From contig CALXXL010000003.1 in NCBI GenBank assembly GCA_944392655.1, positions 62,001 through 126,000 of the forward strand: DNA of 64,000 bases, given 5' to 3'. Under the pieces are notes generated by a model that was given only the letters and a program-made list of their open reading frames with translations, ran no database searches and was not told where the DNA came from. Positions 1 through 64,000 of the stretch are shown piece by piece. This DNA is from an uncultured Victivallaceae bacterium (GTDB lineage: Bacteria; Verrucomicrobiota; Lentisphaeria; Victivallales; Victivallaceae). Position 1 is the stretch's first letter, and every line of letters starts with the position of its first letter. Made by a program: the position numbers and the translations under genes.

Positions 1-443
1 AAAAACGCTTTGAATTCAACATTACCAATGAAGATCTTGGTGGTGATGTAGACAGTTGGGCAAATGGCAGTGTTGGTGACATGGCTGTTGGTTGCTATGT
101 CCGTATCGACCTCTGCCCGTCCCCGACCTCTTACATTCTGTTGGCTGACACTGGCATTCTCAATGGCAGTACAGCTTCCAGCAACTACTATAGTAGCGAA
201 AGCCAGTCTGCAGGTAACCAGGTTCCGGTATTCGTACGTTCAGCCAGCGGTCGTTGGGGGGACTACGGTGCAATGATCGCCCGTCGTCATGGCGATGTTG
301 CCAACGTTGGTTATGGCGATGGTCACGTTGCTGACACCAAAGACAAGACCCAGATTCTTGACGTTTCCAAGATCGGCAGACTTGCCAACAAGGGCGGCAC
401 GACCTATTATGATATTGACGAAGGCGAAGAAGTTGATTATTGA
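1..443 (+). CDS. Pseudopilin-like H-X9-DG protein, C-terminal part (5' end outside window)
   Basis: The reading frame is open from the window edge (first full codon at 3) to a TGA at 441-443, so only the C-terminal ~146 residues are present. It carries RRHGDVANVGYGDGH, which is exactly the H-X9-DG motif of the type II secretion/type IV pilin-like proteins abundant in Lentisphaerota and Planctomycetota. In complete members an N-terminal class III prepilin signal and one hydrophobic helix come first; here they lie upstream. The tail is acidic. The role (pilus-like fibre or surface substrate capture) is not established. A good terminator follows 30 bp downstream. The family call is strong; function is open. 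Confidence 0.85.
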   Translation, partial: KRFEFNITNEDLGGDVDSWANGSVGDMAVGCYVRIDLCPSPTSYILLADTGILNGSTASSNYYSSESQSAGNQVPVFVRSASGRWGDYGAMIARRHGDVANVGYGDGHVADTKDKTQILDVSKIGRLANKGGTTYYDIDEGEEVDY

Positions 444-473
444 TATCACATCGCTAAATATCTTGAACGATCA

Positions 474-501
474 AGCACCGGAAAAATCCGGTGCTTTTTT
501 T
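474..501 (+). terminator. Rho-independent terminator after the pseudopilin gene
   Basis: Perfect 8-bp stem AGCACCGG/CCGGTGCT with a short A-rich loop, followed by a run of seven T. It closes the pseudopilin transcript. Confidence 0.9.
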
Positions 502-567
502 ATTTTCCGATAAAATTTTCATAGGCTCAATAAAAGCTATAATTTTTTATAGCAATAATTAAAATGC

Positions 568-595
568 TTGTATTTGATAAAAATGATGATATATT
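568..595 (+). promoter_or_regulatory. Putative promoter of the peptide/kinase/PqqD cassette
   Basis: TTGTAT (568-573), 16-bp spacer, TATATT (590-595). The form matches the other promoters called in this window. The predicted start of transcription is near 602, about 55 nt before the peptide ATG at 658. The surrounding DNA is strongly AT-rich. Confidence 0.6.
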
Positions 596-657
596 AGCTC
601 CATTGCGTATAAAAGTTAATTTTTGAAAAACTAATAATATGTGGAGTATGAGGCTAT

Positions 658-771
658 ATGGAATACAAATCACCTCAAATCAGCGAATTGGAAACTCAGC
701 TTTATTGTGATTCAGAAATTGGTTCATCGGTAGATCAGCCGATTGATCCAGGCGATCAGCCCTGGAGCTGA
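658..771 (+). CDS. Small precursor-like peptide (37 aa), candidate RiPP substrate
   Basis: ATG at 658 to TGA at 769-771 encodes 37 residues. The N-terminal two thirds (MEYKSPQISELETQLYCDSE, then IGSS) resemble a leader. The C-terminal part, VDQPIDPGDQPWS, repeats the D-x-P theme (DQP, DP, DQP) and ends in Trp-Ser. A TGAGG/GGAG purine stretch precedes the ATG. It stops 9 bp before the kinase-like gene, with a PqqD-like gene after that, and a promoter lies 60 bp upstream. I recognise no family. Its position beside a PqqD-type recognition domain and an HprK-like kinase suggests a ribosomally made, modified peptide; that is inference. The alternative is a non-coding leader. Confidence 0.6.
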   Translation: MEYKSPQISELETQLYCDSEIGSSVDQPIDPGDQPWS

Positions 772-780
772 GTTACGTTG

Positions 781-1641
781 ATGAACGACCTGATACTTGC
801 AATCGGCCGCAATAATATAATTCTGCGATTGTCTCAAGACAGTGGAGTTAAATTATCTGAATTAGCTGAATTGTTGGGTTTATCGGTAACCCCGGCTGCA
901 TCCACAGTTTGTGCTGATGTGCTGGCGGATACAGGAAATGATTCTGTATGTAGCGATGAATCTCCCATTTTTACAACCGGGCCATTAGCGGTATTTTTCA
1001 ACCGTAAAGAACAGAATTTCAGATTAAATTTTCTTTATCCGTTACCTGAATTGAAACTGGTACATAAAATATATATTTATCAGGTAATGATAACATTTGG
1101 CGTACTTTCAGCTATGCTTCGCGGAATAAAGTTAATTCCGGTTCATGGTGCGTTACTGGACAACGGTTCTGAAGCGTTATTATTATGCGGCGAAAGCGGA
1201 GTAGGCAAGAGTACCACGGCCCGCCGTTGGCGGGAATCCGGTGGTCAATGTTATGCAGACGATCTTATTTTGATCGATTACAGTGGTAAAGAGTTTTTTG
1301 CCCACCCATTACCGACCTGGAGTATATGTAAAGAGTCGCTTAAAGGTCAATTTTATCCATTCAACCGCAAGCTGCCTTTAAAATCGGTATTTGGCTTATC
1401 CAGAGGAGAAGTCAGGGAATATATTGCCCCGATTCCTGAAGATGATTTTCTTGCCCAGCTTTACCGTTCGGCTTTCTTCCACATTCTGGCTATTGGCGGC
1501 TGTCTGCCGGAAAAGGAGCAGAAGCGACTTGGAAATACAGTTTGGTCTGGGGTAGAAAACCTGGCGGCAAAATTTCCACCTTGCGGACTGTTTGCTCATC
1601 TTAAGGGCGACCTGAAATCAACACTCGGGGGTTATTTATGA
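781..1641 (+). CDS. HprK-like P-loop kinase of a peptide-modification cassette
   Basis: A 286-residue protein if translation starts at ATG 781; a TTG at 778 is the alternative. GGAG at 764-767 is the likely ribosome site. Residues 137-145 are GESGVGKST, a Walker A loop of the HPr kinase type, and YADD at 158-161 matches the paired aspartates of HprK. The N-terminal ~120 residues show no recognised domain. The canonical HprK C-terminal signature is not evident, and there is no HPr gene nearby, so HPr is unlikely to be the substrate. HprK homologues in some lasso-peptide clusters phosphorylate the C-terminal serine of the precursor, and the adjacent 37-aa peptide ends in serine. ATGA overlap with the next gene shows coupling. 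Confidence 0.75.
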   Translation: MNDLILAIGRNNIILRLSQDSGVKLSELAELLGLSVTPAASTVCADVLADTGNDSVCSDESPIFTTGPLAVFFNRKEQNFRLNFLYPLPELKLVHKIYIYQVMITFGVLSAMLRGIKLIPVHGALLDNGSEALLLCGESGVGKSTTARRWRESGGQCYADDLILIDYSGKEFFAHPLPTWSICKESLKGQFYPFNRKLPLKSVFGLSRGEVREYIAPIPEDDFLAQLYRSAFFHILAIGGCLPEKEQKRLGNTVWSGVENLAAKFPPCGLFAHLKGDLKSTLGGYL

Positions 1642-1895
1642 AATTAAACCCGTTTGCAGTAATGCGTAAATCTCCGGACGGCAGCGGCACACTGTTTGAT
1701 CCATCCAGCAATAAAGCGCTGAAGCTTAATGTTACCGGAGTGATACTGTGGGAAGCGGTAGCTAATGGAGCGAATGAGGCCGAAGTTACAGAAATGTTAT
1801 TGAAAAAATTTCCCGGTCTCACTCTTGAGCAGGCAAAATCCGACGTAAACTATTTTATCGGGCAGTTGGAAAAAAAATCCTTATTACAAAGATAA
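1638..1895 (+). CDS. PqqD-like peptide-recognition protein
   Basis: 85 residues, overlapping the kinase gene by 4 bp (ATGA). The sequence follows the PqqD/RRE pattern: FDPSSNKALKLNVTGVILWE (about 20-39), then an acidic helix, a KKFPGLTLEQA segment and a final helix ending FIGQLEKKSLLQ. PqqD family proteins bind leader peptides and present them to modifying enzymes. Here the plausible clients are the 37-aa peptide and the HprK-like protein. No radical SAM enzyme, cyclase or peptidase gene lies in the next several kilobases. The following gene is convergent and unrelated (copper ATPase). No clear terminator lies in the 68-bp gap. Confidence 0.8.
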   Translation: MKLNPFAVMRKSPDGSGTLFDPSSNKALKLNVTGVILWEAVANGANEAEVTEMLLKKFPGLTLEQAKSDVNYFIGQLEKKSLLQR

Positions 1896-1963
1896 AGCTA
1901 CTTGTATTGCATCCATTTGTCTAACTAAGCGGCAAACCTTTGAAATGGACATCTAATCAGAAT

Positions 1964-4450
1964 TTACTTTATCTCCGCCTTATAACCTGCTGCCTCAATT
2001 ACACCGGTTATAACCTGAGCGGAAACATTTTCCGGCGTGACAAGTTCTGCTGAATCGTGTACTATATCAACTTTCACATTTTCAGCACCTGGCACACTCT
2101 TAAGAGCGTCTTCCACTTTTTTCTGACAATGCATACAACTCATCCCATATACTTGCAACAGCCAATGATGTTTTGCAGGTTTCGCTGTGGAATTGCGGTC
2201 ATCATTTTGCGGCGAACAGCTTTTAAAGCGTAACAATCTCAAGGCATTGCTTACTACACAAAATGAACTCATACTCATTGCCGCTGCACTGAAAACCGGA
2301 TTCAATTTCCACCCAAGGGTCAGATAAAAAAGTCCGGCAGCCAGAGGAATCCCCATAGTATTATAAAAGAACGCCCAGAACAGATTCTCCTTGATATTGC
2401 GCATTACGGCACGGCTCAGCTCAAAAGCATCAGCGATCCCGTTTAAATCATCTCTCATAAGAACAATATCAGCGCTTTCAATTGCGACATCAGTTCCGCT
2501 GCCGATGGCAATACCTATATCGGCTCTGGCAAGAGCCGGAGCATCGTTTATACCATCTCCAGCCATAGCGGTAATTCCGGATTTCTGAAGTACAGCCACC
2601 TCTTTTGCTTTATCTTCCGGCATAACGCCTGCGATTACGCTGGTTATTCCGAGTTGCCCGGCCACATTGGTTGCGGTCACAAGGTTATCTCCGGTAATCA
2701 TAGCGATATTAACACCTGACTTCAGCAAACGTTCAACTGCGGAGAAGCTGGAATTCTTTATCTTATCAGCCACCGCGATAATACCTGCAAGTTTATTGTC
2801 CGCCGAAAAAAATACAGGAGTCCCCCCCTTACAAGCAAACTCTTCTGCCTTATTATGTAAATCTGTTATATCAACATTCAAATTCCGCATTAACTTCTGA
2901 TTCCCGCCACATATTCTCAAACCATCTACATTTGCTTCAACTCCATTTCCAGGAGTTGCTTTATAATTCCGAGCCTCCGGGATGACAATTTTCTGCTGTG
3001 TTGTATAGTTGACTATTGCCTCTGCGATTGGGTGGCTTGATAATTTTTCTACTGCGGCTGCCAACTTAAGCAGCTCATTTTCTGTAAATCCGTTGCACAC
3101 GGCAATATCAACAACCGCCGGTTTCCCCTCGGTCACTGTTCCGGTTTTATCCAGGATAAGATTTTTCATCCCGGCCATGCGTTCCAGTGCCTCCGCAGAT
3201 TTGAATAACACACCCAGTTCAGCCCCCTTTCCGGTACCGACCATTATCGCCACCGGAGTAGCTAATCCAAGTGCGCACGGACAGCTTACAACCAGAACAG
3301 CGACCGCGCATGATATGGCAAAGTCCAGCGGATATCCTGCTATCAGCCAACCGATAAAGGTAATCACGGCAATTCCCATTACCAGAGGGACAAACACTCC
3401 GCTCACCTTATCCGCCACTCTAGCAATCGGAGCGCGTGAATTTCCCGCCGCCTCGACCAGCGCAATCATTTTGGCCAGGGTGGTATCCTGCCCGACTTTT
3501 TCGGCCTGCATTTTAAAAAAGCCGTTCAGATTCACGGTTCCGCCGGTTACCTTGTCTCCGCAGTTTTTATCTACCGGCATACTCTCTCCGGTAATTGCCG
3601 CTTCATCTACAACGCCTGAGCCATAAATAACTGTACCATCAACAGGAATGGCGTTTCCGGCACGAATAACAACCACATCTCCTGTTTTCAGACTATTGGC
3701 AGGAACTTTCTTCTCTTCTCCGTTATATTCAATTACTGCATCCTCCGGAGTTAATTTCAATAATTTTTTTATTGCGTCGCCGGTTCTGCCCTTGCTTTTT
3801 GCCTCGAGATATTTACCCAGGGTAATCAAGGTAAGAATCATTGCCGCAGCCTCAAAATAGAATCCACCGACCGCCTCTGATCCGGCAAGATATATCAACC
3901 GGTAAAAGTTGGCAATTCCATAAATCAATCCAGCCGCCGCCCCCATTGCAACCAGGGTATCCATATTAGGAGTGAAATGCCATAATGCCTTGCCGCCATT
4001 GATGAAGTATGACCGGTTGAGAAAAATCACCGGCACAGTAAGAATCAACTGGGTAAAAACGTTCACTGCCATATGCCTATGCATATCGAGACATTCCGGC
4101 ACAGGCGCGCCCCACATTCCGCCCATTGCAATATAAACAAGTGGAATAAGAAATATTATGGAAACAATAAAGCGCCGTTTCAACTCCTGTGCATTGTGCA
4201 GGAATACTGACTCATCATCTGCTTTTGCTTTGTTTTCGCTATTATCGATTCCATATCCCAGCATTCTTACAGTTTCGGCAATAGCTGACACATCCGTGGC
4301 CTCATCATCATAACGAACTGTCATAGAGTTACTGAGCAGACTGACCTGCACATCATCTACGCCGGCCAATTTAGCCACCCCTTTTTGGATTGCGGCAGAA
4401 CATGCAGCGCAACTCATTCCTTTAATCATGAATTTTTTTTCAATAATCAT
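1964..4450 (-). CDS. copA: Copper-exporting P1B-type ATPase with N- and C-terminal metal-binding domains
   Basis: 828 residues at the inner membrane; it should drive Cu(I) efflux by ATP hydrolysis. The order is an N-terminal HMA domain with GMSCAAC (11-17), transmembrane segments, the actuator TGES motif, the CPC metal site in SCPCALGLATP (C390, C392), phosphorylation motif DKTGT (D434), MITGD and GDGIND hinge motifs, last membrane pair, then a second HMA domain with GMSCMHC (769-775). The C-terminal HMA resembles a fused CopZ chaperone; Archaeoglobus CopA also has domains at both ends. AAAGGAG lies 6 bp before the ATG, supporting this start. It stands alone, convergent with the peptide cassette; no copper regulator is seen beside it. 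Confidence 0.95.
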   Translation of the reverse strand: MIIEKKFMIKGMSCAACSAAIQKGVAKLAGVDDVQVSLLSNSMTVRYDDEATDVSAIAETVRMLGYGIDNSENKAKADDESVFLHNAQELKRRFIVSIIFLIPLVYIAMGGMWGAPVPECLDMHRHMAVNVFTQLILTVPVIFLNRSYFINGGKALWHFTPNMDTLVAMGAAAGLIYGIANFYRLIYLAGSEAVGGFYFEAAAMILTLITLGKYLEAKSKGRTGDAIKKLLKLTPEDAVIEYNGEEKKVPANSLKTGDVVVIRAGNAIPVDGTVIYGSGVVDEAAITGESMPVDKNCGDKVTGGTVNLNGFFKMQAEKVGQDTTLAKMIALVEAAGNSRAPIARVADKVSGVFVPLVMGIAVITFIGWLIAGYPLDFAISCAVAVLVVSCPCALGLATPVAIMVGTGKGAELGVLFKSAEALERMAGMKNLILDKTGTVTEGKPAVVDIAVCNGFTENELLKLAAAVEKLSSHPIAEAIVNYTTQQKIVIPEARNYKATPGNGVEANVDGLRICGGNQKLMRNLNVDITDLHNKAEEFACKGGTPVFFSADNKLAGIIAVADKIKNSSFSAVERLLKSGVNIAMITGDNLVTATNVAGQLGITSVIAGVMPEDKAKEVAVLQKSGITAMAGDGINDAPALARADIGIAIGSGTDVAIESADIVLMRDDLNGIADAFELSRAVMRNIKENLFWAFFYNTMGIPLAAGLFYLTLGWKLNPVFSAAAMSMSSFCVVSNALRLLRFKSCSPQNDDRNSTAKPAKHHWLLQVYGMSCMHCQKKVEDALKSVPGAENVKVDIVHDSAELVTPENVSAQVITGVIEAAGYKAEIK

Positions 4451-4562
4451 TTTTCTCCTTTCATACTGGAATACGACACAAAAAATCCCAGTAAAAAAAT
4501 ACCCATGATTAAACTTGCTGTTACATACGAATCAATCGCATATAATTTTAAACCGGCGGTCT

Positions 4563-5957
4563 CTAACGCCGGCGAATTAATATGATGGTCTGGTCATCGG
4601 CCTGTTCAACAGCGAAACGTCGAACAGCCTCCAGAGTTTTATTAACGGTAATTTCGAGTGAATCACCGCCGTCACTGGATTCAAAAAAGACCTGTTTCAG
4701 CCGTTCTACTCCGAACTCTTCATTATCTTCGTTCAACGCCTCGCTCAATCCGTCGGAAAACATCATCAACGTTGATCCGCGGCGCAGTTCAAAACTTATG
4801 GTATCAAACGTAGCGAACTCATTAGGCAGAACGCCGAGTCCCGCTCCTGCCGGATAAAATGACCGCAAATGATTACGAACATAAACCAGCAAATCAGTAT
4901 GTCCGGCGCGGGCATATTCAACAACACCGTTGTTGCGGTTTAACAAGCAGCATCCTAAAGTCACATACCGTTCTTCGTCGGTATCGCGGTAGAGATTACC
5001 GTTAACCTCCCGCAAAAAATCCTCCATTGTAGTAAAATGGCTTACGGCCGAACGGATAAAACTTCTTGTCATGCTTGTCAGCATACATGCCGGTACACCC
5101 TTGCCGCATGCGTCTCCCAGAACCACCAGCAGCCGATCTTTATCTATCTCCACAAAGTCGTAAAAGTCGCCATTTACCTCTTTTGCCGACCCGGTATATG
5201 CCTGTAATTCAAACTGTTCCATTGCCGGCAACGACTGTGGCAGCATGCTGGACTGCAGTTGTCTGGCGAATTCGAGCTCCTGATTAAGCCGCTGCTGCCG
5301 TGTTCTGTCGGCATAAATCTCCAGCAGCGACAACATCATAATTACCTGGGTTGAAATAAATTCAAGCAGTTCGATCTGCTCATCAGAGAAAGCTCTGCGC
5401 CCTACGGCAACGATCATACCGTAAAGCCGCTGATCGCGTTCCATAGGAATGGCTGCCACGCTACCGATATTGGGGCCGAACCCCTTGAACCGGCTGTCGC
5501 TCAAAGCGTCTGCTACGCAATCGCTCTCTCTGGAAGCGGCCACTTCGCCGATAAACCCCTCGCCTATCCGTATTTTCTCGCGTCTAAGCAACCGTAAAAG
5601 AGTGGCCGGATCGTTATCCGCCACCGCGTCGCGTCTACGGAGCAATGGATATTTGCCATAGACGCCTGCGGCCAGCAAAAAGTTGTATCGCATCTCATAA
5701 ATTGCCACAGAATCGGCCTCAACCAGAGCAGCGATATACTTGGCCATCGTACTCATAGTAGTTGCCGGATCATCATAGTCGCGGAAACTATTGGCAAAAT
5801 CGGTAAAAAAGCTCACGACCTCGCCGCGCTGGCGTTCAGCCTCTTTCATATCTGCGACAGCTTTACGCAGTTTACGCGCCAGCAAGAGAATAATAAACGT
5901 CAGCGGTATGCAAAGCAACGCCAGAAGCGCTATCACCACAACGGGAATAAAGCCCAT
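4563..5957 (-). CDS. GAF-SpoIIE (PP2C-type) serine phosphatase, membrane-anchored
   Basis: 464 residues. A single membrane helix at 4-26 is followed by a short helical linker, a GAF domain (about 60-190), a coiled segment, and a SpoIIE/RsbU PP2C domain (about 225-464) with LEFARQLQSSMLP, NGDFYDF, GDACGKGVPA and MFSDGLSEA, the metal-binding aspartates of the family. Such phosphatases act on anti-sigma-factor antagonists in partner-switching pathways. No anti-sigma kinase or STAS gene is in the window, so the partner is unknown. The start at 5957 has GGAG 10 bp upstream. It lies 112 bp upstream of copA on the same strand and may share its transcript, although a separate job is more likely. Confidence 0.9.
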   Translation of the reverse strand: MGFIPVVVIALLALLCIPLTFIILLLARKLRKAVADMKEAERQRGEVVSFFTDFANSFRDYDDPATTMSTMAKYIAALVEADSVAIYEMRYNFLLAAGVYGKYPLLRRRDAVADNDPATLLRLLRREKIRIGEGFIGEVAASRESDCVADALSDSRFKGFGPNIGSVAAIPMERDQRLYGMIVAVGRRAFSDEQIELLEFISTQVIMMLSLLEIYADRTRQQRLNQELEFARQLQSSMLPQSLPAMEQFELQAYTGSAKEVNGDFYDFVEIDKDRLLVVLGDACGKGVPACMLTSMTRSFIRSAVSHFTTMEDFLREVNGNLYRDTDEERYVTLGCCLLNRNNGVVEYARAGHTDLLVYVRNHLRSFYPAGAGLGVLPNEFATFDTISFELRRGSTLMMFSDGLSEALNEDNEEFGVERLKQVFFESSDGGDSLEITVNKTLEAVRRFAVEQADDQTIILIRRR

Positions 5958-6059
5958 ATCAACCGCACTCCATCGTTAAAGTATCCACTCTGTTTTTCCG
6001 TAATAAAACTCTCCGGCGAGTCATCTCTATAACCTACTTCGGGACAGGCAAAAAGTCAA

Positions 6060-6096
6060 ATAAAAAGAGGCGCGGAAGTCGATTACTCCGCGCCTC
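6060..6096 (-). terminator. Rho-independent terminator of carB
   Basis: Stem GAGGCGCGGA/TCCGCGCCTC (10 bp, perfect) with a ten-base loop. On the minus strand it is followed by TTTTTATTTGA. It begins 10 bp after the carB stop. Confidence 0.92.
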
Positions 6097-6106
6097 CTGC
6101 TATCAG

Positions 6107-9100
6107 TTATTTCTGCTTGTGATAATCCTGAAGCGACTTGGGAGCCACTTCGTCATGCAACGCCGCCTTGATACCCTTAACACTTGCGCTGGCAGCAGCG
6201 ATAGTAGTTACATACGGTATCTTCTGGCTGATTGCCATCATGCGGATAAAGCTGTCATCCGCCATACCTTCGCGCCCTATCGGGGTATTGATAATCATCT
6301 GAACGTCATTATTCTTGATGAGGTCACCGACATTTGGCCGTCCTTCACTGAGTTTTTTGACCAGAGTATTTTCGATACCGTTTTCAGTCAGGAACTTACT
6401 TGTTCCTTCAGTTGCAACGATATTGAAATTGAGTTCTTTCAAGCCCTGCACTACAGGCAGCAGCTGCTGGCGGTCGCGTTCGCGCACAGTAACCAGAACG
6501 GTTCCGTTAGTCGGGAGCTTGTAACCGGCGGCCTCCTCAGCCTTATAGTAAGCTAGTGCGAAGTTATCAGCCACACCCATAACCTCACCGGTAGCGCGCA
6601 TTTCCGGACCGAGGACCGGGTCGACTTCCGGGAACATATTGAACGGGAAGACCGCCTCTTTTACGCCGTACATGCCATTATTGGTCAACTGCAGCATACT
6701 GCGGACCTCATCCAGCGATGAACCGAGCATCAACTTAGTTGCCACTCTGGCGAGCGGCACACCGGTAACTTTAGCAACGATCGGCACCGTACGAGAAGCG
6801 CGCGGATTGGCTTCAATTATATAGACTATATCGTCACATATAGCGAACTGAACATTCAATATTCCGTCGACCTTAAGGTCGGAAGCGATTGCCGCCGCAT
6901 AACGTTCGATTGTGTCGAGATGTTTCTGAGCGATAGTAACCGGCGGTATGGAACACGCTGAGTCACCGGAGTGAATACCGGCCAATTCGATATGCTCCAT
7001 AACTGATGCGACAAAGGTATCTTTTCCATCGGAAACTGCGTCGACCTCACATTCAACCGCATTATCCAGGAAACGGTCTACCAGCATCGGATATTCCGGA
7101 GATACTTGAATTGCCTCTACTGCATATTTGATCAGTTTCTGTTCATCGTAAATCACTTCCATACCGCGTCCGCCGAGTACGAAAGATGGGCGGACCATAA
7201 CCGGATATCCGATTTTGCGTCCGAGAGCGACTGCCTCTTCGAGCGAACGTGCGCACCCGGATTCCGGCTGCGGGATATTGAGTGCAATCATACGGTCGCG
7301 GAAGTATTCACGGTCTTCGGCCAGGCGGATACCTTCCGGCTGGGTTCCGATAATTTTAACGCCGGCGTCTTTAAGTTCCTGAGCGATATTCAGCGGAGTC
7401 TGTCCGCCGAACTGAACGATCACGCCGCTGGGCTGTTCCTGGGCATAAATTGCCAGCACATCTTCAACGGTAAGAGGTTCAAAATAGAGTTTATCGCTGG
7501 TATCATAGTCGGTTGATACGGTTTCCGGGTTGCAGTTAACCATTACTGATTCGCAACCTTCATCCCGGAGGGTGAAAGCGGCATGCACGCAGGTATAGTC
7601 AAACTCGATACCCTGACCGATGCGGTTCGGTCCGCCGCCGAGGATCATAATTTTGCGGCGGTTGCCTACTGAAGCAGGCGCTTCATTGGGCGCGCCGGAG
7701 TAAGTTGAGTAGTAGTAACCGACGTCGCCTTCAACTCCGGATACTGGAACTTTCTGATAGCTCACGCGCATTCCCAGAGCGAGTCTGCGTGTTCTGACAT
7801 TGGTTTCCTGAGTTTTAAAGAGTTTGGCTAAATAACGGTCAGCGAAGCCGAGCTTTTTAGCTTCAACAAGCTGGTTATCCGGGAGGCTGCTCCAGCTGTA
7901 CTTAGCCAGATTGACTTCAAACATTGCCAATTCATGGATCTGTTCAAGGAAGTAGCGGGTAATGCTGGTGAGCTTCTGAAGCTCATCTACGCTCATACCC
8001 TTCTTCATTGCTTCATACATATAGAAATAGCGTTTACTGGAAGGTTCTGCGAGTTTTACGCGCAGTTCATCGAGTGAAAGTTTTTCGATTTTTGGGTCGA
8101 GTCCGAGCCCGAACCGACCGATTTCCAGCGATCTGATAGCCTTCTGCAGTGCTTCTTTAAAGTTTTTACCGATGCTCATAACTTCGCCAACGGCGCGCAT
8201 CTGAGTACCGAGATGATCCTTGGCCTGGGGGAATTTTTCAAATGCCCAGCGGGCGAATTTTACCACTACATAATCGCCATACGGTTTATATTGAGCCAGG
8301 GAGTCGCCGCGCCAGTATGGCAGATCGCTCAGATTGAGACCGGCGGCGAGTTTGGTTGATACCGATGCAATCGGGAAACCGGTAGCTTTGGATGCGAGAG
8401 CAGATGAGCGGCTGGTACGCGGATTAATTTCGATAACCACCAGTCTATCGTCTTCACGGTTGTGGGCGAACTGGACGTTGGTACCGCCGATAACGCCGAT
8501 AGCCTCAACGATTTTGTAAGCCACTTCCTGAAGCCGCTGCTGCAGTTTTTCCGGGACAGTGATCATAGGAGCCACGCAGAAGCTGTCGCCGGTATGAACG
8601 CCCATGGGGTCAACGTTTTCAATAAAGCATACGGTAATTTTGTTTCCTTCATTATCGCGTACGACTTCGAGTTCCAGCTCTTCCCATCCGAGTACACACT
8701 CTTCCACCAGCACCTGACCGATCAAGCTGGCAGCGATGCCGCGGCGGACAATAGTACGGAGTTCTTCTACATTATAAGCGATACCGCCGCCGGTACCGCC
8801 CATGGTGTATGCGGGGCGCAGAACAACAGGATATCCCATTTTTCTGGCGATGGCCTCGGCCTCTTCCACTGTCACAGCCGGTTCTGAAGCGGGGACATCA
8901 ACGCCGATTTTCGCCATAGTTTCCTTAAATATGATACGGTCTTCGCCGCGTTTGATTGCGTCGGCGGCCACGCCGATAATCTGGACGTTGTATTTGTCCA
9001 GAATGCCTGCGTCATAAAGGCTTTCGGCGAGGTTAAGGCCGGTCTGACCGCCGAGGTTTGGAAGGAGAGCATCCGGTCGTTCCTTGGCTATAATTCTCTC

Positions 9101-9322
9101 AACGCGTTCAATAGTAAGAGGTTCGATGTAAGTAGCGTCAGCCATGCCCGGGTCAGTCATAATAGTGGCCGGGTTTGAATTTACGAGTACCACCTCGTAC
9201 CCCTCCTGCCGGAGGGCCTTACACGCCTGAGTGCCGGAATAATCGAATTCGCATGCCTGTCCGATAATAATCGGTCCTGAGCCGATGATCATCACTTTTC
9301 TGATGTCTTGTCGCTTTGCCAT
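6107..9322 (-). CDS. carB: Carbamoyl-phosphate synthase large subunit
   Basis: 1071 residues from ATG 9322 (MAKRQDIRKVMIIG). This aligns with the usual CarB N-terminus and gives the usual ~1070-residue length. The frame is open upstream to a TTG at 9403, but that would add 27 atypical residues. Two ATP-grasp halves are evident: GSGPIIIGQACEFDYSG near the N-terminus and the repeat GGGPNRIGQGIEFDYT in the middle, with a MGS-like allosteric domain at the C-terminus. It makes carbamoyl phosphate from glutamine-derived ammonia, bicarbonate and two ATP for pyrimidines and arginine. carA is not adjacent. A promoter overlapping a 30-bp palindrome lies upstream (9471-9504). An AGGAGG at about 9382-9387 is too far from this ATG to serve it and may belong to a short overlapping frame. 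Confidence 0.96.
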   Translation of the reverse strand: MAKRQDIRKVMIIGSGPIIIGQACEFDYSGTQACKALRQEGYEVVLVNSNPATIMTDPGMADATYIEPLTIERVERIIAKERPDALLPNLGGQTGLNLAESLYDAGILDKYNVQIIGVAADAIKRGEDRIIFKETMAKIGVDVPASEPAVTVEEAEAIARKMGYPVVLRPAYTMGGTGGGIAYNVEELRTIVRRGIAASLIGQVLVEECVLGWEELELEVVRDNEGNKITVCFIENVDPMGVHTGDSFCVAPMITVPEKLQQRLQEVAYKIVEAIGVIGGTNVQFAHNREDDRLVVIEINPRTSRSSALASKATGFPIASVSTKLAAGLNLSDLPYWRGDSLAQYKPYGDYVVVKFARWAFEKFPQAKDHLGTQMRAVGEVMSIGKNFKEALQKAIRSLEIGRFGLGLDPKIEKLSLDELRVKLAEPSSKRYFYMYEAMKKGMSVDELQKLTSITRYFLEQIHELAMFEVNLAKYSWSSLPDNQLVEAKKLGFADRYLAKLFKTQETNVRTRRLALGMRVSYQKVPVSGVEGDVGYYYSTYSGAPNEAPASVGNRRKIMILGGGPNRIGQGIEFDYTCVHAAFTLRDEGCESVMVNCNPETVSTDYDTSDKLYFEPLTVEDVLAIYAQEQPSGVIVQFGGQTPLNIAQELKDAGVKIIGTQPEGIRLAEDREYFRDRMIALNIPQPESGCARSLEEAVALGRKIGYPVMVRPSFVLGGRGMEVIYDEQKLIKYAVEAIQVSPEYPMLVDRFLDNAVECEVDAVSDGKDTFVASVMEHIELAGIHSGDSACSIPPVTIAQKHLDTIERYAAAIASDLKVDGILNVQFAICDDIVYIIEANPRASRTVPIVAKVTGVPLARVATKLMLGSSLDEVRSMLQLTNNGMYGVKEAVFPFNMFPEVDPVLGPEMRATGEVMGVADNFALAYYKAEEAAGYKLPTNGTVLVTVRERDRQQLLPVVQGLKELNFNIVATEGTSKFLTENGIENTLVKKLSEGRPNVGDLIKNNDVQMIINTPIGREGMADDSFIRMMAISQKIPYVTTIAAASASVKGIKAALHDEVAPKSLQDYHKQK

Positions 9323-9470
9323 AGGTACGGATACCATCCTTTCTTTGAAATAATCACGCAAACGAACACTAGGTAATTTACCTCCTGAGGATGCTTCTTT
9401 CAAGTTTTTAGTGCGGCTTTTATCAACTTTATCAAAAAAAACAAAAATTAACCAGGTATTCTTGATAAAA

Positions 9471-9504
9471 TTACAATTATACTGTATTTTATAATTGTAA
9501 TCAA
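9471..9504. promoter_or_regulatory. 30-bp palindrome overlapping the carB promoter
   Basis: TTACAATTATA (9471-9481) and TATAATTGTAA (9490-9500) are perfect 11-bp inverted repeats around an 8-bp centre. On the minus strand TTGATT (9504-9499), 17 bp, TATAAT (9481-9476) forms a near-ideal carB promoter lying over the palindrome. The right arm holds a plus-strand TATAAT facing the divergent HTH-EIIA gene, though without a good -35. An operator bound by a dimer, possibly the HTH protein encoded 30 bp away, is the simplest reading. Two mirrored -10 boxes are the alternative. Confidence 0.6.
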
Positions 9505-9530
9505 CAGCAATATTCAGGAGATTGGAAACG

Positions 9531-10229
9531 ATGGCTGACCAGGAATATTACAGTGCCAGTGAAGCGGCGAAATATCTAAATGTATCCTTGGAGACCTTGA
9601 AGCACTGGGTACGGCAGGACAAATTTCCGTGTTTGACCCGTTCCGGAGAGATGGTATTCAGTAAAAAATCCATAGAAGATTGGCTCTCCGGTCATCTGGA
9701 AGGAGCTCAGCAGCGTCTGGTCTCGGTAGGCAACATGGTCAGAAGCAGCACTCCGCGAGCGGGGCATGCGATGTTTGATTTGCTGTTGCGCGGCCGGATT
9801 GGTTATCAATTGCCTGGCTCAACGCCGACAGAAGTAATAGCCAATGCGGTAGCGGAAATGACGTTGCCGGATTATTGTAACAGAGAGGAAGTAACTTCGC
9901 TTATTCAAGAGCGTGAAAACATATTTTCCACTGCGATTGGGCGTGGGATAGCTGTTCCTCATGCCCGCAATCCGATTCTCAAGAATGAAACGGATGAGAT
10001 GCTTGGGTTGTTCTTCCTGAAATACCCGATTGACTTTAAAGCGCTGGATCGTGAACCGGTTTCGGTGATATTTCTGATGCTGAGTGCCGGTCGCAGATCG
10101 CACTTGCAAATGTTGCAAAGGATCGGTTTTTTCTGTGCGCAGGATGAATTTCTGGAGCTGTTGAAGCGTCAACCGATCCGTGAAGAGATTCTGGAATATT
10201 TCAACGACCACCGTCAGGTAATTGATTAA
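9531..10229 (+). CDS. Excisionase-type HTH fused to PTS EIIA(Ntr/Fru)-like domain
   Basis: 232 residues from ATG 9531; AGGAG at 9516-9520 is 10 bp upstream, better than the TTG at 9522. Residues 5-55 form a MerR/excisionase-type DNA-binding helix-turn-helix (YYSASEAAKYLNVS, HWVRQDKFP, IEDWL). Residues ~75-225 match a PTS EIIA domain of the PtsN/fructose class, with the phosphorylatable histidine in GIAVPHARN (H144). A fused DNA-binding EIIA domain suggests a transcription factor gated by PTS phosphorylation. No EI, HPr or EIIBC gene is close. It diverges from carB over a palindrome that may be its operator. Its stop overlaps the opposite small membrane protein gene by 4 bp. Confidence 0.85.
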   Translation: MADQEYYSASEAAKYLNVSLETLKHWVRQDKFPCLTRSGEMVFSKKSIEDWLSGHLEGAQQRLVSVGNMVRSSTPRAGHAMFDLLLRGRIGYQLPGSTPTEVIANAVAEMTLPDYCNREEVTSLIQERENIFSTAIGRGIAVPHARNPILKNETDEMLGLFFLKYPIDFKALDREPVSVIFLMLSAGRRSHLQMLQRIGFFCAQDEFLELLKRQPIREEILEYFNDHRQVID

Positions 10230-10402
10230 TCAGTCCGGTTCTGCCGCCGTCTTTTGGGGTAGCGGCAGCTTTCGCGCCGCTCTTCGCAGATGGTATGCGG
10301 GACATAGTTAAGCCGGATTTCCTTAAGCTCTCTATATATGAAATAGAGGAATGAGCAGCTTATACTCTGAGTAATAAGATTCACCAGTATGCTTTCATTC
10401 AT
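10226..10402 (-). CDS. Small membrane protein, 58 aa, unknown function
   Basis: ATG at 10402-10400, TAA at 10228-10226. AAAAAAAGGAG lies 6 bp before the ATG, a strong ribosome site. Residues ~5-23 (ILVNLITQSISCSFLYFIY) are hydrophobic and long enough for one membrane helix. The remainder is charged and ends in a basic RRRQNR tail, with Cys at 17, 39 and 46, suggesting N-out/C-in insertion. It converges with the HTH-EIIA gene with a 4-bp overlap of the ends, filling what would otherwise be a 335-bp gap. I recognise no family. The ribosome site, length and membrane segment favour a real gene, but conservation is untested. Confidence 0.6.
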   Translation of the reverse strand: MNESILVNLITQSISCSFLYFIYRELKEIRLNYVPHTICEERRESCRYPKRRRQNRTD

Positions 10403-10469
10403 TTCGTACTCCTTTTTTTAAAGGCGTCATGTCAACCGGATATAGTTGGTAACATTTATGCTGGAAGGG

Positions 10470-10497
10470 TTGATTTTTATCATTTACGAATTATATT
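10470..10497 (+). promoter_or_regulatory. Putative guaB promoter
   Basis: TTGATT (10470-10475), 16 bp, TATATT (10492-10497). Predicted transcription start near 10504 gives a ~60-nt leader to guaB with CTCCGGAGGT just before the ATG. Confidence 0.6.
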
Positions 10498-10564
10498 AAT
10501 AGATTAAACTGTACTCGCGTGCGTCGCGGTTTTTAAGATAAACATTCATTCTCCGGAGGTAAAT

Positions 10565-12064
10565 ATGTTCAGTCGGCAAATTGATGAATTGATGCAGGCT
10601 TTCAAATATGAAGGCTTAACGTTTGATGACATTTCCCTGATAACCCAGTATGCTGATTTTCTTCCTGCTGACACCAGTGTTAAGACCCGTTTCACCCGCA
10701 ATGTTACGCTGAATATTCCTTTTGTAAGTGCAGCGATGGACACAGTTACCGAGAGCTCCATGGCTATTGCGATGGCCCGTTTAGGCGGCATTGGTGTAAT
10801 TCACAAAAATCTTTCGATTGAACGCCAGAGTGAAGAAGTCCGGAAAGTAAAATCATTTTTGAATGGCAAAATAAAGAATCCTGTCACCTTCAATCCGGAG
10901 CAGACAATTGCCGACATAATGCGGATCAAGCGCGAACAGGGTTATTCCTTCTCCGGCTTCCCGATTGTCGATCATGAAGGACATGTACTGGGCTTGATAG
11001 CCGGAAGAGACATCAAATTTATTGCCGACACCTCTAAGAAGGTGGGTGATGTTATGACCAAAGAGATCATCACTGCTCCGGATACAATTTCGATTTTTGA
11101 CGCTTATAAAATAATGGTTGAGCATAAAGTTGGCAAGCTGCCGGTAGTAAATGCGGCTGGTGTGCTTACCGGGCTTTACAGTTTCCAGGATATCAAGAGT
11201 CTGATTGAGCATGAAAATCCCGATTACAACCGCGACAGCAAACACCAGCTCCGCTGTGCTGCCGGTATCGGTCCGTACGATGACGAGCGCATCGAAGCTC
11301 TGCTGCGTGCCGGGGTGGACGTATTGGTGCTGGATACAGCTCACGGCCACTCTAAAGGCGTTATTGAAACGGCGAAATACATTAAAAAGAGTTATGGCGA
11401 CCGGGTTGATCTGGTAGCCGGCAACATTGCCACGGCGGAAGCGGCCAAAGCGTTGGCTGACGCCGGGGTGGACGCCATCAAGGTTGGTATCGGACCGGGA
11501 TCCATCTGCACCACGCGTGTAGTGGCAGGCGTAGGGATTCCGCAGGTTACGGCGGTATATGAAGTATCGCGTGCGATACCTGAAGACATTCCGGTTATTG
11601 CCGACGGTGGGATCAAGCAGTCCGGCGACGTAGCGAAAGCTATTGCGTTTGGTGCATCGTCAGTCATGATGGGTTCTGCCCTGGCAGGAACTACGGAAAG
11701 TACCGGTGAAGTTACTCTGCACCAGGGACGCCGCTACGTCATCTACCGCGGGATGGGCAGTCTGGAAGCGATGAAGACCGGCAAAGCGAGCCGCGAACGC
11801 TACGGTCAGTGCGATGTTGATGATGACAAGAAGCTGGTTCCGCAGGGGATTGAAGGTCTGGTACCGTTCCGTGGTCCGGTAGCGGATGTGATCTTCCAGT
11901 TTGTTGGTGGTTTGCGTTATGCATTGGGCTATTGCGGAGCGCGTACGATCAAAGAACTTCAGGAGACGGCAAAAGCGATCCGTGTATCTCCTGCCGGTCT
12001 GCGTGAAGCTCATCCGCATGATGTAACGATGCTGAAGGATGCCCCGAATTACATCAGCAAATAA
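10565..12064 (+). CDS. guaB: Inosine-5'-monophosphate dehydrogenase
   Basis: 499 residues, normal for the family. It oxidises IMP to XMP with NAD+, the committed step to GMP. The N-terminus [12 protein letters not shown], the tandem CBS pair (about 100-215, including [10 protein letters not shown] and GVLTGLYSF) inserted in the TIM barrel, the catalytic loop GPGSICTTR with C315, GGIKQSGD and the flap region GMGSLEAM are all present. CGGAGGT lies 5 bp before the ATG. It is monocistronic, with its own promoter and terminator. Confidence 0.97.
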
Positions 12065-12080
12065 AGCATAAAAATACTAC

Positions 12081-12105
12081 GGCCCGGTTTATCCGGGCCT
12101 TTTTA
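12081..12105 (+). terminator. Rho-independent terminator of guaB
   Basis: Stem GGCCCGG/CCGGGCC around a short TTTAT loop, followed by TTTTTATTT, 16 bp after the stop. Confidence 0.92.
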
Positions 12106-12159
12106 TTTCAGCCTGTATGAGTTAAAAAGTGCAATTTGCCGTCAAAGCAATTTGCTTTT

Positions 12160-12187
12160 TTGTATTTTGCGGGGTATTTTATATAAT
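12160..12187 (+). promoter_or_regulatory. Putative promoter of tRNA-Arg
   Basis: TTGTAT (12160-12165), 16 bp, TATAAT (12182-12187), placing the start about 6 nt upstream of the tRNA 5' end at 12200. Confidence 0.65.
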
Positions 12188-12199
12188 CTTGTAAATGTT

Positions 12200-12276
12200 G
12201 TGCTCGTAGCTCAGTTGGATAGAGCGTCTGCCTCCGGAGCAGAAGGTCGTGGGTTCGACTCCCGCCGGGCATACCA
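12200..12276 (+). tRNA. tRNA-Arg (anticodon CCG)
   Basis: A complete cloverleaf can be drawn. The acceptor GTGCTCG pairs with CGGGCAT (with G-U pairs), the D arm is GCTC-AGTTGGAT-AGAGC, the anticodon arm TCTGC-CTCCGGA-GCAGA reads CGG codons, and the T arm is GTGGG-TTCGACT-CCCGC. A73 and a genomically encoded CCA end at 12276. A promoter sits immediately upstream. Confidence 0.95.
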
Positions 12277-12348
12277 TTTTTTTATTCTTCCGCAACGTCT
12301 CTGTTTATTATTTTATATTGCCATTTTAATTCCTGCTGTTCTTACAGA

Positions 12349-12388
12349 TAAAAAAAGACGCCGGAATGATTGTATTCATTCCGGCGTC
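12349..12388 (-). terminator. Rho-independent terminator of the ADP-ribosylglycohydrolase-like gene
   Basis: A 12-bp stem starting GACGCCGGAATGA, its inverted copy at 12377-12388, and on the minus strand a run of seven T. It lies 20 bp after the stop at 12408. Confidence 0.92.
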
Positions 12389-12407
12389 CGGCAAATTAAG
12401 CTAAACT

Positions 12408-13760
12408 TCAGCTCTGCCAGACTTTCAACGTACGTTCAGCTAGTTCACGCATAGATGTATCGCGGAATCCGAACACATCCGGGCGGACGCGGTCGTTAAG
12501 CTGTGCGGCAAGAGTCCCGCCAAAGTTTTTATATCCGGCAATTGCGCCGACAATCGACCCGACGGTTGCGCCGTTGCAATCGGTATCCTTACCGGCCATC
12601 ACGCTTATAGCAATGGAACGGTCAGGATTCATCTCACCGTAATATAGAGCCATAATACAGATCATGGCATTGTTGATAGTGTGAACTGCGGACATAGTGG
12701 GATAAGTTTCGTCCAGCTTACGGACAAATGCGGTAAAATCTGGAAGTTCACGGCACCACTTCTGTGCCCGCCGTATCCCTTCTGCCAGGCGGCAGTTTTC
12801 CGGAATTTCGCCCAGAGCGATATCGATAAGCCGGTCGAGGTTCCGTTCGGCGAAACTTGCCGCGATCATCGCGGCGAAGAACATTTCGCCATAGATTCCA
12901 TTTTTAACATGAGTCCATGACGCATCGCGATAAGCGTATTCTGCGGCCAGTTCCGGATTACCTGCGGCGCAATACGCCCAGCCGTCGGCGCGGATCTGTG
13001 CGCCAATCCACTCACGGTACGGATTGTTGAACCGGCGGGTGAACTGCGGAGTAACGACGCTGCAATGTTTGCGGAAATAGCGTCTTGAGCGCATATTGAA
13101 GTTAAGGATAGCCTGGGTTTCGGCGGTACAGATAGCGTCATATGGCAGACAGCGGTTCCATGCCTCGGCAACATCGACCCAGGAAAAGTCGCGTCCACAC
13201 CGTTCCATCACATGAAGACCGATCAAGGTATAACTTACATCGTCATCCGGTCCCATGCAGCAGATATTCTCCTTCCATGAAGCGTGAGTTGCGGGGGCGT
13301 AATTTTTATCCTCTTCCGGCGGCACGGCTTTACGGGAGATAAAATCATGCAATGGATAATTATCCACTTTCTGGAGATAATCTTTAATTTTATCCATCGG
13401 CCATCCTTCAACCACCTGTCCGAGGGCGCATCCGACAAACCTGCCGGTATATGCGCCATGCATTTTATCGAGCAGCGCCTCATGGTCAAAATCGGTAACC
13501 GCCTTGCCGCGTTCAGCCGGACGCAAAGCTCTTATTTCGTCGAGTTCATCCGGCTCAACGTATTTAAAATCAGACTGCCGCGGAAGATTTTCCAACTCTT
13601 TGTAGATGAGTTCGAGTTCATCATTCCATGCGTCTTTTTCGCAGTCATAAGCGGCGACCTTATCCTTGATTGCCTGAGAAACGATATATCCTTCCTCTTC
13701 GAGCTGAATCAGCTCCTGCCGCAACAGACTTAACGGCACCTCATATCCGCCGAATAACAT
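12408..13760 (-). CDS. ADP-ribosylglycohydrolase (DraG/ARH) superfamily protein
   Basis: 450 residues from ATG 13760; AAGGG lies about 9 bp upstream, and the TTG at 13766 is less likely. Family motifs are present: GAYTGRFVGCALGQVVEG, GPDDDVSYTLIG (metal-binding acidic cluster) and MAGKDTDCNGATVGSIVGAI (second Asp pair, D-T-D). The first ~95 residues are an extra helical domain. DraG-type enzymes remove ADP-ribose from protein or nucleoside-linked substrates, but members inside sugar operons may act on other glycosides or ribosides. It follows the SSS symporter by 13 bp, so its substrate may be what that symporter imports. Exact substrate unknown. Confidence 0.88.
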   Translation of the reverse strand: MLFGGYEVPLSLLRQELIQLEEEGYIVSQAIKDKVAAYDCEKDAWNDELELIYKELENLPRQSDFKYVEPDELDEIRALRPAERGKAVTDFDHEALLDKMHGAYTGRFVGCALGQVVEGWPMDKIKDYLQKVDNYPLHDFISRKAVPPEEDKNYAPATHASWKENICCMGPDDDVSYTLIGLHVMERCGRDFSWVDVAEAWNRCLPYDAICTAETQAILNFNMRSRRYFRKHCSVVTPQFTRRFNNPYREWIGAQIRADGWAYCAAGNPELAAEYAYRDASWTHVKNGIYGEMFFAAMIAASFAERNLDRLIDIALGEIPENCRLAEGIRRAQKWCRELPDFTAFVRKLDETYPTMSAVHTINNAMICIMALYYGEMNPDRSIAISVMAGKDTDCNGATVGSIVGAIAGYKNFGGTLAAQLNDRVRPDVFGFRDTSMRELAERTLKVWQS

Positions 13761-13773
13761 CTTCAATCCCTTT

Positions 13774-15591
13774 TTAATTTACTTTTCTATTCATTTTCTT
13801 CCAGGTAATGATTACGCCGATCATGGTAACAACAACGACCAGAGCATAAATCATACCGGACTGGAACTTACCGTAGATAAAATCTCCGGTACCGATAAGA
13901 ATGGAATATACCGAGAAACATGAAAGCACTGCGGCGACCACGCCCAGAGCGATATTTTGTGCCGGATGTTCCGGTACAACCGGGCAATTATCCTGTTCGG
14001 CGTCGCGTATAACCTTTTTCCAACCCGGTCCGCCGGGATTGATTTTAGCGCAGAATTCGCGCAGTTTCTCTTTGGAAGTTTTAGGTCCGAAAAATGCGGC
14101 GAGCATCCAGCATATCGTGGTCAATATTACCGGATATACTGTTTTCTCCCATGATTCCAGAATAATATCCGAGAATATCTGATGATGCCATATCTGGAAA
14201 TAACATGCGAAGATGAATGATGATATCATAGCCACGATTTCAGCCGCGGCATTGATCCGCCACCAGAACCAGCGCAACATGAACAGCAATCCGGTACCGG
14301 CTCCTATGGAGAGCATAATCTGGAATACAGCCACAGCGTTGGAAAGATGCAGGGCAAAGATACCGGCCAGCACCATCAGCAAAACGGTGGACAATCTGCC
14401 CATCCATACGAGTTCTCTGGCGGAAGCCTGCGGGCGTACGAATCTTTTCCACACGTCGTTGACGATATAGCTTGCCCCCCAGTTAAGATGGGTGGAAATG
14501 GTGGACATATATGCTGCTGCCAGACTTGCGAGGGTCAGCCCCAGCCATCCGGCCGGCAGTTTAGTCAACATAAGAGAATATGCCACGTCGTCCTTGATCT
14601 GAGCGTCGGGAAGGACATTGCCGACCGCCTGCCGTATGGATTCAATATCCGGATAAACCAGCAATGAAGCCAGAGCCACCAGCAGCCACGGCCATGGTCT
14701 CAAAGCGTAGTGGGCAACGTTAAAAAACAGCGTCGCGGCTACGGCATGATTTTCATTTTTAGCTGCGAGCATCCGCTGAACGAGATATCCGCCGCCGCCG
14801 GGTTCTGCGCCCGGATACCAGATGCTCCACCAGACCACGGCAAACGGTATAATAAAGAAGTTGAGAAGGTCTTCTTTGTCATCATAGCTCATCACGCCCA
14901 TATTATCGGCCAATTCTGGATTAGCGCTGAGTTTCTCGATCATTCCGGAGAGTCCGCCGACCTCCGGCAACTGCAAACAGAAATACGCCGCTCCGATCGC
15001 TCCGGCCATAGAGACGATGAACAACACGAAGTCAGTCAAAAGAACTCCGCGGAAGCCACCGATAGCGGAAAACAGCACTGTTGCAATCATTGCGTACGAC
15101 ACGCTCTGCCATGGAGAAAGGTTGAGCATGGAACCGCCGATTTTAATTGCGGCTAGCGAAACCGACGCCATCACCAGGATATTGAAAAAGAACCCCAGAT
15201 ATACAGCCCGGAATCCGCGCAGGAATGCCGCCAGCTTACCGCTGTAACGCATCTCATAAAATTCGAGGTCGGTCACTGTTCCTGACCGCCGCCACAATTT
15301 AGCATAGAGGAAAACGGTCAACATCCCGGTGGGCAGCATAGCCCACCACTGCCAGTTGCCGAATACGCCGCTCTGGCGGACAAAGTCGGTCACCAGATTA
15401 GGAGTATCGGTGGAGAAAGTCGTTGCCACCATGGAAAATCCGAGCAGCCACCACGGCATATTGCGTCCGCCGATAAAAAACTCCTCTTCGCTCTTGGATG
15501 AGACTTTTGCCACCACGATCCCGATAATCAGCGTCACGGCAAAAAACACCGCAATAATCGTCCAATCCAATCCGGTAAGCTGAATATTCAT
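13774..15591 (-). CDS. Sodium:solute symporter (SSS family)
   Basis: 605 residues from ATG 15591 (MNIQLTGLDW) with AAGGA about 10 bp upstream; the longer in-frame extension to 15630 runs through the terminator region and is unlikely. Multiple membrane helices (about 13) and SSS landmarks are visible: FFIGGRNMPWW, the Thr/Ser-rich FSMVATTFSTDTPN and a conserved LASLAAAYMSTISTHLNWGASY helix with Na+ site residues. It should import a sugar or other organic solute with Na+. Neighbours are NagA and a ROK kinase on one side and the ARH-family hydrolase on the other, which suggests an amino sugar or a related glycoside. A terminator lies between nagA and this gene, so it may have partly separate expression. 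Confidence 0.92.
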   Translation of the reverse strand: MNIQLTGLDWTIIAVFFAVTLIIGIVVAKVSSKSEEEFFIGGRNMPWWLLGFSMVATTFSTDTPNLVTDFVRQSGVFGNWQWWAMLPTGMLTVFLYAKLWRRSGTVTDLEFYEMRYSGKLAAFLRGFRAVYLGFFFNILVMASVSLAAIKIGGSMLNLSPWQSVSYAMIATVLFSAIGGFRGVLLTDFVLFIVSMAGAIGAAYFCLQLPEVGGLSGMIEKLSANPELADNMGVMSYDDKEDLLNFFIIPFAVVWWSIWYPGAEPGGGGYLVQRMLAAKNENHAVAATLFFNVAHYALRPWPWLLVALASLLVYPDIESIRQAVGNVLPDAQIKDDVAYSLMLTKLPAGWLGLTLASLAAAYMSTISTHLNWGASYIVNDVWKRFVRPQASARELVWMGRLSTVLLMVLAGIFALHLSNAVAVFQIMLSIGAGTGLLFMLRWFWWRINAAAEIVAMISSFIFACYFQIWHHQIFSDIILESWEKTVYPVILTTICWMLAAFFGPKTSKEKLREFCAKINPGGPGWKKVIRDAEQDNCPVVPEHPAQNIALGVVAAVLSCFSVYSILIGTGDFIYGKFQSGMIYALVVVVTMIGVIITWKKMNRKVN

Positions 15592-15626
15592 AATTACTTT
15601 TTCCTTAATGTTCGATTTTATTCCGG

Positions 15627-15660
15627 ACAAAAAACCGCCGGAAGATCCCCTCCGGCGGTT
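15627..15660 (-). terminator. Rho-independent terminator after nagA
   Basis: Stem AACCGCCGGA/TCCGGCGGTT (10 bp) with an 8-nt loop; on the minus strand TTTTTTGTC follows. It separates nagA from the downstream symporter gene and may attenuate rather than stop transcription. Confidence 0.88.
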
Positions 15661-15673
15661 TAGAAAAAAGCGG

Positions 15674-16825
15674 TTATTGAAGTTTTACAACACCACCAAC
15701 GATTGCTTTTTTAACTTTGAATTCATCATCCAGCACTACCAGGTCGGCGAGATATCCCGGAGCTACGCGGCCGAGTTTATCAAGACCGAGCAGCTGTGCC
15801 TGGTTGTAACTGGTAGTCTTAACCAGATCGGTAAGTTCCATACCGGTAACTTCCCATACGTTGCGCAGAGCGTCGCAAAGCTGGAGGGTACTGCCGGCCA
15901 GAGCGCCGTTGGATTTGAGTCTGGCAGCGCCATCAGCCACGATTACTTCGAGTCCGCCGAGGTCATATTCGCCGTTAGGCATACCGGCGGCGCGCATCGC
16001 GTCGGTAATGAGCTGAATGCGTTCGATATTCTTGAAAGAGAATACCAGATTGATCATATCCGGGCAGATATGGAGTTTATCGCAGATGAATTCGATATAC
16101 ACTTCATCGCACATGAATCCGGCGCCTACCAGACCGATATCGCGGTGATGCAGCGGAGTCATCTGGTTGCAGAAGTGGGTCAGACTGCGCAGTCCATAAG
16201 CATTGCCTTCCAGGAACTGGGCATAAGTTGCAGCGGAGTGAACGCATGACGGAGTGATGCCTTCAGCGAGCAACTCTTCGGCAAACTTGGCGCCGCCCTT
16301 CATTTCCACGGCGTAGGAAATCTTGGTTACCGGGAAGATCTTGTGCAGGCGTTTAACCTCTTCAATATCCGGCGGACGAACGAAGTCCGGGTTCTGTGCG
16401 CCGCAGCATTTCGGATTGATGAACGGGCCTTCCAGGTGTACGCCGGGAACGCGGCATCCGACGGAGCCGGCTTTAACGTACTCATCTGCGGTACGGAGAG
16501 CGGCGGCGAGCTGCTCTTCCGGCAGAGTCAGGGTGGTAGGCAGAAGAGTGGTAACCCCTTCAGAGAGTTTATCAACGCAGATCTTGGTCAAACCTTCCAG
16601 ATTAGCGTCGGAGAAGTCGTAACCGCTGCGGCCGTGGCAGTGGGTATCGATGAATCCCGGCATCAGCATATTGCCGCCGATATCGATAACTTCGTCCGCC
16701 TTGGGCAGATCGGTTGAGTCGACATATACGCGTTTAATAGTATCGCCGTCAATCAGCACCGCGGCGTCAAAAGCCTCGAAATCCGGTGAGATGATATGGC
16801 ATGAGGTTAAAAGTTTAGTGCTCAT
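15674..16825 (-). CDS. nagA: N-acetylglucosamine-6-phosphate deacetylase
   Basis: 383 residues, normal length. It hydrolyses GlcNAc-6-P to glucosamine-6-P and acetate in the cytoplasm. Metal and substrate motifs of the amidohydrolase fold are intact: PGFIDTHCHG, the Glu in HLEGPFIN, HSAAT, THFCNQMTPLHHRD and the catalytic Asp in LITDAM, ending with GYLADLVVLD. AGGAG is about 9 bp before the ATG. It lies 22 bp after the ROK gene on the same strand, forming a likely ROK-nagA operon for amino sugars. No nagB is visible in the window. Confidence 0.95.
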   Translation of the reverse strand: MSTKLLTSCHIISPDFEAFDAAVLIDGDTIKRVYVDSTDLPKADEVIDIGGNMLMPGFIDTHCHGRSGYDFSDANLEGLTKICVDKLSEGVTTLLPTTLTLPEEQLAAALRTADEYVKAGSVGCRVPGVHLEGPFINPKCCGAQNPDFVRPPDIEEVKRLHKIFPVTKISYAVEMKGGAKFAEELLAEGITPSCVHSAATYAQFLEGNAYGLRSLTHFCNQMTPLHHRDIGLVGAGFMCDEVYIEFICDKLHICPDMINLVFSFKNIERIQLITDAMRAAGMPNGEYDLGGLEVIVADGAARLKSNGALAGSTLQLCDALRNVWEVTGMELTDLVKTTSYNQAQLLGLDKLGRVAPGYLADLVVLDDEFKVKKAIVGGVVKLQ

Positions 16826-16847
16826 TATAACTTACTCCTGCAAATAT

Positions 16848-18242
16848 TTATTTTTTAATTTCGGGCAGACTTGCGGCGATAACCGCCTGACCGTGACGTT
16901 TGAATTTTTCATCCGGGGTACGGAAAGTGATATTGGCGGCGAGTTCCGGGAATTCGGCTTCCAACACCTTGCGTGCTTCGTCGAGAATGATTTCCCCGCC
17001 CTGACCGGAAGTAACACGGCCGAGGATCAGCAGGTTCTTGATTTCGTAGAAGTCGGCGTAATGAGCGATAGCATATCCGAAGCAAACGCCGATGGAGCGA
17101 TAGATTGCCGCGGCGCGCTGATCGTTCTGAGTCATAAGTTCCTGTACTTTAACCAGTCGTTCCGGGAATTTCATTTCAGCCGGGAAGTTGAGTCCGGCGA
17201 ACGGAGCGAGACGGGCAACCGCCTGCTGGGAGAAGTACTGTGCGCCGCAACCGATATCTCCGGACCATTCGTCCACCGGAGCGTTATCGCGGTAATCGAT
17301 CGGAGCGAACGCGAGTTCGTTAAGCCAGTCAGTGATATTGCCCTGCAAATTGACATAACCGACCGCTTCGCTGGTACCCATGGAGAGCCCGAGAACGCCG
17401 TTGGAGTTCATGCTCATCGCGCCGGCGAGTGCGGTAACTTCGCCGTCGTTGGCAACGATAACCGGCACTTTGTACTCTTCCTGGATTTCGTCAAAGATGG
17501 AGACGATATACTTGGCGAAATCTTCCTTACTGATACCGCGGAAGAGGGAAGCGAGTCTGGGCTGATTGTTCACATATACACCGGCGGCGGAACCGCCGAT
17601 AGCGTCAACGCGCGGCAGTTTTTCCGCGGCGCGGCGGATGGAGTCGCGGATACCCTGACGATGATATTCCGGATTCTTTTCGAAGTAAGGATTCCATTCA
17701 ACTTCTTCGGTATGAACCACTTTACCGTCGATAACCGCAGCGCATTTACGGTCGGAACCGCCGAGGTCGAAGCCGATGCGGCAGCCGTCGAGGTGTCCAC
17801 CGAGCTTCATCTGGATTTCGTGGGATTCCGGAGCATCTTCCAACGCGCAGCTTTTGATAGCGAACGGTTTGCCGTAGATAACCTGGCCCATGATATTGTG
17901 GTCGAAGCTGCGTTCGCCGTCTTCGCTGTAAATTTTAGCGAGGTCATTGGCGAGAGCTTCGCATCCGGCGATAGTCACTTCATAACCGCCCTTCATCCAG
18001 AGCAGGAATTTTACCAGGCGTTCAACATATTTGATATTGACCGCGGCATACTCTCCTTCGTGCGGGAAGATAGTGGTTTTGCAGGTAGAAACGGTACCGT
18101 TGCTGCGACGCAGAGCGATAACGATATCCTGTTTGGCAAAGCACTTTTCCACTTCCTGCCGGTAAGCGCGGTTCCAGAGAACAGCGGGGCAGAAATCGGG
18201 ATCCAGTTCCGGACGAACCTTCGGGGCAATGGTGAAATTCAT
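16848..18242 (-). CDS. ROK-family sugar kinase
   Basis: 464 residues from ATG 18242, AGGAG 8 bp upstream. A ~150-residue N-terminal region without a helix-turn-helix precedes the ROK ATPase core, which starts at CRIGFDLGGSDRKCAAV. Further motifs: GGSAAGVYV, VIVANDGEVTALAGA and the nucleotide-site GLSMGTSEAVGYV. The usual ROK zinc-site cysteines are reduced to a single GDIGCGAQYF stretch. It should phosphorylate a hexose or N-acetylhexosamine; coupling with nagA suggests GlcNAc or ManNAc, but this is inference. Length exceeds typical glucokinases (~300), the excess being the N-terminal region. Confidence 0.88.
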   Translation of the reverse strand: MNFTIAPKVRPELDPDFCPAVLWNRAYRQEVEKCFAKQDIVIALRRSNGTVSTCKTTIFPHEGEYAAVNIKYVERLVKFLLWMKGGYEVTIAGCEALANDLAKIYSEDGERSFDHNIMGQVIYGKPFAIKSCALEDAPESHEIQMKLGGHLDGCRIGFDLGGSDRKCAAVIDGKVVHTEEVEWNPYFEKNPEYHRQGIRDSIRRAAEKLPRVDAIGGSAAGVYVNNQPRLASLFRGISKEDFAKYIVSIFDEIQEEYKVPVIVANDGEVTALAGAMSMNSNGVLGLSMGTSEAVGYVNLQGNITDWLNELAFAPIDYRDNAPVDEWSGDIGCGAQYFSQQAVARLAPFAGLNFPAEMKFPERLVKVQELMTQNDQRAAAIYRSIGVCFGYAIAHYADFYEIKNLLILGRVTSGQGGEIILDEARKVLEAEFPELAANITFRTPDEKFKRHGQAVIAASLPEIKK

Positions 18243-18310
18243 CAAAAGACTCCTTTTTTATTTGATTTTATTTGTCTGTTACGCTTATTTTTATATACTA
18301 GCACCTTATA

Positions 18311-18338
18311 AATATAAATCATCTTTTGAATTAGGCAA
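18311..18338 (-). promoter_or_regulatory. Putative ROK-nagA promoter
   Basis: Minus strand TTGCCT (18338-18333), 16 bp, TATATT (18316-18311), about 70 bp before the ROK start. Confidence 0.6.
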
Positions 18339-18426
18339 GCGTAAAAACGGCTTTTTATCGCCAAACTGAGCTTTTTCGGAAAGTATGACAGAAATCGGAG
18401 AGCTTTGCGGTTTTGCCGCTTGAATA

Positions 18427-18455
18427 TTGCGAATCAGACTACTATATTCTATTAT
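18427..18455 (+). promoter_or_regulatory. Putative promoter of the mannonate operon
   Basis: TTGCGA (18427-18432), 17 bp, TATTAT (18450-18455); predicted start near 18462, ~27 nt before the SDR ATG. It diverges from the ROK promoter across a 243-bp region in which I see no further clear operator. Confidence 0.55.
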
Positions 18456-18488
18456 TTAACAAACAATTCATTATAGGGAGAATAAGCC

Positions 18489-19283
18489 ATGGGGTGTAAA
18501 CTGTTTGATTTATCCGGCAAAACGGCGGTAATAACCGGAGCCGGTGGAGTTCTGGCGGGGGCGTTGACGGGTTATCTGGCGGCTGAGGGGGTAAAGATTG
18601 CGGCGCTGGACTTGCGGGAAGACGCGATTGAACCGCGCGCGGGAGTAACGCCATACAAGTGCAATGTTCTGGACGAGGAAAATCTTGCGCAGGTTTATGA
18701 CAGCGTGATGGAAAAGTTTGGCCGGGTGGACATCCTTATCAACGGTGCCGGCGGCAATATGCCCGGGGCGACAATCGCGCCGGATCAGACGATTTTTGAC
18801 CTAAAGTCATCTGATTACAGCAAAGTATTGGATTTGAATTTAAAAGGCACGCTTCTGCCGACGCTCACCTTTGCCAGAGCGATGAAAGAGCAGAAGTATG
18901 GAGTAATCATCAACTTTTCGAGCATGGCGGCGACTCAGCCTTTAACGCGGGTAGTCGGGTACGGCAATGCGAAAGCGGCGATTGACAATCTGACTCGTTT
19001 TCTGGCGGTGGAGATGGCAACCAAGTTTTCGCCGAAGATCCGGGTAAATGCGATTGCCCCCGGTTTTTTCGTCACCAATCAGAACCGCACACTGCTCACC
19101 ACTCCGGACGGTGGCTACACACCGCGTGGTGAAAGCGTAATCAACAAAACTCCGCAGCGCCGGTTTGGCAATCCGGAGGAAATTTTCGGTTGTATTCACT
19201 ATTTAATCAGCGATGCGGCGGAGTTTGTCACCGGAACCATCATTCCGGTGGACGGCGGCTTTTCCGCCTTTTCGGGGGTGTAG
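18489..19283 (+). CDS. Short-chain dehydrogenase, probable D-mannonate oxidoreductase (fructuronate reductase)
   Basis: 264 residues. Classical SDR features are present: nucleotide motif TGAGGVLAGALTG near residue 18, D39-type acidic residue in ALDLRE (NAD preference), INGAGG, the catalytic Ser in INFSSMAA, YGNAK (Tyr and Lys of the active site) and a C-terminal PVDGGFSAF. The gene lies 3 bp before uxuA and shares its promoter, so the reaction is most likely D-fructuronate to D-mannonate, as in SDR-type UxuB enzymes. That assignment rests on context. GGGAG precedes the ATG. Confidence 0.85.
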   Translation: MGCKLFDLSGKTAVITGAGGVLAGALTGYLAAEGVKIAALDLREDAIEPRAGVTPYKCNVLDEENLAQVYDSVMEKFGRVDILINGAGGNMPGATIAPDQTIFDLKSSDYSKVLDLNLKGTLLPTLTFARAMKEQKYGVIINFSSMAATQPLTRVVGYGNAKAAIDNLTRFLAVEMATKFSPKIRVNAIAPGFFVTNQNRTLLTTPDGGYTPRGESVINKTPQRRFGNPEEIFGCIHYLISDAAEFVTGTIIPVDGGFSAFSGV

Positions 19284-19286
19284 ACG

Positions 19287-20477
19287 ATGTTCATGGAACC
19301 GACAATGCGCTGGTACGGGCCGGAAGATCAGGTACCGTTGTCCTTTATCCGCCAGGCAGGCTGCACCGGAGTGGTAACTTCGCTGCATCAGATTCCCTAT
19401 GGGGAGAAGTGGAGTGAAGAGGCTATCCGTGAGCGGCAAATGGCAGTAGACAAAGCCGGAATGACCTGGAGTGTAGTGGAGAGCCTGCCGGTGCATGAGG
19501 ATATAAAACTGCGCCGCGGCAATTACCGGGAATATCTGGACAACTACAAAGATTCGCTGCGTAATCTCGGCAAATGCGGCATAAAGGTGGTCACCTACAA
19601 TTTCATGCCGGTGCTGGACTGGGTGCGTACCGATCTTCACTACCGTCTGCCGGACGGGAGTGAAGCGCTGTATTTCAACTGCAAAGAGTTTGCGGCCTTT
19701 GAGCTGTTCATACTGGAACGGACTGGTGCGGAGAGCGATTACAAGCCGGAAGAGATTGCCCGGGCGAAAGAGTTTTTTGACGGATTGAGTCTATCGCAGC
19801 GCAATGCGCTGTCTGAGAACATCATCAACAACTTTCCCGGCTTCAAAGGGGTATCATTAAATGACATCCGCGCCATGCTGGCCGGCTATAAAGATATTAC
19901 AGAGCCGGTTCTGCGGGAAAATCTGCGGCTGTTTCTGGAAGAGATAACCCCGGTATGTGAAGAGTACGGCATTGTTATGACGATTCATCCGGACGATCCT
20001 CCGCGTTCAATACTTGGACTGCCGCGTATTTTCAGTACATTGTCTGATATAAAATGGCTTTTGTCGGTCAATACATCCAGAGCAAACGGCGTCTGCTTCT
20101 GTTCCGGAAGTTTCTCCGGACGGTTAGATAACGACATTCTGGCGATGTTTGATGCCTGCGCCGACCGTGTCGGTTTTCTCCATCTCCGCAGTACGGAACA
20201 TCTGGCCAACGGTGATTTTTTTGAAGCCAACCATCTGGAAGGGGTTGTCGACATGTACGCGCTGGTCAAGCGTATAATTGAAGAGCAGCTGCGCCGTCAG
20301 GTCAACAACCGCAGTGACTGGAAGATTCCTTTCCGTCCGGATCATGGTCATGTCATGCTGGACGATCTGGCCAAGCCTCCGGTAGCGAACCCCGGTTACA
20401 GTGCGATCGGGCGGCTGAAAGGGCTGGCGGAACTGCGTGGTCTTGAGCTTGGGATAATGCGTTCTATCAGGATGTGA
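19287..20477 (+). CDS. uxuA: Mannonate dehydratase
   Basis: 396 residues. It dehydrates D-mannonate to 2-keto-3-deoxygluconate. The N-terminus MEPTMRWYGP, FMPVLDWVRTDL, the metal-site HPDDPPR, NGVCFCSGS, HLRST and PDHGHVMLDDL match UxuA closely, with His and Cys ligands kept. Conserved homologues begin at the second Met (ATG 19293); ATG 19287 has GGGGG about 8 bp upstream and may be the real start. No KdgK/KdgA follow, so the lower pathway is encoded elsewhere. Confidence 0.95.
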   Translation: MFMEPTMRWYGPEDQVPLSFIRQAGCTGVVTSLHQIPYGEKWSEEAIRERQMAVDKAGMTWSVVESLPVHEDIKLRRGNYREYLDNYKDSLRNLGKCGIKVVTYNFMPVLDWVRTDLHYRLPDGSEALYFNCKEFAAFELFILERTGAESDYKPEEIARAKEFFDGLSLSQRNALSENIINNFPGFKGVSLNDIRAMLAGYKDITEPVLRENLRLFLEEITPVCEEYGIVMTIHPDDPPRSILGLPRIFSTLSDIKWLLSVNTSRANGVCFCSGSFSGRLDNDILAMFDACADRVGFLHLRSTEHLANGDFFEANHLEGVVDMYALVKRIIEEQLRRQVNNRSDWKIPFRPDHGHVMLDDLAKPPVANPGYSAIGRLKGLAELRGLELGIMRSIRM

Positions 20478-20481
20478 AAAA

Positions 20482-21396
20482 TTAGTAACGTCTTCCCACG
20501 CCGACTCCGGCGACCTTGCATCCGGTTACGAGGCAGTGAACGCCGCGCATCTGGGTAAACAGGCAGGTTGCCGGGGTGAGCCATCCGAGGAATATCATGG
20601 CGACAAAGAATCTTGCCGCCATAGCGTAATTTATCTCATAATCATCTTCGTCGTCATTTTTAACCAATACCAGTCCATAAAACCACATTCCCAAAGTCTG
20701 GGCAAAATATCCCAGAGAGAAAATGTAGTAAAATATGGCCAATACCGCCCACCCCATGGTAACGAGAGTCATATCGGCTCTTAATTCACGCATGGAATAA
20801 GCAGTTCTGGTCTGAGTTTCCCGGTTGTAGACCACCAGTTTCAGATCTCCGGAGGTAGGATTTTCGGCTATTTCAAAGAATTGCCCTCTCGCCGGATCGT
20901 CATGCCCGATCATATCGAAAGCCTCACCGTGGTTGATGGATGGAGCATACTCCCAGCGTCTTCCACTCCACCGTTCGACTTCACCATCGTCCCACTTCAT
21001 AAATATGACGGTTCCCCATGCGGCGATGAGAAGAATCAGCAGTATCAACAGGTCAAACATCGCGGCGAGAATTCTAAGCCCCAGGTTGCCGCTGACAATA
21101 TTCATTTCGCGGACAAAAGCGGTATTTTTATCATTACTTCCGGTCAGGGATGAATCCACTCTACGGTGGTACTCATAATCCGTCTCTCCACGCCGGCGGG
21201 TCAACTTTTCCGGAGCCGTTCTTACGAAAGCGTTTTTAAGAGACTGATGAGTTCCTGCGGGTGAGAATGTTGCCAGCATATTATTACGGATCATTGTATC
21301 GCGGGTAATAACGCCATCCTTGATCAGCTGCAAAACCGCATCCTGTTCAACTGGCCCTATCTCTTTACCTGTTCTGTCTTTATAAATATAACGCAT
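20482..21396 (-). CDS. GYF_2-RDD membrane protein of unknown function
   Basis: 304 residues. Residues 1-50 (YIYKDRTGKEIGPVEQDAV, then DGVITRDTMIRNN) match the bacterial GYF_2 domain, a peptide-binding module. Residues ~105-300 contain an RDD-type membrane region, beginning GLRILAAMFDLLILLILLI and including two to three more helices and the LGMWFYGLVLV stretch. A ~75-residue loop between helices is likely extracytoplasmic. Such fusions are common in PVC bacteria but have no defined role. It converges with uxuA (4-bp gap) and diverges from trxA. The ribosome site is weak (ACGGGAA). Confidence 0.8.
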   Translation of the reverse strand: MRYIYKDRTGKEIGPVEQDAVLQLIKDGVITRDTMIRNNMLATFSPAGTHQSLKNAFVRTAPEKLTRRRGETDYEYHRRVDSSLTGSNDKNTAFVREMNIVSGNLGLRILAAMFDLLILLILLIAAWGTVIFMKWDDGEVERWSGRRWEYAPSINHGEAFDMIGHDDPARGQFFEIAENPTSGDLKLVVYNRETQTRTAYSMRELRADMTLVTMGWAVLAIFYYIFSLGYFAQTLGMWFYGLVLVKNDDEDDYEINYAMAARFFVAMIFLGWLTPATCLFTQMRGVHCLVTGCKVAGVGVGRRY

Positions 21397-21567
21397 ATTC
21401 CCGTCCGGTAATTGTTGTAAATCGATTTTTTAAGAAGATATATCCATAAACAGAAAAAATCAATCGGTTATATTTTCAAATTAAATAAAATATAGCAATA
21501 AAATTTGCTTTTTCGTCAAATACAGGGTCTATTATTGTTATTGTAATTAACCCAAGGAGGTAATATT

Positions 21568-21885
21568 ATGACTGTGATAAAAGAGCTTACCAAAGATAAT
21601 TTTGCTGAATCTATTGCCAAAGGGCTGGTATTAGTAGATTTCTGGGCGACCTGGTGCGGACCGTGCAAAATGATGCTGACGGTACTTGATCAGGTAGCGG
21701 CTGAATTGGATGACAGTGTAAGCGTCTGTAAATTCAATATAGATGAATCCACGCAGATTGCGGCGGACAACGGCGTAAGCACAGTACCGAGTTTCATCTT
21801 TTTTAAAGATGGAGTAAAAGTTCAGCAGCTGGTTGGGGTTCAGAGCAAGGCGAAACTGCTTGATGCGGTAAAAGCGCTGCAATAG
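21568..21885 (+). CDS. trxA: Thioredoxin
   Basis: 105 residues. The active site WCGPCK is intact, as are FWATWC, the buried Asp in LVDFW and the cis-proline stretch VSTVPSFIFF. It is a general cytoplasmic disulfide reductant. AAGGAGG lies 7 bp before the ATG. A TTGCTT...TCTATT/TATTAT promoter-like stretch lies about 21507-21540, with looser spacing than other promoters here. Monocistronic, with a terminator at 21907. Confidence 0.96.
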   Translation: MTVIKELTKDNFAESIAKGLVLVDFWATWCGPCKMMLTVLDQVAAELDDSVSVCKFNIDESTQIAADNGVSTVPSFIFFKDGVKVQQLVGVQSKAKLLDAVKALQ

Positions 21886-21906
21886 AAACTCCGCCATAAA
21901 AAAAAG

Positions 21907-21936
21907 AATGCCGCGAATTTTACGCGGCATTTTTTA
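21907..21936 (+). terminator. Rho-independent terminator of trxA
   Basis: Stem AATGCCGCG/CGCGGCATT with a 7-nt loop and a following T run; an A run on the other side makes it potentially bidirectional. Confidence 0.9.
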
Positions 21937-21950
21937 TAATAAAAACAAAA

Positions 21951-21983
21951 ACGGACAGGGATTTTTCATAATCCGCTGTCCGT
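21951..21983 (-). terminator. Rho-independent terminator of the alpha-galactosidase gene
   Basis: Stem ACGGACAG/CTGTCCGT; on the minus strand TTTTTGTTTTTATT follows. It begins 13 bp after the stop at 21997. Confidence 0.88.
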
Positions 21984-21996
21984 TTTTTATGCAGAA

Positions 21997-24006
21997 TTAT
22001 TTACTGTACTTGAACATTGCGAAACCGGCGGCTTCAGGAATGGTTACGCGCCATTTGCCATCTTCAGCTTTAACGCAGCCATTTCCGGCAACGAGTTCAA
22101 ATTCAGCAGTGACATCAACGCCCGGCAGATCGATTAAGTCATAATCCAGGGAGCATCCGTACTCACGGTATACGATTATCATGCCTGCATTTTCGCGGCG
22201 TGACCAGAATCCGGTAAATGCCCGGCCGTCCGGTTCCGCGCCGATGGGGATAATATCTCCGGCAAAGATATCGCTGCGGTATTTCTTATGGAGTTCGACC
22301 ATTTCGGTGATATCGCTGGCGCACTCGTCATTGAGTTGAGATGGAGCGAACCACAAAAGCGGATTGGCGAACATGGCCACCGCCGCCCAGTACTTCTGGC
22401 TGTAACAGTTCGGCATCACGTGATATGATTTATTTTTGCGGTAGAACTCTTCGTTGAACATGCCGCGATTTGGCACTTCAACCTGCAAAAGTTGAAGTCT
22501 GGTGTATTTGGCAAGCCGCCAGATAGATTTCAGAGTTTTTTCCGGATGATAACCTATTCCTACCGAAAGGCCGATATAGCGGTTTTCCAGGAAGATATTG
22601 CCGTATTCGAGGAAATAGAAATATCCGCCGCGCTGACCATTGGTAACGTCGAGGTTAAAGAATATTTCGCCGTTGGAGGCATTGCGTGCCTTGGTAAAAA
22701 TCTTTTCAACGTTGCGTTCGGATTCATACGAGCGCAGCATCATTGCGTCGATTTTAAAGAAGTTGAATCCGCATTCGTTATGATATTTGATCACCATATC
22801 GGCGAACGACTCCCAGTCGATATAGTCGAGATTGCATGATGGCGCCGTCCAGAGAGCCAGATCGATATTGTTCTCTTCAGCGGTCTTCACCATCGGTTCA
22901 AAAGTTCCGTTCAATCTGGTAGTGGAGATATCCCAGAACTTGCGGGTCAAATGGAAGTTGCCGCCCATCATATCCCACAATCCGCGTCCGTGCTGCCATC
23001 CGTCGTCGATCTGATAGCAATCGGCTCCGAGCTTGGCAGCAGCTTTGATTTCATCGATCAGGAACGCTTCAGATACCCGTTTGGGGAAGTCGCAGCATCC
23101 CCATGGGTTAACCATCACGGCATGATCCTGCGGCCGTTCATGATAGCGTGTTTTCATATAGTTGAATACCGCGGTGCGCCGTTCCATATCGTCGTTGAAG
23201 AGAATGATGATATGGCGGTAACTGCGATATGTCTCATTTGGTTTGATCTCGTGCGGAGCTACGCCCCAGCAGCATGAGCGGATCCGGTTGTTACCGGTAA
23301 AATAGAAATCGAAATTTTCCATATCGCGTCTTTCGGGAGAAGGCGGAGCTTCCTGGAGGAAGACGAAGCCGTATCCGTTATCGGCGTTGGAGCAGTAAAG
23401 CAGGTTACCGTTGGTATTTTCTTTGACGTCGAAGTGTTCAAACACCTGAACGTCGTTGTCGTCAGTGCGTCCCATAAATTCGACTGCGTCAAAGCGGTTG
23501 ATATCGTCACCGGGTATTACAGCGTCAACCGAGCAGTAGTGGGGGCCGTTGGTGGCGCGGTTTTCGCGGCAGCGCAAAAGTTCGCGATATGTCCAGTAAA
23601 CGTTGGGATTGACAGCGGGAGTGATATAGTTGCGCACCGCGATAGCCGGAAGTTCCGGATATATGATATATTCGCGCAGATATATAATCTCCTCATTCGG
23701 CTCATTGATTTTTATCGTCACCCTGACATGTTCATTATCATACAGTGAATTCTGAACTGGTTCGGCCTTAATCTCTTCGATATGGAATACCACATTATTC
23801 AATCCTGGCATATTGTAGCCCATATAGTTGAAATCGATCTCTCCGGTGGGTTTAACCAGTTCCCGGTTATGGCGTAAATCCTTAAGCGATATGGTCTCCG
23901 GATAGCCGTTGGCGATATTCAGCGTCCGTTCAATAGCCGCATTGCCGATCACCAGTTTCTCATCATTCCACCTGACATAAATATCCTTATACTTCAGTTC
24001 ACCCAT
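21997..24006 (-). CDS. GH36/GH27-clan alpha-galactosidase-like glycoside hydrolase
   Basis: 669 residues, no signal peptide seen, so probably cytoplasmic. An N-terminal beta-sandwich (~1-290) precedes the clan GH-D barrel. GADCYQIDDGWQ marks the start of the barrel, and the nucleophile Asp lies in FFKIDAM. A C-terminal beta domain (~600-669) ends with PEAAGFAMFKY. Substrate may be an alpha-galactoside or alpha-N-acetylgalactosaminide; the sequence does not settle which. It is monocistronic with a TTGTAT-16-TATTAT promoter at 24087-24060. Confidence 0.88.
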   Translation of the reverse strand: MGELKYKDIYVRWNDEKLVIGNAAIERTLNIANGYPETISLKDLRHNRELVKPTGEIDFNYMGYNMPGLNNVVFHIEEIKAEPVQNSLYDNEHVRVTIKINEPNEEIIYLREYIIYPELPAIAVRNYITPAVNPNVYWTYRELLRCRENRATNGPHYCSVDAVIPGDDINRFDAVEFMGRTDDNDVQVFEHFDVKENTNGNLLYCSNADNGYGFVFLQEAPPSPERRDMENFDFYFTGNNRIRSCCWGVAPHEIKPNETYRSYRHIIILFNDDMERRTAVFNYMKTRYHERPQDHAVMVNPWGCCDFPKRVSEAFLIDEIKAAAKLGADCYQIDDGWQHGRGLWDMMGGNFHLTRKFWDISTTRLNGTFEPMVKTAEENNIDLALWTAPSCNLDYIDWESFADMVIKYHNECGFNFFKIDAMMLRSYESERNVEKIFTKARNASNGEIFFNLDVTNGQRGGYFYFLEYGNIFLENRYIGLSVGIGYHPEKTLKSIWRLAKYTRLQLLQVEVPNRGMFNEEFYRKNKSYHVMPNCYSQKYWAAVAMFANPLLWFAPSQLNDECASDITEMVELHKKYRSDIFAGDIIPIGAEPDGRAFTGFWSRRENAGMIIVYREYGCSLDYDLIDLPGVDVTAEFELVAGNGCVKAEDGKWRVTIPEAAGFAMFKYSK

Positions 24007-24059
24007 TCTGAAAACTCCGTATTCAATTACATAAACAATAAAAAAATCACATTCTTATA

Positions 24060-24087
24060 ATAATAGCTCTGCAAGAGTGAAATACAA
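24060..24087 (-). promoter_or_regulatory. Putative alpha-galactosidase promoter
   Basis: Minus strand TTGTAT (24087-24082), 16 bp, TATTAT (24065-24060), 54 bp before the start codon. It lies back to back with the divergent promoter at 24089. Confidence 0.55.
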
Positions 24088-24088
24088 G

Positions 24089-24116
24089 TTGCAAAAAAGC
24101 ACTATTGTGCTATTTT
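24089..24116 (+). promoter_or_regulatory. Putative promoter of the YcxB-like operon, possibly giving a leaderless message
   Basis: TTGCAA (24089-24094), 16 bp, TATTTT (24111-24116). AGCAC-TATT-GTGCT (24098-24111) is an inverted repeat between the boxes. The expected transcription start (24122-24126) coincides with the ATG at 24126, and no Shine-Dalgarno sequence precedes that ATG. Confidence 0.5.
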
Positions 24117-24125
24117 ATCTTCATT

Positions 24126-24647
24126 ATGAAATTCAAACAAAAACTCAGTGAAGCGGATCACCGCTATATATTCAAGCTGTTTCTGCGGCAGCGTTACCCG
24201 TGGTACATGCATATAATCATGTCGCTCATCGTGTGTGCGGCGGCGATAGTTCCTGCACAGCGTTACGGTCTCAACTCTCCGCAAACGGGGTCGATTCTGG
24301 CGATTGCGGCGGCCTACTTTCTTGTCACCGTATTTGTGGTACCGTGGATGCTGGAGCGCAAGGTAATGCGCCAGCTGAAGCGTTCAGTATCCTTCGGCAA
24401 AGAGCTGTCGTATGAAGCTGACCATTATGGAATCTGCTACACTGTGGCGGGTGGCAAGACCTACCAGCTGTACTGGAACAAACTTACTTCGGCCTATCTC
24501 ACATCGCGTGGAGTGCTGTTCTGGTTCGGGCGCAAAACGGGGATATTCATTTTTTCCGAATCATTCGGCTCGGAGAAGAGGTGGAATGAATTTCTGGAAG
24601 TGCTGTCACAGGAGAATATCCATCTTATTTCCAGGAAGTCATTATGA
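24126..24647 (+). CDS. YcxB-like membrane protein, first of a pair
   Basis: 173 residues from ATG 24126. Two membrane helices lie at about 24-45 and 55-80. A ~90-residue soluble C-terminal domain follows (ELSYEADHYGICYTVAGGK, then YQLYWNKLTSAYLTSRGVLF), matching the YcxB-like architecture. Function is unknown for the family. The gene overlaps the next by 4 bp (ATGA), and a third frame (AAC(3)-like) overlaps that one, so all three should be co-translated. The ATG at 24105 would need a start upstream of the predicted transcript and is rejected. Confidence 0.75.
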   Translation: MKFKQKLSEADHRYIFKLFLRQRYPWYMHIIMSLIVCAAAIVPAQRYGLNSPQTGSILAIAAAYFLVTVFVVPWMLERKVMRQLKRSVSFGKELSYEADHYGICYTVAGGKTYQLYWNKLTSAYLTSRGVLFWFGRKTGIFIFSESFGSEKRWNEFLEVLSQENIHLISRKSL

Positions 24648-25180
24648 TAAAACTGCGTCAGACAACGACTCCGGAAGAGGTGCGGGACGAGGTCGACTGC
24701 TGGTACGACCTTTTCATTAATAAGAAGATCTACCTGTGGCTTGGCGTAGCGTTTCTGGCGGGAGGTGGAATTCTGTTTTTCTACCGTGGTGGTGAGAGTA
24801 ACTCTCCCGGGCTGGTAATGCTGGTTTCCGCGATCATTTACATGTGCTACATGTTTCTCATCCGGCGGAGAATGACGGTAATGCAGCTGTTTCAGTCGCT
24901 GCGCAATTCGCCGGAATTCGGGCAGGAGGTGGAATATCTCATCAGCGATGCGGGGGAGATAACGCGCCGCTGTAACGGCAGAACCGGCACGCACAAGCTG
25001 TCCGACTTTAAAACCGCGTTGGAAACGCCTGAACTGCTGATGCTGTTTGTAAACCGCAGCGGCTGGCTTGCTTTCCGCCGGAGCGCCTTTGCTGATATCA
25101 AAGATTATCAAAAATTCATGGATTTAATTCAGAAATCCGGTATCTGTCTGATCAGGTGGGAGAATGATAGAAGCAAATGA
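24644..25180 (+). CDS. YcxB-like membrane protein, second of a pair
   Basis: 178 residues. Two membrane helices at about 30-46 and 56-74 (LWLGVAFLAGGGILFFY, LVMLVSAIIYMCYMFL) are followed by a soluble domain patterned like the previous protein's (FGQEVEYLISDAGEITRR, ALETPELLMLFVNRSGWLAF, FMDLIQKSGICLI). It seems a diverged paralogue created by tandem duplication. Translation is coupled by ATGA to the upstream gene, and its 3' end overlaps the next by 17 bp. Function unknown. Confidence 0.75.
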   Translation: MIKLRQTTTPEEVRDEVDCWYDLFINKKIYLWLGVAFLAGGGILFFYRGGESNSPGLVMLVSAIIYMCYMFLIRRRMTVMQLFQSLRNSPEFGQEVEYLISDAGEITRRCNGRTGTHKLSDFKTALETPELLMLFVNRSGWLAFRRSAFADIKDYQKFMDLIQKSGICLIRWENDRSK

Positions 25181-25907
25181 ACTGCTTGAAGATCTGCGCG
25201 AACTTGGCGTAGAGTCCGGAGATCTGCTTTGTATCCACAGCTCCTACAAGAGCATCGGCACGGTCAATGGCGGAGCGGATACGGTAATCAAGAGTCTGCT
25301 GACTGCGACCGGAGATGCCGGGACCTTGCTGTTTCCCGCCTTTACATTTTACCTTTTAAATGAAGAAAATCCGGTTTTTGATGTGGTGGAATCGCCGTCA
25401 TGCGTCGGGTATTTAAGTGAATTTTTCCGGTGTAATTATGCAACCGGCAGAAGTATTCACCTGTCGCACTCCTACAGTGCCTGCGGGTGTTATGCGGATA
25501 AACTGCTGACTCACGATCTTGGAATCACGCCATGCGGCATTGATTCTCCGCTGGGTAAACTTATGCAAATGGGCGGCAAAATTCTGATGATCGGGTGTGG
25601 CTACAATACACTTACGGCGGCCCACGTTGCTGAAGAGCTTATGAAAGTTCCGTATGTACGATTCAAGGAGACTCCCGGGGCGCGCTATCGCCGGGCTGGA
25701 ATATTGCATCCTCTGTCATCGAAGACGGTCTACCCGTTTCACTATGATTTTGAAAGGCTGGCGCCTTATTTGGAAGAATCCGGAGCGGTAAGGTACGGGA
25801 AATTCGGAGCCGCCGCAACGATGCTTATTTCCGGCCGCGGCTTGCTGGAGACGGCCTGCAAACTGCTGGAAAACTCTCCCTGTTTTCTGGAAAAGAGTTC
25901 TCAATAG
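25164..25907 (+). CDS. AAC(3)-family N-acetyltransferase
   Basis: 247 residues. Family motifs are present: GDLLCIHSSYKSIG, GGADTVIKSLL, LLFPAFTF, IHLSHSYSACG (with the conserved His), SPLGKLMQMGGKILMIG and MKVPYVRFKE. AAC(3)/YokD enzymes transfer acetyl from acetyl-CoA to amino groups of aminoglycosides or other amino sugars. In a glycan-degrading chromosome a housekeeping amine substrate is as likely as antibiotic resistance. It begins inside the preceding gene and ends overlapping the convergent PpiC gene by 7 bp. Confidence 0.88.
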   Translation: MIEANELLEDLRELGVESGDLLCIHSSYKSIGTVNGGADTVIKSLLTATGDAGTLLFPAFTFYLLNEENPVFDVVESPSCVGYLSEFFRCNYATGRSIHLSHSYSACGCYADKLLTHDLGITPCGIDSPLGKLMQMGGKILMIGCGYNTLTAAHVAEELMKVPYVRFKETPGARYRRAGILHPLSSKTVYPFHYDFERLAPYLEESGAVRYGKFGAAATMLISGRGLLETACKLLENSPCFLEKSSQ

Positions 25908-26902
25908 TATCTGATCACCGCTTTTTCCCGCAGCTTGGCAACATACTCGCTATAGACCTTCTCTCTGGCCTCCTGTTCGAGTTTCTCCCTTATCTGACGC
26001 TCAAGAGCGGAAAATTCAGCTTTTTCTCCCGGTTTAAACTGGTCGACATAGAGGAAATATGTTCCCTCCGGGGCGGTAATCGGGCCATAAACTCTGCCCT
26101 CTTCCGGGGAATCCCCCAGTTCCTGTTCAAAAATTTCGCGCAGGTTGCCGCGTTCAATCCATCCGAGGCTGCCGTTATTAGCGCGGAAGATACCGTCATT
26201 GTAAGTAGCGGCAAGCTCTTTAAAACCGGCGGGATTATCCTCAAGCGACTGCCGGATTTTTCCGGTAATTTCCTGATAATCGGAACGGTTTGAATCGATC
26301 AGGATAACATTGAGTTTCACTGAATCGCCGGTCTCGAACTCCTGTTTATGCTGTTCAAAATATTCATACACCTCTTTCGGGGTAAAATTTATTGCGATTG
26401 CATACTGACGGGAGAGGACGTAGCGAACGGTCAGCATATCGATGACTTTTTTGCGCATTTCCGCCAGCGTAGTGCGATTACGTCTGGCCCACCGTTCGAG
26501 TTCAGTTCTGGTGGTACAGTTAAGAGTTGCAGCCCAGTCGTCGAGTGAACTTTCGATCAGCTGATTGGGAATAGAGTATTCATCTTTTTTGAATTCGTTA
26601 AGCAGCAGTTTACGGTCGATAATAAAATCGGTAACCTTGCGTCGCTGAGCTACCACTGCGTCTTCCAGTTCCTGTCCGGAATACATGGCGAACAATCTTC
26701 CCTCGTCGAACTGCGACTCCGCCACCACGTCGCTCAGCACCACCGGTTCACCGTTCACGGAAGCGACCACCGAATCATAAAACATCACATCGGCCTCTCC
26801 GGCGCCGTTTTGCGGATTAACCGCATTGGGAATATTATCGAGTTCTCCTGCGGTTGCGCATACGGTGAACAATATCATAATCAGGAATGCAGTTTTTCTC
26901 AT
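25901..26902 (-). CDS. SurA/PpiC-type periplasmic peptidyl-prolyl isomerase
   Basis: 333 residues from ATG 26902, which overlaps the upstream stop as ATGA; the longer frame to 26998 lies within that gene. A signal peptide (MRKTAFLIMILFTVCATAG) directs export. A SurA-like N-terminal chaperone region (VVASVNGEPVVLSDV onwards, to ~190) is followed by one parvulin domain (~190-300: FKELAATYNDG, NGSLGWIERGNL, GPITAPEGTYFLYVD) and a helical tail. It likely assists outer-membrane protein folding. Only one PPIase domain is seen, against two in E. coli SurA. It is third in an operon pdxA - membrane protein - this gene, echoing the surA-pdxA linkage of proteobacteria. Confidence 0.9.
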   Translation of the reverse strand: MRKTAFLIMILFTVCATAGELDNIPNAVNPQNGAGEADVMFYDSVVASVNGEPVVLSDVVAESQFDEGRLFAMYSGQELEDAVVAQRRKVTDFIIDRKLLLNEFKKDEYSIPNQLIESSLDDWAATLNCTTRTELERWARRNRTTLAEMRKKVIDMLTVRYVLSRQYAIAINFTPKEVYEYFEQHKQEFETGDSVKLNVILIDSNRSDYQEITGKIRQSLEDNPAGFKELAATYNDGIFRANNGSLGWIERGNLREIFEQELGDSPEEGRVYGPITAPEGTYFLYVDQFKPGEKAEFSALERQIREKLEQEAREKVYSEYVAKLREKAVIRYY

Positions 26903-28875
26903 TTCGTTACCCCTCCTCTGCCGATGCGCAGCAATGCCGGCACCCGCCATATCGCCATCAATATAACCATGCCCGACAGCGACTCTGCGCCAAACCATGC
27001 GCCTATAATGATTCCGGTGGCGACTCCGCCTGTCATAGCGCAGAGATAATTTTCTGCGGCAATTCTATCGCGAAGCGGTTTAAATGCGTCGCAAAAGAGA
27101 GGTCCGGCGAATGCGCATGCGATTATTGCGGAAAAAGTCATCGGGTCATATCCGGCGGAGAACCCCCATGCGGTCATAGCGGTAATTCCTGCGGCTATTA
27201 TAATTGCCATCAGCACACGCGGAACAACTTTGAATATGAACAGCGCGAGAGCGACCCACAATATCCACCCATACGGAATAAATGCAGCGGCGATTATCAT
27301 TATAAAGATAGCGGCTACATATTTAATCTGTCTTGCCCATACTCCGGCTCCTCCGGCCAGTGCCACGCCGAGGATGGTCATACATATAAGCGGAGTAACC
27401 GGCATAATTTCAGCTGCGGCACAAACCAGGATAACCATAGCGGAGGCAACTCCGACAAAGACCCCGTCTTCTCCGCCGTCAAGAACGACAGCGGATTTTT
27501 CCCTGCCTCCGAACACCAACCGTACAACAAAATATATGGCCAAAGCGGCGACTCCCATCCACAGTACGAATGGCGAACCGCTTTCCAGTATATTCCGGTT
27601 CGGCCATTTACTCTCTGCGGCGACCTCTTCCTGAGGTTGTCCGATTTCAGCCACTTTAGAGAAAAGGAAAGACATTATTTCCGGAGGAACATAAGGATTA
27701 TTGGGAAACAATCTGGCGAGATCGCGGTCAAATCTTGTCAAATCCATATCGGTTTCGTGATTGGTATACACCGTATATTTGGCCGGATATGTGAGCTGAA
27801 ATCTATATTTAAAGGCATCGGACAGAGTGCTCTTTAATCTGCCTGAAAGTTTATCCGCATTGGCGATGACCAAAAATCCGTCGCCTGCCAGTCCGATATA
27901 TTTAGGGATTGCGACGGCTGCGGCGGCGGGATTATCCATACCGGAATCGACGATTACAACGTCAAACTGGTTCTCCCGGTTTTTAAACATAGATAGCATC
28001 CGCATGGTATCTTTCAGCGATGGCATAAAGATTATTCCTGAATCTCTCGGTTCTATCGCCAATTCAGCAATATAGGGCATAGATTTCAAAACTTCGCGAT
28101 ATCCATTGGCAAGAGAACCGCGATAATAAACTCTGATATTGCTGTGTCCTGGCAGGAGGGTTGGAATCATCAACTCACCGAACGCCTTCTGGAGCATCCG
28201 GTCAAACTCCGCCCTGCTGCCGACGCCTCCGGTCATTTTACGGTAAGCCTCCGGAGTTACCGGTGTAATTGAGCCGTAGTCGATCCTGCCGAACACCCAT
28301 ATTATGCCGAATAATACAATAATGACCGCCGCCAGTATACCGGCCTTAATCTCTCTGGCGTGCAGCATTGCTGCGGCGACAGTACAAACCGGTACAACGG
28401 TAAGCATGAGAGCGGAAACGAGTTCAATAATGATGATCTGCTGACCTGAGAAGAGAAAGTTTATCCCGACGAAAAAGACCAGCATCATCCACCATGCGAC
28501 TCCGGATATCCGCCACTTATCCTTAGCGAACATCAATATCATCATGATACCAGCCGCCAATCCTGCCGGAATCACTATATTGAATGCCATCGCGGCGAGA
28601 GTAAGAGCTGACGCCATGGTATATGCGATAATAGCGGTTGCGCTGCTGCCGATTTTTTCTGAGCAGACATCATATAATTTCACTCCTCTTCCGCCAATCA
28701 GTGTGACAGCGGCAGCGGCAAAAAAGAGTGCGAGTTGAATAAATCCGCGTGCGAGTTCGCCTCCGGCGAAATCCATGACGACGCAGTTGACCGCCGTCAG
28801 AACAATCATAACCGGAGTAAAAGCGGTCATCGTTGATGCGGCTATATTTTTGAGTGACGTCCTGCTCTCAATCAT
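26899..28875 (-). CDS. Large multi-TM protein with a soluble, possibly spermidine-synthase-like central domain
   Basis: 658 residues. Six to seven hydrophobic helices occupy ~10-205. A soluble region (~210-410) follows, with HSNIRVYYRGSLANGYREV, LAIEPRDSGIIFMPSL and FDVVIVDSG. These resemble, loosely, the Rossmann strands of spermidine-synthase-like methyltransferases fused to membrane domains, but the glycine-rich SAM loop is not evident, so it may be catalytically dead. About seven more helices complete the protein. Its start shares one base with the pdxA stop (TAATG), and its end overlaps the PpiC gene. Function unknown; the domain resemblance is a weak call. Confidence 0.65.
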   Translation of the reverse strand: MIESRTSLKNIAASTMTAFTPVMIVLTAVNCVVMDFAGGELARGFIQLALFFAAAAVTLIGGRGVKLYDVCSEKIGSSATAIIAYTMASALTLAAMAFNIVIPAGLAAGIMMILMFAKDKWRISGVAWWMMLVFFVGINFLFSGQQIIIIELVSALMLTVVPVCTVAAAMLHAREIKAGILAAVIIVLFGIIWVFGRIDYGSITPVTPEAYRKMTGGVGSRAEFDRMLQKAFGELMIPTLLPGHSNIRVYYRGSLANGYREVLKSMPYIAELAIEPRDSGIIFMPSLKDTMRMLSMFKNRENQFDVVIVDSGMDNPAAAAVAIPKYIGLAGDGFLVIANADKLSGRLKSTLSDAFKYRFQLTYPAKYTVYTNHETDMDLTRFDRDLARLFPNNPYVPPEIMSFLFSKVAEIGQPQEEVAAESKWPNRNILESGSPFVLWMGVAALAIYFVVRLVFGGREKSAVVLDGGEDGVFVGVASAMVILVCAAAEIMPVTPLICMTILGVALAGGAGVWARQIKYVAAIFIMIIAAAFIPYGWILWVALALFIFKVVPRVLMAIIIAAGITAMTAWGFSAGYDPMTFSAIIACAFAGPLFCDAFKPLRDRIAAENYLCAMTGGVATGIIIGAWFGAESLSGMVILMAIWRVPALLRIGRGGVTK

Positions 28876-29852
28876 TATTCACCCTGTTGTTTTCTGCGAT
28901 GTTCGGCGCGAATCACCGCCAGTTCGATAGCGGCTGACATGCTGCCTAAATCGGCTTTACCCTGATAAGCGATCTCATATGCGGTGCCATGATCAGGGCT
29001 GGTACGGATTATCGGCAGCCCCAGGGTTGAGTTTACGCCGCGATCGAAAGCGAGCATTTTAAACGGGATATGCCCCTGATCATGATACATGGAGAGAATT
29101 CCGTCATACTTCCGTCTTACCGACTCGATGAACATGGTATCAGGTGGAAACGGACCATCAATGCAGATATTCTGCGAACGCAGCTTTTCCAGAACCGGTT
29201 TAACCACCTCTTCATCTTCGCGCCCCATCCAGCCGTTTTCGCCGGCATGTGGATTAATAGCGGCGGCGGCGAGTTTCGGATTGGCGATATTCTCTTGGCG
29301 GCAGGCCTGATGAAGAAGTTTTGCTACAACGGCGATGCGTTCACCGGTACATGCCTGCGGCACCTCTGCCAGAGGGATATGAGTGGTAACAAAAGCCACG
29401 CGCAAATCCCCGGCCGACTGCATCATAGCGAAATCCTTCACCCCGCACAACTCGGCGATTCTCTCGGTATGTCCGGTAAACGGTATTCCGGCCAGATTCA
29501 CGGCGAGTTTGTTCATCGGGGCGGTAACCACCGCGTCAACTTTTCCGTCCAGAGCATCGAGAGTAGCGCGTGTGATCGTATCGTAAGCGGCCTTTCCGCC
29601 TTGAGCGGAAGCGATGCCTGGCTGAATATCATTCATTTGCAGAGCTGTAGTTTCGCACACTTTCAGTTCAATCTGCGGTGCAAACTTTCTCCGGTTGAAT
29701 TCGATAATCTCCGGAGCTCCGTAAACGGTAAACTCTGCCCGGTTGCGCCATCTGTTATCTGCCAGAATTCTGACAATAATTTCCGGACCGATTCCGGCCG
29801 GATCGCCCATAGTAAGAGCAATATTAACTGTTTTATTCACTGTTTTTCCCAT
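28875..29852 (-). CDS. pdxA: 4-hydroxythreonine-4-phosphate dehydrogenase
   Basis: 325 residues, typical length. It oxidises 4-phosphohydroxy-L-threonine with NAD+ in the DXP-dependent pyridoxal phosphate pathway. MGDPAGIGPEI at the N-terminus, FTGHTERIAEL, the metal histidines in NPHAGENGWMG and MYHDQGHIPFK and PIIRTSPDHGTAYEIA are conserved. The ribosome site is weak. It leads the pdxA - membrane protein - PpiC operon with 1-bp and 4-bp overlaps. Confidence 0.95.
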   Translation of the reverse strand: MGKTVNKTVNIALTMGDPAGIGPEIIVRILADNRWRNRAEFTVYGAPEIIEFNRRKFAPQIELKVCETTALQMNDIQPGIASAQGGKAAYDTITRATLDALDGKVDAVVTAPMNKLAVNLAGIPFTGHTERIAELCGVKDFAMMQSAGDLRVAFVTTHIPLAEVPQACTGERIAVVAKLLHQACRQENIANPKLAAAAINPHAGENGWMGREDEEVVKPVLEKLRSQNICIDGPFPPDTMFIESVRRKYDGILSMYHDQGHIPFKMLAFDRGVNSTLGLPIIRTSPDHGTAYEIAYQGKADLGSMSAAIELAVIRAEHRRKQQGE

Positions 29853-29999
29853 CCGGCTGTCGCCGGAAATCTATATAAATATTAATAAAAAAATCAAAAA
29901 ACGATTCAATACACTGCCACAAAAGATAAAATTTTCAAGTAAATCGGTGCAGGTCAACGTCAAAATAGACGTTTTTAGTATTTTTTTTATCCTTGATAT

Positions 30000-30027
30000 T
30001 TGCATAAATCGTTAAAGAGTGTACATT
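30000..30027 (+). promoter_or_regulatory. Putative rplU promoter
   Basis: TTGCAT (30000-30005), 16 bp, TACATT (30022-30027). Start near 30034 leaves a ~64-nt leader that includes a small TGTTG-ATG-CAACA hairpin, a possible L21 autoregulatory element. Confidence 0.55.
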
Positions 30028-30097
30028 ATTGGTTCGTATTCCTGTTGATGCAACAAGTTTTAAATATTGGACATATAAATCTAAAAGGAGCTTAAAG

Positions 30098-30415
30098 ATG
30101 TACGCAGTTATAGCTACCGGCGGCAAGCAGTACAAAGTGAAGGTTGACGATTACGTTGACGTTGAACTTCTGGACGGCGAAGTAGGCAAAGAAGTAGTAT
30201 TTGACAAAGTTCTGGCGATTGGTGAAGAACAGGGCAGCCTGGAAGTTGGTGCGCCGGTAGTAGCCGGAGCGACAGTAAAGGGAGAAATCGTAGATATCTT
30301 CCGTGGACAGAAGATTGTGGTATTCAAGATGAAACGCCGCAAGAGCTATCGCCGCACCCGCGGACATCGTCAGAACTACATGCGGATCAAGATCACCGGC
30401 ATAGCCAAGGCTTAA
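30098..30415 (+). CDS. rplU: 50S ribosomal protein L21 (bL21)
   Basis: 105 residues from ATG 30098, with AAGGAG 7 bp upstream. The N-terminus MYAVIATGGKQYKV and the basic KMKRRKSYRRTRGHRQ segment are characteristic. The frame is open upstream to 30029, but that would include the promoter region. The usual partner rpmA (L27) does not follow; purC does, 27 bp later. Confidence 0.97.
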   Translation: MYAVIATGGKQYKVKVDDYVDVELLDGEVGKEVVFDKVLAIGEEQGSLEVGAPVVAGATVKGEIVDIFRGQKIVVFKMKRRKSYRRTRGHRQNYMRIKITGIAKA

Positions 30416-30442
30416 CCATTTCCACCGTACGGGTTTCAGATC

Positions 30443-31333
30443 ATGAAATACGATGCGAACAAAGCGTTGCTGGAGAGTGAAATTCCGGGTCTCAAACTGG
30501 TAAACCGCGGTAAAGTGCGTGACGTCTATGATTTGGGAGATGCGCTGTTATTTATTGCCACGGACCGTTTGAGTGCGTTTGACGTGGTACTGCCGAACGG
30601 CATTCCCGGCAAGGGGCGTGTATTAACGCAGATATCGCTTTTCTGGTTCAATCTGCTGAAGGATGTTCCGAATCATCTGATTACGGCGGATGTATCCAGC
30701 CGGGCGGAGTTAGCGCCTTATGTGGATGATCTTGCCGGACGGAGTATGATTGTCAAGAAGGCGAAAGTGCTTCCGGCGGAATGTATAGTACGTGGTTACT
30801 TAGTTGGTTCAGGCTGGAAGGATTACCAGAAGAGCGGAATTGTTTCGGGGCTGAAATTGCGTGCCGGTTACCGTCAGGCGGAAAAACTGGACGAGCCCTT
30901 ATTCACGCCATCGAGCAAAGCGGCGATTGGGGATCATGATGAACCGATCAGTTTTGAACAGCTGGTAGACTTGGTAGGCAAGGATTACGCCACCGAGATG
31001 CGTGATTTATCATTGAAGGTCTACACGAGTGCGGCGGATTATGCTGCCGGTCGTGGAATAATTGTTGCCGACACCAAATTTGAGTTTGGTCTTATTGACG
31101 GGCAGATAACGTTGGTGGATGAAGTATTAACGCCTGACTCCAGCCGTTTCTGGCCTGCCGATGCTTACAAAGTAGGCTCCAATCCGGTAAGTCTGGACAA
31201 GCAGTATGTCCGTGATTATCTTGAAACGTTGGATTGGAACAAGACAGCACCCGGTCCGGTACTGCCGGCGGAAGTGGTGGAAAAGACCGTTGCCAAATAC
31301 GAAGAAGCGTTAAAAGCGCTGACTGGCAAATAA
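30443..31333 (+). CDS. purC: Phosphoribosylaminoimidazole-succinocarboxamide synthase
   Basis: 296 residues, the longer type of PurC. It joins CAIR and aspartate with ATP to give SAICAR. Motifs: [11 protein letters not shown] (ATP strand), [23 protein letters not shown] and [14 protein letters not shown]. It follows rplU closely and probably shares its promoter; the ribosome site is poor. A strong terminator follows. Confidence 0.96.
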
Positions 31334-31350
31334 GTTTCGACTTTATTTGA

Positions 31351-31384
31351 AAGCCGTTCTCTGAAAAGAGGACGGCTTTTTTAT
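31351..31384 (+). terminator. Rho-independent terminator of rplU-purC
   Basis: Stem AAGCCGTTCTC/GAGGACGGCTT (one G-U) with a 6-nt loop followed by TTTTTTATT. Confidence 0.9.
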
Positions 31385-31409
31385 TATGTTGACAAGTGAT
31401 TATTTTAGT

Positions 31410-31715
31410 TCAGCCGCATATTCCTGAAAATCCAACAACAAGACATATATTCACTATTATGTTGACAATCATCAAAAAGATGCCATGTGGAAACCAGTCG
31501 ATATCGCACAACTTATCCAGCATGGCTAATATGGTTATGGCTGAAAGGATGAATCCGAAATATGGTAAAAGTCTTACAATTCCGCTGACTACGGCAATGA
31601 TCAGTGCCATATAGTATGGCAACTCATCACGGGTAATTTTTGCAGACAGCCACAGGGTGGATCCGCTTATAATCATTCCTATACCATACAAAACAGGTAT
31701 AATAACCCATTCCAT
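31410..31715 (-). CDS. Small hydrophobic membrane protein, copy C of a three-member local family
   Basis: 101 residues with three to four membrane helices. AAAGGA lies 7-8 bp before the ATG. The motif LCDIDWFPHG followed by a hydrophobic helix with VN aligns with CDFNILPEG (34637-34957) and CDIDIIPDG (35079-35396) of its paralogues; LIIAVVSGIVRLLPYF also aligns. It is the most diverged copy, lacking INCGVLY. Its upstream 100 bp, down to the GACACGG hairpin, is also homologous to those of the other copies. No known family recognised; function unknown. Confidence 0.72.
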   Translation of the reverse strand: MEWVIIPVLYGIGMIISGSTLWLSAKITRDELPYYMALIIAVVSGIVRLLPYFGFILSAITILAMLDKLCDIDWFPHGIFLMIVNIIVNICLVVGFSGICG

Positions 31716-31795
31716 GATACATCCTTTCTATTGTTATAGAATTATAATCTTTACTATTATATACATTTCATATTGTAATTTTGCCAATTGATATA

Positions 31796-31829
31796 CAAAA
31801 AAAAGACACGGAAAAGAATTCCGTGTCTT
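31796..31829 (-). terminator. Terminator of the GH20 gene, repeat-type stem
   Basis: AAGACACGGAA (31803-31813) and TTCCGTGTCTT (31819-31829) form a perfect 11-bp stem; eight T follow on the minus strand. The same stem recurs at 35490-35516, and half of it at 35053-35063. Confidence 0.9.
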
Positions 31830-31852
31830 AGTTTTTTTATTTATCTTGCGGA

Positions 31853-34528
31853 TTACTTCTCAATGGTAATTGCGAAGAGATAGTACGGATAAGTCTTTCC
31901 GTTCAGGACAATACTGTTGATCTGTTTTTCCGGATGCGGATTAACAAGTGTCATATACCAGAAGCGTGAATCGCCGGATTTGAGAGAGTGCTTCATAGGC
32001 AGAGCCAGGTTGCAGTCATTGTACGGCATAGCGATATCTGAACCGTGCTTCACCGGTATGGTAACGCTGGTATTGTCATCATAATTAACGGTATATTCAG
32101 CGACAACAGTTCCGAGGTAGGTAACATCCATTCTCGGCATAAAGGTATGCAGAATATATAATTTGTCAGCCTTGCTGTTAACCGGAATGATAACCGATTC
32201 GGGGAAGACCGGATTATTAGGAGATTTCACCGTAATTGCGGCCGGTTTTCCGTTACGGATCATGGGCATAAATTGCACATTGAGTTCGTCCAGATGTTCA
32301 TTTACTTCGCAAGCACCGGAGATATTTTCCATACCGAACGGGTATTCTTCCGGATCAAGGATCAGGTTAGCTGAATTACTCAGATCCAGCATAACTCCGG
32401 CGCCGCACTCATCATCTTGCAGAACTTCGGGGAAGAATCTGCGTGTAAGTTCATGTCCGGCGGAGAAATTGTTAGCCTCCTCCGCAGTATTCCATGCGCG
32501 GGCGGAACCGGCAATATAAGCGGCAACCTGATTAAATTCGCGCTGGAAGATGGTTGCGGATCCATCATATCCGGCCCATATAGTTGTCATATATCCTGTT
32601 GAACCCGACTCTTTGGCCAATTTGGTAAGTTTACGGATATTGGCGGTTGAATCCCATCCGCACAGAACGACGGGGAACCCCTCTTCATGTAACTCACGCA
32701 CTGTATTTTCGTCGACAGTTGCGCCGTAATCCCAGAATGCGAAATAGATATCCCGTGGCAGTTTAAGTCTTTCCTCGGCCAATCCGAATGAGCCGTGCGG
32801 TTTCTGCGGAGTCCGGATGAACATATCGTGCCACATCATCATTTTCATATTATGCTTCTGGCAATAGTCGTAATAGAACATAATATCATCCATAATGAGT
32901 TTAGCGCCGCCCTCTTTACGATTGGCTTCCTGGAATGGGTAATTAGTTTCGTTGCCGACCTCATCGTGACCGATATGGAGCATATTGGGCTGGAAGAGTT
33001 CCACCACTTCATCGAGAACACGGGTCATCAGCTTATGAACTTCTGGATTGCGTACATTGTACACATTCAATGTGCCGGGATTTTCGGCGAGGTCAACATT
33101 CTGTCCATTTTTAAACAGCCATTCGCAGTGACCGAGCGATTGGAAAAGCGGTATAACCTCAATATAATTAGCTCTGGCATACTCCACCAGCTCTTTCAGA
33201 TCTTCTTTGCTCATGGCCCACTCCTGCCGCACCGGCTTGAGAGAATCCCACGCAGCGTATTCGCACTCGATAAATAGAGTATTGATTTTTCCCGGGGCAT
33301 AGAGTTTATCAATAAACTCCTTCTGAACCCGTAGTGAATCGCTGTCAACCATAATCAGGTTTGCCCGCATATCGAGATCCGGCCAGTCGGTCATTTCGCC
33401 GCACCGGGCTTTTGTAGCGCGCAGTGATTGCAAAGCGTAGAATGCGCCCCGCGGAGTTCTGGCGTTAATAACGACTTTTTCGGGAGTAACTTTCATATAG
33501 TATCCCTCCGGATGCTCCGGAGTATTTTCAGCGTCCCCGGCAATATTGACAAATATACCTTCTCCGGAGCCGGTTTTTGCGGAGTCGAACAACGTTCCAG
33601 TTACTCTTGCGACCGCGTTTTCAAACTTTTTCTGTTCTTCGCTGTTCAATTCAGTAACCCACACAACTTTATTTGCACAGCCGTCAGCCGGGAGATAAAA
33701 ACCATCTGCCTTAGTCCATTTTTTTATAGTGGGGAGAACCGGTTCTTCCATAGCGGCGGCATCTCCCGAGATATCATCAAGCGCAACATTTTTCACTTCG
33801 CTGCTGCCCGGAGTCAAAGGCTGCTGAAACTCCAACCCCGGTTTCATCTCAAAATTCAAGGTAAAGCGGTTGACAAATCTCTCCTGCGGTTCCAGTTCCG
33901 CGGTAGAGACAAACAGGATACCTTTTACTGCGGTATACCAATCACCCCAGCATGCGCCGGAGTTGCGGGCGTCGTTGATATTAAAAGTATTGCCATCGTT
34001 GCTGGTGACGGTAAGTACACCGCAGTCGCCGTAGAACACTACTTTTACTGCGTCTTCGATAAATTCGGTAGTAAAGTGTGGTGGTACTTCATCGAGTTTG
34101 CCCTCGACAATCCTTCCATCCTTCAAAGTCGCCTTGTACGCGGCCGCGCCGAGGGTTTTAGCCGGAATCAGCAATGAACAATACTCCAGATGTGCGGGTT
34201 CATTTTTCAGCATGGTCACATCCAGAGTCACCACAATATCATTGCCGACCTCTTCTGCGGAGTATGCATTCAGAGAAAAATCATTGCTTTTATAGGTCTG
34301 GACGATCTTATTGCCGTCCTGAGTCTGCTCAAGTTTAGTATATGCGTTAAAAAAATACTTGTGTCCCCATGGCGGTTCAACGGCGATAATTCTGGCAAAG
34401 CTCACCACTTCCAACCCGTCTGCGGCCAGATTCAAACCGCTCTGAGTCAATTGCAAATCATAGTCAACTGCCCCCAGCGCGGCCGGAATAGAGCCTAGCG
34501 CCAACAAAAATTTCTGCCAAAGTTTCAT
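31853..34528 (-). CDS. GH20 beta-N-acetylhexosaminidase, exported
   Basis: 891 residues. A signal peptide (first ~19 residues, cleaved near ALGAVDY) suggests secretion. An N-terminal beta-rich region of ~270 residues is followed by a GH20b-like domain (~275-365; NARTPRGAFYALQSL) and the GH20 barrel (~380-700), with LFQSLGHCEWLF and the catalytic pair in HIGHDEVGNE (Asp-Glu). A C-terminal beta domain follows. It should release GlcNAc or GalNAc from glycan ends, feeding the NagA/ROK route. It sits between paralogous small membrane protein genes, with its own promoter (34593-34566) and a shared-type terminator. Confidence 0.92.
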   Translation of the reverse strand: MKLWQKFLLALGSIPAALGAVDYDLQLTQSGLNLAADGLEVVSFARIIAVEPPWGHKYFFNAYTKLEQTQDGNKIVQTYKSNDFSLNAYSAEEVGNDIVVTLDVTMLKNEPAHLEYCSLLIPAKTLGAAAYKATLKDGRIVEGKLDEVPPHFTTEFIEDAVKVVFYGDCGVLTVTSNDGNTFNINDARNSGACWGDWYTAVKGILFVSTAELEPQERFVNRFTLNFEMKPGLEFQQPLTPGSSEVKNVALDDISGDAAAMEEPVLPTIKKWTKADGFYLPADGCANKVVWVTELNSEEQKKFENAVARVTGTLFDSAKTGSGEGIFVNIAGDAENTPEHPEGYYMKVTPEKVVINARTPRGAFYALQSLRATKARCGEMTDWPDLDMRANLIMVDSDSLRVQKEFIDKLYAPGKINTLFIECEYAAWDSLKPVRQEWAMSKEDLKELVEYARANYIEVIPLFQSLGHCEWLFKNGQNVDLAENPGTLNVYNVRNPEVHKLMTRVLDEVVELFQPNMLHIGHDEVGNETNYPFQEANRKEGGAKLIMDDIMFYYDYCQKHNMKMMMWHDMFIRTPQKPHGSFGLAEERLKLPRDIYFAFWDYGATVDENTVRELHEEGFPVVLCGWDSTANIRKLTKLAKESGSTGYMTTIWAGYDGSATIFQREFNQVAAYIAGSARAWNTAEEANNFSAGHELTRRFFPEVLQDDECGAGVMLDLSNSANLILDPEEYPFGMENISGACEVNEHLDELNVQFMPMIRNGKPAAITVKSPNNPVFPESVIIPVNSKADKLYILHTFMPRMDVTYLGTVVAEYTVNYDDNTSVTIPVKHGSDIAMPYNDCNLALPMKHSLKSGDSRFWYMTLVNPHPEKQINSIVLNGKTYPYYLFAITIEK

Positions 34529-34565
34529 CTCTCACCCCTTTTTACTTCTATGGTTATTTCAAGGT

Positions 34566-34593
34566 AAGGTAGCACGTTTTTTCCAAGATGCAA
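34566..34593 (-). promoter_or_regulatory. Putative GH20 promoter
   Basis: Minus strand TTGCAT (34593-34588), 16 bp, TACCTT (34571-34566), about 38 bp before the start codon. Confidence 0.5.
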
Positions 34594-34636
34594 GATGGAC
34601 AAACTATTTATTATGGTGAAAGATTATAAAACCATG

Positions 34637-34957
34637 TCAGCTCTGCAACATCTTTTTCAATGCTGTCAGCAGCAATAGAACGATAAAATTCAATGCTCTT
34701 TGAGCGAAAAGGATATACAATCCCTCCGGCAGAATATTAAAATCACACATCCGGTAAAGCAGTATAAGAGTAATTATTGATGCTGCTATTGCGCCGTAGA
34801 ATCCGGGAAGCAGTCCCACCAGCGATATCAGAAATCCTATAATCAATATAGCGGGTATACCTGGTTTTTCATGCATCAGCTTAACCGCAACATACAACAC
34901 TCCGCAGTTGATCACCATCGACAGAATAAAAAATACCCCCAGAAATATCTCCGACAT
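34637..34957 (-). CDS. Small hydrophobic membrane protein, copy A of the local family
   Basis: 106 residues with three or four helices; AAGGAG lies 5 bp before the ATG. Shares with copy B the blocks INCGVLYVAVK, ILIIG, PGF-GxIAA, TLILLY, CD-x-I-P-x-G-x-YIL and ALN-x-I. Its upstream region repeats that of copy B, including a degraded half of the pnp terminator stem (35053-35063), indicating tandem duplication of a unit made of stem, spacer and gene. Function unknown. Not obviously a holin or toxin. Confidence 0.75.
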   Translation of the reverse strand: MSEIFLGVFFILSMVINCGVLYVAVKLMHEKPGIPAILIIGFLISLVGLLPGFYGAIAASIITLILLYRMCDFNILPEGLYILFAQRALNFIVLLLLTALKKMLQS

Positions 34958-35052
34958 ACTTTCTCCTTATTATGTTACATTTCAACACAGGAAATTATCT
35001 ATTTACTTAATTAAATAACATAGTTTTATAAAAATGCCAATCGTGCCAAAAG

Positions 35053-35063
35053 AAGACACGGAA
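35053..35063. repeat. Orphan half-stem copy of the pnp/GH20 terminator repeat
   Basis: AAGACACGGAA without its inverted partner. The preceding ~45 bp (TTACTTAA...TTTTATAAAAATGCCA) matches the region at 35438-35476 beside the intact pnp terminator. It is a footprint of duplication. Confidence 0.75.
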
Positions 35064-35078
35064 ACTCCAACTGTATTG

Positions 35079-35396
35079 CTATGCCATCTTTGACAGCAAT
35101 CCCTTCAGTACAATCTCGGCGATATAATTCAGCGCCCCCTGGATAACAAGGATGTAAAATCCATCCGGAATAATATCAATATCGCAAAATTTATAAAGCA
35201 GAATCAGGGTAACTATTGCCGCCGCTATCATGCCGGGAAAACCCGGAATTATCCCGACAATTGTTATTATCAATCCAATAATCAATATGCTCTTGAAAGC
35301 CGGAGGTTCATCCATCATCTTCACTGCGACATACAATACCCCGCAGTTGATCAGCATTACAACAACAAAAAGAAGTATCAGAAAAACCACTCCCAT
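35079..35396 (-). CDS. Small hydrophobic membrane protein, copy B of the local family
   Basis: 105 residues from ATG 35396 (MGVVFLILL). The upstream ATG at 35408 is in frame, but ATGGAG there aligns with the AAGGAG ribosome site of copy A, so 35396 is preferred. Three or four helices are present, and residues CDIDIIPDG lie before the last helix. Closest to copy A. It lies directly downstream of pnp's terminator, with a TGGCA/TAT-box region conserved between copies. Function unknown. Confidence 0.75.
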   Translation of the reverse strand: MGVVFLILLFVVVMLINCGVLYVAVKMMDEPPAFKSILIIGLIITIVGIIPGFPGMIAAAIVTLILLYKFCDIDIIPDGFYILVIQGALNYIAEIVLKGLLSKMA

Positions 35397-35483
35397 ATCC
35401 GTCTCCATTTTGCTGACTGTTTAACGTATGTTACTAATTTACTTAAACAAATAATACAATTTTATAAAAATGCCAGTTACAAC

Positions 35484-35516
35484 AAAAAAAAGACACGGAA
35501 AAATATTCCGTGTCTT
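35484..35516 (-). terminator. Terminator of pnp, repeat-type stem
   Basis: AAGACACGGAA (35490-35500) and TTCCGTGTCTT (35506-35516), then eight T on the minus strand. Same stem as the GH20 terminator. Confidence 0.9.
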
Positions 35517-35544
35517 ATGATTTACCCTGTTTGGAAAAAGAGCT

Positions 35545-37668
<2,124 letters not shown>

Positions 37669-37703
37669 TTTTTGAATCCTTATATTATGGCGTTAATACT
37701 TCC

Positions 37704-37791
37704 GGCTGAATTGTGGCGGAATCGCGGTATCAACCTCCGCGTCCGGCGGGAGCTGATAGCGTCCGAATTCCACCTTTATAAACATTCAGCC
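37704..37791 (-). promoter_or_regulatory. Long imperfect hairpin in the pnp 5' leader
   Basis: Three nested complementary pairs lie 36-123 bp before the pnp start: GGCTGAAT/ATTCAGCC (37704-37711 with 37784-37791), GGCGGAAT/ATTCCACC (37715-37722 with 37767-37774, one G-U) and TATCAACCTCC/GGAGCTGATA (37728-37738 with 37749-37758, one bulge). Together they give an ~88-nt stem-loop. E. coli pnp carries a long leader stem cut by RNase III and used for PNPase autoregulation; a like role here is inference. Confidence 0.6.
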
Positions 37792-37812
37792 CTGACTTGT
37801 CAGTATAAAATC

Positions 37813-37850
37813 TGACAACCTGTAACTACATAATATAGCACAGGTTGTCA
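37813..37850 (-). terminator. Inverted repeat downstream of purU, possible weak terminator
   Basis: TGACAACCTGT and ACAGGTTGTCA are perfect 11-bp inverted repeats with a 16-bp loop, 38 bp after the purU stop. On the minus strand only GATTTTAT follows, so termination may be weak. It could also be an operator for pnp. Confidence 0.5.
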
Positions 37851-37888
37851 TAAAAAACAAAATCAAAAATTCCAGTAAAGGAGGAAAA

Positions 37889-38743
37889 TCAGGACATTAC
37901 GATAGTACGTCTGCCTGAGATGATAACGCGGTGATCGAGATGAGCTTTAACTGCGCGTGTAAGCACGCGGCGTTCGATATCCTTGCCGAGCTGCCGTAGT
38001 GAGTCCGGGGTATCGCGGTGAGAAACGCGTTCCACATCCTGTTCAATAATCGGTCCTTCGTCGAGATCCGGGGTAGCGTAATGAGCGGTTGCGCCGATCA
38101 TTTTCACTCCCCGTTCCCATGCCCGGTGGTATGGATTGCCGCCCTGGAAAGCTGGCAGGAATGCGTGATGGATATTGATGATGCGGTTTTCGAATTTCTG
38201 GCAGAACGAGTCGGACAGCACCTGCATATATCGTGCCATCACCACGAGGTCGATCAAGTGTCGTTCAAGGAGTTCGATAACCTTGGCCTCCTGGGCGGCC
38301 TTGTCGCCGTTGATAATAGGAATGGAGTAATACGGAATGCGGAATTGATCAGCCACATGTTCGAGATCGGGGTGGTTGCTGATAATGAGCGGTATTTCGC
38401 AATTGAGATCGCCGTCCTGCTGATGCATCAGGAGGTCATACAGGCAGTGAGAAGTTTTGGAGACCATAATTGCCATACGCTGTTTTTCGTCGAGGTAGTG
38501 GACTTCAAAACGTTCGACCTCCATAACGGCGGCATATTTTTTAAAATCGTCATACAGTTCGCGTCTGGTCATCTCCATATTGCTGACGTCGATTCTGACG
38601 CGCATAAAGTATTTGCCGTCGAGTTCATCGGAGTACTGTTCGCAGTGGAGGATATTCAAACCGTGTTTAAAGAAAAAACCGCTGATCTGGCTCAAAAGGC
38701 CTTTCCGGTCTATTGTCTGGATCAAAAAAACCGCCTGATTCAT
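37889..38743 (-). CDS. purU: Formyltetrahydrofolate deformylase
   Basis: 284 residues from ATG 38743 (MNQAVFLIQTIDRKG) with AGGAG 10 bp upstream. An N-terminal ACT domain (1-80) precedes a formyltransferase-like hydrolase domain with INIHHAFLPAFQGGNPYHRA and the catalytic Asp in DLDEGPIIEQD. It releases formate from 10-formyl-THF, balancing the one-carbon pool and supplying formate for PurT. Monocistronic. Confidence 0.95.
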   Translation of the reverse strand: MNQAVFLIQTIDRKGLLSQISGFFFKHGLNILHCEQYSDELDGKYFMRVRIDVSNMEMTRRELYDDFKKYAAVMEVERFEVHYLDEKQRMAIMVSKTSHCLYDLLMHQQDGDLNCEIPLIISNHPDLEHVADQFRIPYYSIPIINGDKAAQEAKVIELLERHLIDLVVMARYMQVLSDSFCQKFENRIINIHHAFLPAFQGGNPYHRAWERGVKMIGATAHYATPDLDEGPIIEQDVERVSHRDTPDSLRQLGKDIERRVLTRAVKAHLDHRVIISGRRTIVMS

Positions 38744-38850
38744 ATAGATATGTCTCCTAAAAATCAATTATGTTTGTAAGATAATGGAATATAGTCATCA
38801 TCTATTCAATATTCAAGTAAACAACTCCTAAAAAGTCTTTTAAAATCTGT

Positions 38851-40107
38851 TCATTGCATTTTCATTGGGACAAAACCGTATGGAAAAATACTGCCAGACT
38901 CCTCTGGTATAGGCGGTTTGGAATCCGGGATGCCCCACCTGCGAGAGAACGGCCAGAACACGAACATGGCTTTGCCGACGATATTGCTTCGCGGCACGGT
39001 TCCCCAGCTTCGTGAGTCGAGGCTTCCGGCGGAGTTGTCGCCGAGCATAAAGTAGTGATCCTCCGGCACGGTAAAAGTATCGTATTCATTCATCAGATAC
39101 TGCATCTGCGGTGGTCTGCCGTAGGTATACCCGTGATATCCGCCTAAGCCGGAAAAAATCTTATTGAATTCGGGGGAAAAATCGGTAATTTTGCGGAACT
39201 CCTGCTCATTTTCCGGTTTAACATAGAGCATTCCATCGACGAGTTTCAAGGTATCTCCTGGCAATCCTACCAACCGTTTCACATAATAAAATCCGCTGGA
39301 TTCGGCGAGATTCTGTCCCATTGGAGTATACAGTCCTTCAGTATTGAATACCACTATATCGCCCCGTTTGAGACCGTTGAAAAGGTGGCTGACCCGTTCA
39401 ACAAACAGGTGATCTCCGGTGGAGAGATAACCGTCGGCCACGATATGATTCGGGGGGTAATACAGCTGTGGCATAAGTTTAGCGTATTCGGCCACCTTGC
39501 GTGGTGATCCCGGGAGGGTGTATGAATTTTCGCCGATCATAAAACGGGAAAAATCGCCCCAGTGGCTGAGGGACCACAAAGGATACGGCGATGGAGTTGA
39601 AGTTGCGGAATCGGCGACATAATAGCCCCCCTCATTGAGCTTAAGATATGCTCTGGTGGCGGAAAATAGCAGTTCATTCAAGACTGCCGGCAATTTTTCC
39701 GACGCGCCGAAATACGGGGTATCTCGTTCAACGTAGTGAATACCGAAGAGCGTAGGCTGCATACTGCCGGTCGGGATTTTGAACGGCTGGAAAAACAGCG
39801 CGCGGAATCCGAAGATCACCACCATCACCACCACCGCAAAATCGAGAAACTCATATATGGTTCTGAACCACTGCGGTTTCTGCGGGATGATGCGCTCCGC
39901 TTCCGTCTGCATTGAATTGGCGAACGCCTTTATCTCGTCCGGCGAACCGTTTTTAACGACCTCCCTGCCATTGATAAGGAACTCTTCCACTGCGGCATTG
40001 GTTTTGTCGTCCCACAGATCGTTGTCATGATTTCTGCGGGTGCGCACCATTGCGAGGAATCGGCGCACCCGTTTTTTCATCCGGTAATTTTTCCACCAGT
40101 TGAACAC
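38851..40107 (-). CDS. lepB: Signal peptidase I
   Basis: 418 residues from GTG 40107. GAGGA, overlapping the lepA stop, is 8 bp upstream; the gap to lepA is 4 bp. A membrane helix (~85-110) leads into the catalytic region: Ser in IPTGSMQPT (S115), Lys in FYYVKRLVGLPGD and box E GDNSAGSLDSRSWG. An insert of over 100 residues lies between the Ser and Lys motifs, making it longer than E. coli LepB (324). It cleaves signal peptides on the outer face of the inner membrane. lepA-lepB order matches E. coli. Confidence 0.93.
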   Translation of the reverse strand: MFNWWKNYRMKKRVRRFLAMVRTRRNHDNDLWDDKTNAAVEEFLINGREVVKNGSPDEIKAFANSMQTEAERIIPQKPQWFRTIYEFLDFAVVVMVVIFGFRALFFQPFKIPTGSMQPTLFGIHYVERDTPYFGASEKLPAVLNELLFSATRAYLKLNEGGYYVADSATSTPSPYPLWSLSHWGDFSRFMIGENSYTLPGSPRKVAEYAKLMPQLYYPPNHIVADGYLSTGDHLFVERVSHLFNGLKRGDIVVFNTEGLYTPMGQNLAESSGFYYVKRLVGLPGDTLKLVDGMLYVKPENEQEFRKITDFSPEFNKIFSGLGGYHGYTYGRPPQMQYLMNEYDTFTVPEDHYFMLGDNSAGSLDSRSWGTVPRSNIVGKAMFVFWPFSRRWGIPDSKPPIPEESGSIFPYGFVPMKMQ

Positions 40108-40111
40108 TTGC

Positions 40112-41917
40112 TCAATCCTCGTCTGAACGCAGAACCGCCACAAAGGCCTCCTGCGGGATATTGACTTTTCCGATCATCTTCATGCGTTTCTTACCCTCTT
40201 TCTGCTTGTCGAGCAGTTTTCTCTTACGGGTAATATCGCCGCCGTAGCATTTAGCCAGTACGTTTTTGCGCAGCTGGCGCACGGTTTCGCGGGCGATGAT
40301 TTTTCCGCCGATAGCGGCCTGAATCGCCACGTTGAACATCTGCTGTGGAATAACCTCCTTCAGTCGTTCGCACAGCTGCCGGCCGCGGGCCTGGGCCATA
40401 TCGACGTGAACGATACTGCTGAATGCGTCGACCGGTTCTCCGTTGACCAGGATATCCATTTTTACCAGTTTATCGGCGTGATATCCTGACGGGTTATAAT
40501 CCATACTGCCGTATCCCCGGGTGATGGACTTAAGTTTATCGTGGAAATCGATCAGGATCTCATGCATTGGCAGTTCGGCGGTAAGGATAACATGGTTATT
40601 ATCCACGGTATCGGTTTTGGTGCATACGCCCCGTTTATTCATCACAAGGTTCATCACGTCGCCGATAGATGTAGCGGGGGTCATGATATTGGCCTCGATC
40701 ATCGGCTCTTCAATGCGGTCGATAATCGAGGGATCCGGCATGTAAACCGGGTTGTCGACCATCTTCATGGAGCCGTCTTTCAGATAGACGTGATATATAA
40801 CGCTTGGATAAGTTGCGATAATATCCATATTATATTCGCGCCGCAGCCGTTCCTGAATAATCTCCATATGGAGGAGGCCGAGAAATCCGCAACGGAATCC
40901 GAATCCCAGCGCGGCGCTGGTCTCCGGCTGATATGCGAAAGCGGCGTCATTGAGTTGCAATTTGCTCATACTGAATTTTAGCTGTTCATAGTCGGCGCTG
41001 TCGATCGGGTATATTCCGCTGAAGACCATGGGGCGAACCTCTTTAAACCCCGGCAACGGTTTGGAGCACATATCGCGCACATTGGTTACGGTATCGCCGA
41101 TTTTGGTATCGGACGGACTTTTGATATTGGGGATAAGGTAACCGATGGAACCGGCGGTCAGTTTATCTGCGGGGCGCATTTCCGGCGAGAAGTATCCGAC
41201 CTCTTTAATTTCGCTTTCCATACCGGTGCTCATCAATCTTATTTTCATGCCGCGGCTGAATTCTCCGGAAAACAGTCGCACATATGTAACGACTCCACGA
41301 TAAGCGTCATACTGAGAGTCGAATACGAGGGCGCTGGTATGGTCGTGACCTTCGGTGGATGGCGGCGGGATACGCTCGACAATCGCCTCCAGCACATCGC
41401 CGACGCCCTGCCCGGTTTTAGCGGAGACGAGAATAGCCTCCTCGCGTGGAAGCATTAAGATCTCCTCCATCTGCTCATAACACATATCGAGGTTGGCGGC
41501 CGGCAGGTCGACCTTGTTGATAAGCGGGATAACCTTGAGATTCTGCCGGTATGCCAGATTGACGTTGGCAACGGTCTGAGCCTGAACGCCCTGAGTAGCG
41601 TCAATCAGCAGCAGAGCCCCCTCGCATGCGCCGAGCGATCTGCTCACCTCGTATGCGAAGTCGACGTGTCCGGGTGTATCATTAAGGTTCAACTCATATT
41701 CGTGACCGTCTTTAGCCTGATAGTGCATTCTTACCGGATGAGATTTGATTGTGATTCCGCGTTCGCGTTCAAGATCCATACCGTCGAGCAACTGTTCCTG
41801 TAAATCTCTGGCGGCTACGGTTCCGGTAAGTTCGAGGAGCCGGTCGGCCAGAGTGGACTTACCGTGGTCGATATGGGCGATAATTGAAAAATTGCGTATG
41901 TATTTAAGTTCAGCCAT
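40112..41917 (-). CDS. lepA: Elongation factor 4 (LepA), back-translocating GTPase
   Basis: 601 residues, standard length. G1 AHIDHGKST, DTPGHVDF, NKVDLPAAN and SAKTGQGV form the GTPase site. The C-terminal GGDITRKRKLLDKQKEGKKRMK is the LepA-specific tail. It acts on stalled ribosomes. Its stop codon is embedded in the lepB ribosome site. It begins 22 bp after the panE stop on the same strand and may belong to the yggS-panE transcript. Its own ribosome site is weak. Confidence 0.97.
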   Translation of the reverse strand: MAELKYIRNFSIIAHIDHGKSTLADRLLELTGTVAARDLQEQLLDGMDLERERGITIKSHPVRMHYQAKDGHEYELNLNDTPGHVDFAYEVSRSLGACEGALLLIDATQGVQAQTVANVNLAYRQNLKVIPLINKVDLPAANLDMCYEQMEEILMLPREEAILVSAKTGQGVGDVLEAIVERIPPPSTEGHDHTSALVFDSQYDAYRGVVTYVRLFSGEFSRGMKIRLMSTGMESEIKEVGYFSPEMRPADKLTAGSIGYLIPNIKSPSDTKIGDTVTNVRDMCSKPLPGFKEVRPMVFSGIYPIDSADYEQLKFSMSKLQLNDAAFAYQPETSAALGFGFRCGFLGLLHMEIIQERLRREYNMDIIATYPSVIYHVYLKDGSMKMVDNPVYMPDPSIIDRIEEPMIEANIMTPATSIGDVMNLVMNKRGVCTKTDTVDNNHVILTAELPMHEILIDFHDKLKSITRGYGSMDYNPSGYHADKLVKMDILVNGEPVDAFSSIVHVDMAQARGRQLCERLKEVIPQQMFNVAIQAAIGGKIIARETVRQLRKNVLAKCYGGDITRKRKLLDKQKEGKKRMKMIGKVNIPQEAFVAVLRSDED

Positions 41918-41939
41918 AAAAATCCGTCTATTAAAAAAA

Positions 41940-42878
41940 TTATTTTTTATTCACTTTCAAATTCTGTGCGTTACACGCCTTGAGGAGGGTGTAAACGGTG
42001 TCCATTATCGGGGTATCCACGCCGTATTTTCTGGCGCGCCGGATTACGCTTCCGACGATAGCGTCGATTTCGAGCGGCCGGTGATTGATGAAATCGAGCA
42101 GCATACTGGTTTTGTATGGAGGAAAATTTCTGGTGTAGTTCAAATTATCCTCAATCATGGCGTCATCGAGAATTTTTCCTGAAGCTGCGGCGACGCTTTG
42201 TACCTCTTTCATCAATTTTTCTGCTAGTTCCGCCACATCTCCGTCACTCATCATCTGATTGGTATCATATCCTCCGGTCAATACGCTTATCGGATTGAAC
42301 GGCACATTCCACAAGAGTTTGCGCCATCTTACCAGTTCGATATCGCCGGATGCCCGGCACTCCACACCGGCCTGATTCCACGCCTGACAAAGCTCCTCTA
42401 TTTCCGGGGCATCCCCTTCCGGATACAGTCCGAGAGTAAGTTTAGCGGTGCCGTCCTGAACGATCTTACCCGGAGCCACTCTGGAAACTCCGATATATGC
42501 GACAGCGCTTATAAGTTTGTTATCCGGAAAACTTCTATGCAGTTCCGTCTCCACATCCAAACCGTTCTGGATAAGGATAAAAACGGTATTTTCATCCGTT
42601 GCCGGGCGTACCATCTCTGCCAGATCGACATCCGGCAGGGCTTTAGCGGCGATGATGATCGCCCCGGCCTTTCCGCCGAATTCGGCGGCATTGCGGACAA
42701 TCCGCGGCTTCCAGACAAAGTTTCCGGTGGAGCATGTTCCGGTATAGCCATTCTTTCTGACAATCTCATAATCTGACCGTGCCGCAACGGTAATCTCCGC
42801 TCCTGCCTGAGCCAGTCTGGCGGAGAAGAACACTCCCACCGCGCCTGCGCCGATCAACAGCATATTATCTTTAATCAT
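41940..42878 (-). CDS. panE: 2-dehydropantoate 2-reductase (ketopantoate reductase)
   Basis: 312 residues. NADPH-binding GAGAVGVFFSARLAQAG at the N-terminus, the catalytic Lys in WRKLLWNVPFNPI and the C-terminal IDAIVGSVIRRARKYGVDTP match ApbA/PanE. It makes pantoate for coenzyme A; panD occurs at 59826, but no panB/C in the window. Start overlaps the yggS stop by 4 bp. One of several PanE-like paralogues may exist, so the exact ketoacid is less certain. Confidence 0.88.
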   Translation of the reverse strand: MIKDNMLLIGAGAVGVFFSARLAQAGAEITVAARSDYEIVRKNGYTGTCSTGNFVWKPRIVRNAAEFGGKAGAIIIAAKALPDVDLAEMVRPATDENTVFILIQNGLDVETELHRSFPDNKLISAVAYIGVSRVAPGKIVQDGTAKLTLGLYPEGDAPEIEELCQAWNQAGVECRASGDIELVRWRKLLWNVPFNPISVLTGGYDTNQMMSDGDVAELAEKLMKEVQSVAAASGKILDDAMIEDNLNYTRNFPPYKTSMLLDFINHRPLEIDAIVGSVIRRARKYGVDTPIMDTVYTLLKACNAQNLKVNKK

Positions 42879-43552
42879 TTTGAATAATCCCGTTTACCGA
42901 AAATTGCCGTTCCGATTCTCACCAGAGTTGCGCCGCATGCGATAGCGGTTTTAAAATCTCCGCTCATTCCCATGGACACCTTTCCGAGTCCGCACCTATC
43001 CGCCAGTTTTTTCAATCCGGAGAATACTCTGATTAACTCATCCTCTCCTGCGCCCTCCGGCGCCATGGTCATAAACCCGGTAACTTTAACATTATGCATC
43101 CCGATACTCTGGCGAGCCAACTCCTCTGCCGCCTCCGGGGTGAGGCCGAACTTGCTTGCCTCGCCGGAAATATTGACTTCGAGCAATGCTTCGACCTGAA
43201 CGTGTTCCTCTCCGGCAATGCGTTCAATCCGTTCCAGCAGTTTAGCGGAGTCGACCGAATGAATAACATGAGCATGAGCGACAACGCTTCTGACCTTGTT
43301 GCTCTGAAGATGTCCGATAAAGTGCCACTCGATATCTCCGGGCAGAGCGGCGGCCTTGGCGGCCAGTTCATCCGCTTTGCTTTCGCCGAATCTGCGCTGA
43401 CCTGCGTTATAGACGGCAAGGATATCACTGGCGGGGAATGTTTTGCTCACGGCAATCAGTTCCGCGCCATCCGGAGCGCGTCCGGCGCTGGCGAGAGCGC
43501 TGGCAATCTCTTTTTTCACCTCATTATACTGTTCAATCCGGTAATCGCTCAT
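42875..43552 (-). CDS. YggS/PLPBP-type pyridoxal-phosphate homeostasis protein
   Basis: 225 residues. PLP lysine in IAVSKTFP, FGESKADEL, WHFIGHLQSNKV, HSVDSAKL, VNISGEASKFG and the phosphate loop SMGMSGDFKTAI-x-CG are conserved. It binds PLP without known catalysis and balances vitamin B6 and amino-acid pools. ATGA overlap with panE. The window also holds pdxA. Confidence 0.95.
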   Translation of the reverse strand: MSDYRIEQYNEVKKEIASALASAGRAPDGAELIAVSKTFPASDILAVYNAGQRRFGESKADELAAKAAALPGDIEWHFIGHLQSNKVRSVVAHAHVIHSVDSAKLLERIERIAGEEHVQVEALLEVNISGEASKFGLTPEAAEELARQSIGMHNVKVTGFMTMAPEGAGEDELIRVFSGLKKLADRCGLGKVSMGMSGDFKTAIACGATLVRIGTAIFGKRDYSK

Positions 43553-43567
43553 ATCCGCACCGCCTGT

Positions 43568-44473
43568 TTATCTTTGCGCCAGAACCTTGCTGCCGGGCGG
43601 AACATTATCGGTAACCCACACGTTACTGCCGAGCACCGAACGTTCGCCGATAACCACATCGCCGAGAACGCTTGCGCCGGCATAAATAGTGACGTTGTTT
43701 TCGATAGTGGGGTGGCGTTTCCGTCCTTTAATAATCATGCCGCATGCGTCTTTGGGGAAGCTCAACGCGCCCAGGGTAACCCCCTGATAAATCTTGACTC
43801 CGTCGCCGAGTACAGCGGTTTCGCCGATAACCACGCCGGTACCGTGATCGATAAATATTCCGGCGCCGAGTTTAGCGCCCGGATGGATATCGATTCCGGT
43901 AAGGCTGTGTGCGTGCTCGGTCATCATCCGTGGTACGAGCGGAACCTTTTCGGTATAGAGGACATGGGCGAAACGCTGAATAGTGATCGCCCTGATGCCG
44001 GGATAGCTGAGAACGATCTCGTCCTGATTAAGTGCAGCCGGATCGCCTTCGTATGCGGCGCGAACATCTTTTTTAGCGGTCTCCCGGATAGTTGCGATGG
44101 AGTCGAGCAGTTTGCGTACTGCGCGGTCGCTGCGTTCATCCACGTCGCAATCCTTGCAGTTATCGACCATATTCTTGAAATGCATAGCTGATACCACCAG
44201 ATGGTTCAAGCTGTAATATATCTCCTGAAGCTGATGTCCGATAGAGAAGCACAAAGTATCCGGATTATAGTCGCTGTCCACGCGATATCCCGGGAATACG
44301 ATTTCGAGCAGTCGCTCAATCAGCTGAACAATCTCCTGCTGATGCGGCAGTTTAAAACCGTCAAAGAGGTTGATCCCCGCGCCGTCCTTATAAGTAGCGC
44401 ACACCTCTTTCACGAGATTCTCAAAATAGTCCTCCGGCAGTCTGATTTTAGGAGCATTAAAATCTCTGCTCAT
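43568..44473 (-). CDS. cysE: Serine O-acetyltransferase
   Basis: 301 residues. An N-terminal helical domain of ~170 residues precedes a left-handed beta-helix of hexapeptide repeats: DIHPGAKLGAGIFIDHGTGVVIGE, split by the GALSFP loop, then HPTIENNVTIYAGASVLG. The active His lies in IDHGTG and KRHPTI. It makes O-acetylserine for cysteine. It starts inside the rRNA methylase stop (ATGA). Its end lies 15 bp before yggS. Confidence 0.93.
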   Translation of the reverse strand: MSRDFNAPKIRLPEDYFENLVKEVCATYKDGAGINLFDGFKLPHQQEIVQLIERLLEIVFPGYRVDSDYNPDTLCFSIGHQLQEIYYSLNHLVVSAMHFKNMVDNCKDCDVDERSDRAVRKLLDSIATIRETAKKDVRAAYEGDPAALNQDEIVLSYPGIRAITIQRFAHVLYTEKVPLVPRMMTEHAHSLTGIDIHPGAKLGAGIFIDHGTGVVIGETAVLGDGVKIYQGVTLGALSFPKDACGMIIKGRKRHPTIENNVTIYAGASVLGDVVIGERSVLGSNVWVTDNVPPGSKVLAQR

Positions 44474-45237
44474 AATTTATTACCTCCTGCGCCGGTCAGG
44501 CGCCGTACATATTCAAACAAAAAGATGGTAGCCGCCTGGGCGGCATTAAGCGACTCAAATCCGCCCGGCATGGGGATCATGACTTTTTTCCCCTCCGCCT
44601 CCGGATCGATCCCGTTTGCCTCATTACCGATAACGAGGAGGGATTTTCTGAACAGACCATCAGCTTCAAAACAACTTTCGCCTTCGTGAGGGTCGGTAAG
44701 AAATACATTATTATATCCGTACCTGCGTCCCTCCTCTGCGACCTCTTTCATGGAAGCGAACGCTCTTATACGCATGGAGAACTGCGCTCCGAGAGCGGCG
44801 CGCACCACCTTGTCGCCGTAGACATCGGCGGATCCGGCGGTAATCCAGAAATCGCGTATTCCGGCGGCTCTGGCGGTCCGTATAATCGTCCCCATATTGC
44901 CGGGATCGGCCACGCGATCCATAACCGGAATAAACGGTGATTCAGGCCTACCCTTATACTCTTCCGGCTGTTTCAAAACGGCGAGTATTCCCTGAGCAGC
45001 CACGGTTCCGCCGTATTTGCCAAACGCCTCATGATCGACCTCAACCACTTCGCCGGGGATCTCGATCAGTTTGCGCACCTCCGGAGTAACCAGAGTAAAC
45101 AGAGTCGATTCCGGTACAGCGTGAAACGCCTCCTGACAACATCTCAACCCTTCGGCGACACAGCATCCACTCTTTCTCCTGCCGTGTCTGGAGAAGAGTG
45201 ATCGTAAAAGAGCCTCCTGCCGCCGGGTCAAAGGCAT
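44470..45237 (-). CDS. SpoU (TrmH/RlmB)-family RNA 2'-O-methyltransferase
   Basis: 255 residues. An N-terminal substrate-binding domain (~1-90) precedes a SPOUT knot domain with motif 1 DRVADPGNMGTIIRTARAAG, motif 2 LLVIGNEANGI and motif 3 MPGGFESLNAAQAATIFLFE. The third motif has GGFESLN rather than the usual MxxxxESLNV, still with the Asn. It methylates a ribose in rRNA or tRNA; the exact site cannot be told. It starts 2 bp after the TPR gene ends. Confidence 0.92.
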   Translation of the reverse strand: MPLTRRQEALLRSLFSRHGRRKSGCCVAEGLRCCQEAFHAVPESTLFTLVTPEVRKLIEIPGEVVEVDHEAFGKYGGTVAAQGILAVLKQPEEYKGRPESPFIPVMDRVADPGNMGTIIRTARAAGIRDFWITAGSADVYGDKVVRAALGAQFSMRIRAFASMKEVAEEGRRYGYNNVFLTDPHEGESCFEADGLFRKSLLVIGNEANGIDPEAEGKKVMIPMPGGFESLNAAQAATIFLFEYVRRLTGAGGNKL

Positions 45238-45239
45238 AC

Positions 45240-45980
45240 TTACTTTTCCGTTGCCGCCGCGGCCGGTGCGCTGTTAATCTGATCCAGCAGCTTGGCGGCC
45301 ATTGCATACCAGAATGGATCCTGCATTCCAGCTTGAGCTTCTGCGAATTTGAATCCGGCTCTGGCCTGATTAAGATATTTTACCGCGTTGGCGTTATCCC
45401 CCAGTGAGAGATACAAACGACCGGCATTGTAATAAGCCTGTGCGGCATACTCCTGAACCGGCAGATTGGGATCCTGGGCGATCTCAGCGAAAACGGCGGC
45501 GGCCTCACTTACTTTGCCTGCTCGTTCCATAAGATAAGCGCGGCTGATGGCGACCTGAGCGCGCTGTTCATCCGGGCAATCGGAATCGAGTACGGCGTCG
45601 AGCTGAGCGATAGCGTCGTCATAATTTCCGGCGCTTTCGAGCATGGTCACGAGTCTCAATCTGGCTTCGTTGGCGATTTTGCTGTCGCCGAATTCGTCAA
45701 TAGCGGCGACCAGTTCTTCCATGGACGATGCGGAGTTCAGTGCGGTAACGGCCTTATTATTGGCATTATGCTGAATAAGCGAACCGATGCCCCACACTGC
45801 GGCAAGCACAACGATTGCGCCGGCGGCGAAGCAGAATTTCTTCCAATGAGTAAGGAAGAACTGTTCAAACTTGTCAAAATCGTCAAAGAGAGAAGAACCT
45901 ATCTGTTTATCCAGATCCCGTTTTCTGCGTGGTTTTTTAACTACCGGACCAGCTGGGATGGAGCGTCTTTTCTTTACCAT
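45240..45980 (-). CDS. Membrane-anchored tetratricopeptide protein (YfgM-like)
   Basis: 246 residues. A basic, proline-rich cytoplasmic N-terminus (1-45) leads into one membrane helix (~49-68), then TPR-like repeats (ANEARLRLVTMLESAGNYDDAIAQL, AQAYYNAGRLYLSLGDNANAVKYL) in the periplasm. The end is Ala-rich. Layout resembles YfgM/TPR_21 proteins that work with the Sec translocon and periplasmic chaperones. The gene leads the TPR-rRNA methylase-cysE-yggS-panE-lepA-lepB series, all on one strand with tiny gaps. Confidence 0.8.
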   Translation of the reverse strand: MVKKRRSIPAGPVVKKPRRKRDLDKQIGSSLFDDFDKFEQFFLTHWKKFCFAAGAIVVLAAVWGIGSLIQHNANNKAVTALNSASSMEELVAAIDEFGDSKIANEARLRLVTMLESAGNYDDAIAQLDAVLDSDCPDEQRAQVAISRAYLMERAGKVSEAAAVFAEIAQDPNLPVQEYAAQAYYNAGRLYLSLGDNANAVKYLNQARAGFKFAEAQAGMQDPFWYAMAAKLLDQINSAPAAAATEK

Positions 45981-46017
45981 GTTAGAATCACTTTCGTTAT
46001 TAAAGGATTAATAAAAA

Positions 46018-47139
46018 TCAATGATGCGAGAAGATACGTTCAGGTGCGTGATACAGAGCCACGCCGAGTTCGTTGGCGCGTTTAATCACATCGGCATCGC
46101 GCAGGGAACCGGCGGGAGCGATAATCGCCTTGATTCCGGCGGCGGCGGCGACTTCAACGCCGTCAGCGAATGGGAAGAAGCCGTCGCTGGCCATAACGGC
46201 GCCCTGGAGATCGGCCTCTCCGGTATACTTCTGGCCGAATTTGGCGACGGCCTGTTCAATTGCGCCGACCCGGTCCTGTTCTCCGGTACCTACAGCGAGT
46301 GTCTGACCGTTTTTAACGATAACCACGCCGTTGCTGCGTACGCTGATATTTACATACCATGCGAATAGCAGGTCGTCGAGCTGTTCTCTGGTTGCGGCGA
46401 AGCTGGAAACCTGCTTACCGCAGCGGCTGTTTTCGGCCTCGGCGGGTTTAAGATCATCAATTGAGCGTACTGCGGTAAGGAGAGGAGCCGCGACCACCAG
46501 CGATCCGTCAGCGAGAACTTTTATAGTATTGTTTTCCTCATTGCCGTCGCCGACAAACTTTGGCAGGCTGGCCGGATCTCCGCACTGCAATATACGGATA
46601 TGCTTATTGAGTTTATACTTTTCTCCGTCGCAGAAGACTTGCAGAACGCCCTCGTCATAAGCCGGAGCGACAACGCATTCACAGAATGTGGACATAATCT
46701 CCTCGGCGGTTGCCACATCTACGGCGGTATTGAAAGCGATAACGCTGCCGAAAGCGGCTCTGGCGTCGGCGTCGCGTGCTTTTTTATAGATATCGAGGAG
46801 CGACTCATCGCCGAACTGCACTGCGGCGCCGGATGGGTTTACATGCTTCATAACCGCGCATGCGGGCCGGTCGAAAAATTTCACGATATTGAGTGCGTAG
46901 CTGATATCTTCGAGGTTGGTCTGTGAGAGACCGCTTTTCCCGTCTTTAAGGACGCGCATATCGCCGATAACGCACGGTGTTTCTGCCGGTTTAAAATACG
47001 CGGCGGGCTGATGCGGGTTGGTCCCGTAGCGCAAATCATTAACTTTTACATATTTGCGTCCGAACATTTCGAACTCGTCCGGAAAATTCCCGATATTTTT
47101 AGAGAGATAAGTATTACGATTCAAACCTTTTTCAGCCAT
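46018..47139 (-). CDS. purH: Stand-alone AICAR formyltransferase (PurH C-terminal domain only)
   Basis: 373 residues. It carries only the AICAR transformylase half of PurH: LRYGTNPHQPA near residue 37, the catalytic KHVNPSG, DADARAAFGSV, SNGVVIVKNGQTLAVG, Q-D-RVGAIEQA and ASDGFFPFADGVE. The IMP cyclohydrolase (MGS-like) domain of ~190 residues is missing, and no upstream open frame encodes it. It transfers formyl from 10-formyl-THF to AICAR to give FAICAR. The cyclisation to IMP must be encoded elsewhere. Promoter at 47207-47179. Confidence 0.9.
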   Translation of the reverse strand: MAEKGLNRNTYLSKNIGNFPDEFEMFGRKYVKVNDLRYGTNPHQPAAYFKPAETPCVIGDMRVLKDGKSGLSQTNLEDISYALNIVKFFDRPACAVMKHVNPSGAAVQFGDESLLDIYKKARDADARAAFGSVIAFNTAVDVATAEEIMSTFCECVVAPAYDEGVLQVFCDGEKYKLNKHIRILQCGDPASLPKFVGDGNEENNTIKVLADGSLVVAAPLLTAVRSIDDLKPAEAENSRCGKQVSSFAATREQLDDLLFAWYVNISVRSNGVVIVKNGQTLAVGTGEQDRVGAIEQAVAKFGQKYTGEADLQGAVMASDGFFPFADGVEVAAAAGIKAIIAPAGSLRDADVIKRANELGVALYHAPERIFSHH

Positions 47140-47178
47140 GATAACCTCTTTAAATTATATATACGACTATTACCGGAT

Positions 47179-47207
47179 AATATACACCTGATTTTATTCT
47201 ATTTCAA
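47179..47207 (-). promoter_or_regulatory. Putative promoter of the AICAR formyltransferase gene
   Basis: Minus strand TTGAAA (47207-47202), 17 bp, TATATT (47184-47179), 40 bp before the start codon. Confidence 0.55.
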
Positions 47208-47255
47208 GACGATAAAATGCGGCGTTGATTTTTCTTAAAAAAGGTATTAATAGAG

Positions 47256-47283
47256 TTGCTTAAAGATATAAAGATGGTATTAT
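47256..47283 (+). promoter_or_regulatory. Putative tmk-holB promoter
   Basis: TTGCTT (47256-47261), 16 bp, TATTAT (47278-47283), 37 bp before the tmk ATG. Confidence 0.6.
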
Positions 47284-47319
47284 AGTATATAGGGAAATAT
47301 CAAGGATAAGGTTATAGAG

Positions 47320-47964
47320 ATGGTGAAATGCGGTAAACTGATAACGTTTGAAGGTCCTGAGGGGTCCGGGAAATCGACGCAGATAAAATTGCTGGCGAAT
47401 TATCTTTCCGGTGCCGGCTGCGAAGTGGTGGTCACGCGGGAGCCCGGCGGGACACCTTTAGCGGAGCATTTCCGTGAGATACTGAAGCACCACCACACTC
47501 AGGAAAAGATCCATCCATCAACTGAGCTGTTTTTATTTGAAGCCGGCCGGGCGCAGAATGTGAATGAGGTCATCAAACCGGCGCTGGCGGCGGGCAAGAT
47601 TGTTTTGTGCGACCGTTTTACCGATTCGACCATTGCATACCAGGGGTATGCGCGCGGGCAGGATCTGCACATGCTGGAGACCTTGAACCGTCTGGCGCTG
47701 AACGGTGTGGAAATTGCGCTGACCATTCTTCTGGATCTGCCGCCTGAGGTTGGATTTGCGCGGGCGGCCCGGCGGGTGGAAACGCAGAACAGTTTTGACC
47801 GGATGGAATCGGAAACGCTGGCGTTTCACCACAAAGTAAGGAGTGGCTTTCTGGCGCTGGCTGCTCAATACCCTGAGAGGATAAAGGTCTTCAATGCCGA
47901 ACAGCCGATGGAGCAGCTGGCGGCGGCGATAGCGCGGGAGGCGGCCGATGTCGTCGGAATTTAG
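47320..47964 (+). CDS. tmk: Thymidylate kinase
   Basis: 214 residues. P-loop FEGPEGSGKSTQ, the DR-motif CDRFTDSTIAYQGYARG, TREPGGTPLAE and RRVETQNSFDRME LID region are conserved. It phosphorylates dTMP to dTDP. Its last 17 bp overlap holB, a linkage common in many bacteria. Confidence 0.96.
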   Translation: MVKCGKLITFEGPEGSGKSTQIKLLANYLSGAGCEVVVTREPGGTPLAEHFREILKHHHTQEKIHPSTELFLFEAGRAQNVNEVIKPALAAGKIVLCDRFTDSTIAYQGYARGQDLHMLETLNRLALNGVEIALTILLDLPPEVGFARAARRVETQNSFDRMESETLAFHHKVRSGFLALAAQYPERIKVFNAEQPMEQLAAAIAREAADVVGI

Positions 47965-48991
47965 AGAAAAGTATGCGCTTCAGCTTGGCTGTATAGCCAA
48001 TGCCCGTCGTCAGGGAAAGCTGGGGCACACCTTTCTGCTTACTGGGGATAATGACGCGATCCGGCATGAATTTGCCATAGAGTTAAGTAAAACAGCGGCG
48101 TGCCAGTCTCCGGGAGCGGATGGTACACCGTGTAATGAATGCCGCTACTGCCGGATGCTGAACAATGGAAATTACCCGGAGCTTTTAGAGCTGTTTCCGG
48201 TGGGTAAGAGCCGTCAGATTCCGGTGGGAACGCCGCCGAATCCGGAACCGAACTCGGTGCGTTATTTTATCGACCGTCTTTTTCTCACCAGTTCTGAAGG
48301 GTGTAAGATAGGGTTGATAAACGATGCCGACCGGCTGAAATCTGAAGCGCAGAACGCGCTGTTGAAGACGCTGGAAGAGCCTCCGGACGACTGTATCATA
48401 ATTCTTTCCACTGCCAAACCGTCGGTCTTGCTTCCGACCACGCGTTCCCGCTGCCGCATCATATCGCTGCCGGACAACCGGGTAAAATTCGATTTTCCCG
48501 GCAGTACGGAACTCTTTCCGGTGCTGGAAAGGCTTTTCACTGCGGATGGGAGTTCGTTGGAACTTGGTTTAAGGAGTGCGTCAGATCTGTTAAAGATCAT
48601 ATCCGGACTGGAAGAGAGTGTAAAATCTCAAGTTGAGAGCGAATGGGAGTCAAAGATATCCCGGGCGAAAGAGTTTGATGCCGCACTGGCAAAAAATCTG
48701 AACAAGAATATGGAATCGGAAATTGCGGGAAGATTTTTAAGTGCCCGTCAATTGCTGCTGGAGGGGATCTACTGTTTTGCCTCACAGCTGTATTTGCTGA
48801 GTTGCGGTGTTGCTTTATCTGATTTGCCTGCCGGCGAAGTATTCGAGGGGCTGGAAAGTCTGCCTCTGCCGCCTCCTGAGCGGGCGGAATATATACTTGA
48901 CGCGGCCTCTGAACTTTTGAATCAACTGCGTTTTAATGTGGATGAAGAGCTGGCGATACGTAATTTTGCTCTGAAAATTGCAGTAAATTAA
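47948..48991 (+). CDS. holB: DNA polymerase III delta' subunit
   Basis: 347 residues. The clamp-loader AAA+ fold shows the zinc module C-x8-C-x2-C-x2-C (CQSPGADGTPCNECRYC), LINDADRLKSEAQNALLKTLEEPP (the SRC-preceding helix) and TRSRCRII. The Walker A position reads TGDNDAIRHE, lacking GKT, so ATP binding is probably lost; this fits delta', the stator subunit. The C-terminal ~120 residues are family-typical but poorly conserved. Translation begins within tmk. Confidence 0.92.
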   Translation: MSSEFREKYALQLGCIANARRQGKLGHTFLLTGDNDAIRHEFAIELSKTAACQSPGADGTPCNECRYCRMLNNGNYPELLELFPVGKSRQIPVGTPPNPEPNSVRYFIDRLFLTSSEGCKIGLINDADRLKSEAQNALLKTLEEPPDDCIIILSTAKPSVLLPTTRSRCRIISLPDNRVKFDFPGSTELFPVLERLFTADGSSLELGLRSASDLLKIISGLEESVKSQVESEWESKISRAKEFDAALAKNLNKNMESEIAGRFLSARQLLLEGIYCFASQLYLLSCGVALSDLPAGEVFEGLESLPLPPPERAEYILDAASELLNQLRFNVDEELAIRNFALKIAVN

Positions 48992-49044
48992 GTTAAATGC
49001 CTTGCATTTGTATTGATTATTGTATTATATTTGGCAAATTAAGT

Positions 49045-49094
49045 TTGTAATTTCTTTATCAAAGATTATATTTACAGTAATGATTATCATTTTC
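49045..49094 (+). promoter_or_regulatory. Promoter with an overlapping Fur-type box, upstream of the stress operon
   Basis: TTGTAA (49045-49050), 16 bp, TATATT (49067-49072), followed by AGTAATGATTATCATTTTC (49076-49094), which matches 16 of 19 positions of the classical Fur consensus. The box covers the expected transcription start, an ideal repression position. The site precedes the Fur-family gene, consistent with autoregulation. Confidence 0.75.
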
Positions 49095-49126
49095 AATAAA
49101 TTTATATAGAGAGAAGTAGTGGGGTT

Positions 49127-49522
49127 ATGAACAAAACAATTCAACGGCAGACGATCTGTGAAGAGCTGTGCAAGCTTACCAGTCATCCTACGGCTGACGA
49201 GCTGTATGACATAGTAAAGAAGCGCATGCCTCAGATCAGTCTTGGAACGGTTTACCGGAATCTTGAGCAGCTTGCGGAATGCGGAGTGATATTGAAGCTG
49301 GAGACGGCTGGTCGTCAAAAGCGTTTTGACGGCAATCCTGCGCCGCATCATCACATTCGCTGCAAGGTCTGCGGAGCGGTTCGTGATCTGCATCATGAAA
49401 GTTTGAAAGAGCTGGATGAATGTATAGCGCGGCTGTTGCCTGAGCTTGGAGCGAATCGTGCGATGATCGAATTTGAGGATATCTGTCCTGAGTGCAAGAT
49501 AGATCATCATGGCAATAAATGA
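49127..49522 (+). CDS. Fur-family transcription regulator (Fur/PerR type)
   Basis: 131 residues. A winged helix with TADELYDIVKKRMPQISLGTVYRNLEQL precedes the metal site APHHHIRC and structural zinc cysteines CKVCG and CPECK. It sits first in an operon of superoxide reductase, flavodiiron protein and rubredoxin, favouring a PerR-like peroxide sensor role; the upstream box, however, is Fur-like. It probably represses its own operon. The ribosome site is unusual (GTGGGG just upstream). Confidence 0.9.
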   Translation: MNKTIQRQTICEELCKLTSHPTADELYDIVKKRMPQISLGTVYRNLEQLAECGVILKLETAGRQKRFDGNPAPHHHIRCKVCGAVRDLHHESLKELDECIARLLPELGANRAMIEFEDICPECKIDHHGNK

Positions 49523-49537
49523 CAAAGGAGGCTTGAC

Positions 49538-49924
49538 ATGGGAAATGCAATAGGCAAGAAAGCGATTTATAAAGGCGAAAAGAGTGGAGTCCTGTTATCG
49601 GTGCTGTCAGGAGAAGCGGCGGAATTGAGCTGCAATGGGGAAGCGCTGGTACAGTTGAGTGAAAAGACGGCGGACTTCAAAACAGAAAAGCACGTTCCGG
49701 TAATCACAGCTGAAGGCAGTGGGGTGAAAGTAGTAGTTGGTTCGACGCCGCATCCGATGACGGCGGAACATTATGTTATGTGGATTGAAGTAATAGACGG
49801 TGCATACGTCTACCGCAAATATCTTCAGCCCGGAGAAGCAGCGGAAGCAGTATTCAATATTCCGTACAGTGAAAATCTGATTGCGCGTGAATACTGCAAT
49901 CTTCACGGATTGTGGGAAAAATAA
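49538..49924 (+). CDS. Superoxide reductase (desulfoferrodoxin-like, lacking centre I cysteines)
   Basis: 128 residues; AAGGAGG lies upstream of the ATG. Centre II ligands are complete: H52 (EKHVPVI), H72 (PHPM), H78 (EHYVMW), C120 and H123 (EYCNLHG); E50-K51 give the active-site Lys. The N-terminal 36 residues keep the desulforedoxin pattern (YKGEKSG, LSCNGEAL), but three of the four Cys ligands are replaced, so centre I iron is lost. This corresponds to class III enzymes such as that of Treponema pallidum. It reduces superoxide to peroxide with electrons from rubredoxin, whose gene is 1.3 kb away. Confidence 0.92.
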   Translation: MGNAIGKKAIYKGEKSGVLLSVLSGEAAELSCNGEALVQLSEKTADFKTEKHVPVITAEGSGVKVVVGSTPHPMTAEHYVMWIEVIDGAYVYRKYLQPGEAAEAVFNIPYSENLIAREYCNLHGLWEK

Positions 49925-49974
49925 TTAAAATTCCAGTTTTTAAAAGCGTAATTTATGTTATATTAATAATAAGA

Positions 49975-50016
49975 GCATGTGATAAGCGACATGCGTGGGA
50001 CATAGATATACGCTTA
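49975..50016 (+). promoter_or_regulatory. Inverted repeats in the leader of the flavodiiron gene
   Basis: GCATGT/ACATGC (49975-49980, 49989-49994) and TAAGCG/CGCTTA (49983-49988, 50011-50016) overlap, so they would be alternative hairpins. An AT-rich TATATTAATAAT stretch just upstream (~49960-49970) could be a -10 region for an internal promoter. Whether this is an operator or RNA switch is unknown. Confidence 0.3.
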
Positions 50017-50036
50017 ACATAGATTGAAGGTGCGAT

Positions 50037-51242
50037 ATGGGAGATTATTTACAAGCATTCAAAGTAACTGACAAGGTATACTGGGTAGGAGCGATAGACT
50101 GGGACTTGCGTAACTTTCACGGTTATGCGACGGATCTTGGGACGACCTACAATGCCTTTCTGATACTTGACGAAAAAGTAACGCTTATCGACACGGTAAA
50201 AGCGCCGTTTTTTGATGAGATGGTAGGTCGTATCTCCTCGGTAATATCGCCGGACAAGATTGATTACATCATCTCCAACCATTCGGAGATGGATCACTCT
50301 GGCTCCCTGCCCAAGGCATACAGTCTGATGAAGCCGGAAAAGATTTTTGCCTCGCCGATGGGTGAAAAGAATCTGAAAGCGCACTTTCATGATCTTCCGG
50401 TGGATGTGGTAAAGACAGGGGATTCGCTCTCTCTGGGTGACTCCACGCTGCATTTTATTGAAACAAAGATGCTGCACTGGCCGGACAGCATGGTCAGCTA
50501 TCTGGATACGGAAAAGCTGCTGTTTTCGCAGGATGCATTTGGCATGCACCTGGCAGGCAGCGGCCGCTGGTATACGGATTACGAGGAGTACACGTTGCGT
50601 ACAGAAGCGCAGAAATACTTTGCCAACATTCTGTTGCTCTACTCGAGCAAGATACTTGATCTGTTAAAGAGTCTTCCCGGCTTGAATCTGGACATCAAGA
50701 TTGTTGCTCCGGATCACGGACCGATGTGGAAGGGAGACGGGATTGGTTACATTCTGGATCTCTACCGTCAGTTTGCGGAGCAGAAGCCTTCGCTCAAGGG
50801 TGTAGTAATTTACGATACGATGTGGCATTCGACAGAGCTGATGGCCAGATCGATTCTGGATGGTATGGTTGCTGCCGATTTAGAGGGTGAAAGGATCAAT
50901 CTTTCGGCTTCGGACCGCAGTATGGCCATCACCAAACTTATGGATGCTGGGGTTGTAGTGGTTGGCAGTCCGACGTTGAACAACAACATGTATCCTACTG
51001 TAGCTGATTTTCTGGTTTACATGCGCGGGCTGCGTCCGCAGAACAAGATTGGCGGAGCGTTTGGTTCATTCGGGTGGAGTGGCGAAGCTGCGAAACAGAT
51101 AACCGGAATATTGCAGGAGTGCAATTTTGAGCTACCGTATCCGGAATTGAAAGTCAAGTATATTCCGACTGCGTCGGATTTGGAAAAGTGTTTCAACTTC
51201 GGCAAAGATCTTGCTGAAAAACTTAAAGAAAAGTTACAATAA
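50037..51242 (+). CDS. Flavodiiron protein (O2/NO reductase)
   Basis: 401 residues. The metallo-beta-lactamase-like domain (~1-250) has the diiron motif [10 protein letters not shown] in KMLHWPD and D in SQDAFG, then DHGPMW. The flavodoxin domain (~255-400) binds FMN ([33 protein letters not shown]). It reduces oxygen to water or nitric oxide to N2O with electrons from rubredoxin, which follows 23 bp later. Cytoplasmic protection for an anaerobe. Confidence 0.95.
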
Positions 51243-51265
51243 CACAACCTACAGGAGAAAAAAAG

Positions 51266-51427
51266 ATGAAGAAATACGTATGTGATGTATGCGGTTATGT
51301 ATATGACCCGGCAGTAGGCGATCCTGACAACGGGATTGCCGCCGGTACGAGTTTTGAAGATCTGCCGGACAGCTGGGTTTGCCCGGAATGCGGAGCCGGC
51401 AAGGATTCATTCTCTCCGGCTGAATAA
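51266..51427 (+). CDS. Rubredoxin
   Basis: 53 residues. Two Cys pairs, CDVCG (C6, C9) and CPECG (C39, C42), bind one iron. Typical [25 protein letters not shown] segments are present. AGGAG is 8 bp before the ATG. It passes electrons to the upstream flavodiiron protein and probably to superoxide reductase. Confidence 0.97.
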
Positions 51428-51450
51428 AAAAATACTTCAGAAAAGTAAAA

Positions 51451-51484
51451 AGCCTTTGCTGTTAAACAGCGAAGGCTTTTTTAT
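51451..51484 (+). terminator. Rho-independent terminator of the stress operon, probably bidirectional
   Basis: AGCCTTTGCTG/CAGCGAAGGCT stem (one mismatch) with TTTTTT on the plus side and an A run on the other; it also suits ybeY, whose stop is at 51498. Confidence 0.9.
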
Positions 51485-51497
51485 TATCTGGTAAAAG

Positions 51498-51977
51498 TTA
51501 CTCTGGAAAAATCCGGGAAAAATCGAAAATCGGAGTTAATCCGGCAAGCACCTCAGCCTCTCTTCTGCGCATGGACTTAGCGGCCTCATCGGTCAAATCA
51601 TCTTCGCCTGAGGAGTGGAGAAGACCGTGAACCAGATAAAGCATAAGCTCATCAGCGTAAGAAGAATCTGCTCTTGCGGTGCCCTCTCTGGCAGCTACGT
51701 CGGTACATATAATCAGTTCAATACCAACATCGCCGGGGAATACCGGTTCTTCGGAATCGAAATATGAAAACGTAATCACGTCGGTAGTTCCCTGATGTCC
51801 GACATACTGTGAATTGGCGGCAGCCATAGCGCGGTCGCCGACAAATTGCAGATCAAGGATCCACTCAAAGCTCATATCGAGTCCGGCCAGTTCAGCTGCC
51901 TTTACTGCGGCATTTTCGAGCAACTTAATATCTGGTTTAGGGTGTTTTGTGGTTCGCCACAGGCAGTTTATCTTCAA
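51498..51977 (-). CDS. ybeY: Endoribonuclease YbeY, with altered zinc motif
   Basis: 159 residues. The UPF0054 fold is evident: FVGDRAMAAANSQYVGHQGTTDVITFSY and the zinc motif region HGLLHSSGEDD. The motif is normally HGxLHLxGxDH; here the third His is Asp. YbeY matures 16S rRNA 3' ends. Its N-terminus overlaps the end of pgpH by 41 bp. The phoH-pgpH-ybeY order is widespread in bacteria, which supports the assignment despite the changed ligand. Confidence 0.9.
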   Translation of the reverse strand: MKINCLWRTTKHPKPDIKLLENAAVKAAELAGLDMSFEWILDLQFVGDRAMAAANSQYVGHQGTTDVITFSYFDSEEPVFPGDVGIELIICTDVAAREGTARADSSYADELMLYLVHGLLHSSGEDDLTDEAAKSMRRREAEVLAGLTPIFDFSRIFPE

Positions 51978-54291
51978 CTTTCTTATCTCCTTTTTTAGCC
52001 GGATAAGCGATTCTGGTATGATACATAGTAGTCAGAGTATGAATAAAGCTCTCCTTGATACCGGCCAGTTCGGCGATGGAAACTTCCGCATTATCGAGCT
52101 GTCCGGCGGCGACTTTGCCTTGAAAGATATTATTAACCATCGTCTCGATATTTCCTGCGGTTGGGTGTTTAAGCGAACGGCATGCCGCCTCGCATGCATC
52201 GGCCAGACATACGATAACCTCTTCCTTGGTAGCGGGCAGAGGTCCCGGATATGAGTATTGAGCCTGCGGTACGCTGGCGCCATTGGCCTGTTCCACTGCT
52301 TTATTGTAGAAGAAGCGCATGACGTCAGTGCCATGATGTCGCTGAATCATATCGCGCACCATTCTTGGCAGCCGGTACTCTCTGGCGAGTTCGACTCCGT
52401 CCTCAACGTGTGAACGTAGAATAATTGCGCTCATTGCGGGAGAAATATCTTCGTGCATATTGGCGGTTTCGATATTATTTTCGGTAAAGTATTCCGGTTT
52501 TTTAAGTTTTCCGATATCATGGAACAGGGCGCCCACGCGGCAGACAAGCGGATTAGCTCCCACGGCTTTAGCGGCGGCCTCGGCGAGGGTTGCCACGGTC
52601 TGGGTATGAAAGCTGGTGCCCGGGGCCTTAAGCTGAAACTCTTTCAGCAGCGGGTGATTGATATCGCACAGGAGCAGGAGCGACATATCGGTAATAACGT
52701 GGAATACCAGTTCAAAAACGAAGATAAGGATTAACGCGGCGATAGTAGTAATAAGGCCGTTGCATACACACAGAGCGGCGCTCTGAATCAGTCCCTCCAT
52801 GGAGAATGCGGTAAAAATGCTGTTATTGAAATCGAGGACAAACAAAGTTGCGGTAACAACGAGTGTCACTCTTACCGCGAAGAGCCGGTAATTGCTTACG
52901 TTCCGCACAGCCAGAGCGGTAAGCATGCAAGTCGTGGCATAAGCCAGGAGGGTGGTAAAGAACATCTCCAGATCCTGAGCCGGATTAAGCATAAGAGCGC
53001 TGATGCTGGCGAAGAAGATGGAGACGAACAGAGAGACATTGAATCCCAGCGTTGCCGTAATAACGGCTGCGGGGAGAGCTACGATTAACAGGTCATGGAT
53101 AAAATTGGGAGGGATATTGAAACTTGCGCTTATAAAGCTGAATGCCTCCATCAACGCGGAGTTGAGCATCACAGCGATCACCACCACCAGACATATAAGT
53201 GCAATTGGTCTGTTATTTCCGGCGATATCCGGTCTTATAGCCATAATACCTCCGGCGACAAAAACGACGAGCAGGAAACATCTCAATGCATTCCCCAGCA
53301 CTCTCCGCATGACATATTTACCGGATATATTCTCCTGCAGATGTATTTTATATGCCTCAATTTTCTCTTTAATTTCCGGGGTTATGGGCTGATCCTTGAT
53401 AACCAGCGGTTCGCCCTGCATAATCTCGATCCATACGGGACTTACCTTAGCTTTGGCAGCATCCCGGCGTTCACGGGTTTTATTCTCGTCAAATTTCAGA
53501 TTGCCGTTATCGCCGATAATGCGGTTAAGACTCTGGGACAGAGTATTCCGCAGTGCTTTTTCATCGCCGCCGATAGGAAACTCTTTAAGGAATTCGCCGG
53601 TGATATATTCTGACGCTCTCTGTGGGGTAAACACAGATTCGACCGGTTTAGCGGCGCGTTCCCGTCCGGCAGAATCGAGTACCCGGACAGGCTGTTCGAG
53701 TTTGAACTCTCTTCTATCGTTATACGATATTATTCCCTGTTCGAGAGCCAGGTTAAGATATTTGCGCAATCCTGAAAGCACCTCTGGAGCGCCGGCAATA
53801 AGTTTCATATCATTCAGAAGCGGTTCCGGCAGAGCGGCGATAAACCCGGTATCGGAATCCGGCTGAACATTCTGACTATCTTTTTTAAAAGAGTTGATCT
53901 GCTGAAAAAAAGCGGTAAAATCAGCGTCGATTGCGCCGGAAGATGAGCTGTCTACATAGAAGCAGATGGGTGAATTTTCTGCGGCTGCGGTTTTCAGCTT
54001 TTCAGTTTCAGGTATATTGATATATGAAAAACTGTTTCTGGCGAAAACCGACTGTGGAGCCATCTGGCCTTCCATCAATTCCAGTTCAAACAAGCTGAAT
54101 GACGGCATAGTGAGAGCGAGTACGCAGACGAACCACACCAGAATAAGCATAAACATACCCAGCACCTTGGAGTGATCCAGCACATCCTGCAATGCTGAAG
54201 TTTCGCCGTAATGTCTCCTGACTTTTACAGTGCGTCCGCTGTTTTTTCCCCCCAGGAACCTGGGCAGATGTCTTCTTAAGTGTTCAAACAT
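51937..54291 (-). CDS. 7TM-HD membrane phosphodiesterase (PgpH-like)
   Basis: 784 residues. One N-terminal helix (~38-62) is followed by an extracellular 7TMR-HDED domain (~65-330), seven membrane helices (~335-560) and a cytoplasmic HD domain with GALFHDIGKLKKPEYF, ILRSHVEDGVEL, RHHGTDV and CLADACEAA. PgpH hydrolyses cyclic di-AMP in Listeria. Whether this organism makes c-di-AMP is not shown here. Overlaps phoH by 8 bp and ybeY by 41 bp, so translation is coupled. Confidence 0.92.
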   Translation of the reverse strand: MFEHLRRHLPRFLGGKNSGRTVKVRRHYGETSALQDVLDHSKVLGMFMLILVWFVCVLALTMPSFSLFELELMEGQMAPQSVFARNSFSYINIPETEKLKTAAAENSPICFYVDSSSSGAIDADFTAFFQQINSFKKDSQNVQPDSDTGFIAALPEPLLNDMKLIAGAPEVLSGLRKYLNLALEQGIISYNDRREFKLEQPVRVLDSAGRERAAKPVESVFTPQRASEYITGEFLKEFPIGGDEKALRNTLSQSLNRIIGDNGNLKFDENKTRERRDAAKAKVSPVWIEIMQGEPLVIKDQPITPEIKEKIEAYKIHLQENISGKYVMRRVLGNALRCFLLVVFVAGGIMAIRPDIAGNNRPIALICLVVVIAVMLNSALMEAFSFISASFNIPPNFIHDLLIVALPAAVITATLGFNVSLFVSIFFASISALMLNPAQDLEMFFTTLLAYATTCMLTALAVRNVSNYRLFAVRVTLVVTATLFVLDFNNSIFTAFSMEGLIQSAALCVCNGLITTIAALILIFVFELVFHVITDMSLLLLCDINHPLLKEFQLKAPGTSFHTQTVATLAEAAAKAVGANPLVCRVGALFHDIGKLKKPEYFTENNIETANMHEDISPAMSAIILRSHVEDGVELAREYRLPRMVRDMIQRHHGTDVMRFFYNKAVEQANGASVPQAQYSYPGPLPATKEEVIVCLADACEAACRSLKHPTAGNIETMVNNIFQGKVAAGQLDNAEVSIAELAGIKESFIHTLTTMYHTRIAYPAKKGDKKVEDKLPVANHKTP

Positions 54292-55234
54292 TTTTCATTG
54301 AATAAGCGTTGATAATTTTTTCCAGCAAAGCGTGCCGCACCACATCAGCGGCGGAAAACTTGCAAAAAGCGATTTCGCTGATATTCCGCAAAGATGCCTC
54401 TGCGTGCTGCAGGCCTGATTTTTCATTATCCTTAAGGTCGTTCTGGGTTGGGTCTCCGGTAACGACGATTTTGCTGGAATATCCCATACGGGTAAGGAAC
54501 ATCAGCATCTGATCCTTTGTAGTATTCTGAGCCTCGTCAAGAATAACGAAAGCGCTGTTAAGGGTTCTTCCCCGCATAAAAGCCAGAGGAGCGACCTCAA
54601 TAATATTCTTCTGGATCAGGCTGGTTGCCTGCTCAAAATCCAGCATATCATACAAGGCGTCATAAAGGGGTCTCAGGTACGGCATAATTTTCTCTTCTAG
54701 GCTTCCGGGCAGGAATCCGAGATTTTCTCCTGCCTCGCGTGCCGGTCTGGTCAATACAATGCGCTGGATGTCGCCGGCCAGCAGAGCGGAGACCGCCATA
54801 GCCATAGCGAGATAGGTTTTCCCGGTTCCTGCCGGACCGATGCCGAAAACGACCTCTTTTTCGCGCATAGCCTGCAAATACTTAAGCTGGGCGAGAGAGC
54901 GCGGCATAATCTCCTTATGCTTGGGGCCGACCACAATTTTTCCGGCATAAAGTTTCTGCAAATCGCCCTCATGGTGATCGCGGAAAGCCTTTAGCAGCTG
55001 TTCAAAATCGGGTTGAATAATTCTGGTTTCGCCGCTGCGGCGGTTCAATTCTTCGAGGAACCCCAGAGCTCTTTCGCACTCCTCTTCTCCTCCTTCGACC
55101 AGCACCCATGCGTCGCGGGCGGTCAGCTTCACCTGCAAAGCCTCTTCGGCCAGCTGAACATTGCGGACAATCTTTCCGGCAAAAGCGGAATTAGCGTTGA
55201 CGCCATGTTCAAAATAAAACTTTTCTTCAGCCAT
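54284..55234 (-). CDS. PhoH-like ATPase
   Basis: 316 residues. A ~100-residue N-terminal region with a KH-like pattern precedes the PhoH core: Walker A FGIGPAGTGKTYLAMA, LTRPAREAGENLGFLPG, Walker B FVILDEAQNTTKDQM and VVTGDPTQNDL. PhoH and YbeY cooperate in RNA metabolism in several bacteria. It starts 9 bp after the LysM lipoprotein gene on the same strand. Confidence 0.94.
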   Translation of the reverse strand: MAEEKFYFEHGVNANSAFAGKIVRNVQLAEEALQVKLTARDAWVLVEGGEEECERALGFLEELNRRSGETRIIQPDFEQLLKAFRDHHEGDLQKLYAGKIVVGPKHKEIMPRSLAQLKYLQAMREKEVVFGIGPAGTGKTYLAMAMAVSALLAGDIQRIVLTRPAREAGENLGFLPGSLEEKIMPYLRPLYDALYDMLDFEQATSLIQKNIIEVAPLAFMRGRTLNSAFVILDEAQNTTKDQMLMFLTRMGYSSKIVVTGDPTQNDLKDNEKSGLQHAEASLRNISEIAFCKFSAADVVRHALLEKIINAYSMKNV

Positions 55235-55243
55235 GCGAGCAGA

Positions 55244-56026
55244 TCATATTTCCGGGATAACCAGTTTCATACCCGGGCGCAAATTGGTAGATCCCTTCAG
55301 AGTCTCTTCGTTAGCTTTCTGGATAACAGTCCAGAGAGAAGCTCTGCCGTAATACTTCTGAGCGATACCGCCGAGCATTTCGCCCTTTTCGACCACATGA
55401 ATAACCGGAGCCTTAGCCTTGGCTTTTCCGTCCTTTGCTTCTGCAGCCGGCTCAGAACTCTTTGTTTCCGCAGCCGGTTCGGAGCTCTTTGCTTCCGGTG
55501 CAGCCTCCTTAGCGGCGGCAGGATCTTCTTTAGCGACAGGAGCGGTGCTTTCAGCCGGAGTGGATTCTTCTTTTACTGCCGGAGCGTTCTCTTCTGCCGC
55601 AGCGTTGTTCTTATCATCCTTCGCCTCGGCCGGAGCGGCCTCAACGGTGGTAGATTCTTCTGCGACATCCGGCTCGGTTACTTCAGCAGTAATCGATTCA
55701 TATTTCACGACATCGCTATTTTCCGGCATAACGGCGGAATCCAGAGAAGCGCTGTCTTCGCCGAAAATCAGTTCAGATTCTTCCGTAGGCGGCATTTCCG
55801 GGAGCGGTTCTTCCACTGTGGTAAAGGTCTGCGGAGCAGGAGTGGAAACGAGATCCGGCTGAACAGCGGGAGCCACTGTCAATTCCGGTTTCCAAGCGGG
55901 ATAATAATATTTAACAAACTCCTGCCATTGCTGTTCGCGTTCGGTCAAAGGCCGTCTGGCGACCTTTGGGGTGCATCCGGTAATGAGAAACATCATACAA
56001 GCCAAAAGTAAAAAAACTTTATTCAT
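55244..56026 (-). CDS. LysM-domain lipoprotein
   Basis: 260 residues from ATG 56026, GGAGG about 9 bp upstream. A lipobox LITGC places the lipidated Cys near residue 13, anchoring it to a membrane. The middle (~30-200) is a low-complexity, Glu/Ala/Pro-rich spacer with a tandem KSSEPAAE repeat, probably disordered. A LysM domain (~208-260; HVVEKGEMLGGIAQKYYG, LRPGMKLVIPE) should bind peptidoglycan. It heads the phoH operon. Confidence 0.9.
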   Translation of the reverse strand: MNKVFLLLACMMFLITGCTPKVARRPLTEREQQWQEFVKYYYPAWKPELTVAPAVQPDLVSTPAPQTFTTVEEPLPEMPPTEESELIFGEDSASLDSAVMPENSDVVKYESITAEVTEPDVAEESTTVEAAPAEAKDDKNNAAAEENAPAVKEESTPAESTAPVAKEDPAAAKEAAPEAKSSEPAAETKSSEPAAEAKDGKAKAKAPVIHVVEKGEMLGGIAQKYYGRASLWTVIQKANEETLKGSTNLRPGMKLVIPEI

Positions 56027-56147
56027 CAGAAAAACCTCCAAAAAGTTCTGTTTTCAAAAAAAACTGTTACATAAAGAATATAAAGGAGATTTGCCATATT
56101 TCAAATTGATATTAAAAAAAAACTGCCGCAGACAGGGAAAGGCGGAT

Positions 56148-56181
56148 AAAAAAAGGACTGCCGTATATTTTACGGCAGTCC
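56148..56181 (-). terminator. Rho-independent terminator of fabF
   Basis: GGACTGCCGTA/TACGGCAGTCC perfect 11-bp stem, then seven T on the minus strand; 21 bp after the fabF stop. Confidence 0.92.
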
Positions 56182-56201
56182 TTGAAGTCCTTGACAGACA
56201 A

Positions 56202-57452
56202 TCAGAATTTCTTGAATACCAGAGCAGCGTTGTGCCCGCCGAAGCCGAGATTGATATTAACGGCCACCTCGGGATTACCCTGTCGTGCGGTATTTGGCAC
56301 GCAATCGAGGTCGCACAGTGGATCCGGAAATTCGTAGTTGATAGTCGGGGGGATAACGCCGGTCTGAAGAGTTTTGACACAGGCGATGGATTCGAGACCG
56401 CCGGCTGCGCCCAGACTGTGTCCGATCGTCCCCTTGATACTGCTGACCGCGACCTTCTTAGCCGCCTCACCGAGAGCGGCTTTAATCGCCATGGTTTCGT
56501 ACTTATCATTAAGTTCGGTACTGGTACCGTGAGCGTTGATATAATCAACGTCTTCAGGATTGATACCGGCATGATCAAGGGCTATTTTAATTGCCTTTGC
56601 CGCGCCCTCGCCTTCGGGGTGCGGGCTGGTGATATGATAAGCATCGCCGGTGGCGCCGTAACCGATGATTTCGGCGAGGATGTTGGCGTTGCGGCGTTTA
56701 GCGTGTTCGAGTTCTTCGATAATGAGAACGCCTGCGCCTTCGCTCATAACAAAGCCGTCGCGCTGAGCGTCGAACGGTCGGCTGGCATGGAGCGGATCGT
56801 CGTTACGGGTACTGAGAGCCTTGAGGGCGCAGAACCCGGCCAGGCCGAGCGGCACGATGGATGCTTCCGCGCCGCCGCATATCATCATATCAGCGTCATT
56901 GCGCTGGATCATCCAGTATGCTTCGCCGATGGAGTGCGATCCGGTGGCGCATGCGGTCACGATGCCCATATTGGGTCCCTTAGCTCCGGTACGGATAGAG
57001 ATATTACCGCTGGCGAGGTCGCCGATCATCATAGGAATGAGGAACGGTGAAACTTTGCCCGGTCCGCGTTCGAGCAAAGTCTGATGCTGTTCAGAGAGGG
57101 TCATCAACCCGCCGATACCGCTGGAAACGAGAACGCCGATGCGGGCCAAATCCAGGTTGGATTCGCGCAAATCCTGCGGAAGACCGGCATTTTCGAGAGC
57201 CTCAGCTGTAGCTGCGATAGCATACTGACAGAAGAGGTCGAGTCGTTTAGCCTCTTTAAAAGGCATATATTTAGAAACATCAAAATTCTTGACTTCCCCG
57301 GCGATTCTGGTCCGGTATTCGGAAGCGTCGAATCTGGTAATCGGGCCGATGCCGCACTTTCCGGCGACCACTGCGTCCCAAAACTCCGGCACACTGTTGC
57401 CGACGCTGGATATAGCGCCCGTACCGGTGATAACCACGCGTTTTCCGTTCAT
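56202..57452 (-). CDS. fabF: Beta-ketoacyl-ACP synthase II
   Basis: 416 residues from ATG 57452, AAAGGAG 5 bp upstream (the GTG at 57458 overlaps that site). It elongates fatty acids by condensing malonyl-ACP with acyl-ACP. The catalytic triad is present: Cys in VTACATGSHSIG, His in NAHGTSTELND and His in GTIGHSLGAAGG, with the C-terminal GFGGHNAALVF. It follows acpP, the common acpP-fabF order. Confidence 0.97.
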   Translation of the reverse strand: MNGKRVVITGTGAISSVGNSVPEFWDAVVAGKCGIGPITRFDASEYRTRIAGEVKNFDVSKYMPFKEAKRLDLFCQYAIAATAEALENAGLPQDLRESNLDLARIGVLVSSGIGGLMTLSEQHQTLLERGPGKVSPFLIPMMIGDLASGNISIRTGAKGPNMGIVTACATGSHSIGEAYWMIQRNDADMMICGGAEASIVPLGLAGFCALKALSTRNDDPLHASRPFDAQRDGFVMSEGAGVLIIEELEHAKRRNANILAEIIGYGATGDAYHITSPHPEGEGAAKAIKIALDHAGINPEDVDYINAHGTSTELNDKYETMAIKAALGEAAKKVAVSSIKGTIGHSLGAAGGLESIACVKTLQTGVIPPTINYEFPDPLCDLDCVPNTARQGNPEVAVNINLGFGGHNAALVFKKF

Positions 57453-57520
57453 GAACACTCCTTTGGGAGAAAGATTTTAATTAATTTACTTCGATCCGGT
57501 CATTTCCGTCCTATAATAGC

Positions 57521-57567
57521 AAAAGGGTCTTCGGCCAACAGTTTTGCAGTAGGCGAAAGACCCTTTT
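57521..57567 (-). terminator. Hairpin between acpP and fabF, terminator or attenuator
   Basis: Minus strand AAAAGGGTCTTTCGCC pairs with GGCCGAAGACCCTTTT (one bulge/mismatch) around a 15-nt loop; TTTTGC is at its end. It may reduce read-through from acpP so that ACP exceeds FabF. Confidence 0.7.
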
Positions 57568-57639
57568 CATAGAAGAGACGGTATCGGAATTAACCAAGAT
57601 CACGTCATCAATCGCCGTTGGATACGGCCTGGAAAAGAC

Positions 57640-57879
57640 TTATTCAGCGCTTTTCTTTTCAATGTATTCAATTGCCTGTCCGACGGTGGTAAGTTTTTCG
57701 GAATCTTCATCCGGAATGTCGGAACCGAATTCATCTTCAAAAGCCATCACCAGTTCGACGAGGTCGAGAGAATCCGCGCCGAGGTCTTCGATGAATTTGG
57801 CTTCCGGGGTAACCTGATCTTCGGATACGCCCAACTGATCAACAACAATCTTTTTTACTTTGTCAGCAACTGAAGACAT
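57640..57879 (-). CDS. acpP: Acyl carrier protein
   Basis: 79 residues from ATG 57879, GGAGG 6 bp upstream (the frame extends to 57891, but that overlaps the ribosome site). Phosphopantetheine attachment at S37 in [12 protein letters not shown]. Acidic, as expected. It carries acyl chains for fatty acid synthesis. Confidence 0.97.
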
Positions 57880-57947
57880 TTTGTCCTCCATCCTTTTCTA
57901 TTTTTAATTTGTTTACGAGTAACCTGATTAAAAAGTAATCTTGCTAT

Positions 57948-57975
57948 ACTATAGCTGCATTTTATCAAAATGCAA
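57948..57975 (-). promoter_or_regulatory. Putative acpP promoter over a small palindrome
   Basis: Minus strand TTGCAT (57975-57970), 16 bp, TATAGT (57953-57948). GCATTTT-ATC-AAAATGC (57957-57973), a perfect 7-bp inverted repeat, overlaps the -35 and spacer and could be a regulator site (FabT/FapR-like) or a weak terminator for the esterase gene upstream. Confidence 0.5.
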
Positions 57976-58009
57976 ACTTTTTGTATTACTTTAGCGTATT
58001 ATAGTGCAA

Positions 58010-59278
58010 TTATGGTTCAACTCCGAGAGCTTTATACATTGCCTCGGTGGTCTCTTTAACAAAAACCTTATCAAAGGAGTGCCCCATTTTAGGAGATGGA
58101 TAAATCTTCTTTGGTGCTTTAATTTTATTGAATGCGGCATAAACGCTGCTGGGGCCGCAAGCCACGTCGATAAATCCGACGCCGACACATACCGGGTTAT
58201 CGACTCTTGCGGCGAAGTTGACCACATCGAAATACGGAGCCATCTTTTCCGTTCCCTCCGGGGTATTGTCGATCAGGAGCGGCCACCCGGGGCTTCTGCC
58301 GTCTTTATAAGCGGTATGTTCGCACATAGCGGGTACGTTGGCAACGGTAAACTTCACTTTTCCCGGGTTCAATCCGGAGAGGATCAGGGCGTACGCGCCG
58401 CCCTGACTGGAGCCGAAGAGGCCGATATTTTCGCCGTCCCACTGCGGCAGAGTTTCCACGAATTCGAACGCCCGGTTGATGCCGAGGATAGAGCGTCTGT
58501 GATAATACTTCATCCGGTCCGGGGCGCCGTAATAAGAATAAGTTCCGTGAGTACGTCCGAGCTCCTTGAATGCCTGTTCGGTGGTATCGGGACCCGGATC
58601 AAAAAAGTGGACATTCATTACAAGCGTCATAACTTTTGGCTTATTAAAGAAATACAGATTAGGTGCAACATCGCCCTGACCGGCGCCCGGAACCATAATA
58701 ATTATGGGGAAAGGACCGGGTTCATTTTTGGGAACAGCGAGGAAACCGTAGATTCTGGTATTATCGACATTAGCCAGGCTGACCTTGTATCCGTTGAAAT
58801 CTGGATTGGAAAAGTTTTCCAGTGGAGTAACTTCCGGATCCAGCGGAATTGCCTGAGCCTCGGCAATACCGTCGGCCCAGAACTGGTCAAAATCGTCCGG
58901 TTCTTCGGTAGTTGCTTCGATCATCTCCGCGTCGAATCCGGCTGCGCCGATCGGGCTGGGATAATATACATTTTCCTGATTATTCACGGTACACCAGATA
59001 AATCCCGGCTCATCCAGTGTAAGGGTATAAGATGCGGGGTTATTTTCAGCGAAATCCATCACCTCTTCGCGCAGCGGCTGCATTTTCTCTTTACGGAAGG
59101 AGATCACTGCCGTTCCCTCTTTCAATAGGTTGCCGTCGTCATCCAAAGCGGTCACAGTAAAGACGGCCGGTTCACCACATTTATAGAGTGCCTCTTCCCT
59201 GTCGGTATCGATCCGGAACTCTCCGGCGTTAAGTGCGGCAGCTATACCAGCAATAATAAAAAACAAAATTCTTTTCAT
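58010..59278 (-). CDS. Exported acetyl-xylan-esterase-like (AXE1/CE7) hydrolase
   Basis: 422 residues. A signal peptide (MKRILFFIIAGIAAALNAG) suggests export. An N-terminal beta-domain of ~115 residues is followed by the AXE1-type alpha/beta hydrolase with nucleophile elbow GLFGSSQGGAYAL, the Asp region and terminal KMGHSFDK His. CE7 enzymes remove acetyl groups from xylan, oligosaccharides or cephalosporin C. Start overlaps the preceding small gene by 4 bp. Confidence 0.88.
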   Translation of the reverse strand: MKRILFFIIAGIAAALNAGEFRIDTDREEALYKCGEPAVFTVTALDDDGNLLKEGTAVISFRKEKMQPLREEVMDFAENNPASYTLTLDEPGFIWCTVNNQENVYYPSPIGAAGFDAEMIEATTEEPDDFDQFWADGIAEAQAIPLDPEVTPLENFSNPDFNGYKVSLANVDNTRIYGFLAVPKNEPGPFPIIIMVPGAGQGDVAPNLYFFNKPKVMTLVMNVHFFDPGPDTTEQAFKELGRTHGTYSYYGAPDRMKYYHRRSILGINRAFEFVETLPQWDGENIGLFGSSQGGAYALILSGLNPGKVKFTVANVPAMCEHTAYKDGRSPGWPLLIDNTPEGTEKMAPYFDVVNFAARVDNPVCVGVGFIDVACGPSSVYAAFNKIKAPKKIYPSPKMGHSFDKVFVKETTEAMYKALGVEP

Positions 59279-59499
59279 TCCGTTGCTCCTGCGGTTTTGA
59301 TCTGTTCTGCACCTTCGCCTTTTACCGGCGCAGAGACAGCCTGTCCGCTCTCTGCGGCCGGCTCCTGATCGATTATTTCGACTGATATCTCCGCCTGTGG
59401 AGCATTACTCCATCCGGCATACTGTATTCCGCAGAACAGAATCAGTGCTGCGACGACAGCGGCGAGGAGAATAAAAAACAACCACTTTACATGTTCCAT
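59275..59499 (-). CDS. Small single-helix membrane protein, unknown
   Basis: 74 residues: short cytoplasmic start, one helix (~5-27; WLFFILLAAVVAALILFCGI), then an acidic, Ala/Glu-rich tail without a recognised domain. An AGGTGA ribosome site is close to the ATG. It overlaps the esterase gene (ATGA) and is probably co-translated with it. Function unknown. Confidence 0.65.
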   Translation of the reverse strand: MEHVKWLFFILLAAVVAALILFCGIQYAGWSNAPQAEISVEIIDQEPAAESGQAVSAPVKGEGAEQIKTAGATE

Positions 59500-59550
59500 A
59501 TCTCACCTTTTCCTGAGCCAAACCCGGTTAATTATTCCGCAGTGGAGCAA

Positions 59551-59802
59551 TTACATATCGCTGATCACCGCTTCGAGTGCCTGATTGTGTTCGTCGTTGA
59601 CTCTTTCGACGGTACTTTCAGAGTGGCGGTACGCCTTGCCGAGGACACTTTTCGGCTCTTCCTCGTTCTGGATTTTCTCCACTGTCTTTACGGGGTCCTG
59701 CGCCTTCTCAGCCGCCTTATCTGTGGCGTCCCGCAAAAAGAGGAACCACACCGCCGCGCCGAGTACAATCAGGGCGACAAGCCAGGTTATCAGTTTTCCC
59801 AT
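59551..59802 (-). CDS. Small single-helix membrane protein, unknown
   Basis: 83 residues: N-terminal helix (~4-22; LITWLVALIVLGAAVWFLF) followed by a charged, helical tail. GGAGG lies 6 bp before the ATG. It sits between panD and another small membrane protein gene on one strand, suggesting a panD - two small proteins - esterase series. No family recognised. Confidence 0.65.
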   Translation of the reverse strand: MGKLITWLVALIVLGAAVWFLFLRDATDKAAEKAQDPVKTVEKIQNEEEPKSVLGKAYRHSESTVERVNDEHNQALEAVISDM

Positions 59803-59825
59803 AAAACACCTCCACTAGTTTCAGT

Positions 59826-60212
59826 TTACGGCAGGAGATCCTCTTCGGAGAATCTTCCTTTTTTAAGAACGATATTATTATTTTCGTCCATAACGACGAT
59901 AGACGGGCTTATCTGATACGCCTCGGCGGGGTCGCAGAGAGAGAAAGCCATAATAGTAACCACATCGCCGACTTTTCCCTTGAGAGCGGCTGGACCATTG
60001 AGGCAGAAAACCTTGCTGCCTGCTTTAGCCGGTATGGCATAAGTTTCGAGCCGTTCACCGTTTGAGCGGTTGACTACGAGAATTTTCTCATACGGCACAA
60101 TATTTGCCTCGCGCAGAATAGCCAGATCCACAGCGAGACTTCCCTCATAATTCAAATCGCACATAGTAAGGCGTGCGGTATGTATTTTTCCGGTCAAAAC
60201 CTGTTTAAGCAT
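59826..60212 (-). CDS. panD: Aspartate 1-decarboxylase proenzyme
   Basis: 128 residues. The self-cleavage site G24-S25 in YEGSLAVD generates the pyruvoyl group; family motifs KIHTARLT, ERLETYAI and NGPAA are present. It makes beta-alanine for pantothenate. The promoter at 60279-60252 gives a ~30-nt leader. GGAG lies 11 bp before the ATG. Confidence 0.96.
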   Translation of the reverse strand: MLKQVLTGKIHTARLTMCDLNYEGSLAVDLAILREANIVPYEKILVVNRSNGERLETYAIPAKAGSKVFCLNGPAALKGKVGDVVTIMAFSLCDPAEAYQISPSIVVMDENNNIVLKKGRFSEEDLLP

Positions 60213-60251
60213 AAGAACAAAGACTCCGAATTATTTATTTTCTGTACTTTT

Positions 60252-60279
60252 AATATATCATTAAAAACCGCGCTTGCAA
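60252..60279 (-). promoter_or_regulatory. Putative panD promoter
   Basis: Minus strand TTGCAA (60279-60274), 16 bp, TATATT (60257-60252). Confidence 0.6.
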
Positions 60280-60332
60280 AATCTCCTCCGGGCAAAAAAT
60301 ATTCTTTCTTCATCAAAGAATCATCAATTAAT

Positions 60333-60360
60333 TTGCATTTTCTTCCGGAGCTATTATATT
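60333..60360 (+). promoter_or_regulatory. Strong putative promoter ~300 bp upstream of prs
   Basis: TTGCAT (60333-60338), 16 bp, TATATT (60355-60360), the best match to the promoter pattern in the window. It points toward prs, with the predicted start near 60367. Confidence 0.65.
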
Positions 60361-60658
60361 ATAGAGTTTTGTATTATAAAAAAGCCAGAACTTCGATTCG
60401 CAGGAATCCATCTTGAGTCTGCCTGACGGAGCACGGATTGCATTAAGCGGCCGCAGCGGGAGTTGAGGGAGATGCGGGATGACCGGGAATGTTATGTAGT
60501 GGGGGTATTCTCCACTTTCAAAGACAGAGCTGTTTTCTGCTTTCGTAGTTTTGCTTAGTGAATCAGGAACAAGCAAGCGGGGCGCTCAGATACTCCTCCG
60601 GCGTGGGGTTGGAGAGGCGTGAGCGGTCCTTTAAAAAAATACGGAAAGAGTTTCAAAT
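60361..60658 (+). ncRNA. Long structured prs leader or small RNA, with a four-tract G-quadruplex motif
   Basis: No convincing gene occupies this stretch. GGG tracts start at 60458, 60467, 60476 and 60485, exactly nine bases apart with 6-nt loops, satisfying the usual G3-N1-7 quadruplex rule. A hairpin AGTGGGG-GTATT-CTCCACT spans 60498-60516. A 28-codon frame starting at ATG 60472 (GGGAG 9 bp upstream) could be a leader peptide. Pairing between GAGTCTG near 60415 and CAGATACTC near 60587 is possible. E. coli and Salmonella prs also have long leaders. Whether this is a leader or a separate RNA is unresolved; no clear terminator precedes prs. Confidence 0.4.
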
Positions 60659-61618
60659 ATGGAAACAGCGACTCACATCTGTGTCTACGCGGGGACCTCG
60701 CATCCTCAGCTGGCGAGCGACATAGCTGATTTCATCGGCATACCGCTCGGCAAAGTCAACGTCACCCGATTCCCTGATGGAGAAATCCATGTCAAATTCG
60801 GCGAACACGTCCGTTCGGCCGACGTCTTTATAGTGCAGCCGACCTGCACCCCTACCAATGAAACGTTAATGGAGCTGCTGATCATGATTGATGCGGCCAA
60901 GCGTTCGAGTGCTGCGCGCATCACGGCGGTACTTCCGTTCTACGGATATGCGCGTCAGGACCGCAAGGATCAGCCGCGTGTGCCGATTACGGCGAAGCTG
61001 GTGGCGAATCTGATTACGGTAGCCGGGGCGGACCGTATTATTTCGGTTGACCTGCACTCGCAGCAGATCCAGGGTTTCTTTGACATTCCGGTGGATCATC
61101 TTTATGCCCGTCCGGTGCTGGTTCCGGTACTGCGTGAAGTAACCGGCGGCAAGAATGAAGACCTGGTAATAGTTGCGCCGGACTCCGGCAGTGCGAAAAT
61201 GGGTATGCAGTACGGGGATCTCTTGCATGCCGGTTTTGCGGTAGTAGCGAAGCGCCGTTTAAGCGGGGACAGCGTCGCTTGCAGTCATTTGGTGGGAGAA
61301 GTGGAAGGCAAGACCTGTATTATCACGGACGACATGACCTCTACCTGTGGCACATTGGCGGCGGCGGCGGAGATCTTGAAGGCCCGTGGGGCGAAGAAGA
61401 TCTATGCAGCGGTAACGCACTGCATGCTGAATGAGCAGGGCAAAGCGCGTCTGCTGTCGAGTCCGATCGAGCAGCTGATCACGACCAACACGATTCCGCA
61501 GAAGGATGACCTGGGTGGCCGGATCAAGGTAGTGAGCATGGCGCCGCTTCTTGGTGAAGCTATCCAGCGTATTCATGATGGTAAGAGTGTTTCGACCTTA
61601 TTCTATGTACGTGATTAA
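60659..61618 (+). CDS. prs: Ribose-phosphate pyrophosphokinase
   Basis: 319 residues. It makes PRPP from ribose-5-phosphate and ATP for purines, pyrimidines, His, Trp and NAD. Flexible loop PFYGYARQDRK, SVDLHSQQIQGFFDIP, catalytic and regulatory segment VVAKRRL and the PRPP-binding IITDDMTSTCGTL are conserved. The ribosome site is modest (GGAAAGAG). Confidence 0.97.
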   Translation: METATHICVYAGTSHPQLASDIADFIGIPLGKVNVTRFPDGEIHVKFGEHVRSADVFIVQPTCTPTNETLMELLIMIDAAKRSSAARITAVLPFYGYARQDRKDQPRVPITAKLVANLITVAGADRIISVDLHSQQIQGFFDIPVDHLYARPVLVPVLREVTGGKNEDLVIVAPDSGSAKMGMQYGDLLHAGFAVVAKRRLSGDSVACSHLVGEVEGKTCIITDDMTSTCGTLAAAAEILKARGAKKIYAAVTHCMLNEQGKARLLSSPIEQLITTNTIPQKDDLGGRIKVVSMAPLLGEAIQRIHDGKSVSTLFYVRD

Positions 61619-61691
61619 GATATTCAATATATATAATAAAGTAGAAAAAGAATCGTAAAAAATTCTAAAAAATTAACGTGAAGGAGTTGTA

Positions 61692-62327
61692 ATGAGCAAA
61701 CAGAAACATGAAATCGCGGTATTTCCGCGCAGTGAATTTGGCAAGAATGCTGCGCGCCGCGCCCGCCGCGATGGTATGGTTCCGGTGAACGTCTATGCGA
61801 AAGGCAAGGAAAACCGTTCTTTCTATGTAAAGAGCAATGAGTGGGAAGTGCTGAGCAAGCAGGATTTCTCGCTGGCCTTTCTGATAAACGGATCGGAAAA
61901 GATTGGAGTAATTGTAAAAGAAGAGCAGATCAACTACATGAAGAGCTATGTTGTGCATGTTGACTTCCAGGAAGTAGACCTGAATGAAGAAATTCATGCC
62001 AGCGTAAAGGTTGTAAGCACCGGCACCTCTGCTGGAGAAAACCATGGTGGTGTAGTTGAACAGATCATGCATGAAATCGAACTTGTTGGTAAAGCTCAGG
62101 ATATGCCTGAAATGGTTGAAGTGGATGTAACGGATCTTGATCTTGGTCAGAGCATCATGGTCAAAGACGTTAAGCTGCCGGCCGGAGTAAGCTCGAAGAA
62201 CGATCCTGAAGCGGTAATCTTCCATGTAGTTCATGCTGATGAAGAGATTGAAGTTGCAGCTCCTGCAGAAGGTGGAGAATCCGCCGAACCTCAGGTTCTG
62301 ACTGAACGCAAGCGTGATGAAGAGTAA
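61692..62327 (+). CDS. rplY: 50S ribosomal protein L25 (CTC/TL5 type)
   Basis: 211 residues, the long bL25 form: a 5S-rRNA-binding domain (~1-95) plus a C-terminal CTC domain (~96-185) and an acidic tail. GGAG 5-6 bp before the ATG. It lies between prs and pth, a classic prs-rplY-pth order. Confidence 0.95.
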   Translation: MSKQKHEIAVFPRSEFGKNAARRARRDGMVPVNVYAKGKENRSFYVKSNEWEVLSKQDFSLAFLINGSEKIGVIVKEEQINYMKSYVVHVDFQEVDLNEEIHASVKVVSTGTSAGENHGGVVEQIMHEIELVGKAQDMPEMVEVDVTDLDLGQSIMVKDVKLPAGVSSKNDPEAVIFHVVHADEEIEVAAPAEGGESAEPQVLTERKRDEE

Positions 62328-62347
62328 AATTTTCTGACATTTGAATT

Positions 62348-63010
62348 ATGGAACATGCCCGCAGTCAAATATCGCTGATCGTCGGTCTGGGGAATCCTGG
62401 CTTGGAGTATGCGTTTACCCGTCACAACATGGGTTTCATGACGGTGGGCAGGCTGTTGAATAAACTGAATAACGGGTTTGAATCGTATTCCCGTTATAAC
62501 AGTGAGATATTCAGTGGCCGTTACCGTGGTCGCCGTTTACTGTTGCAGTTGCCGCAAACATACATGAACTGCAGTGGTGAAGCGGTCCGGAGATTGATGG
62601 CGGTGGAGGAGCTGCTGCCGGAGAATTTGCTGGTTGTCTATGATGACCTGGACATACCGTTTGGCCGCTTGCGGTTAAGGGCAGGCGGTTCTAGTGGTGG
62701 GCACCGTGGGATGGAGTCGATAATAAGCGAGCTTGGCTCGGAATCGTTCATTCGTCTGCGTGTAGGGATAGGCCATCCTGGTAAGGGTGGAGTATCTGAT
62801 TATGTTTTGTCCGGCTTTGCTGAAGAAGAGCGTGAAAAGCTGGAAAAGGTAACGGACATGGCGGCTGAAGCGGTAAAGAGTGTATTACTGCGTGGTTTAT
62901 CTGCGGCGATGAATCAGTACAACAAATGGAATTTTGATGAAGAAATGAAAAAAGAGCAGGCACAGGATGTAGAGTTCAAAGAATCCGGGTCTGCCGCAAA
63001 GAACAGTTAG
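62348..63010 (+). CDS. pth: Peptidyl-tRNA hydrolase
   Basis: 220 residues. It recycles peptidyl-tRNA released from ribosomes. VGLGNPGLEYAFTRHNMGFM (catalytic His), LQLPQTYMNCSGEAV, VVYDDLDIPFG and SGGHRGMESI are conserved. The C-terminal ~25 residues are an extra charged tail. Starts 20 bp after rplY without a clear ribosome site, so translation is probably coupled. Confidence 0.96.
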   Translation: MEHARSQISLIVGLGNPGLEYAFTRHNMGFMTVGRLLNKLNNGFESYSRYNSEIFSGRYRGRRLLLQLPQTYMNCSGEAVRRLMAVEELLPENLLVVYDDLDIPFGRLRLRAGGSSGGHRGMESIISELGSESFIRLRVGIGHPGKGGVSDYVLSGFAEEEREKLEKVTDMAAEAVKSVLLRGLSAAMNQYNKWNFDEEMKKEQAQDVEFKESGSAAKNS

Positions 63011-63029
63011 TTGTTCGGAGGAAATTATT

Positions 63030-63395
63030 TTGAAAAAATATGAATCAATTTTTATTCTGGACATCCGCAAAGTAGAGGATGAAGGAGTAGCGTTTACCAA
63101 CGAAATCACATCTTATATTGAATCGTTGGGTGGTAAGATGGTATCGGTAGAAGCGATGGGACGTCTTCAGTTCTCGTATGAGATCAAGAAGCGTAAAGCC
63201 GGCATCTATTACGACTATGTATTTGAGCTTGATGAAGCCAAGGTGATTGAGCTGAAGCAGAAATACCGTCTGGATGAGCGTGTATTGCGCAACATGGTAT
63301 TGGTGTACGACCGTCCGGAAAAGATCAGTGGCAAGGTCAAAGATCTTAAGGACATAGCACCGCAGGCGCAGGAAACTGCTGACAAAGCTGAATAA
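63030..63395 (+). CDS. rpsF: 30S ribosomal protein S6
   Basis: 121 residues starting at TTG 63030; CGGAGG lies 8 bp upstream, and MKKYESIFILDI matches the family start, so the rare start codon is real. Central GRLQFSYEIKKRKAGIYY segment conserved. Followed by ssb, as is usual (rpsF-ssb-rpsR). Confidence 0.96.
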   Translation: MKKYESIFILDIRKVEDEGVAFTNEITSYIESLGGKMVSVEAMGRLQFSYEIKKRKAGIYYDYVFELDEAKVIELKQKYRLDERVLRNMVLVYDRPEKISGKVKDLKDIAPQAQETADKAE

Positions 63396-63453
63396 CATTC
63401 ATAATTCGGGCTTAATGTATCAAAGAGAGTAAACGAAAAAGGGGGATGGAGCA

Positions 63454-63978
63454 ATGGCGGCATCATTCAACAAAGTATTGCTTATGGGCAATCTGACCCG
63501 CAATCCCGAGTTGCGCCAGATTCCTGGCGGCTCTTCGGTATGTGAATTTGGTTTAGCGATCAACCGTCGTTACAGTGTAAATGGCAATGACCGTGAAGAG
63601 ACCACATTTGTTGACATAATAGTATGGGGTCGTACGGCGGAAAGCTGCAGTCGTTTTCTCCAGAAGGGTTCTTCTGTATTTGTGGAAGGGCGTCTTCAGT
63701 TGGATCAATGGGAAGATCAGGCAGGAGGCAAGCGCAGTCGTCTTAGAGTGGTAGCAGAGAATGTTCAATTCATTGGTTCCCGCCGTGAAAATGGAGGGAT
63801 GGAAGGGGAATACTCTGGTAACTACCAGCAGAATTCCGGCTATCGTCAGGGTGATGGCTATCAGCAACGTCAGGCTGGCCCGGGCGGATACGTACCACGT
63901 GGGGGTAACAGCAATCCTCCGATACCGGATGAAGCGTTCAATGTTGGGGACGATGTAGAGGACGACATTCCGTTTTAA
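63454..63978 (+). CDS. ssb: Single-stranded DNA-binding protein
   Basis: 174 residues. OB-fold core (~5-110: NKVLLMGNLTRNPELR, VDIIVWGRTAESC, GSSVFVEGRLQ), a Gly/Gln/Asn-rich linker (~115-160) and the acidic C-terminal tip DDVEDDIPF that recruits partner proteins. The next gene should be rpsR, beyond the window. Confidence 0.97.
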   Translation: MAASFNKVLLMGNLTRNPELRQIPGGSSVCEFGLAINRRYSVNGNDREETTFVDIIVWGRTAESCSRFLQKGSSVFVEGRLQLDQWEDQAGGKRSRLRVVAENVQFIGSRRENGGMEGEYSGNYQQNSGYRQGDGYQQRQAGPGGYVPRGGNSNPPIPDEAFNVGDDVEDDIPF

Positions 63979-64000
63979 GCCCGTATCAAGCACTTATAAA

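Follow-up and report, generated by a model that had tools for sequence, protein, structure and literature searches.

PRPP synthetase makes PRPP, a nucleotide precursor, and thereby opens the routes to purines, pyrimidines, histidine, tryptophan and NAD. The prs gene considered here (ATG at 60659) is preceded by a leader of about 290 nt that contains no gene between promoter and start codon, which raises the question of whether this leader holds an RNA element controlling PRPP synthesis. The leader lies in a 64-kb window (the whole stretch of DNA that was analyzed) from a Victivallales (Lentisphaeria) MAG, and the close relatives of its Prs protein all come from Lentisphaeria/Victivallales MAGs. 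The identity of the gene as prs is certain, and it probably forms one operon with the following rplY/ctc gene (Table 1); the order prs-rplY-pth, with the genes adjacent, was found in 35 of the 35 related loci checked. The prs gene of a congener (L004), 86% identical to that of the window, served for close comparison.

A sequence-only reading of this region had described a TTGCAT-16-TATATT promoter followed by no gene until the prs ATG, exactly as the sequence has it, and had ranked this promoter as the best in the window; in a plain consensus scan covering 56-64 kb, it scores 9/12 and two other sites 10/12, so that the ranking does not strictly hold. Almost every one of the 60 leaders compared has a site of the form TTGnnn-16/17-TAnnnT in this position. 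In 60/60 leaders, the best promoter-like site (TTG-type -35, spacing of 16-18 nt, TA...T) falls just before the conserved core described below, with 12-44 nt from the -10 box to the core, and the best promoter score in these leaders is 10.5, versus 8.1 in shuffled sequences. Since all 60 leaders have a promoter of this type in this position, the prs promoter is probably real, and transcription is expected to start near 60367. The claim of a long prs leader read from a distant promoter is hence supported, and with 12-44 nt between promoter and core, the mRNA should begin almost directly with the conserved element. Further genes of the family (L123, L124) are likewise preceded by a TTGCAA/TATATT-type motif, and its recurrence suggests a promoter consensus of the lineage.

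A three-way-junction RNA in the prs leaders of Victivallales

Aligned prs leaders of other genera have [R]ACCTTRATCC..GGATY..hairpin..ACCCGnAAGGT in common. Folded, this pattern gives a three-way junction: helices P1 (ACCTT/AAGGT) and P2 (RATCC/GGATY) are accompanied by a P3 that varies, and J3/1 carries an unpaired CC(G). The unpaired CC is invariant in 59 of 59 relatives, and the following base is G in 52 of them. In the 60 rows of the A6 alignment, which was fitted to the structure (thus inflating pair counts) and includes the doubtful row L175, 96.4% of cells are paired, the covariation score reaches 0.437 (shuffling gives 0.179, slid registers no more than 0.119), and 138 cells are double-changed versus 48, many of them in P2 and P3. 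For these two reasons, the genome-wide specificity of the element for prs is a stronger argument than its covariation in A6. The P1 helices of A6 include 35 U-G pairs at two inner positions; on the opposite strand these would be A-C mismatches, which identifies the functional strand as the sense strand.

Specificity was assessed with two covariance models. The first (R1), built from 15 hand-trimmed sequences, was run over 78 family genomes, and its 30 best matches fell one per genome, all immediately upstream of prs and in sense orientation. The second (R2), built from 41 real sequences, yielded a prs-locus match at E < 0.005 in 31 of 40 family genomes, where noise stayed at or below 18 bits save for one 25-bit match elsewhere, and 40 Victivallales matches over 388 phylum genomes, those examined being located at prs, plus one weak match off prs. 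The order-wide search placed the RNA in three families of the Victivallales; no instance outside the order was returned from 198 genomes of the class, and none at prs outside Victivallales from the Verrucomicrobiota phylum genomes searched. Most of the Victivallales searched carry one copy per genome, with 78 to 353 nt separating the junction core from the prs start codon. Three weak model matches of 24-25 bits that do not precede prs (L175 in G303, L176 in G126:C25, and G034:C56:43741-43791) are probably due to chance. A BLAST-level nucleotide search did not detect the RNA beyond the genus, and structure is hence needed to find it. Taken as a three-way-junction RNA, the element is almost certainly real.

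The junction in these leaders is a new RNA family. A scan with Rfam 15 gave no family above its gathering threshold for the prs leaders, and a permissive scan of 12 leaders (E up to 1) produced no match, ykkC-type RNAs included; our search of the open literature returned no RNA element tied to prs and no description of a Victivallales prs motif. PRPP riboswitches (ykkC subtype 2b) are known from Firmicutes, where they precede genes of purine synthesis and often form tandems with guanine aptamers; the report describing them makes no mention of prs (PMC5912903). They resemble the element in being 5' leader RNAs tied to PRPP and purine metabolism, but are built from three ykkC hairpins, a build for which the prs leaders show no Rfam match. 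Purine riboswitches (guanine, adenine, 2'-dG) are likewise three-way junctions closed by a P1 that can switch, as that of the prs-leader RNA may do. Their conserved junction bases are not the CC(G) that the prs-leader RNA has in J3/1, the loops of P2 and P3 in the prs-leader RNA lack constant sequences, and the Rfam purine riboswitch consensus did not match the prs leaders. Acido-Lenti-1 RNA (RF01687), listed as not cis-regulatory, is likewise a structured RNA from Lentisphaerae (PMC2864571) but has no match to the prs leaders.

The copy in the window

The window carries a divergent copy of this RNA with a long P3 (Table 1). R2 aligns it end to end as the best match of the leader, with 6.9 bits and an E-value of 0.077 in 468 nt, and the R1 search missed it; the low score is explained by the length of P3, and the copy of the congener scores 33 bits. 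The unconstrained minimum-energy fold of this copy gives the same junction as the R2 alignment, at a stability no greater than that of shuffled sequences (z -1.03). P1, P2, P3 and the CC(G) of J3/1 are all found in the window copy, which makes it a member of the Victivallales prs-leader RNA; the grounds for this membership are homology to the congener's copy, the position and the retained CC(G). An alternative 3' strand of P1, GGAGTT at 60459, was rejected: GAATGTT at 60487 is favored by 11 kcal/mol, and the alternative lacks the CCG.

Table 1. Annotated features of the prs leader and operon, in window coordinates.
Feature	Position	Strand	Basis
-35 element of prs promoter, TTGCAT	60333..60338	+	sequence; consensus scan; recurs in relatives
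-10 element, TATATT, 16 nt after -35	60355..60360	+	recurs in relatives
Three-way-junction RNA, divergent member with long P3	60388..60495	+	R2 match; minimum-energy fold; congener copy
P1 5' strand, AACTTC	60389..60394	+	fold; R2 alignment; identical in congener
P2 hairpin, GATTC-GCAG-GAATC	60395..60408	+	fold; R2 alignment; identical in congener
P3, extended hairpin, 73 nt	60409..60481	+	minimum-energy fold
J3/1, ACCGG, with invariant unpaired CC and conserved G	60482..60486	+	CC count in relatives; R2 alignment
P1 3' strand, GAA-U-GTT, one bulged U	60487..60493	+	fold; R2 alignment
7-bp hairpin AGTGGGG/CTCCACT, just after junction	60498..60516	+	sequence; mean pairing profile after core
GCTGTTTTCTGCTTTCG, conserved in congener	60529..60545	+	congener alignment; ensemble fold
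GAATCAGGA, in congener as GAATCGGGA	60560..60568	+	congener alignment; GAATC complementary to GATTC of the 5' strand of P2
GGAAAG, probable prs ribosome-binding site	60643..60648	+	sequence; same in congener
prs, ribose-phosphate pyrophosphokinase, 319 aa	60659..61618	+	NCBIfam NF002320, 398 bits
rplY/ctc, ribosomal protein L25, next gene after prs	61692..62327	+	TIGR00731

Comparison with the congener shows two persisting blocks, AACTTCGATTCGCAGGAATCC and GCTGTTTTCTGC with a following GAATCnGGA. Within 60529..60545, TTTTCTGC can pair with GCAGGAA of P2 as an alternative to the junction, and including this block in the ensemble fold drops the probabilities of both P1 and P2 to about 0. A 27-base stretch in another genome (L002:1501-1527, G013:C155) is 93% identical to window positions 60517-60543 (GAGCTGTTTTCTGCTTT); an unrelated reading frame ends shortly before it and a terminator-like hairpin follows, and the likeness is probably due to chance.

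Downstream sequence and proposed function

Averaged over the family, the junction core is followed by a local hairpin, then by an A-poor, pyrimidine-rich stretch and finally by an A-rich ribosome-binding zone; the 7-bp hairpin that the sequence-only reading had pointed out corresponds to the local hairpin usual at this place. The effect of this downstream sequence on P1 depends on position. The predicted probability of P1 exceeds that of shuffled sequences by 0.20 +/- 0.04 at +30 nt, stays higher through +40 nt and falls below shuffled sequences by 0.084 +/- 0.021 at +75; collapsing the leaders to 34 clusters gives +0.17 +/- 0.05 at +30 and -0.097 +/- 0.029 at +75. These values are family averages, and the signature is weak for the window and its congener themselves. 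In this modeling, a P1 that would be shielded for about 40 nt past the junction and then displaced is partly shown, in a switch-like manner. The simpler notion that downstream sequence just destroys P1 in the full leader was rejected: most full leaders do lose P1 in equilibrium folds (mean 0.21), but shuffled ones retain even less (0.09), and the position-dependent pattern alone survives.

Pairing partners differ between genera, and no universal downstream partner was found among the leaders. Elements resembling CGGTTYAGGG are complementary to P1a-P2a in g16 and g2, and an anti-P1a/P2a partner is weakly above chance (permutation p 0.025); a general anti-P1b pyrimidine tract, also considered, was no better than chance. 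Terminator-like hairpins after the core are mildly enriched (12.1 versus 8.9). The clearest terminator-like element of the set belongs to L015, where a long hairpin and then TTTTTTC come directly after the junction; a close relative, L017, does not have it.

Two hallmarks of riboswitches are present: a conserved, covarying structure in a 5' leader, and a tie to a metabolic gene set, here prs only. The junction RNA is very probably cis-regulatory, and a small-molecule sensor is a rather likely role for it. We favor, with reasonable confidence, a riboswitch-like cis-regulator of PRPP synthesis, for which binding, regulation and the expression platform are all inferred. The prs mRNA would start roughly 5-37 nt before the junction, which could bind something during a limited interval, until downstream sequence disrupts P1. 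The ligand would most likely be PRPP or a nucleotide end product, given that the gene downstream is prs. P1 would compete with downstream pairing, and the bound and free forms would differ in read-through into, or translation of, prs-rplY-pth; the outcome would be feedback on PRPP supply, by transcription attenuation or translation control. That the RNA constitutes a new riboswitch class confined to Victivallales, sensing PRPP or a nucleotide product and controlling PRPP synthetase, we regard as an even bet. With about 60 aligned members sharing a clear junction core, the question of the ligand is immediately testable, and this in gut and environmental bacteria of an order whose regulation has been little studied. 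The earlier proposal of an RNA element controlling PRPP synthesis thus fares well as to the element, which is in the leader, and its control of prs is likely; the features chosen to represent it were the wrong ones, as detailed below.

G tracts, rival readings and neighboring genes

The element had originally been sought in four GGG tracts with a 9-base period (60458, 60467, 60476 and 60485), accompanied by the 7-bp hairpin and a 28-codon frame opened by the ATG at 60472, all of which are present in the sequence as described. The window has no second period-9 match, 100 dinucleotide shuffles gave none, and neither strand holds another G3N1-7 motif. A G-quadruplex regulating prs in this species could draw on this exactness and uniqueness, but the four-tract motif is found in 0 of 59 other related prs leaders, that of the congener included, every loop would be 6 nt long, and G4-aware folding does not select it. 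In the predicted structure, the first three tracts lie within P3 and the last in J3/1-P1, and keeping the tract region unpaired forfeits about 17 kcal/mol of helix. We therefore give the quadruplex almost no credence as a leader element; the lack of conservation among close relatives, named beforehand as grounds for abandoning the proposal, is real and touches the G-tract part only. The 28-codon frame is not conserved either, and a conserved leader peptide was rejected, as short frames vary among relatives. The parallel drawn with enterobacterial prs leaders is inapplicable to a Victivallales host.

The remaining rivals accept the RNA and dispute its role. Other ribosomal proteins repress their own operons, and the junction might be a binding site through which L25, encoded next in the operon, does the same; the constancy of prs-rplY-pth in 35/35 loci means that gene context cannot separate prs from rplY, which leaves room for this reading. 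The RNA precedes prs, the first gene, and not rplY, however, and none of the Rfam ribosomal-protein leader families matched the prs leaders. L25 binds 5S loop E, of which the conserved part, a junction with variable arms, holds no obvious copy (the assembly yielded no 5S gene for comparison), and we consider L25 binding rather unlikely. Unlikely as well is a leader structure that senses nothing, protecting the 5' end or keeping prs mRNA at a constant level: the extreme 5' position of the junction and the loss of P1 in equilibrium folds would suit it, but invariant unpaired junction bases and an ordered protection and then loss of P1 exceed what a stabilizer needs. An independent, trans-acting small RNA between panD and prs, the other option offered by the sequence-only reading, would account for a promoter of its own and for the weak terminator-like hairpins of some leaders; in each of three families of the order, the element invariably lies shortly before prs and in sense, with no convincing copies elsewhere, and this option is very improbable. 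A riboswitch-like regulator of prs accordingly remains the preferred reading.

The divergent panD promoter (minus strand, 60252-60280; TTGCAA-16-TATATT) stands back to back with that of prs. Downstream of panD, the window encodes two short, membrane-anchored-looking proteins at 59275-59499 and 59551-59802 (-), the latter without a match in an NCBIfam scan, and the congener L004 has similar-looking short frames at the same place.
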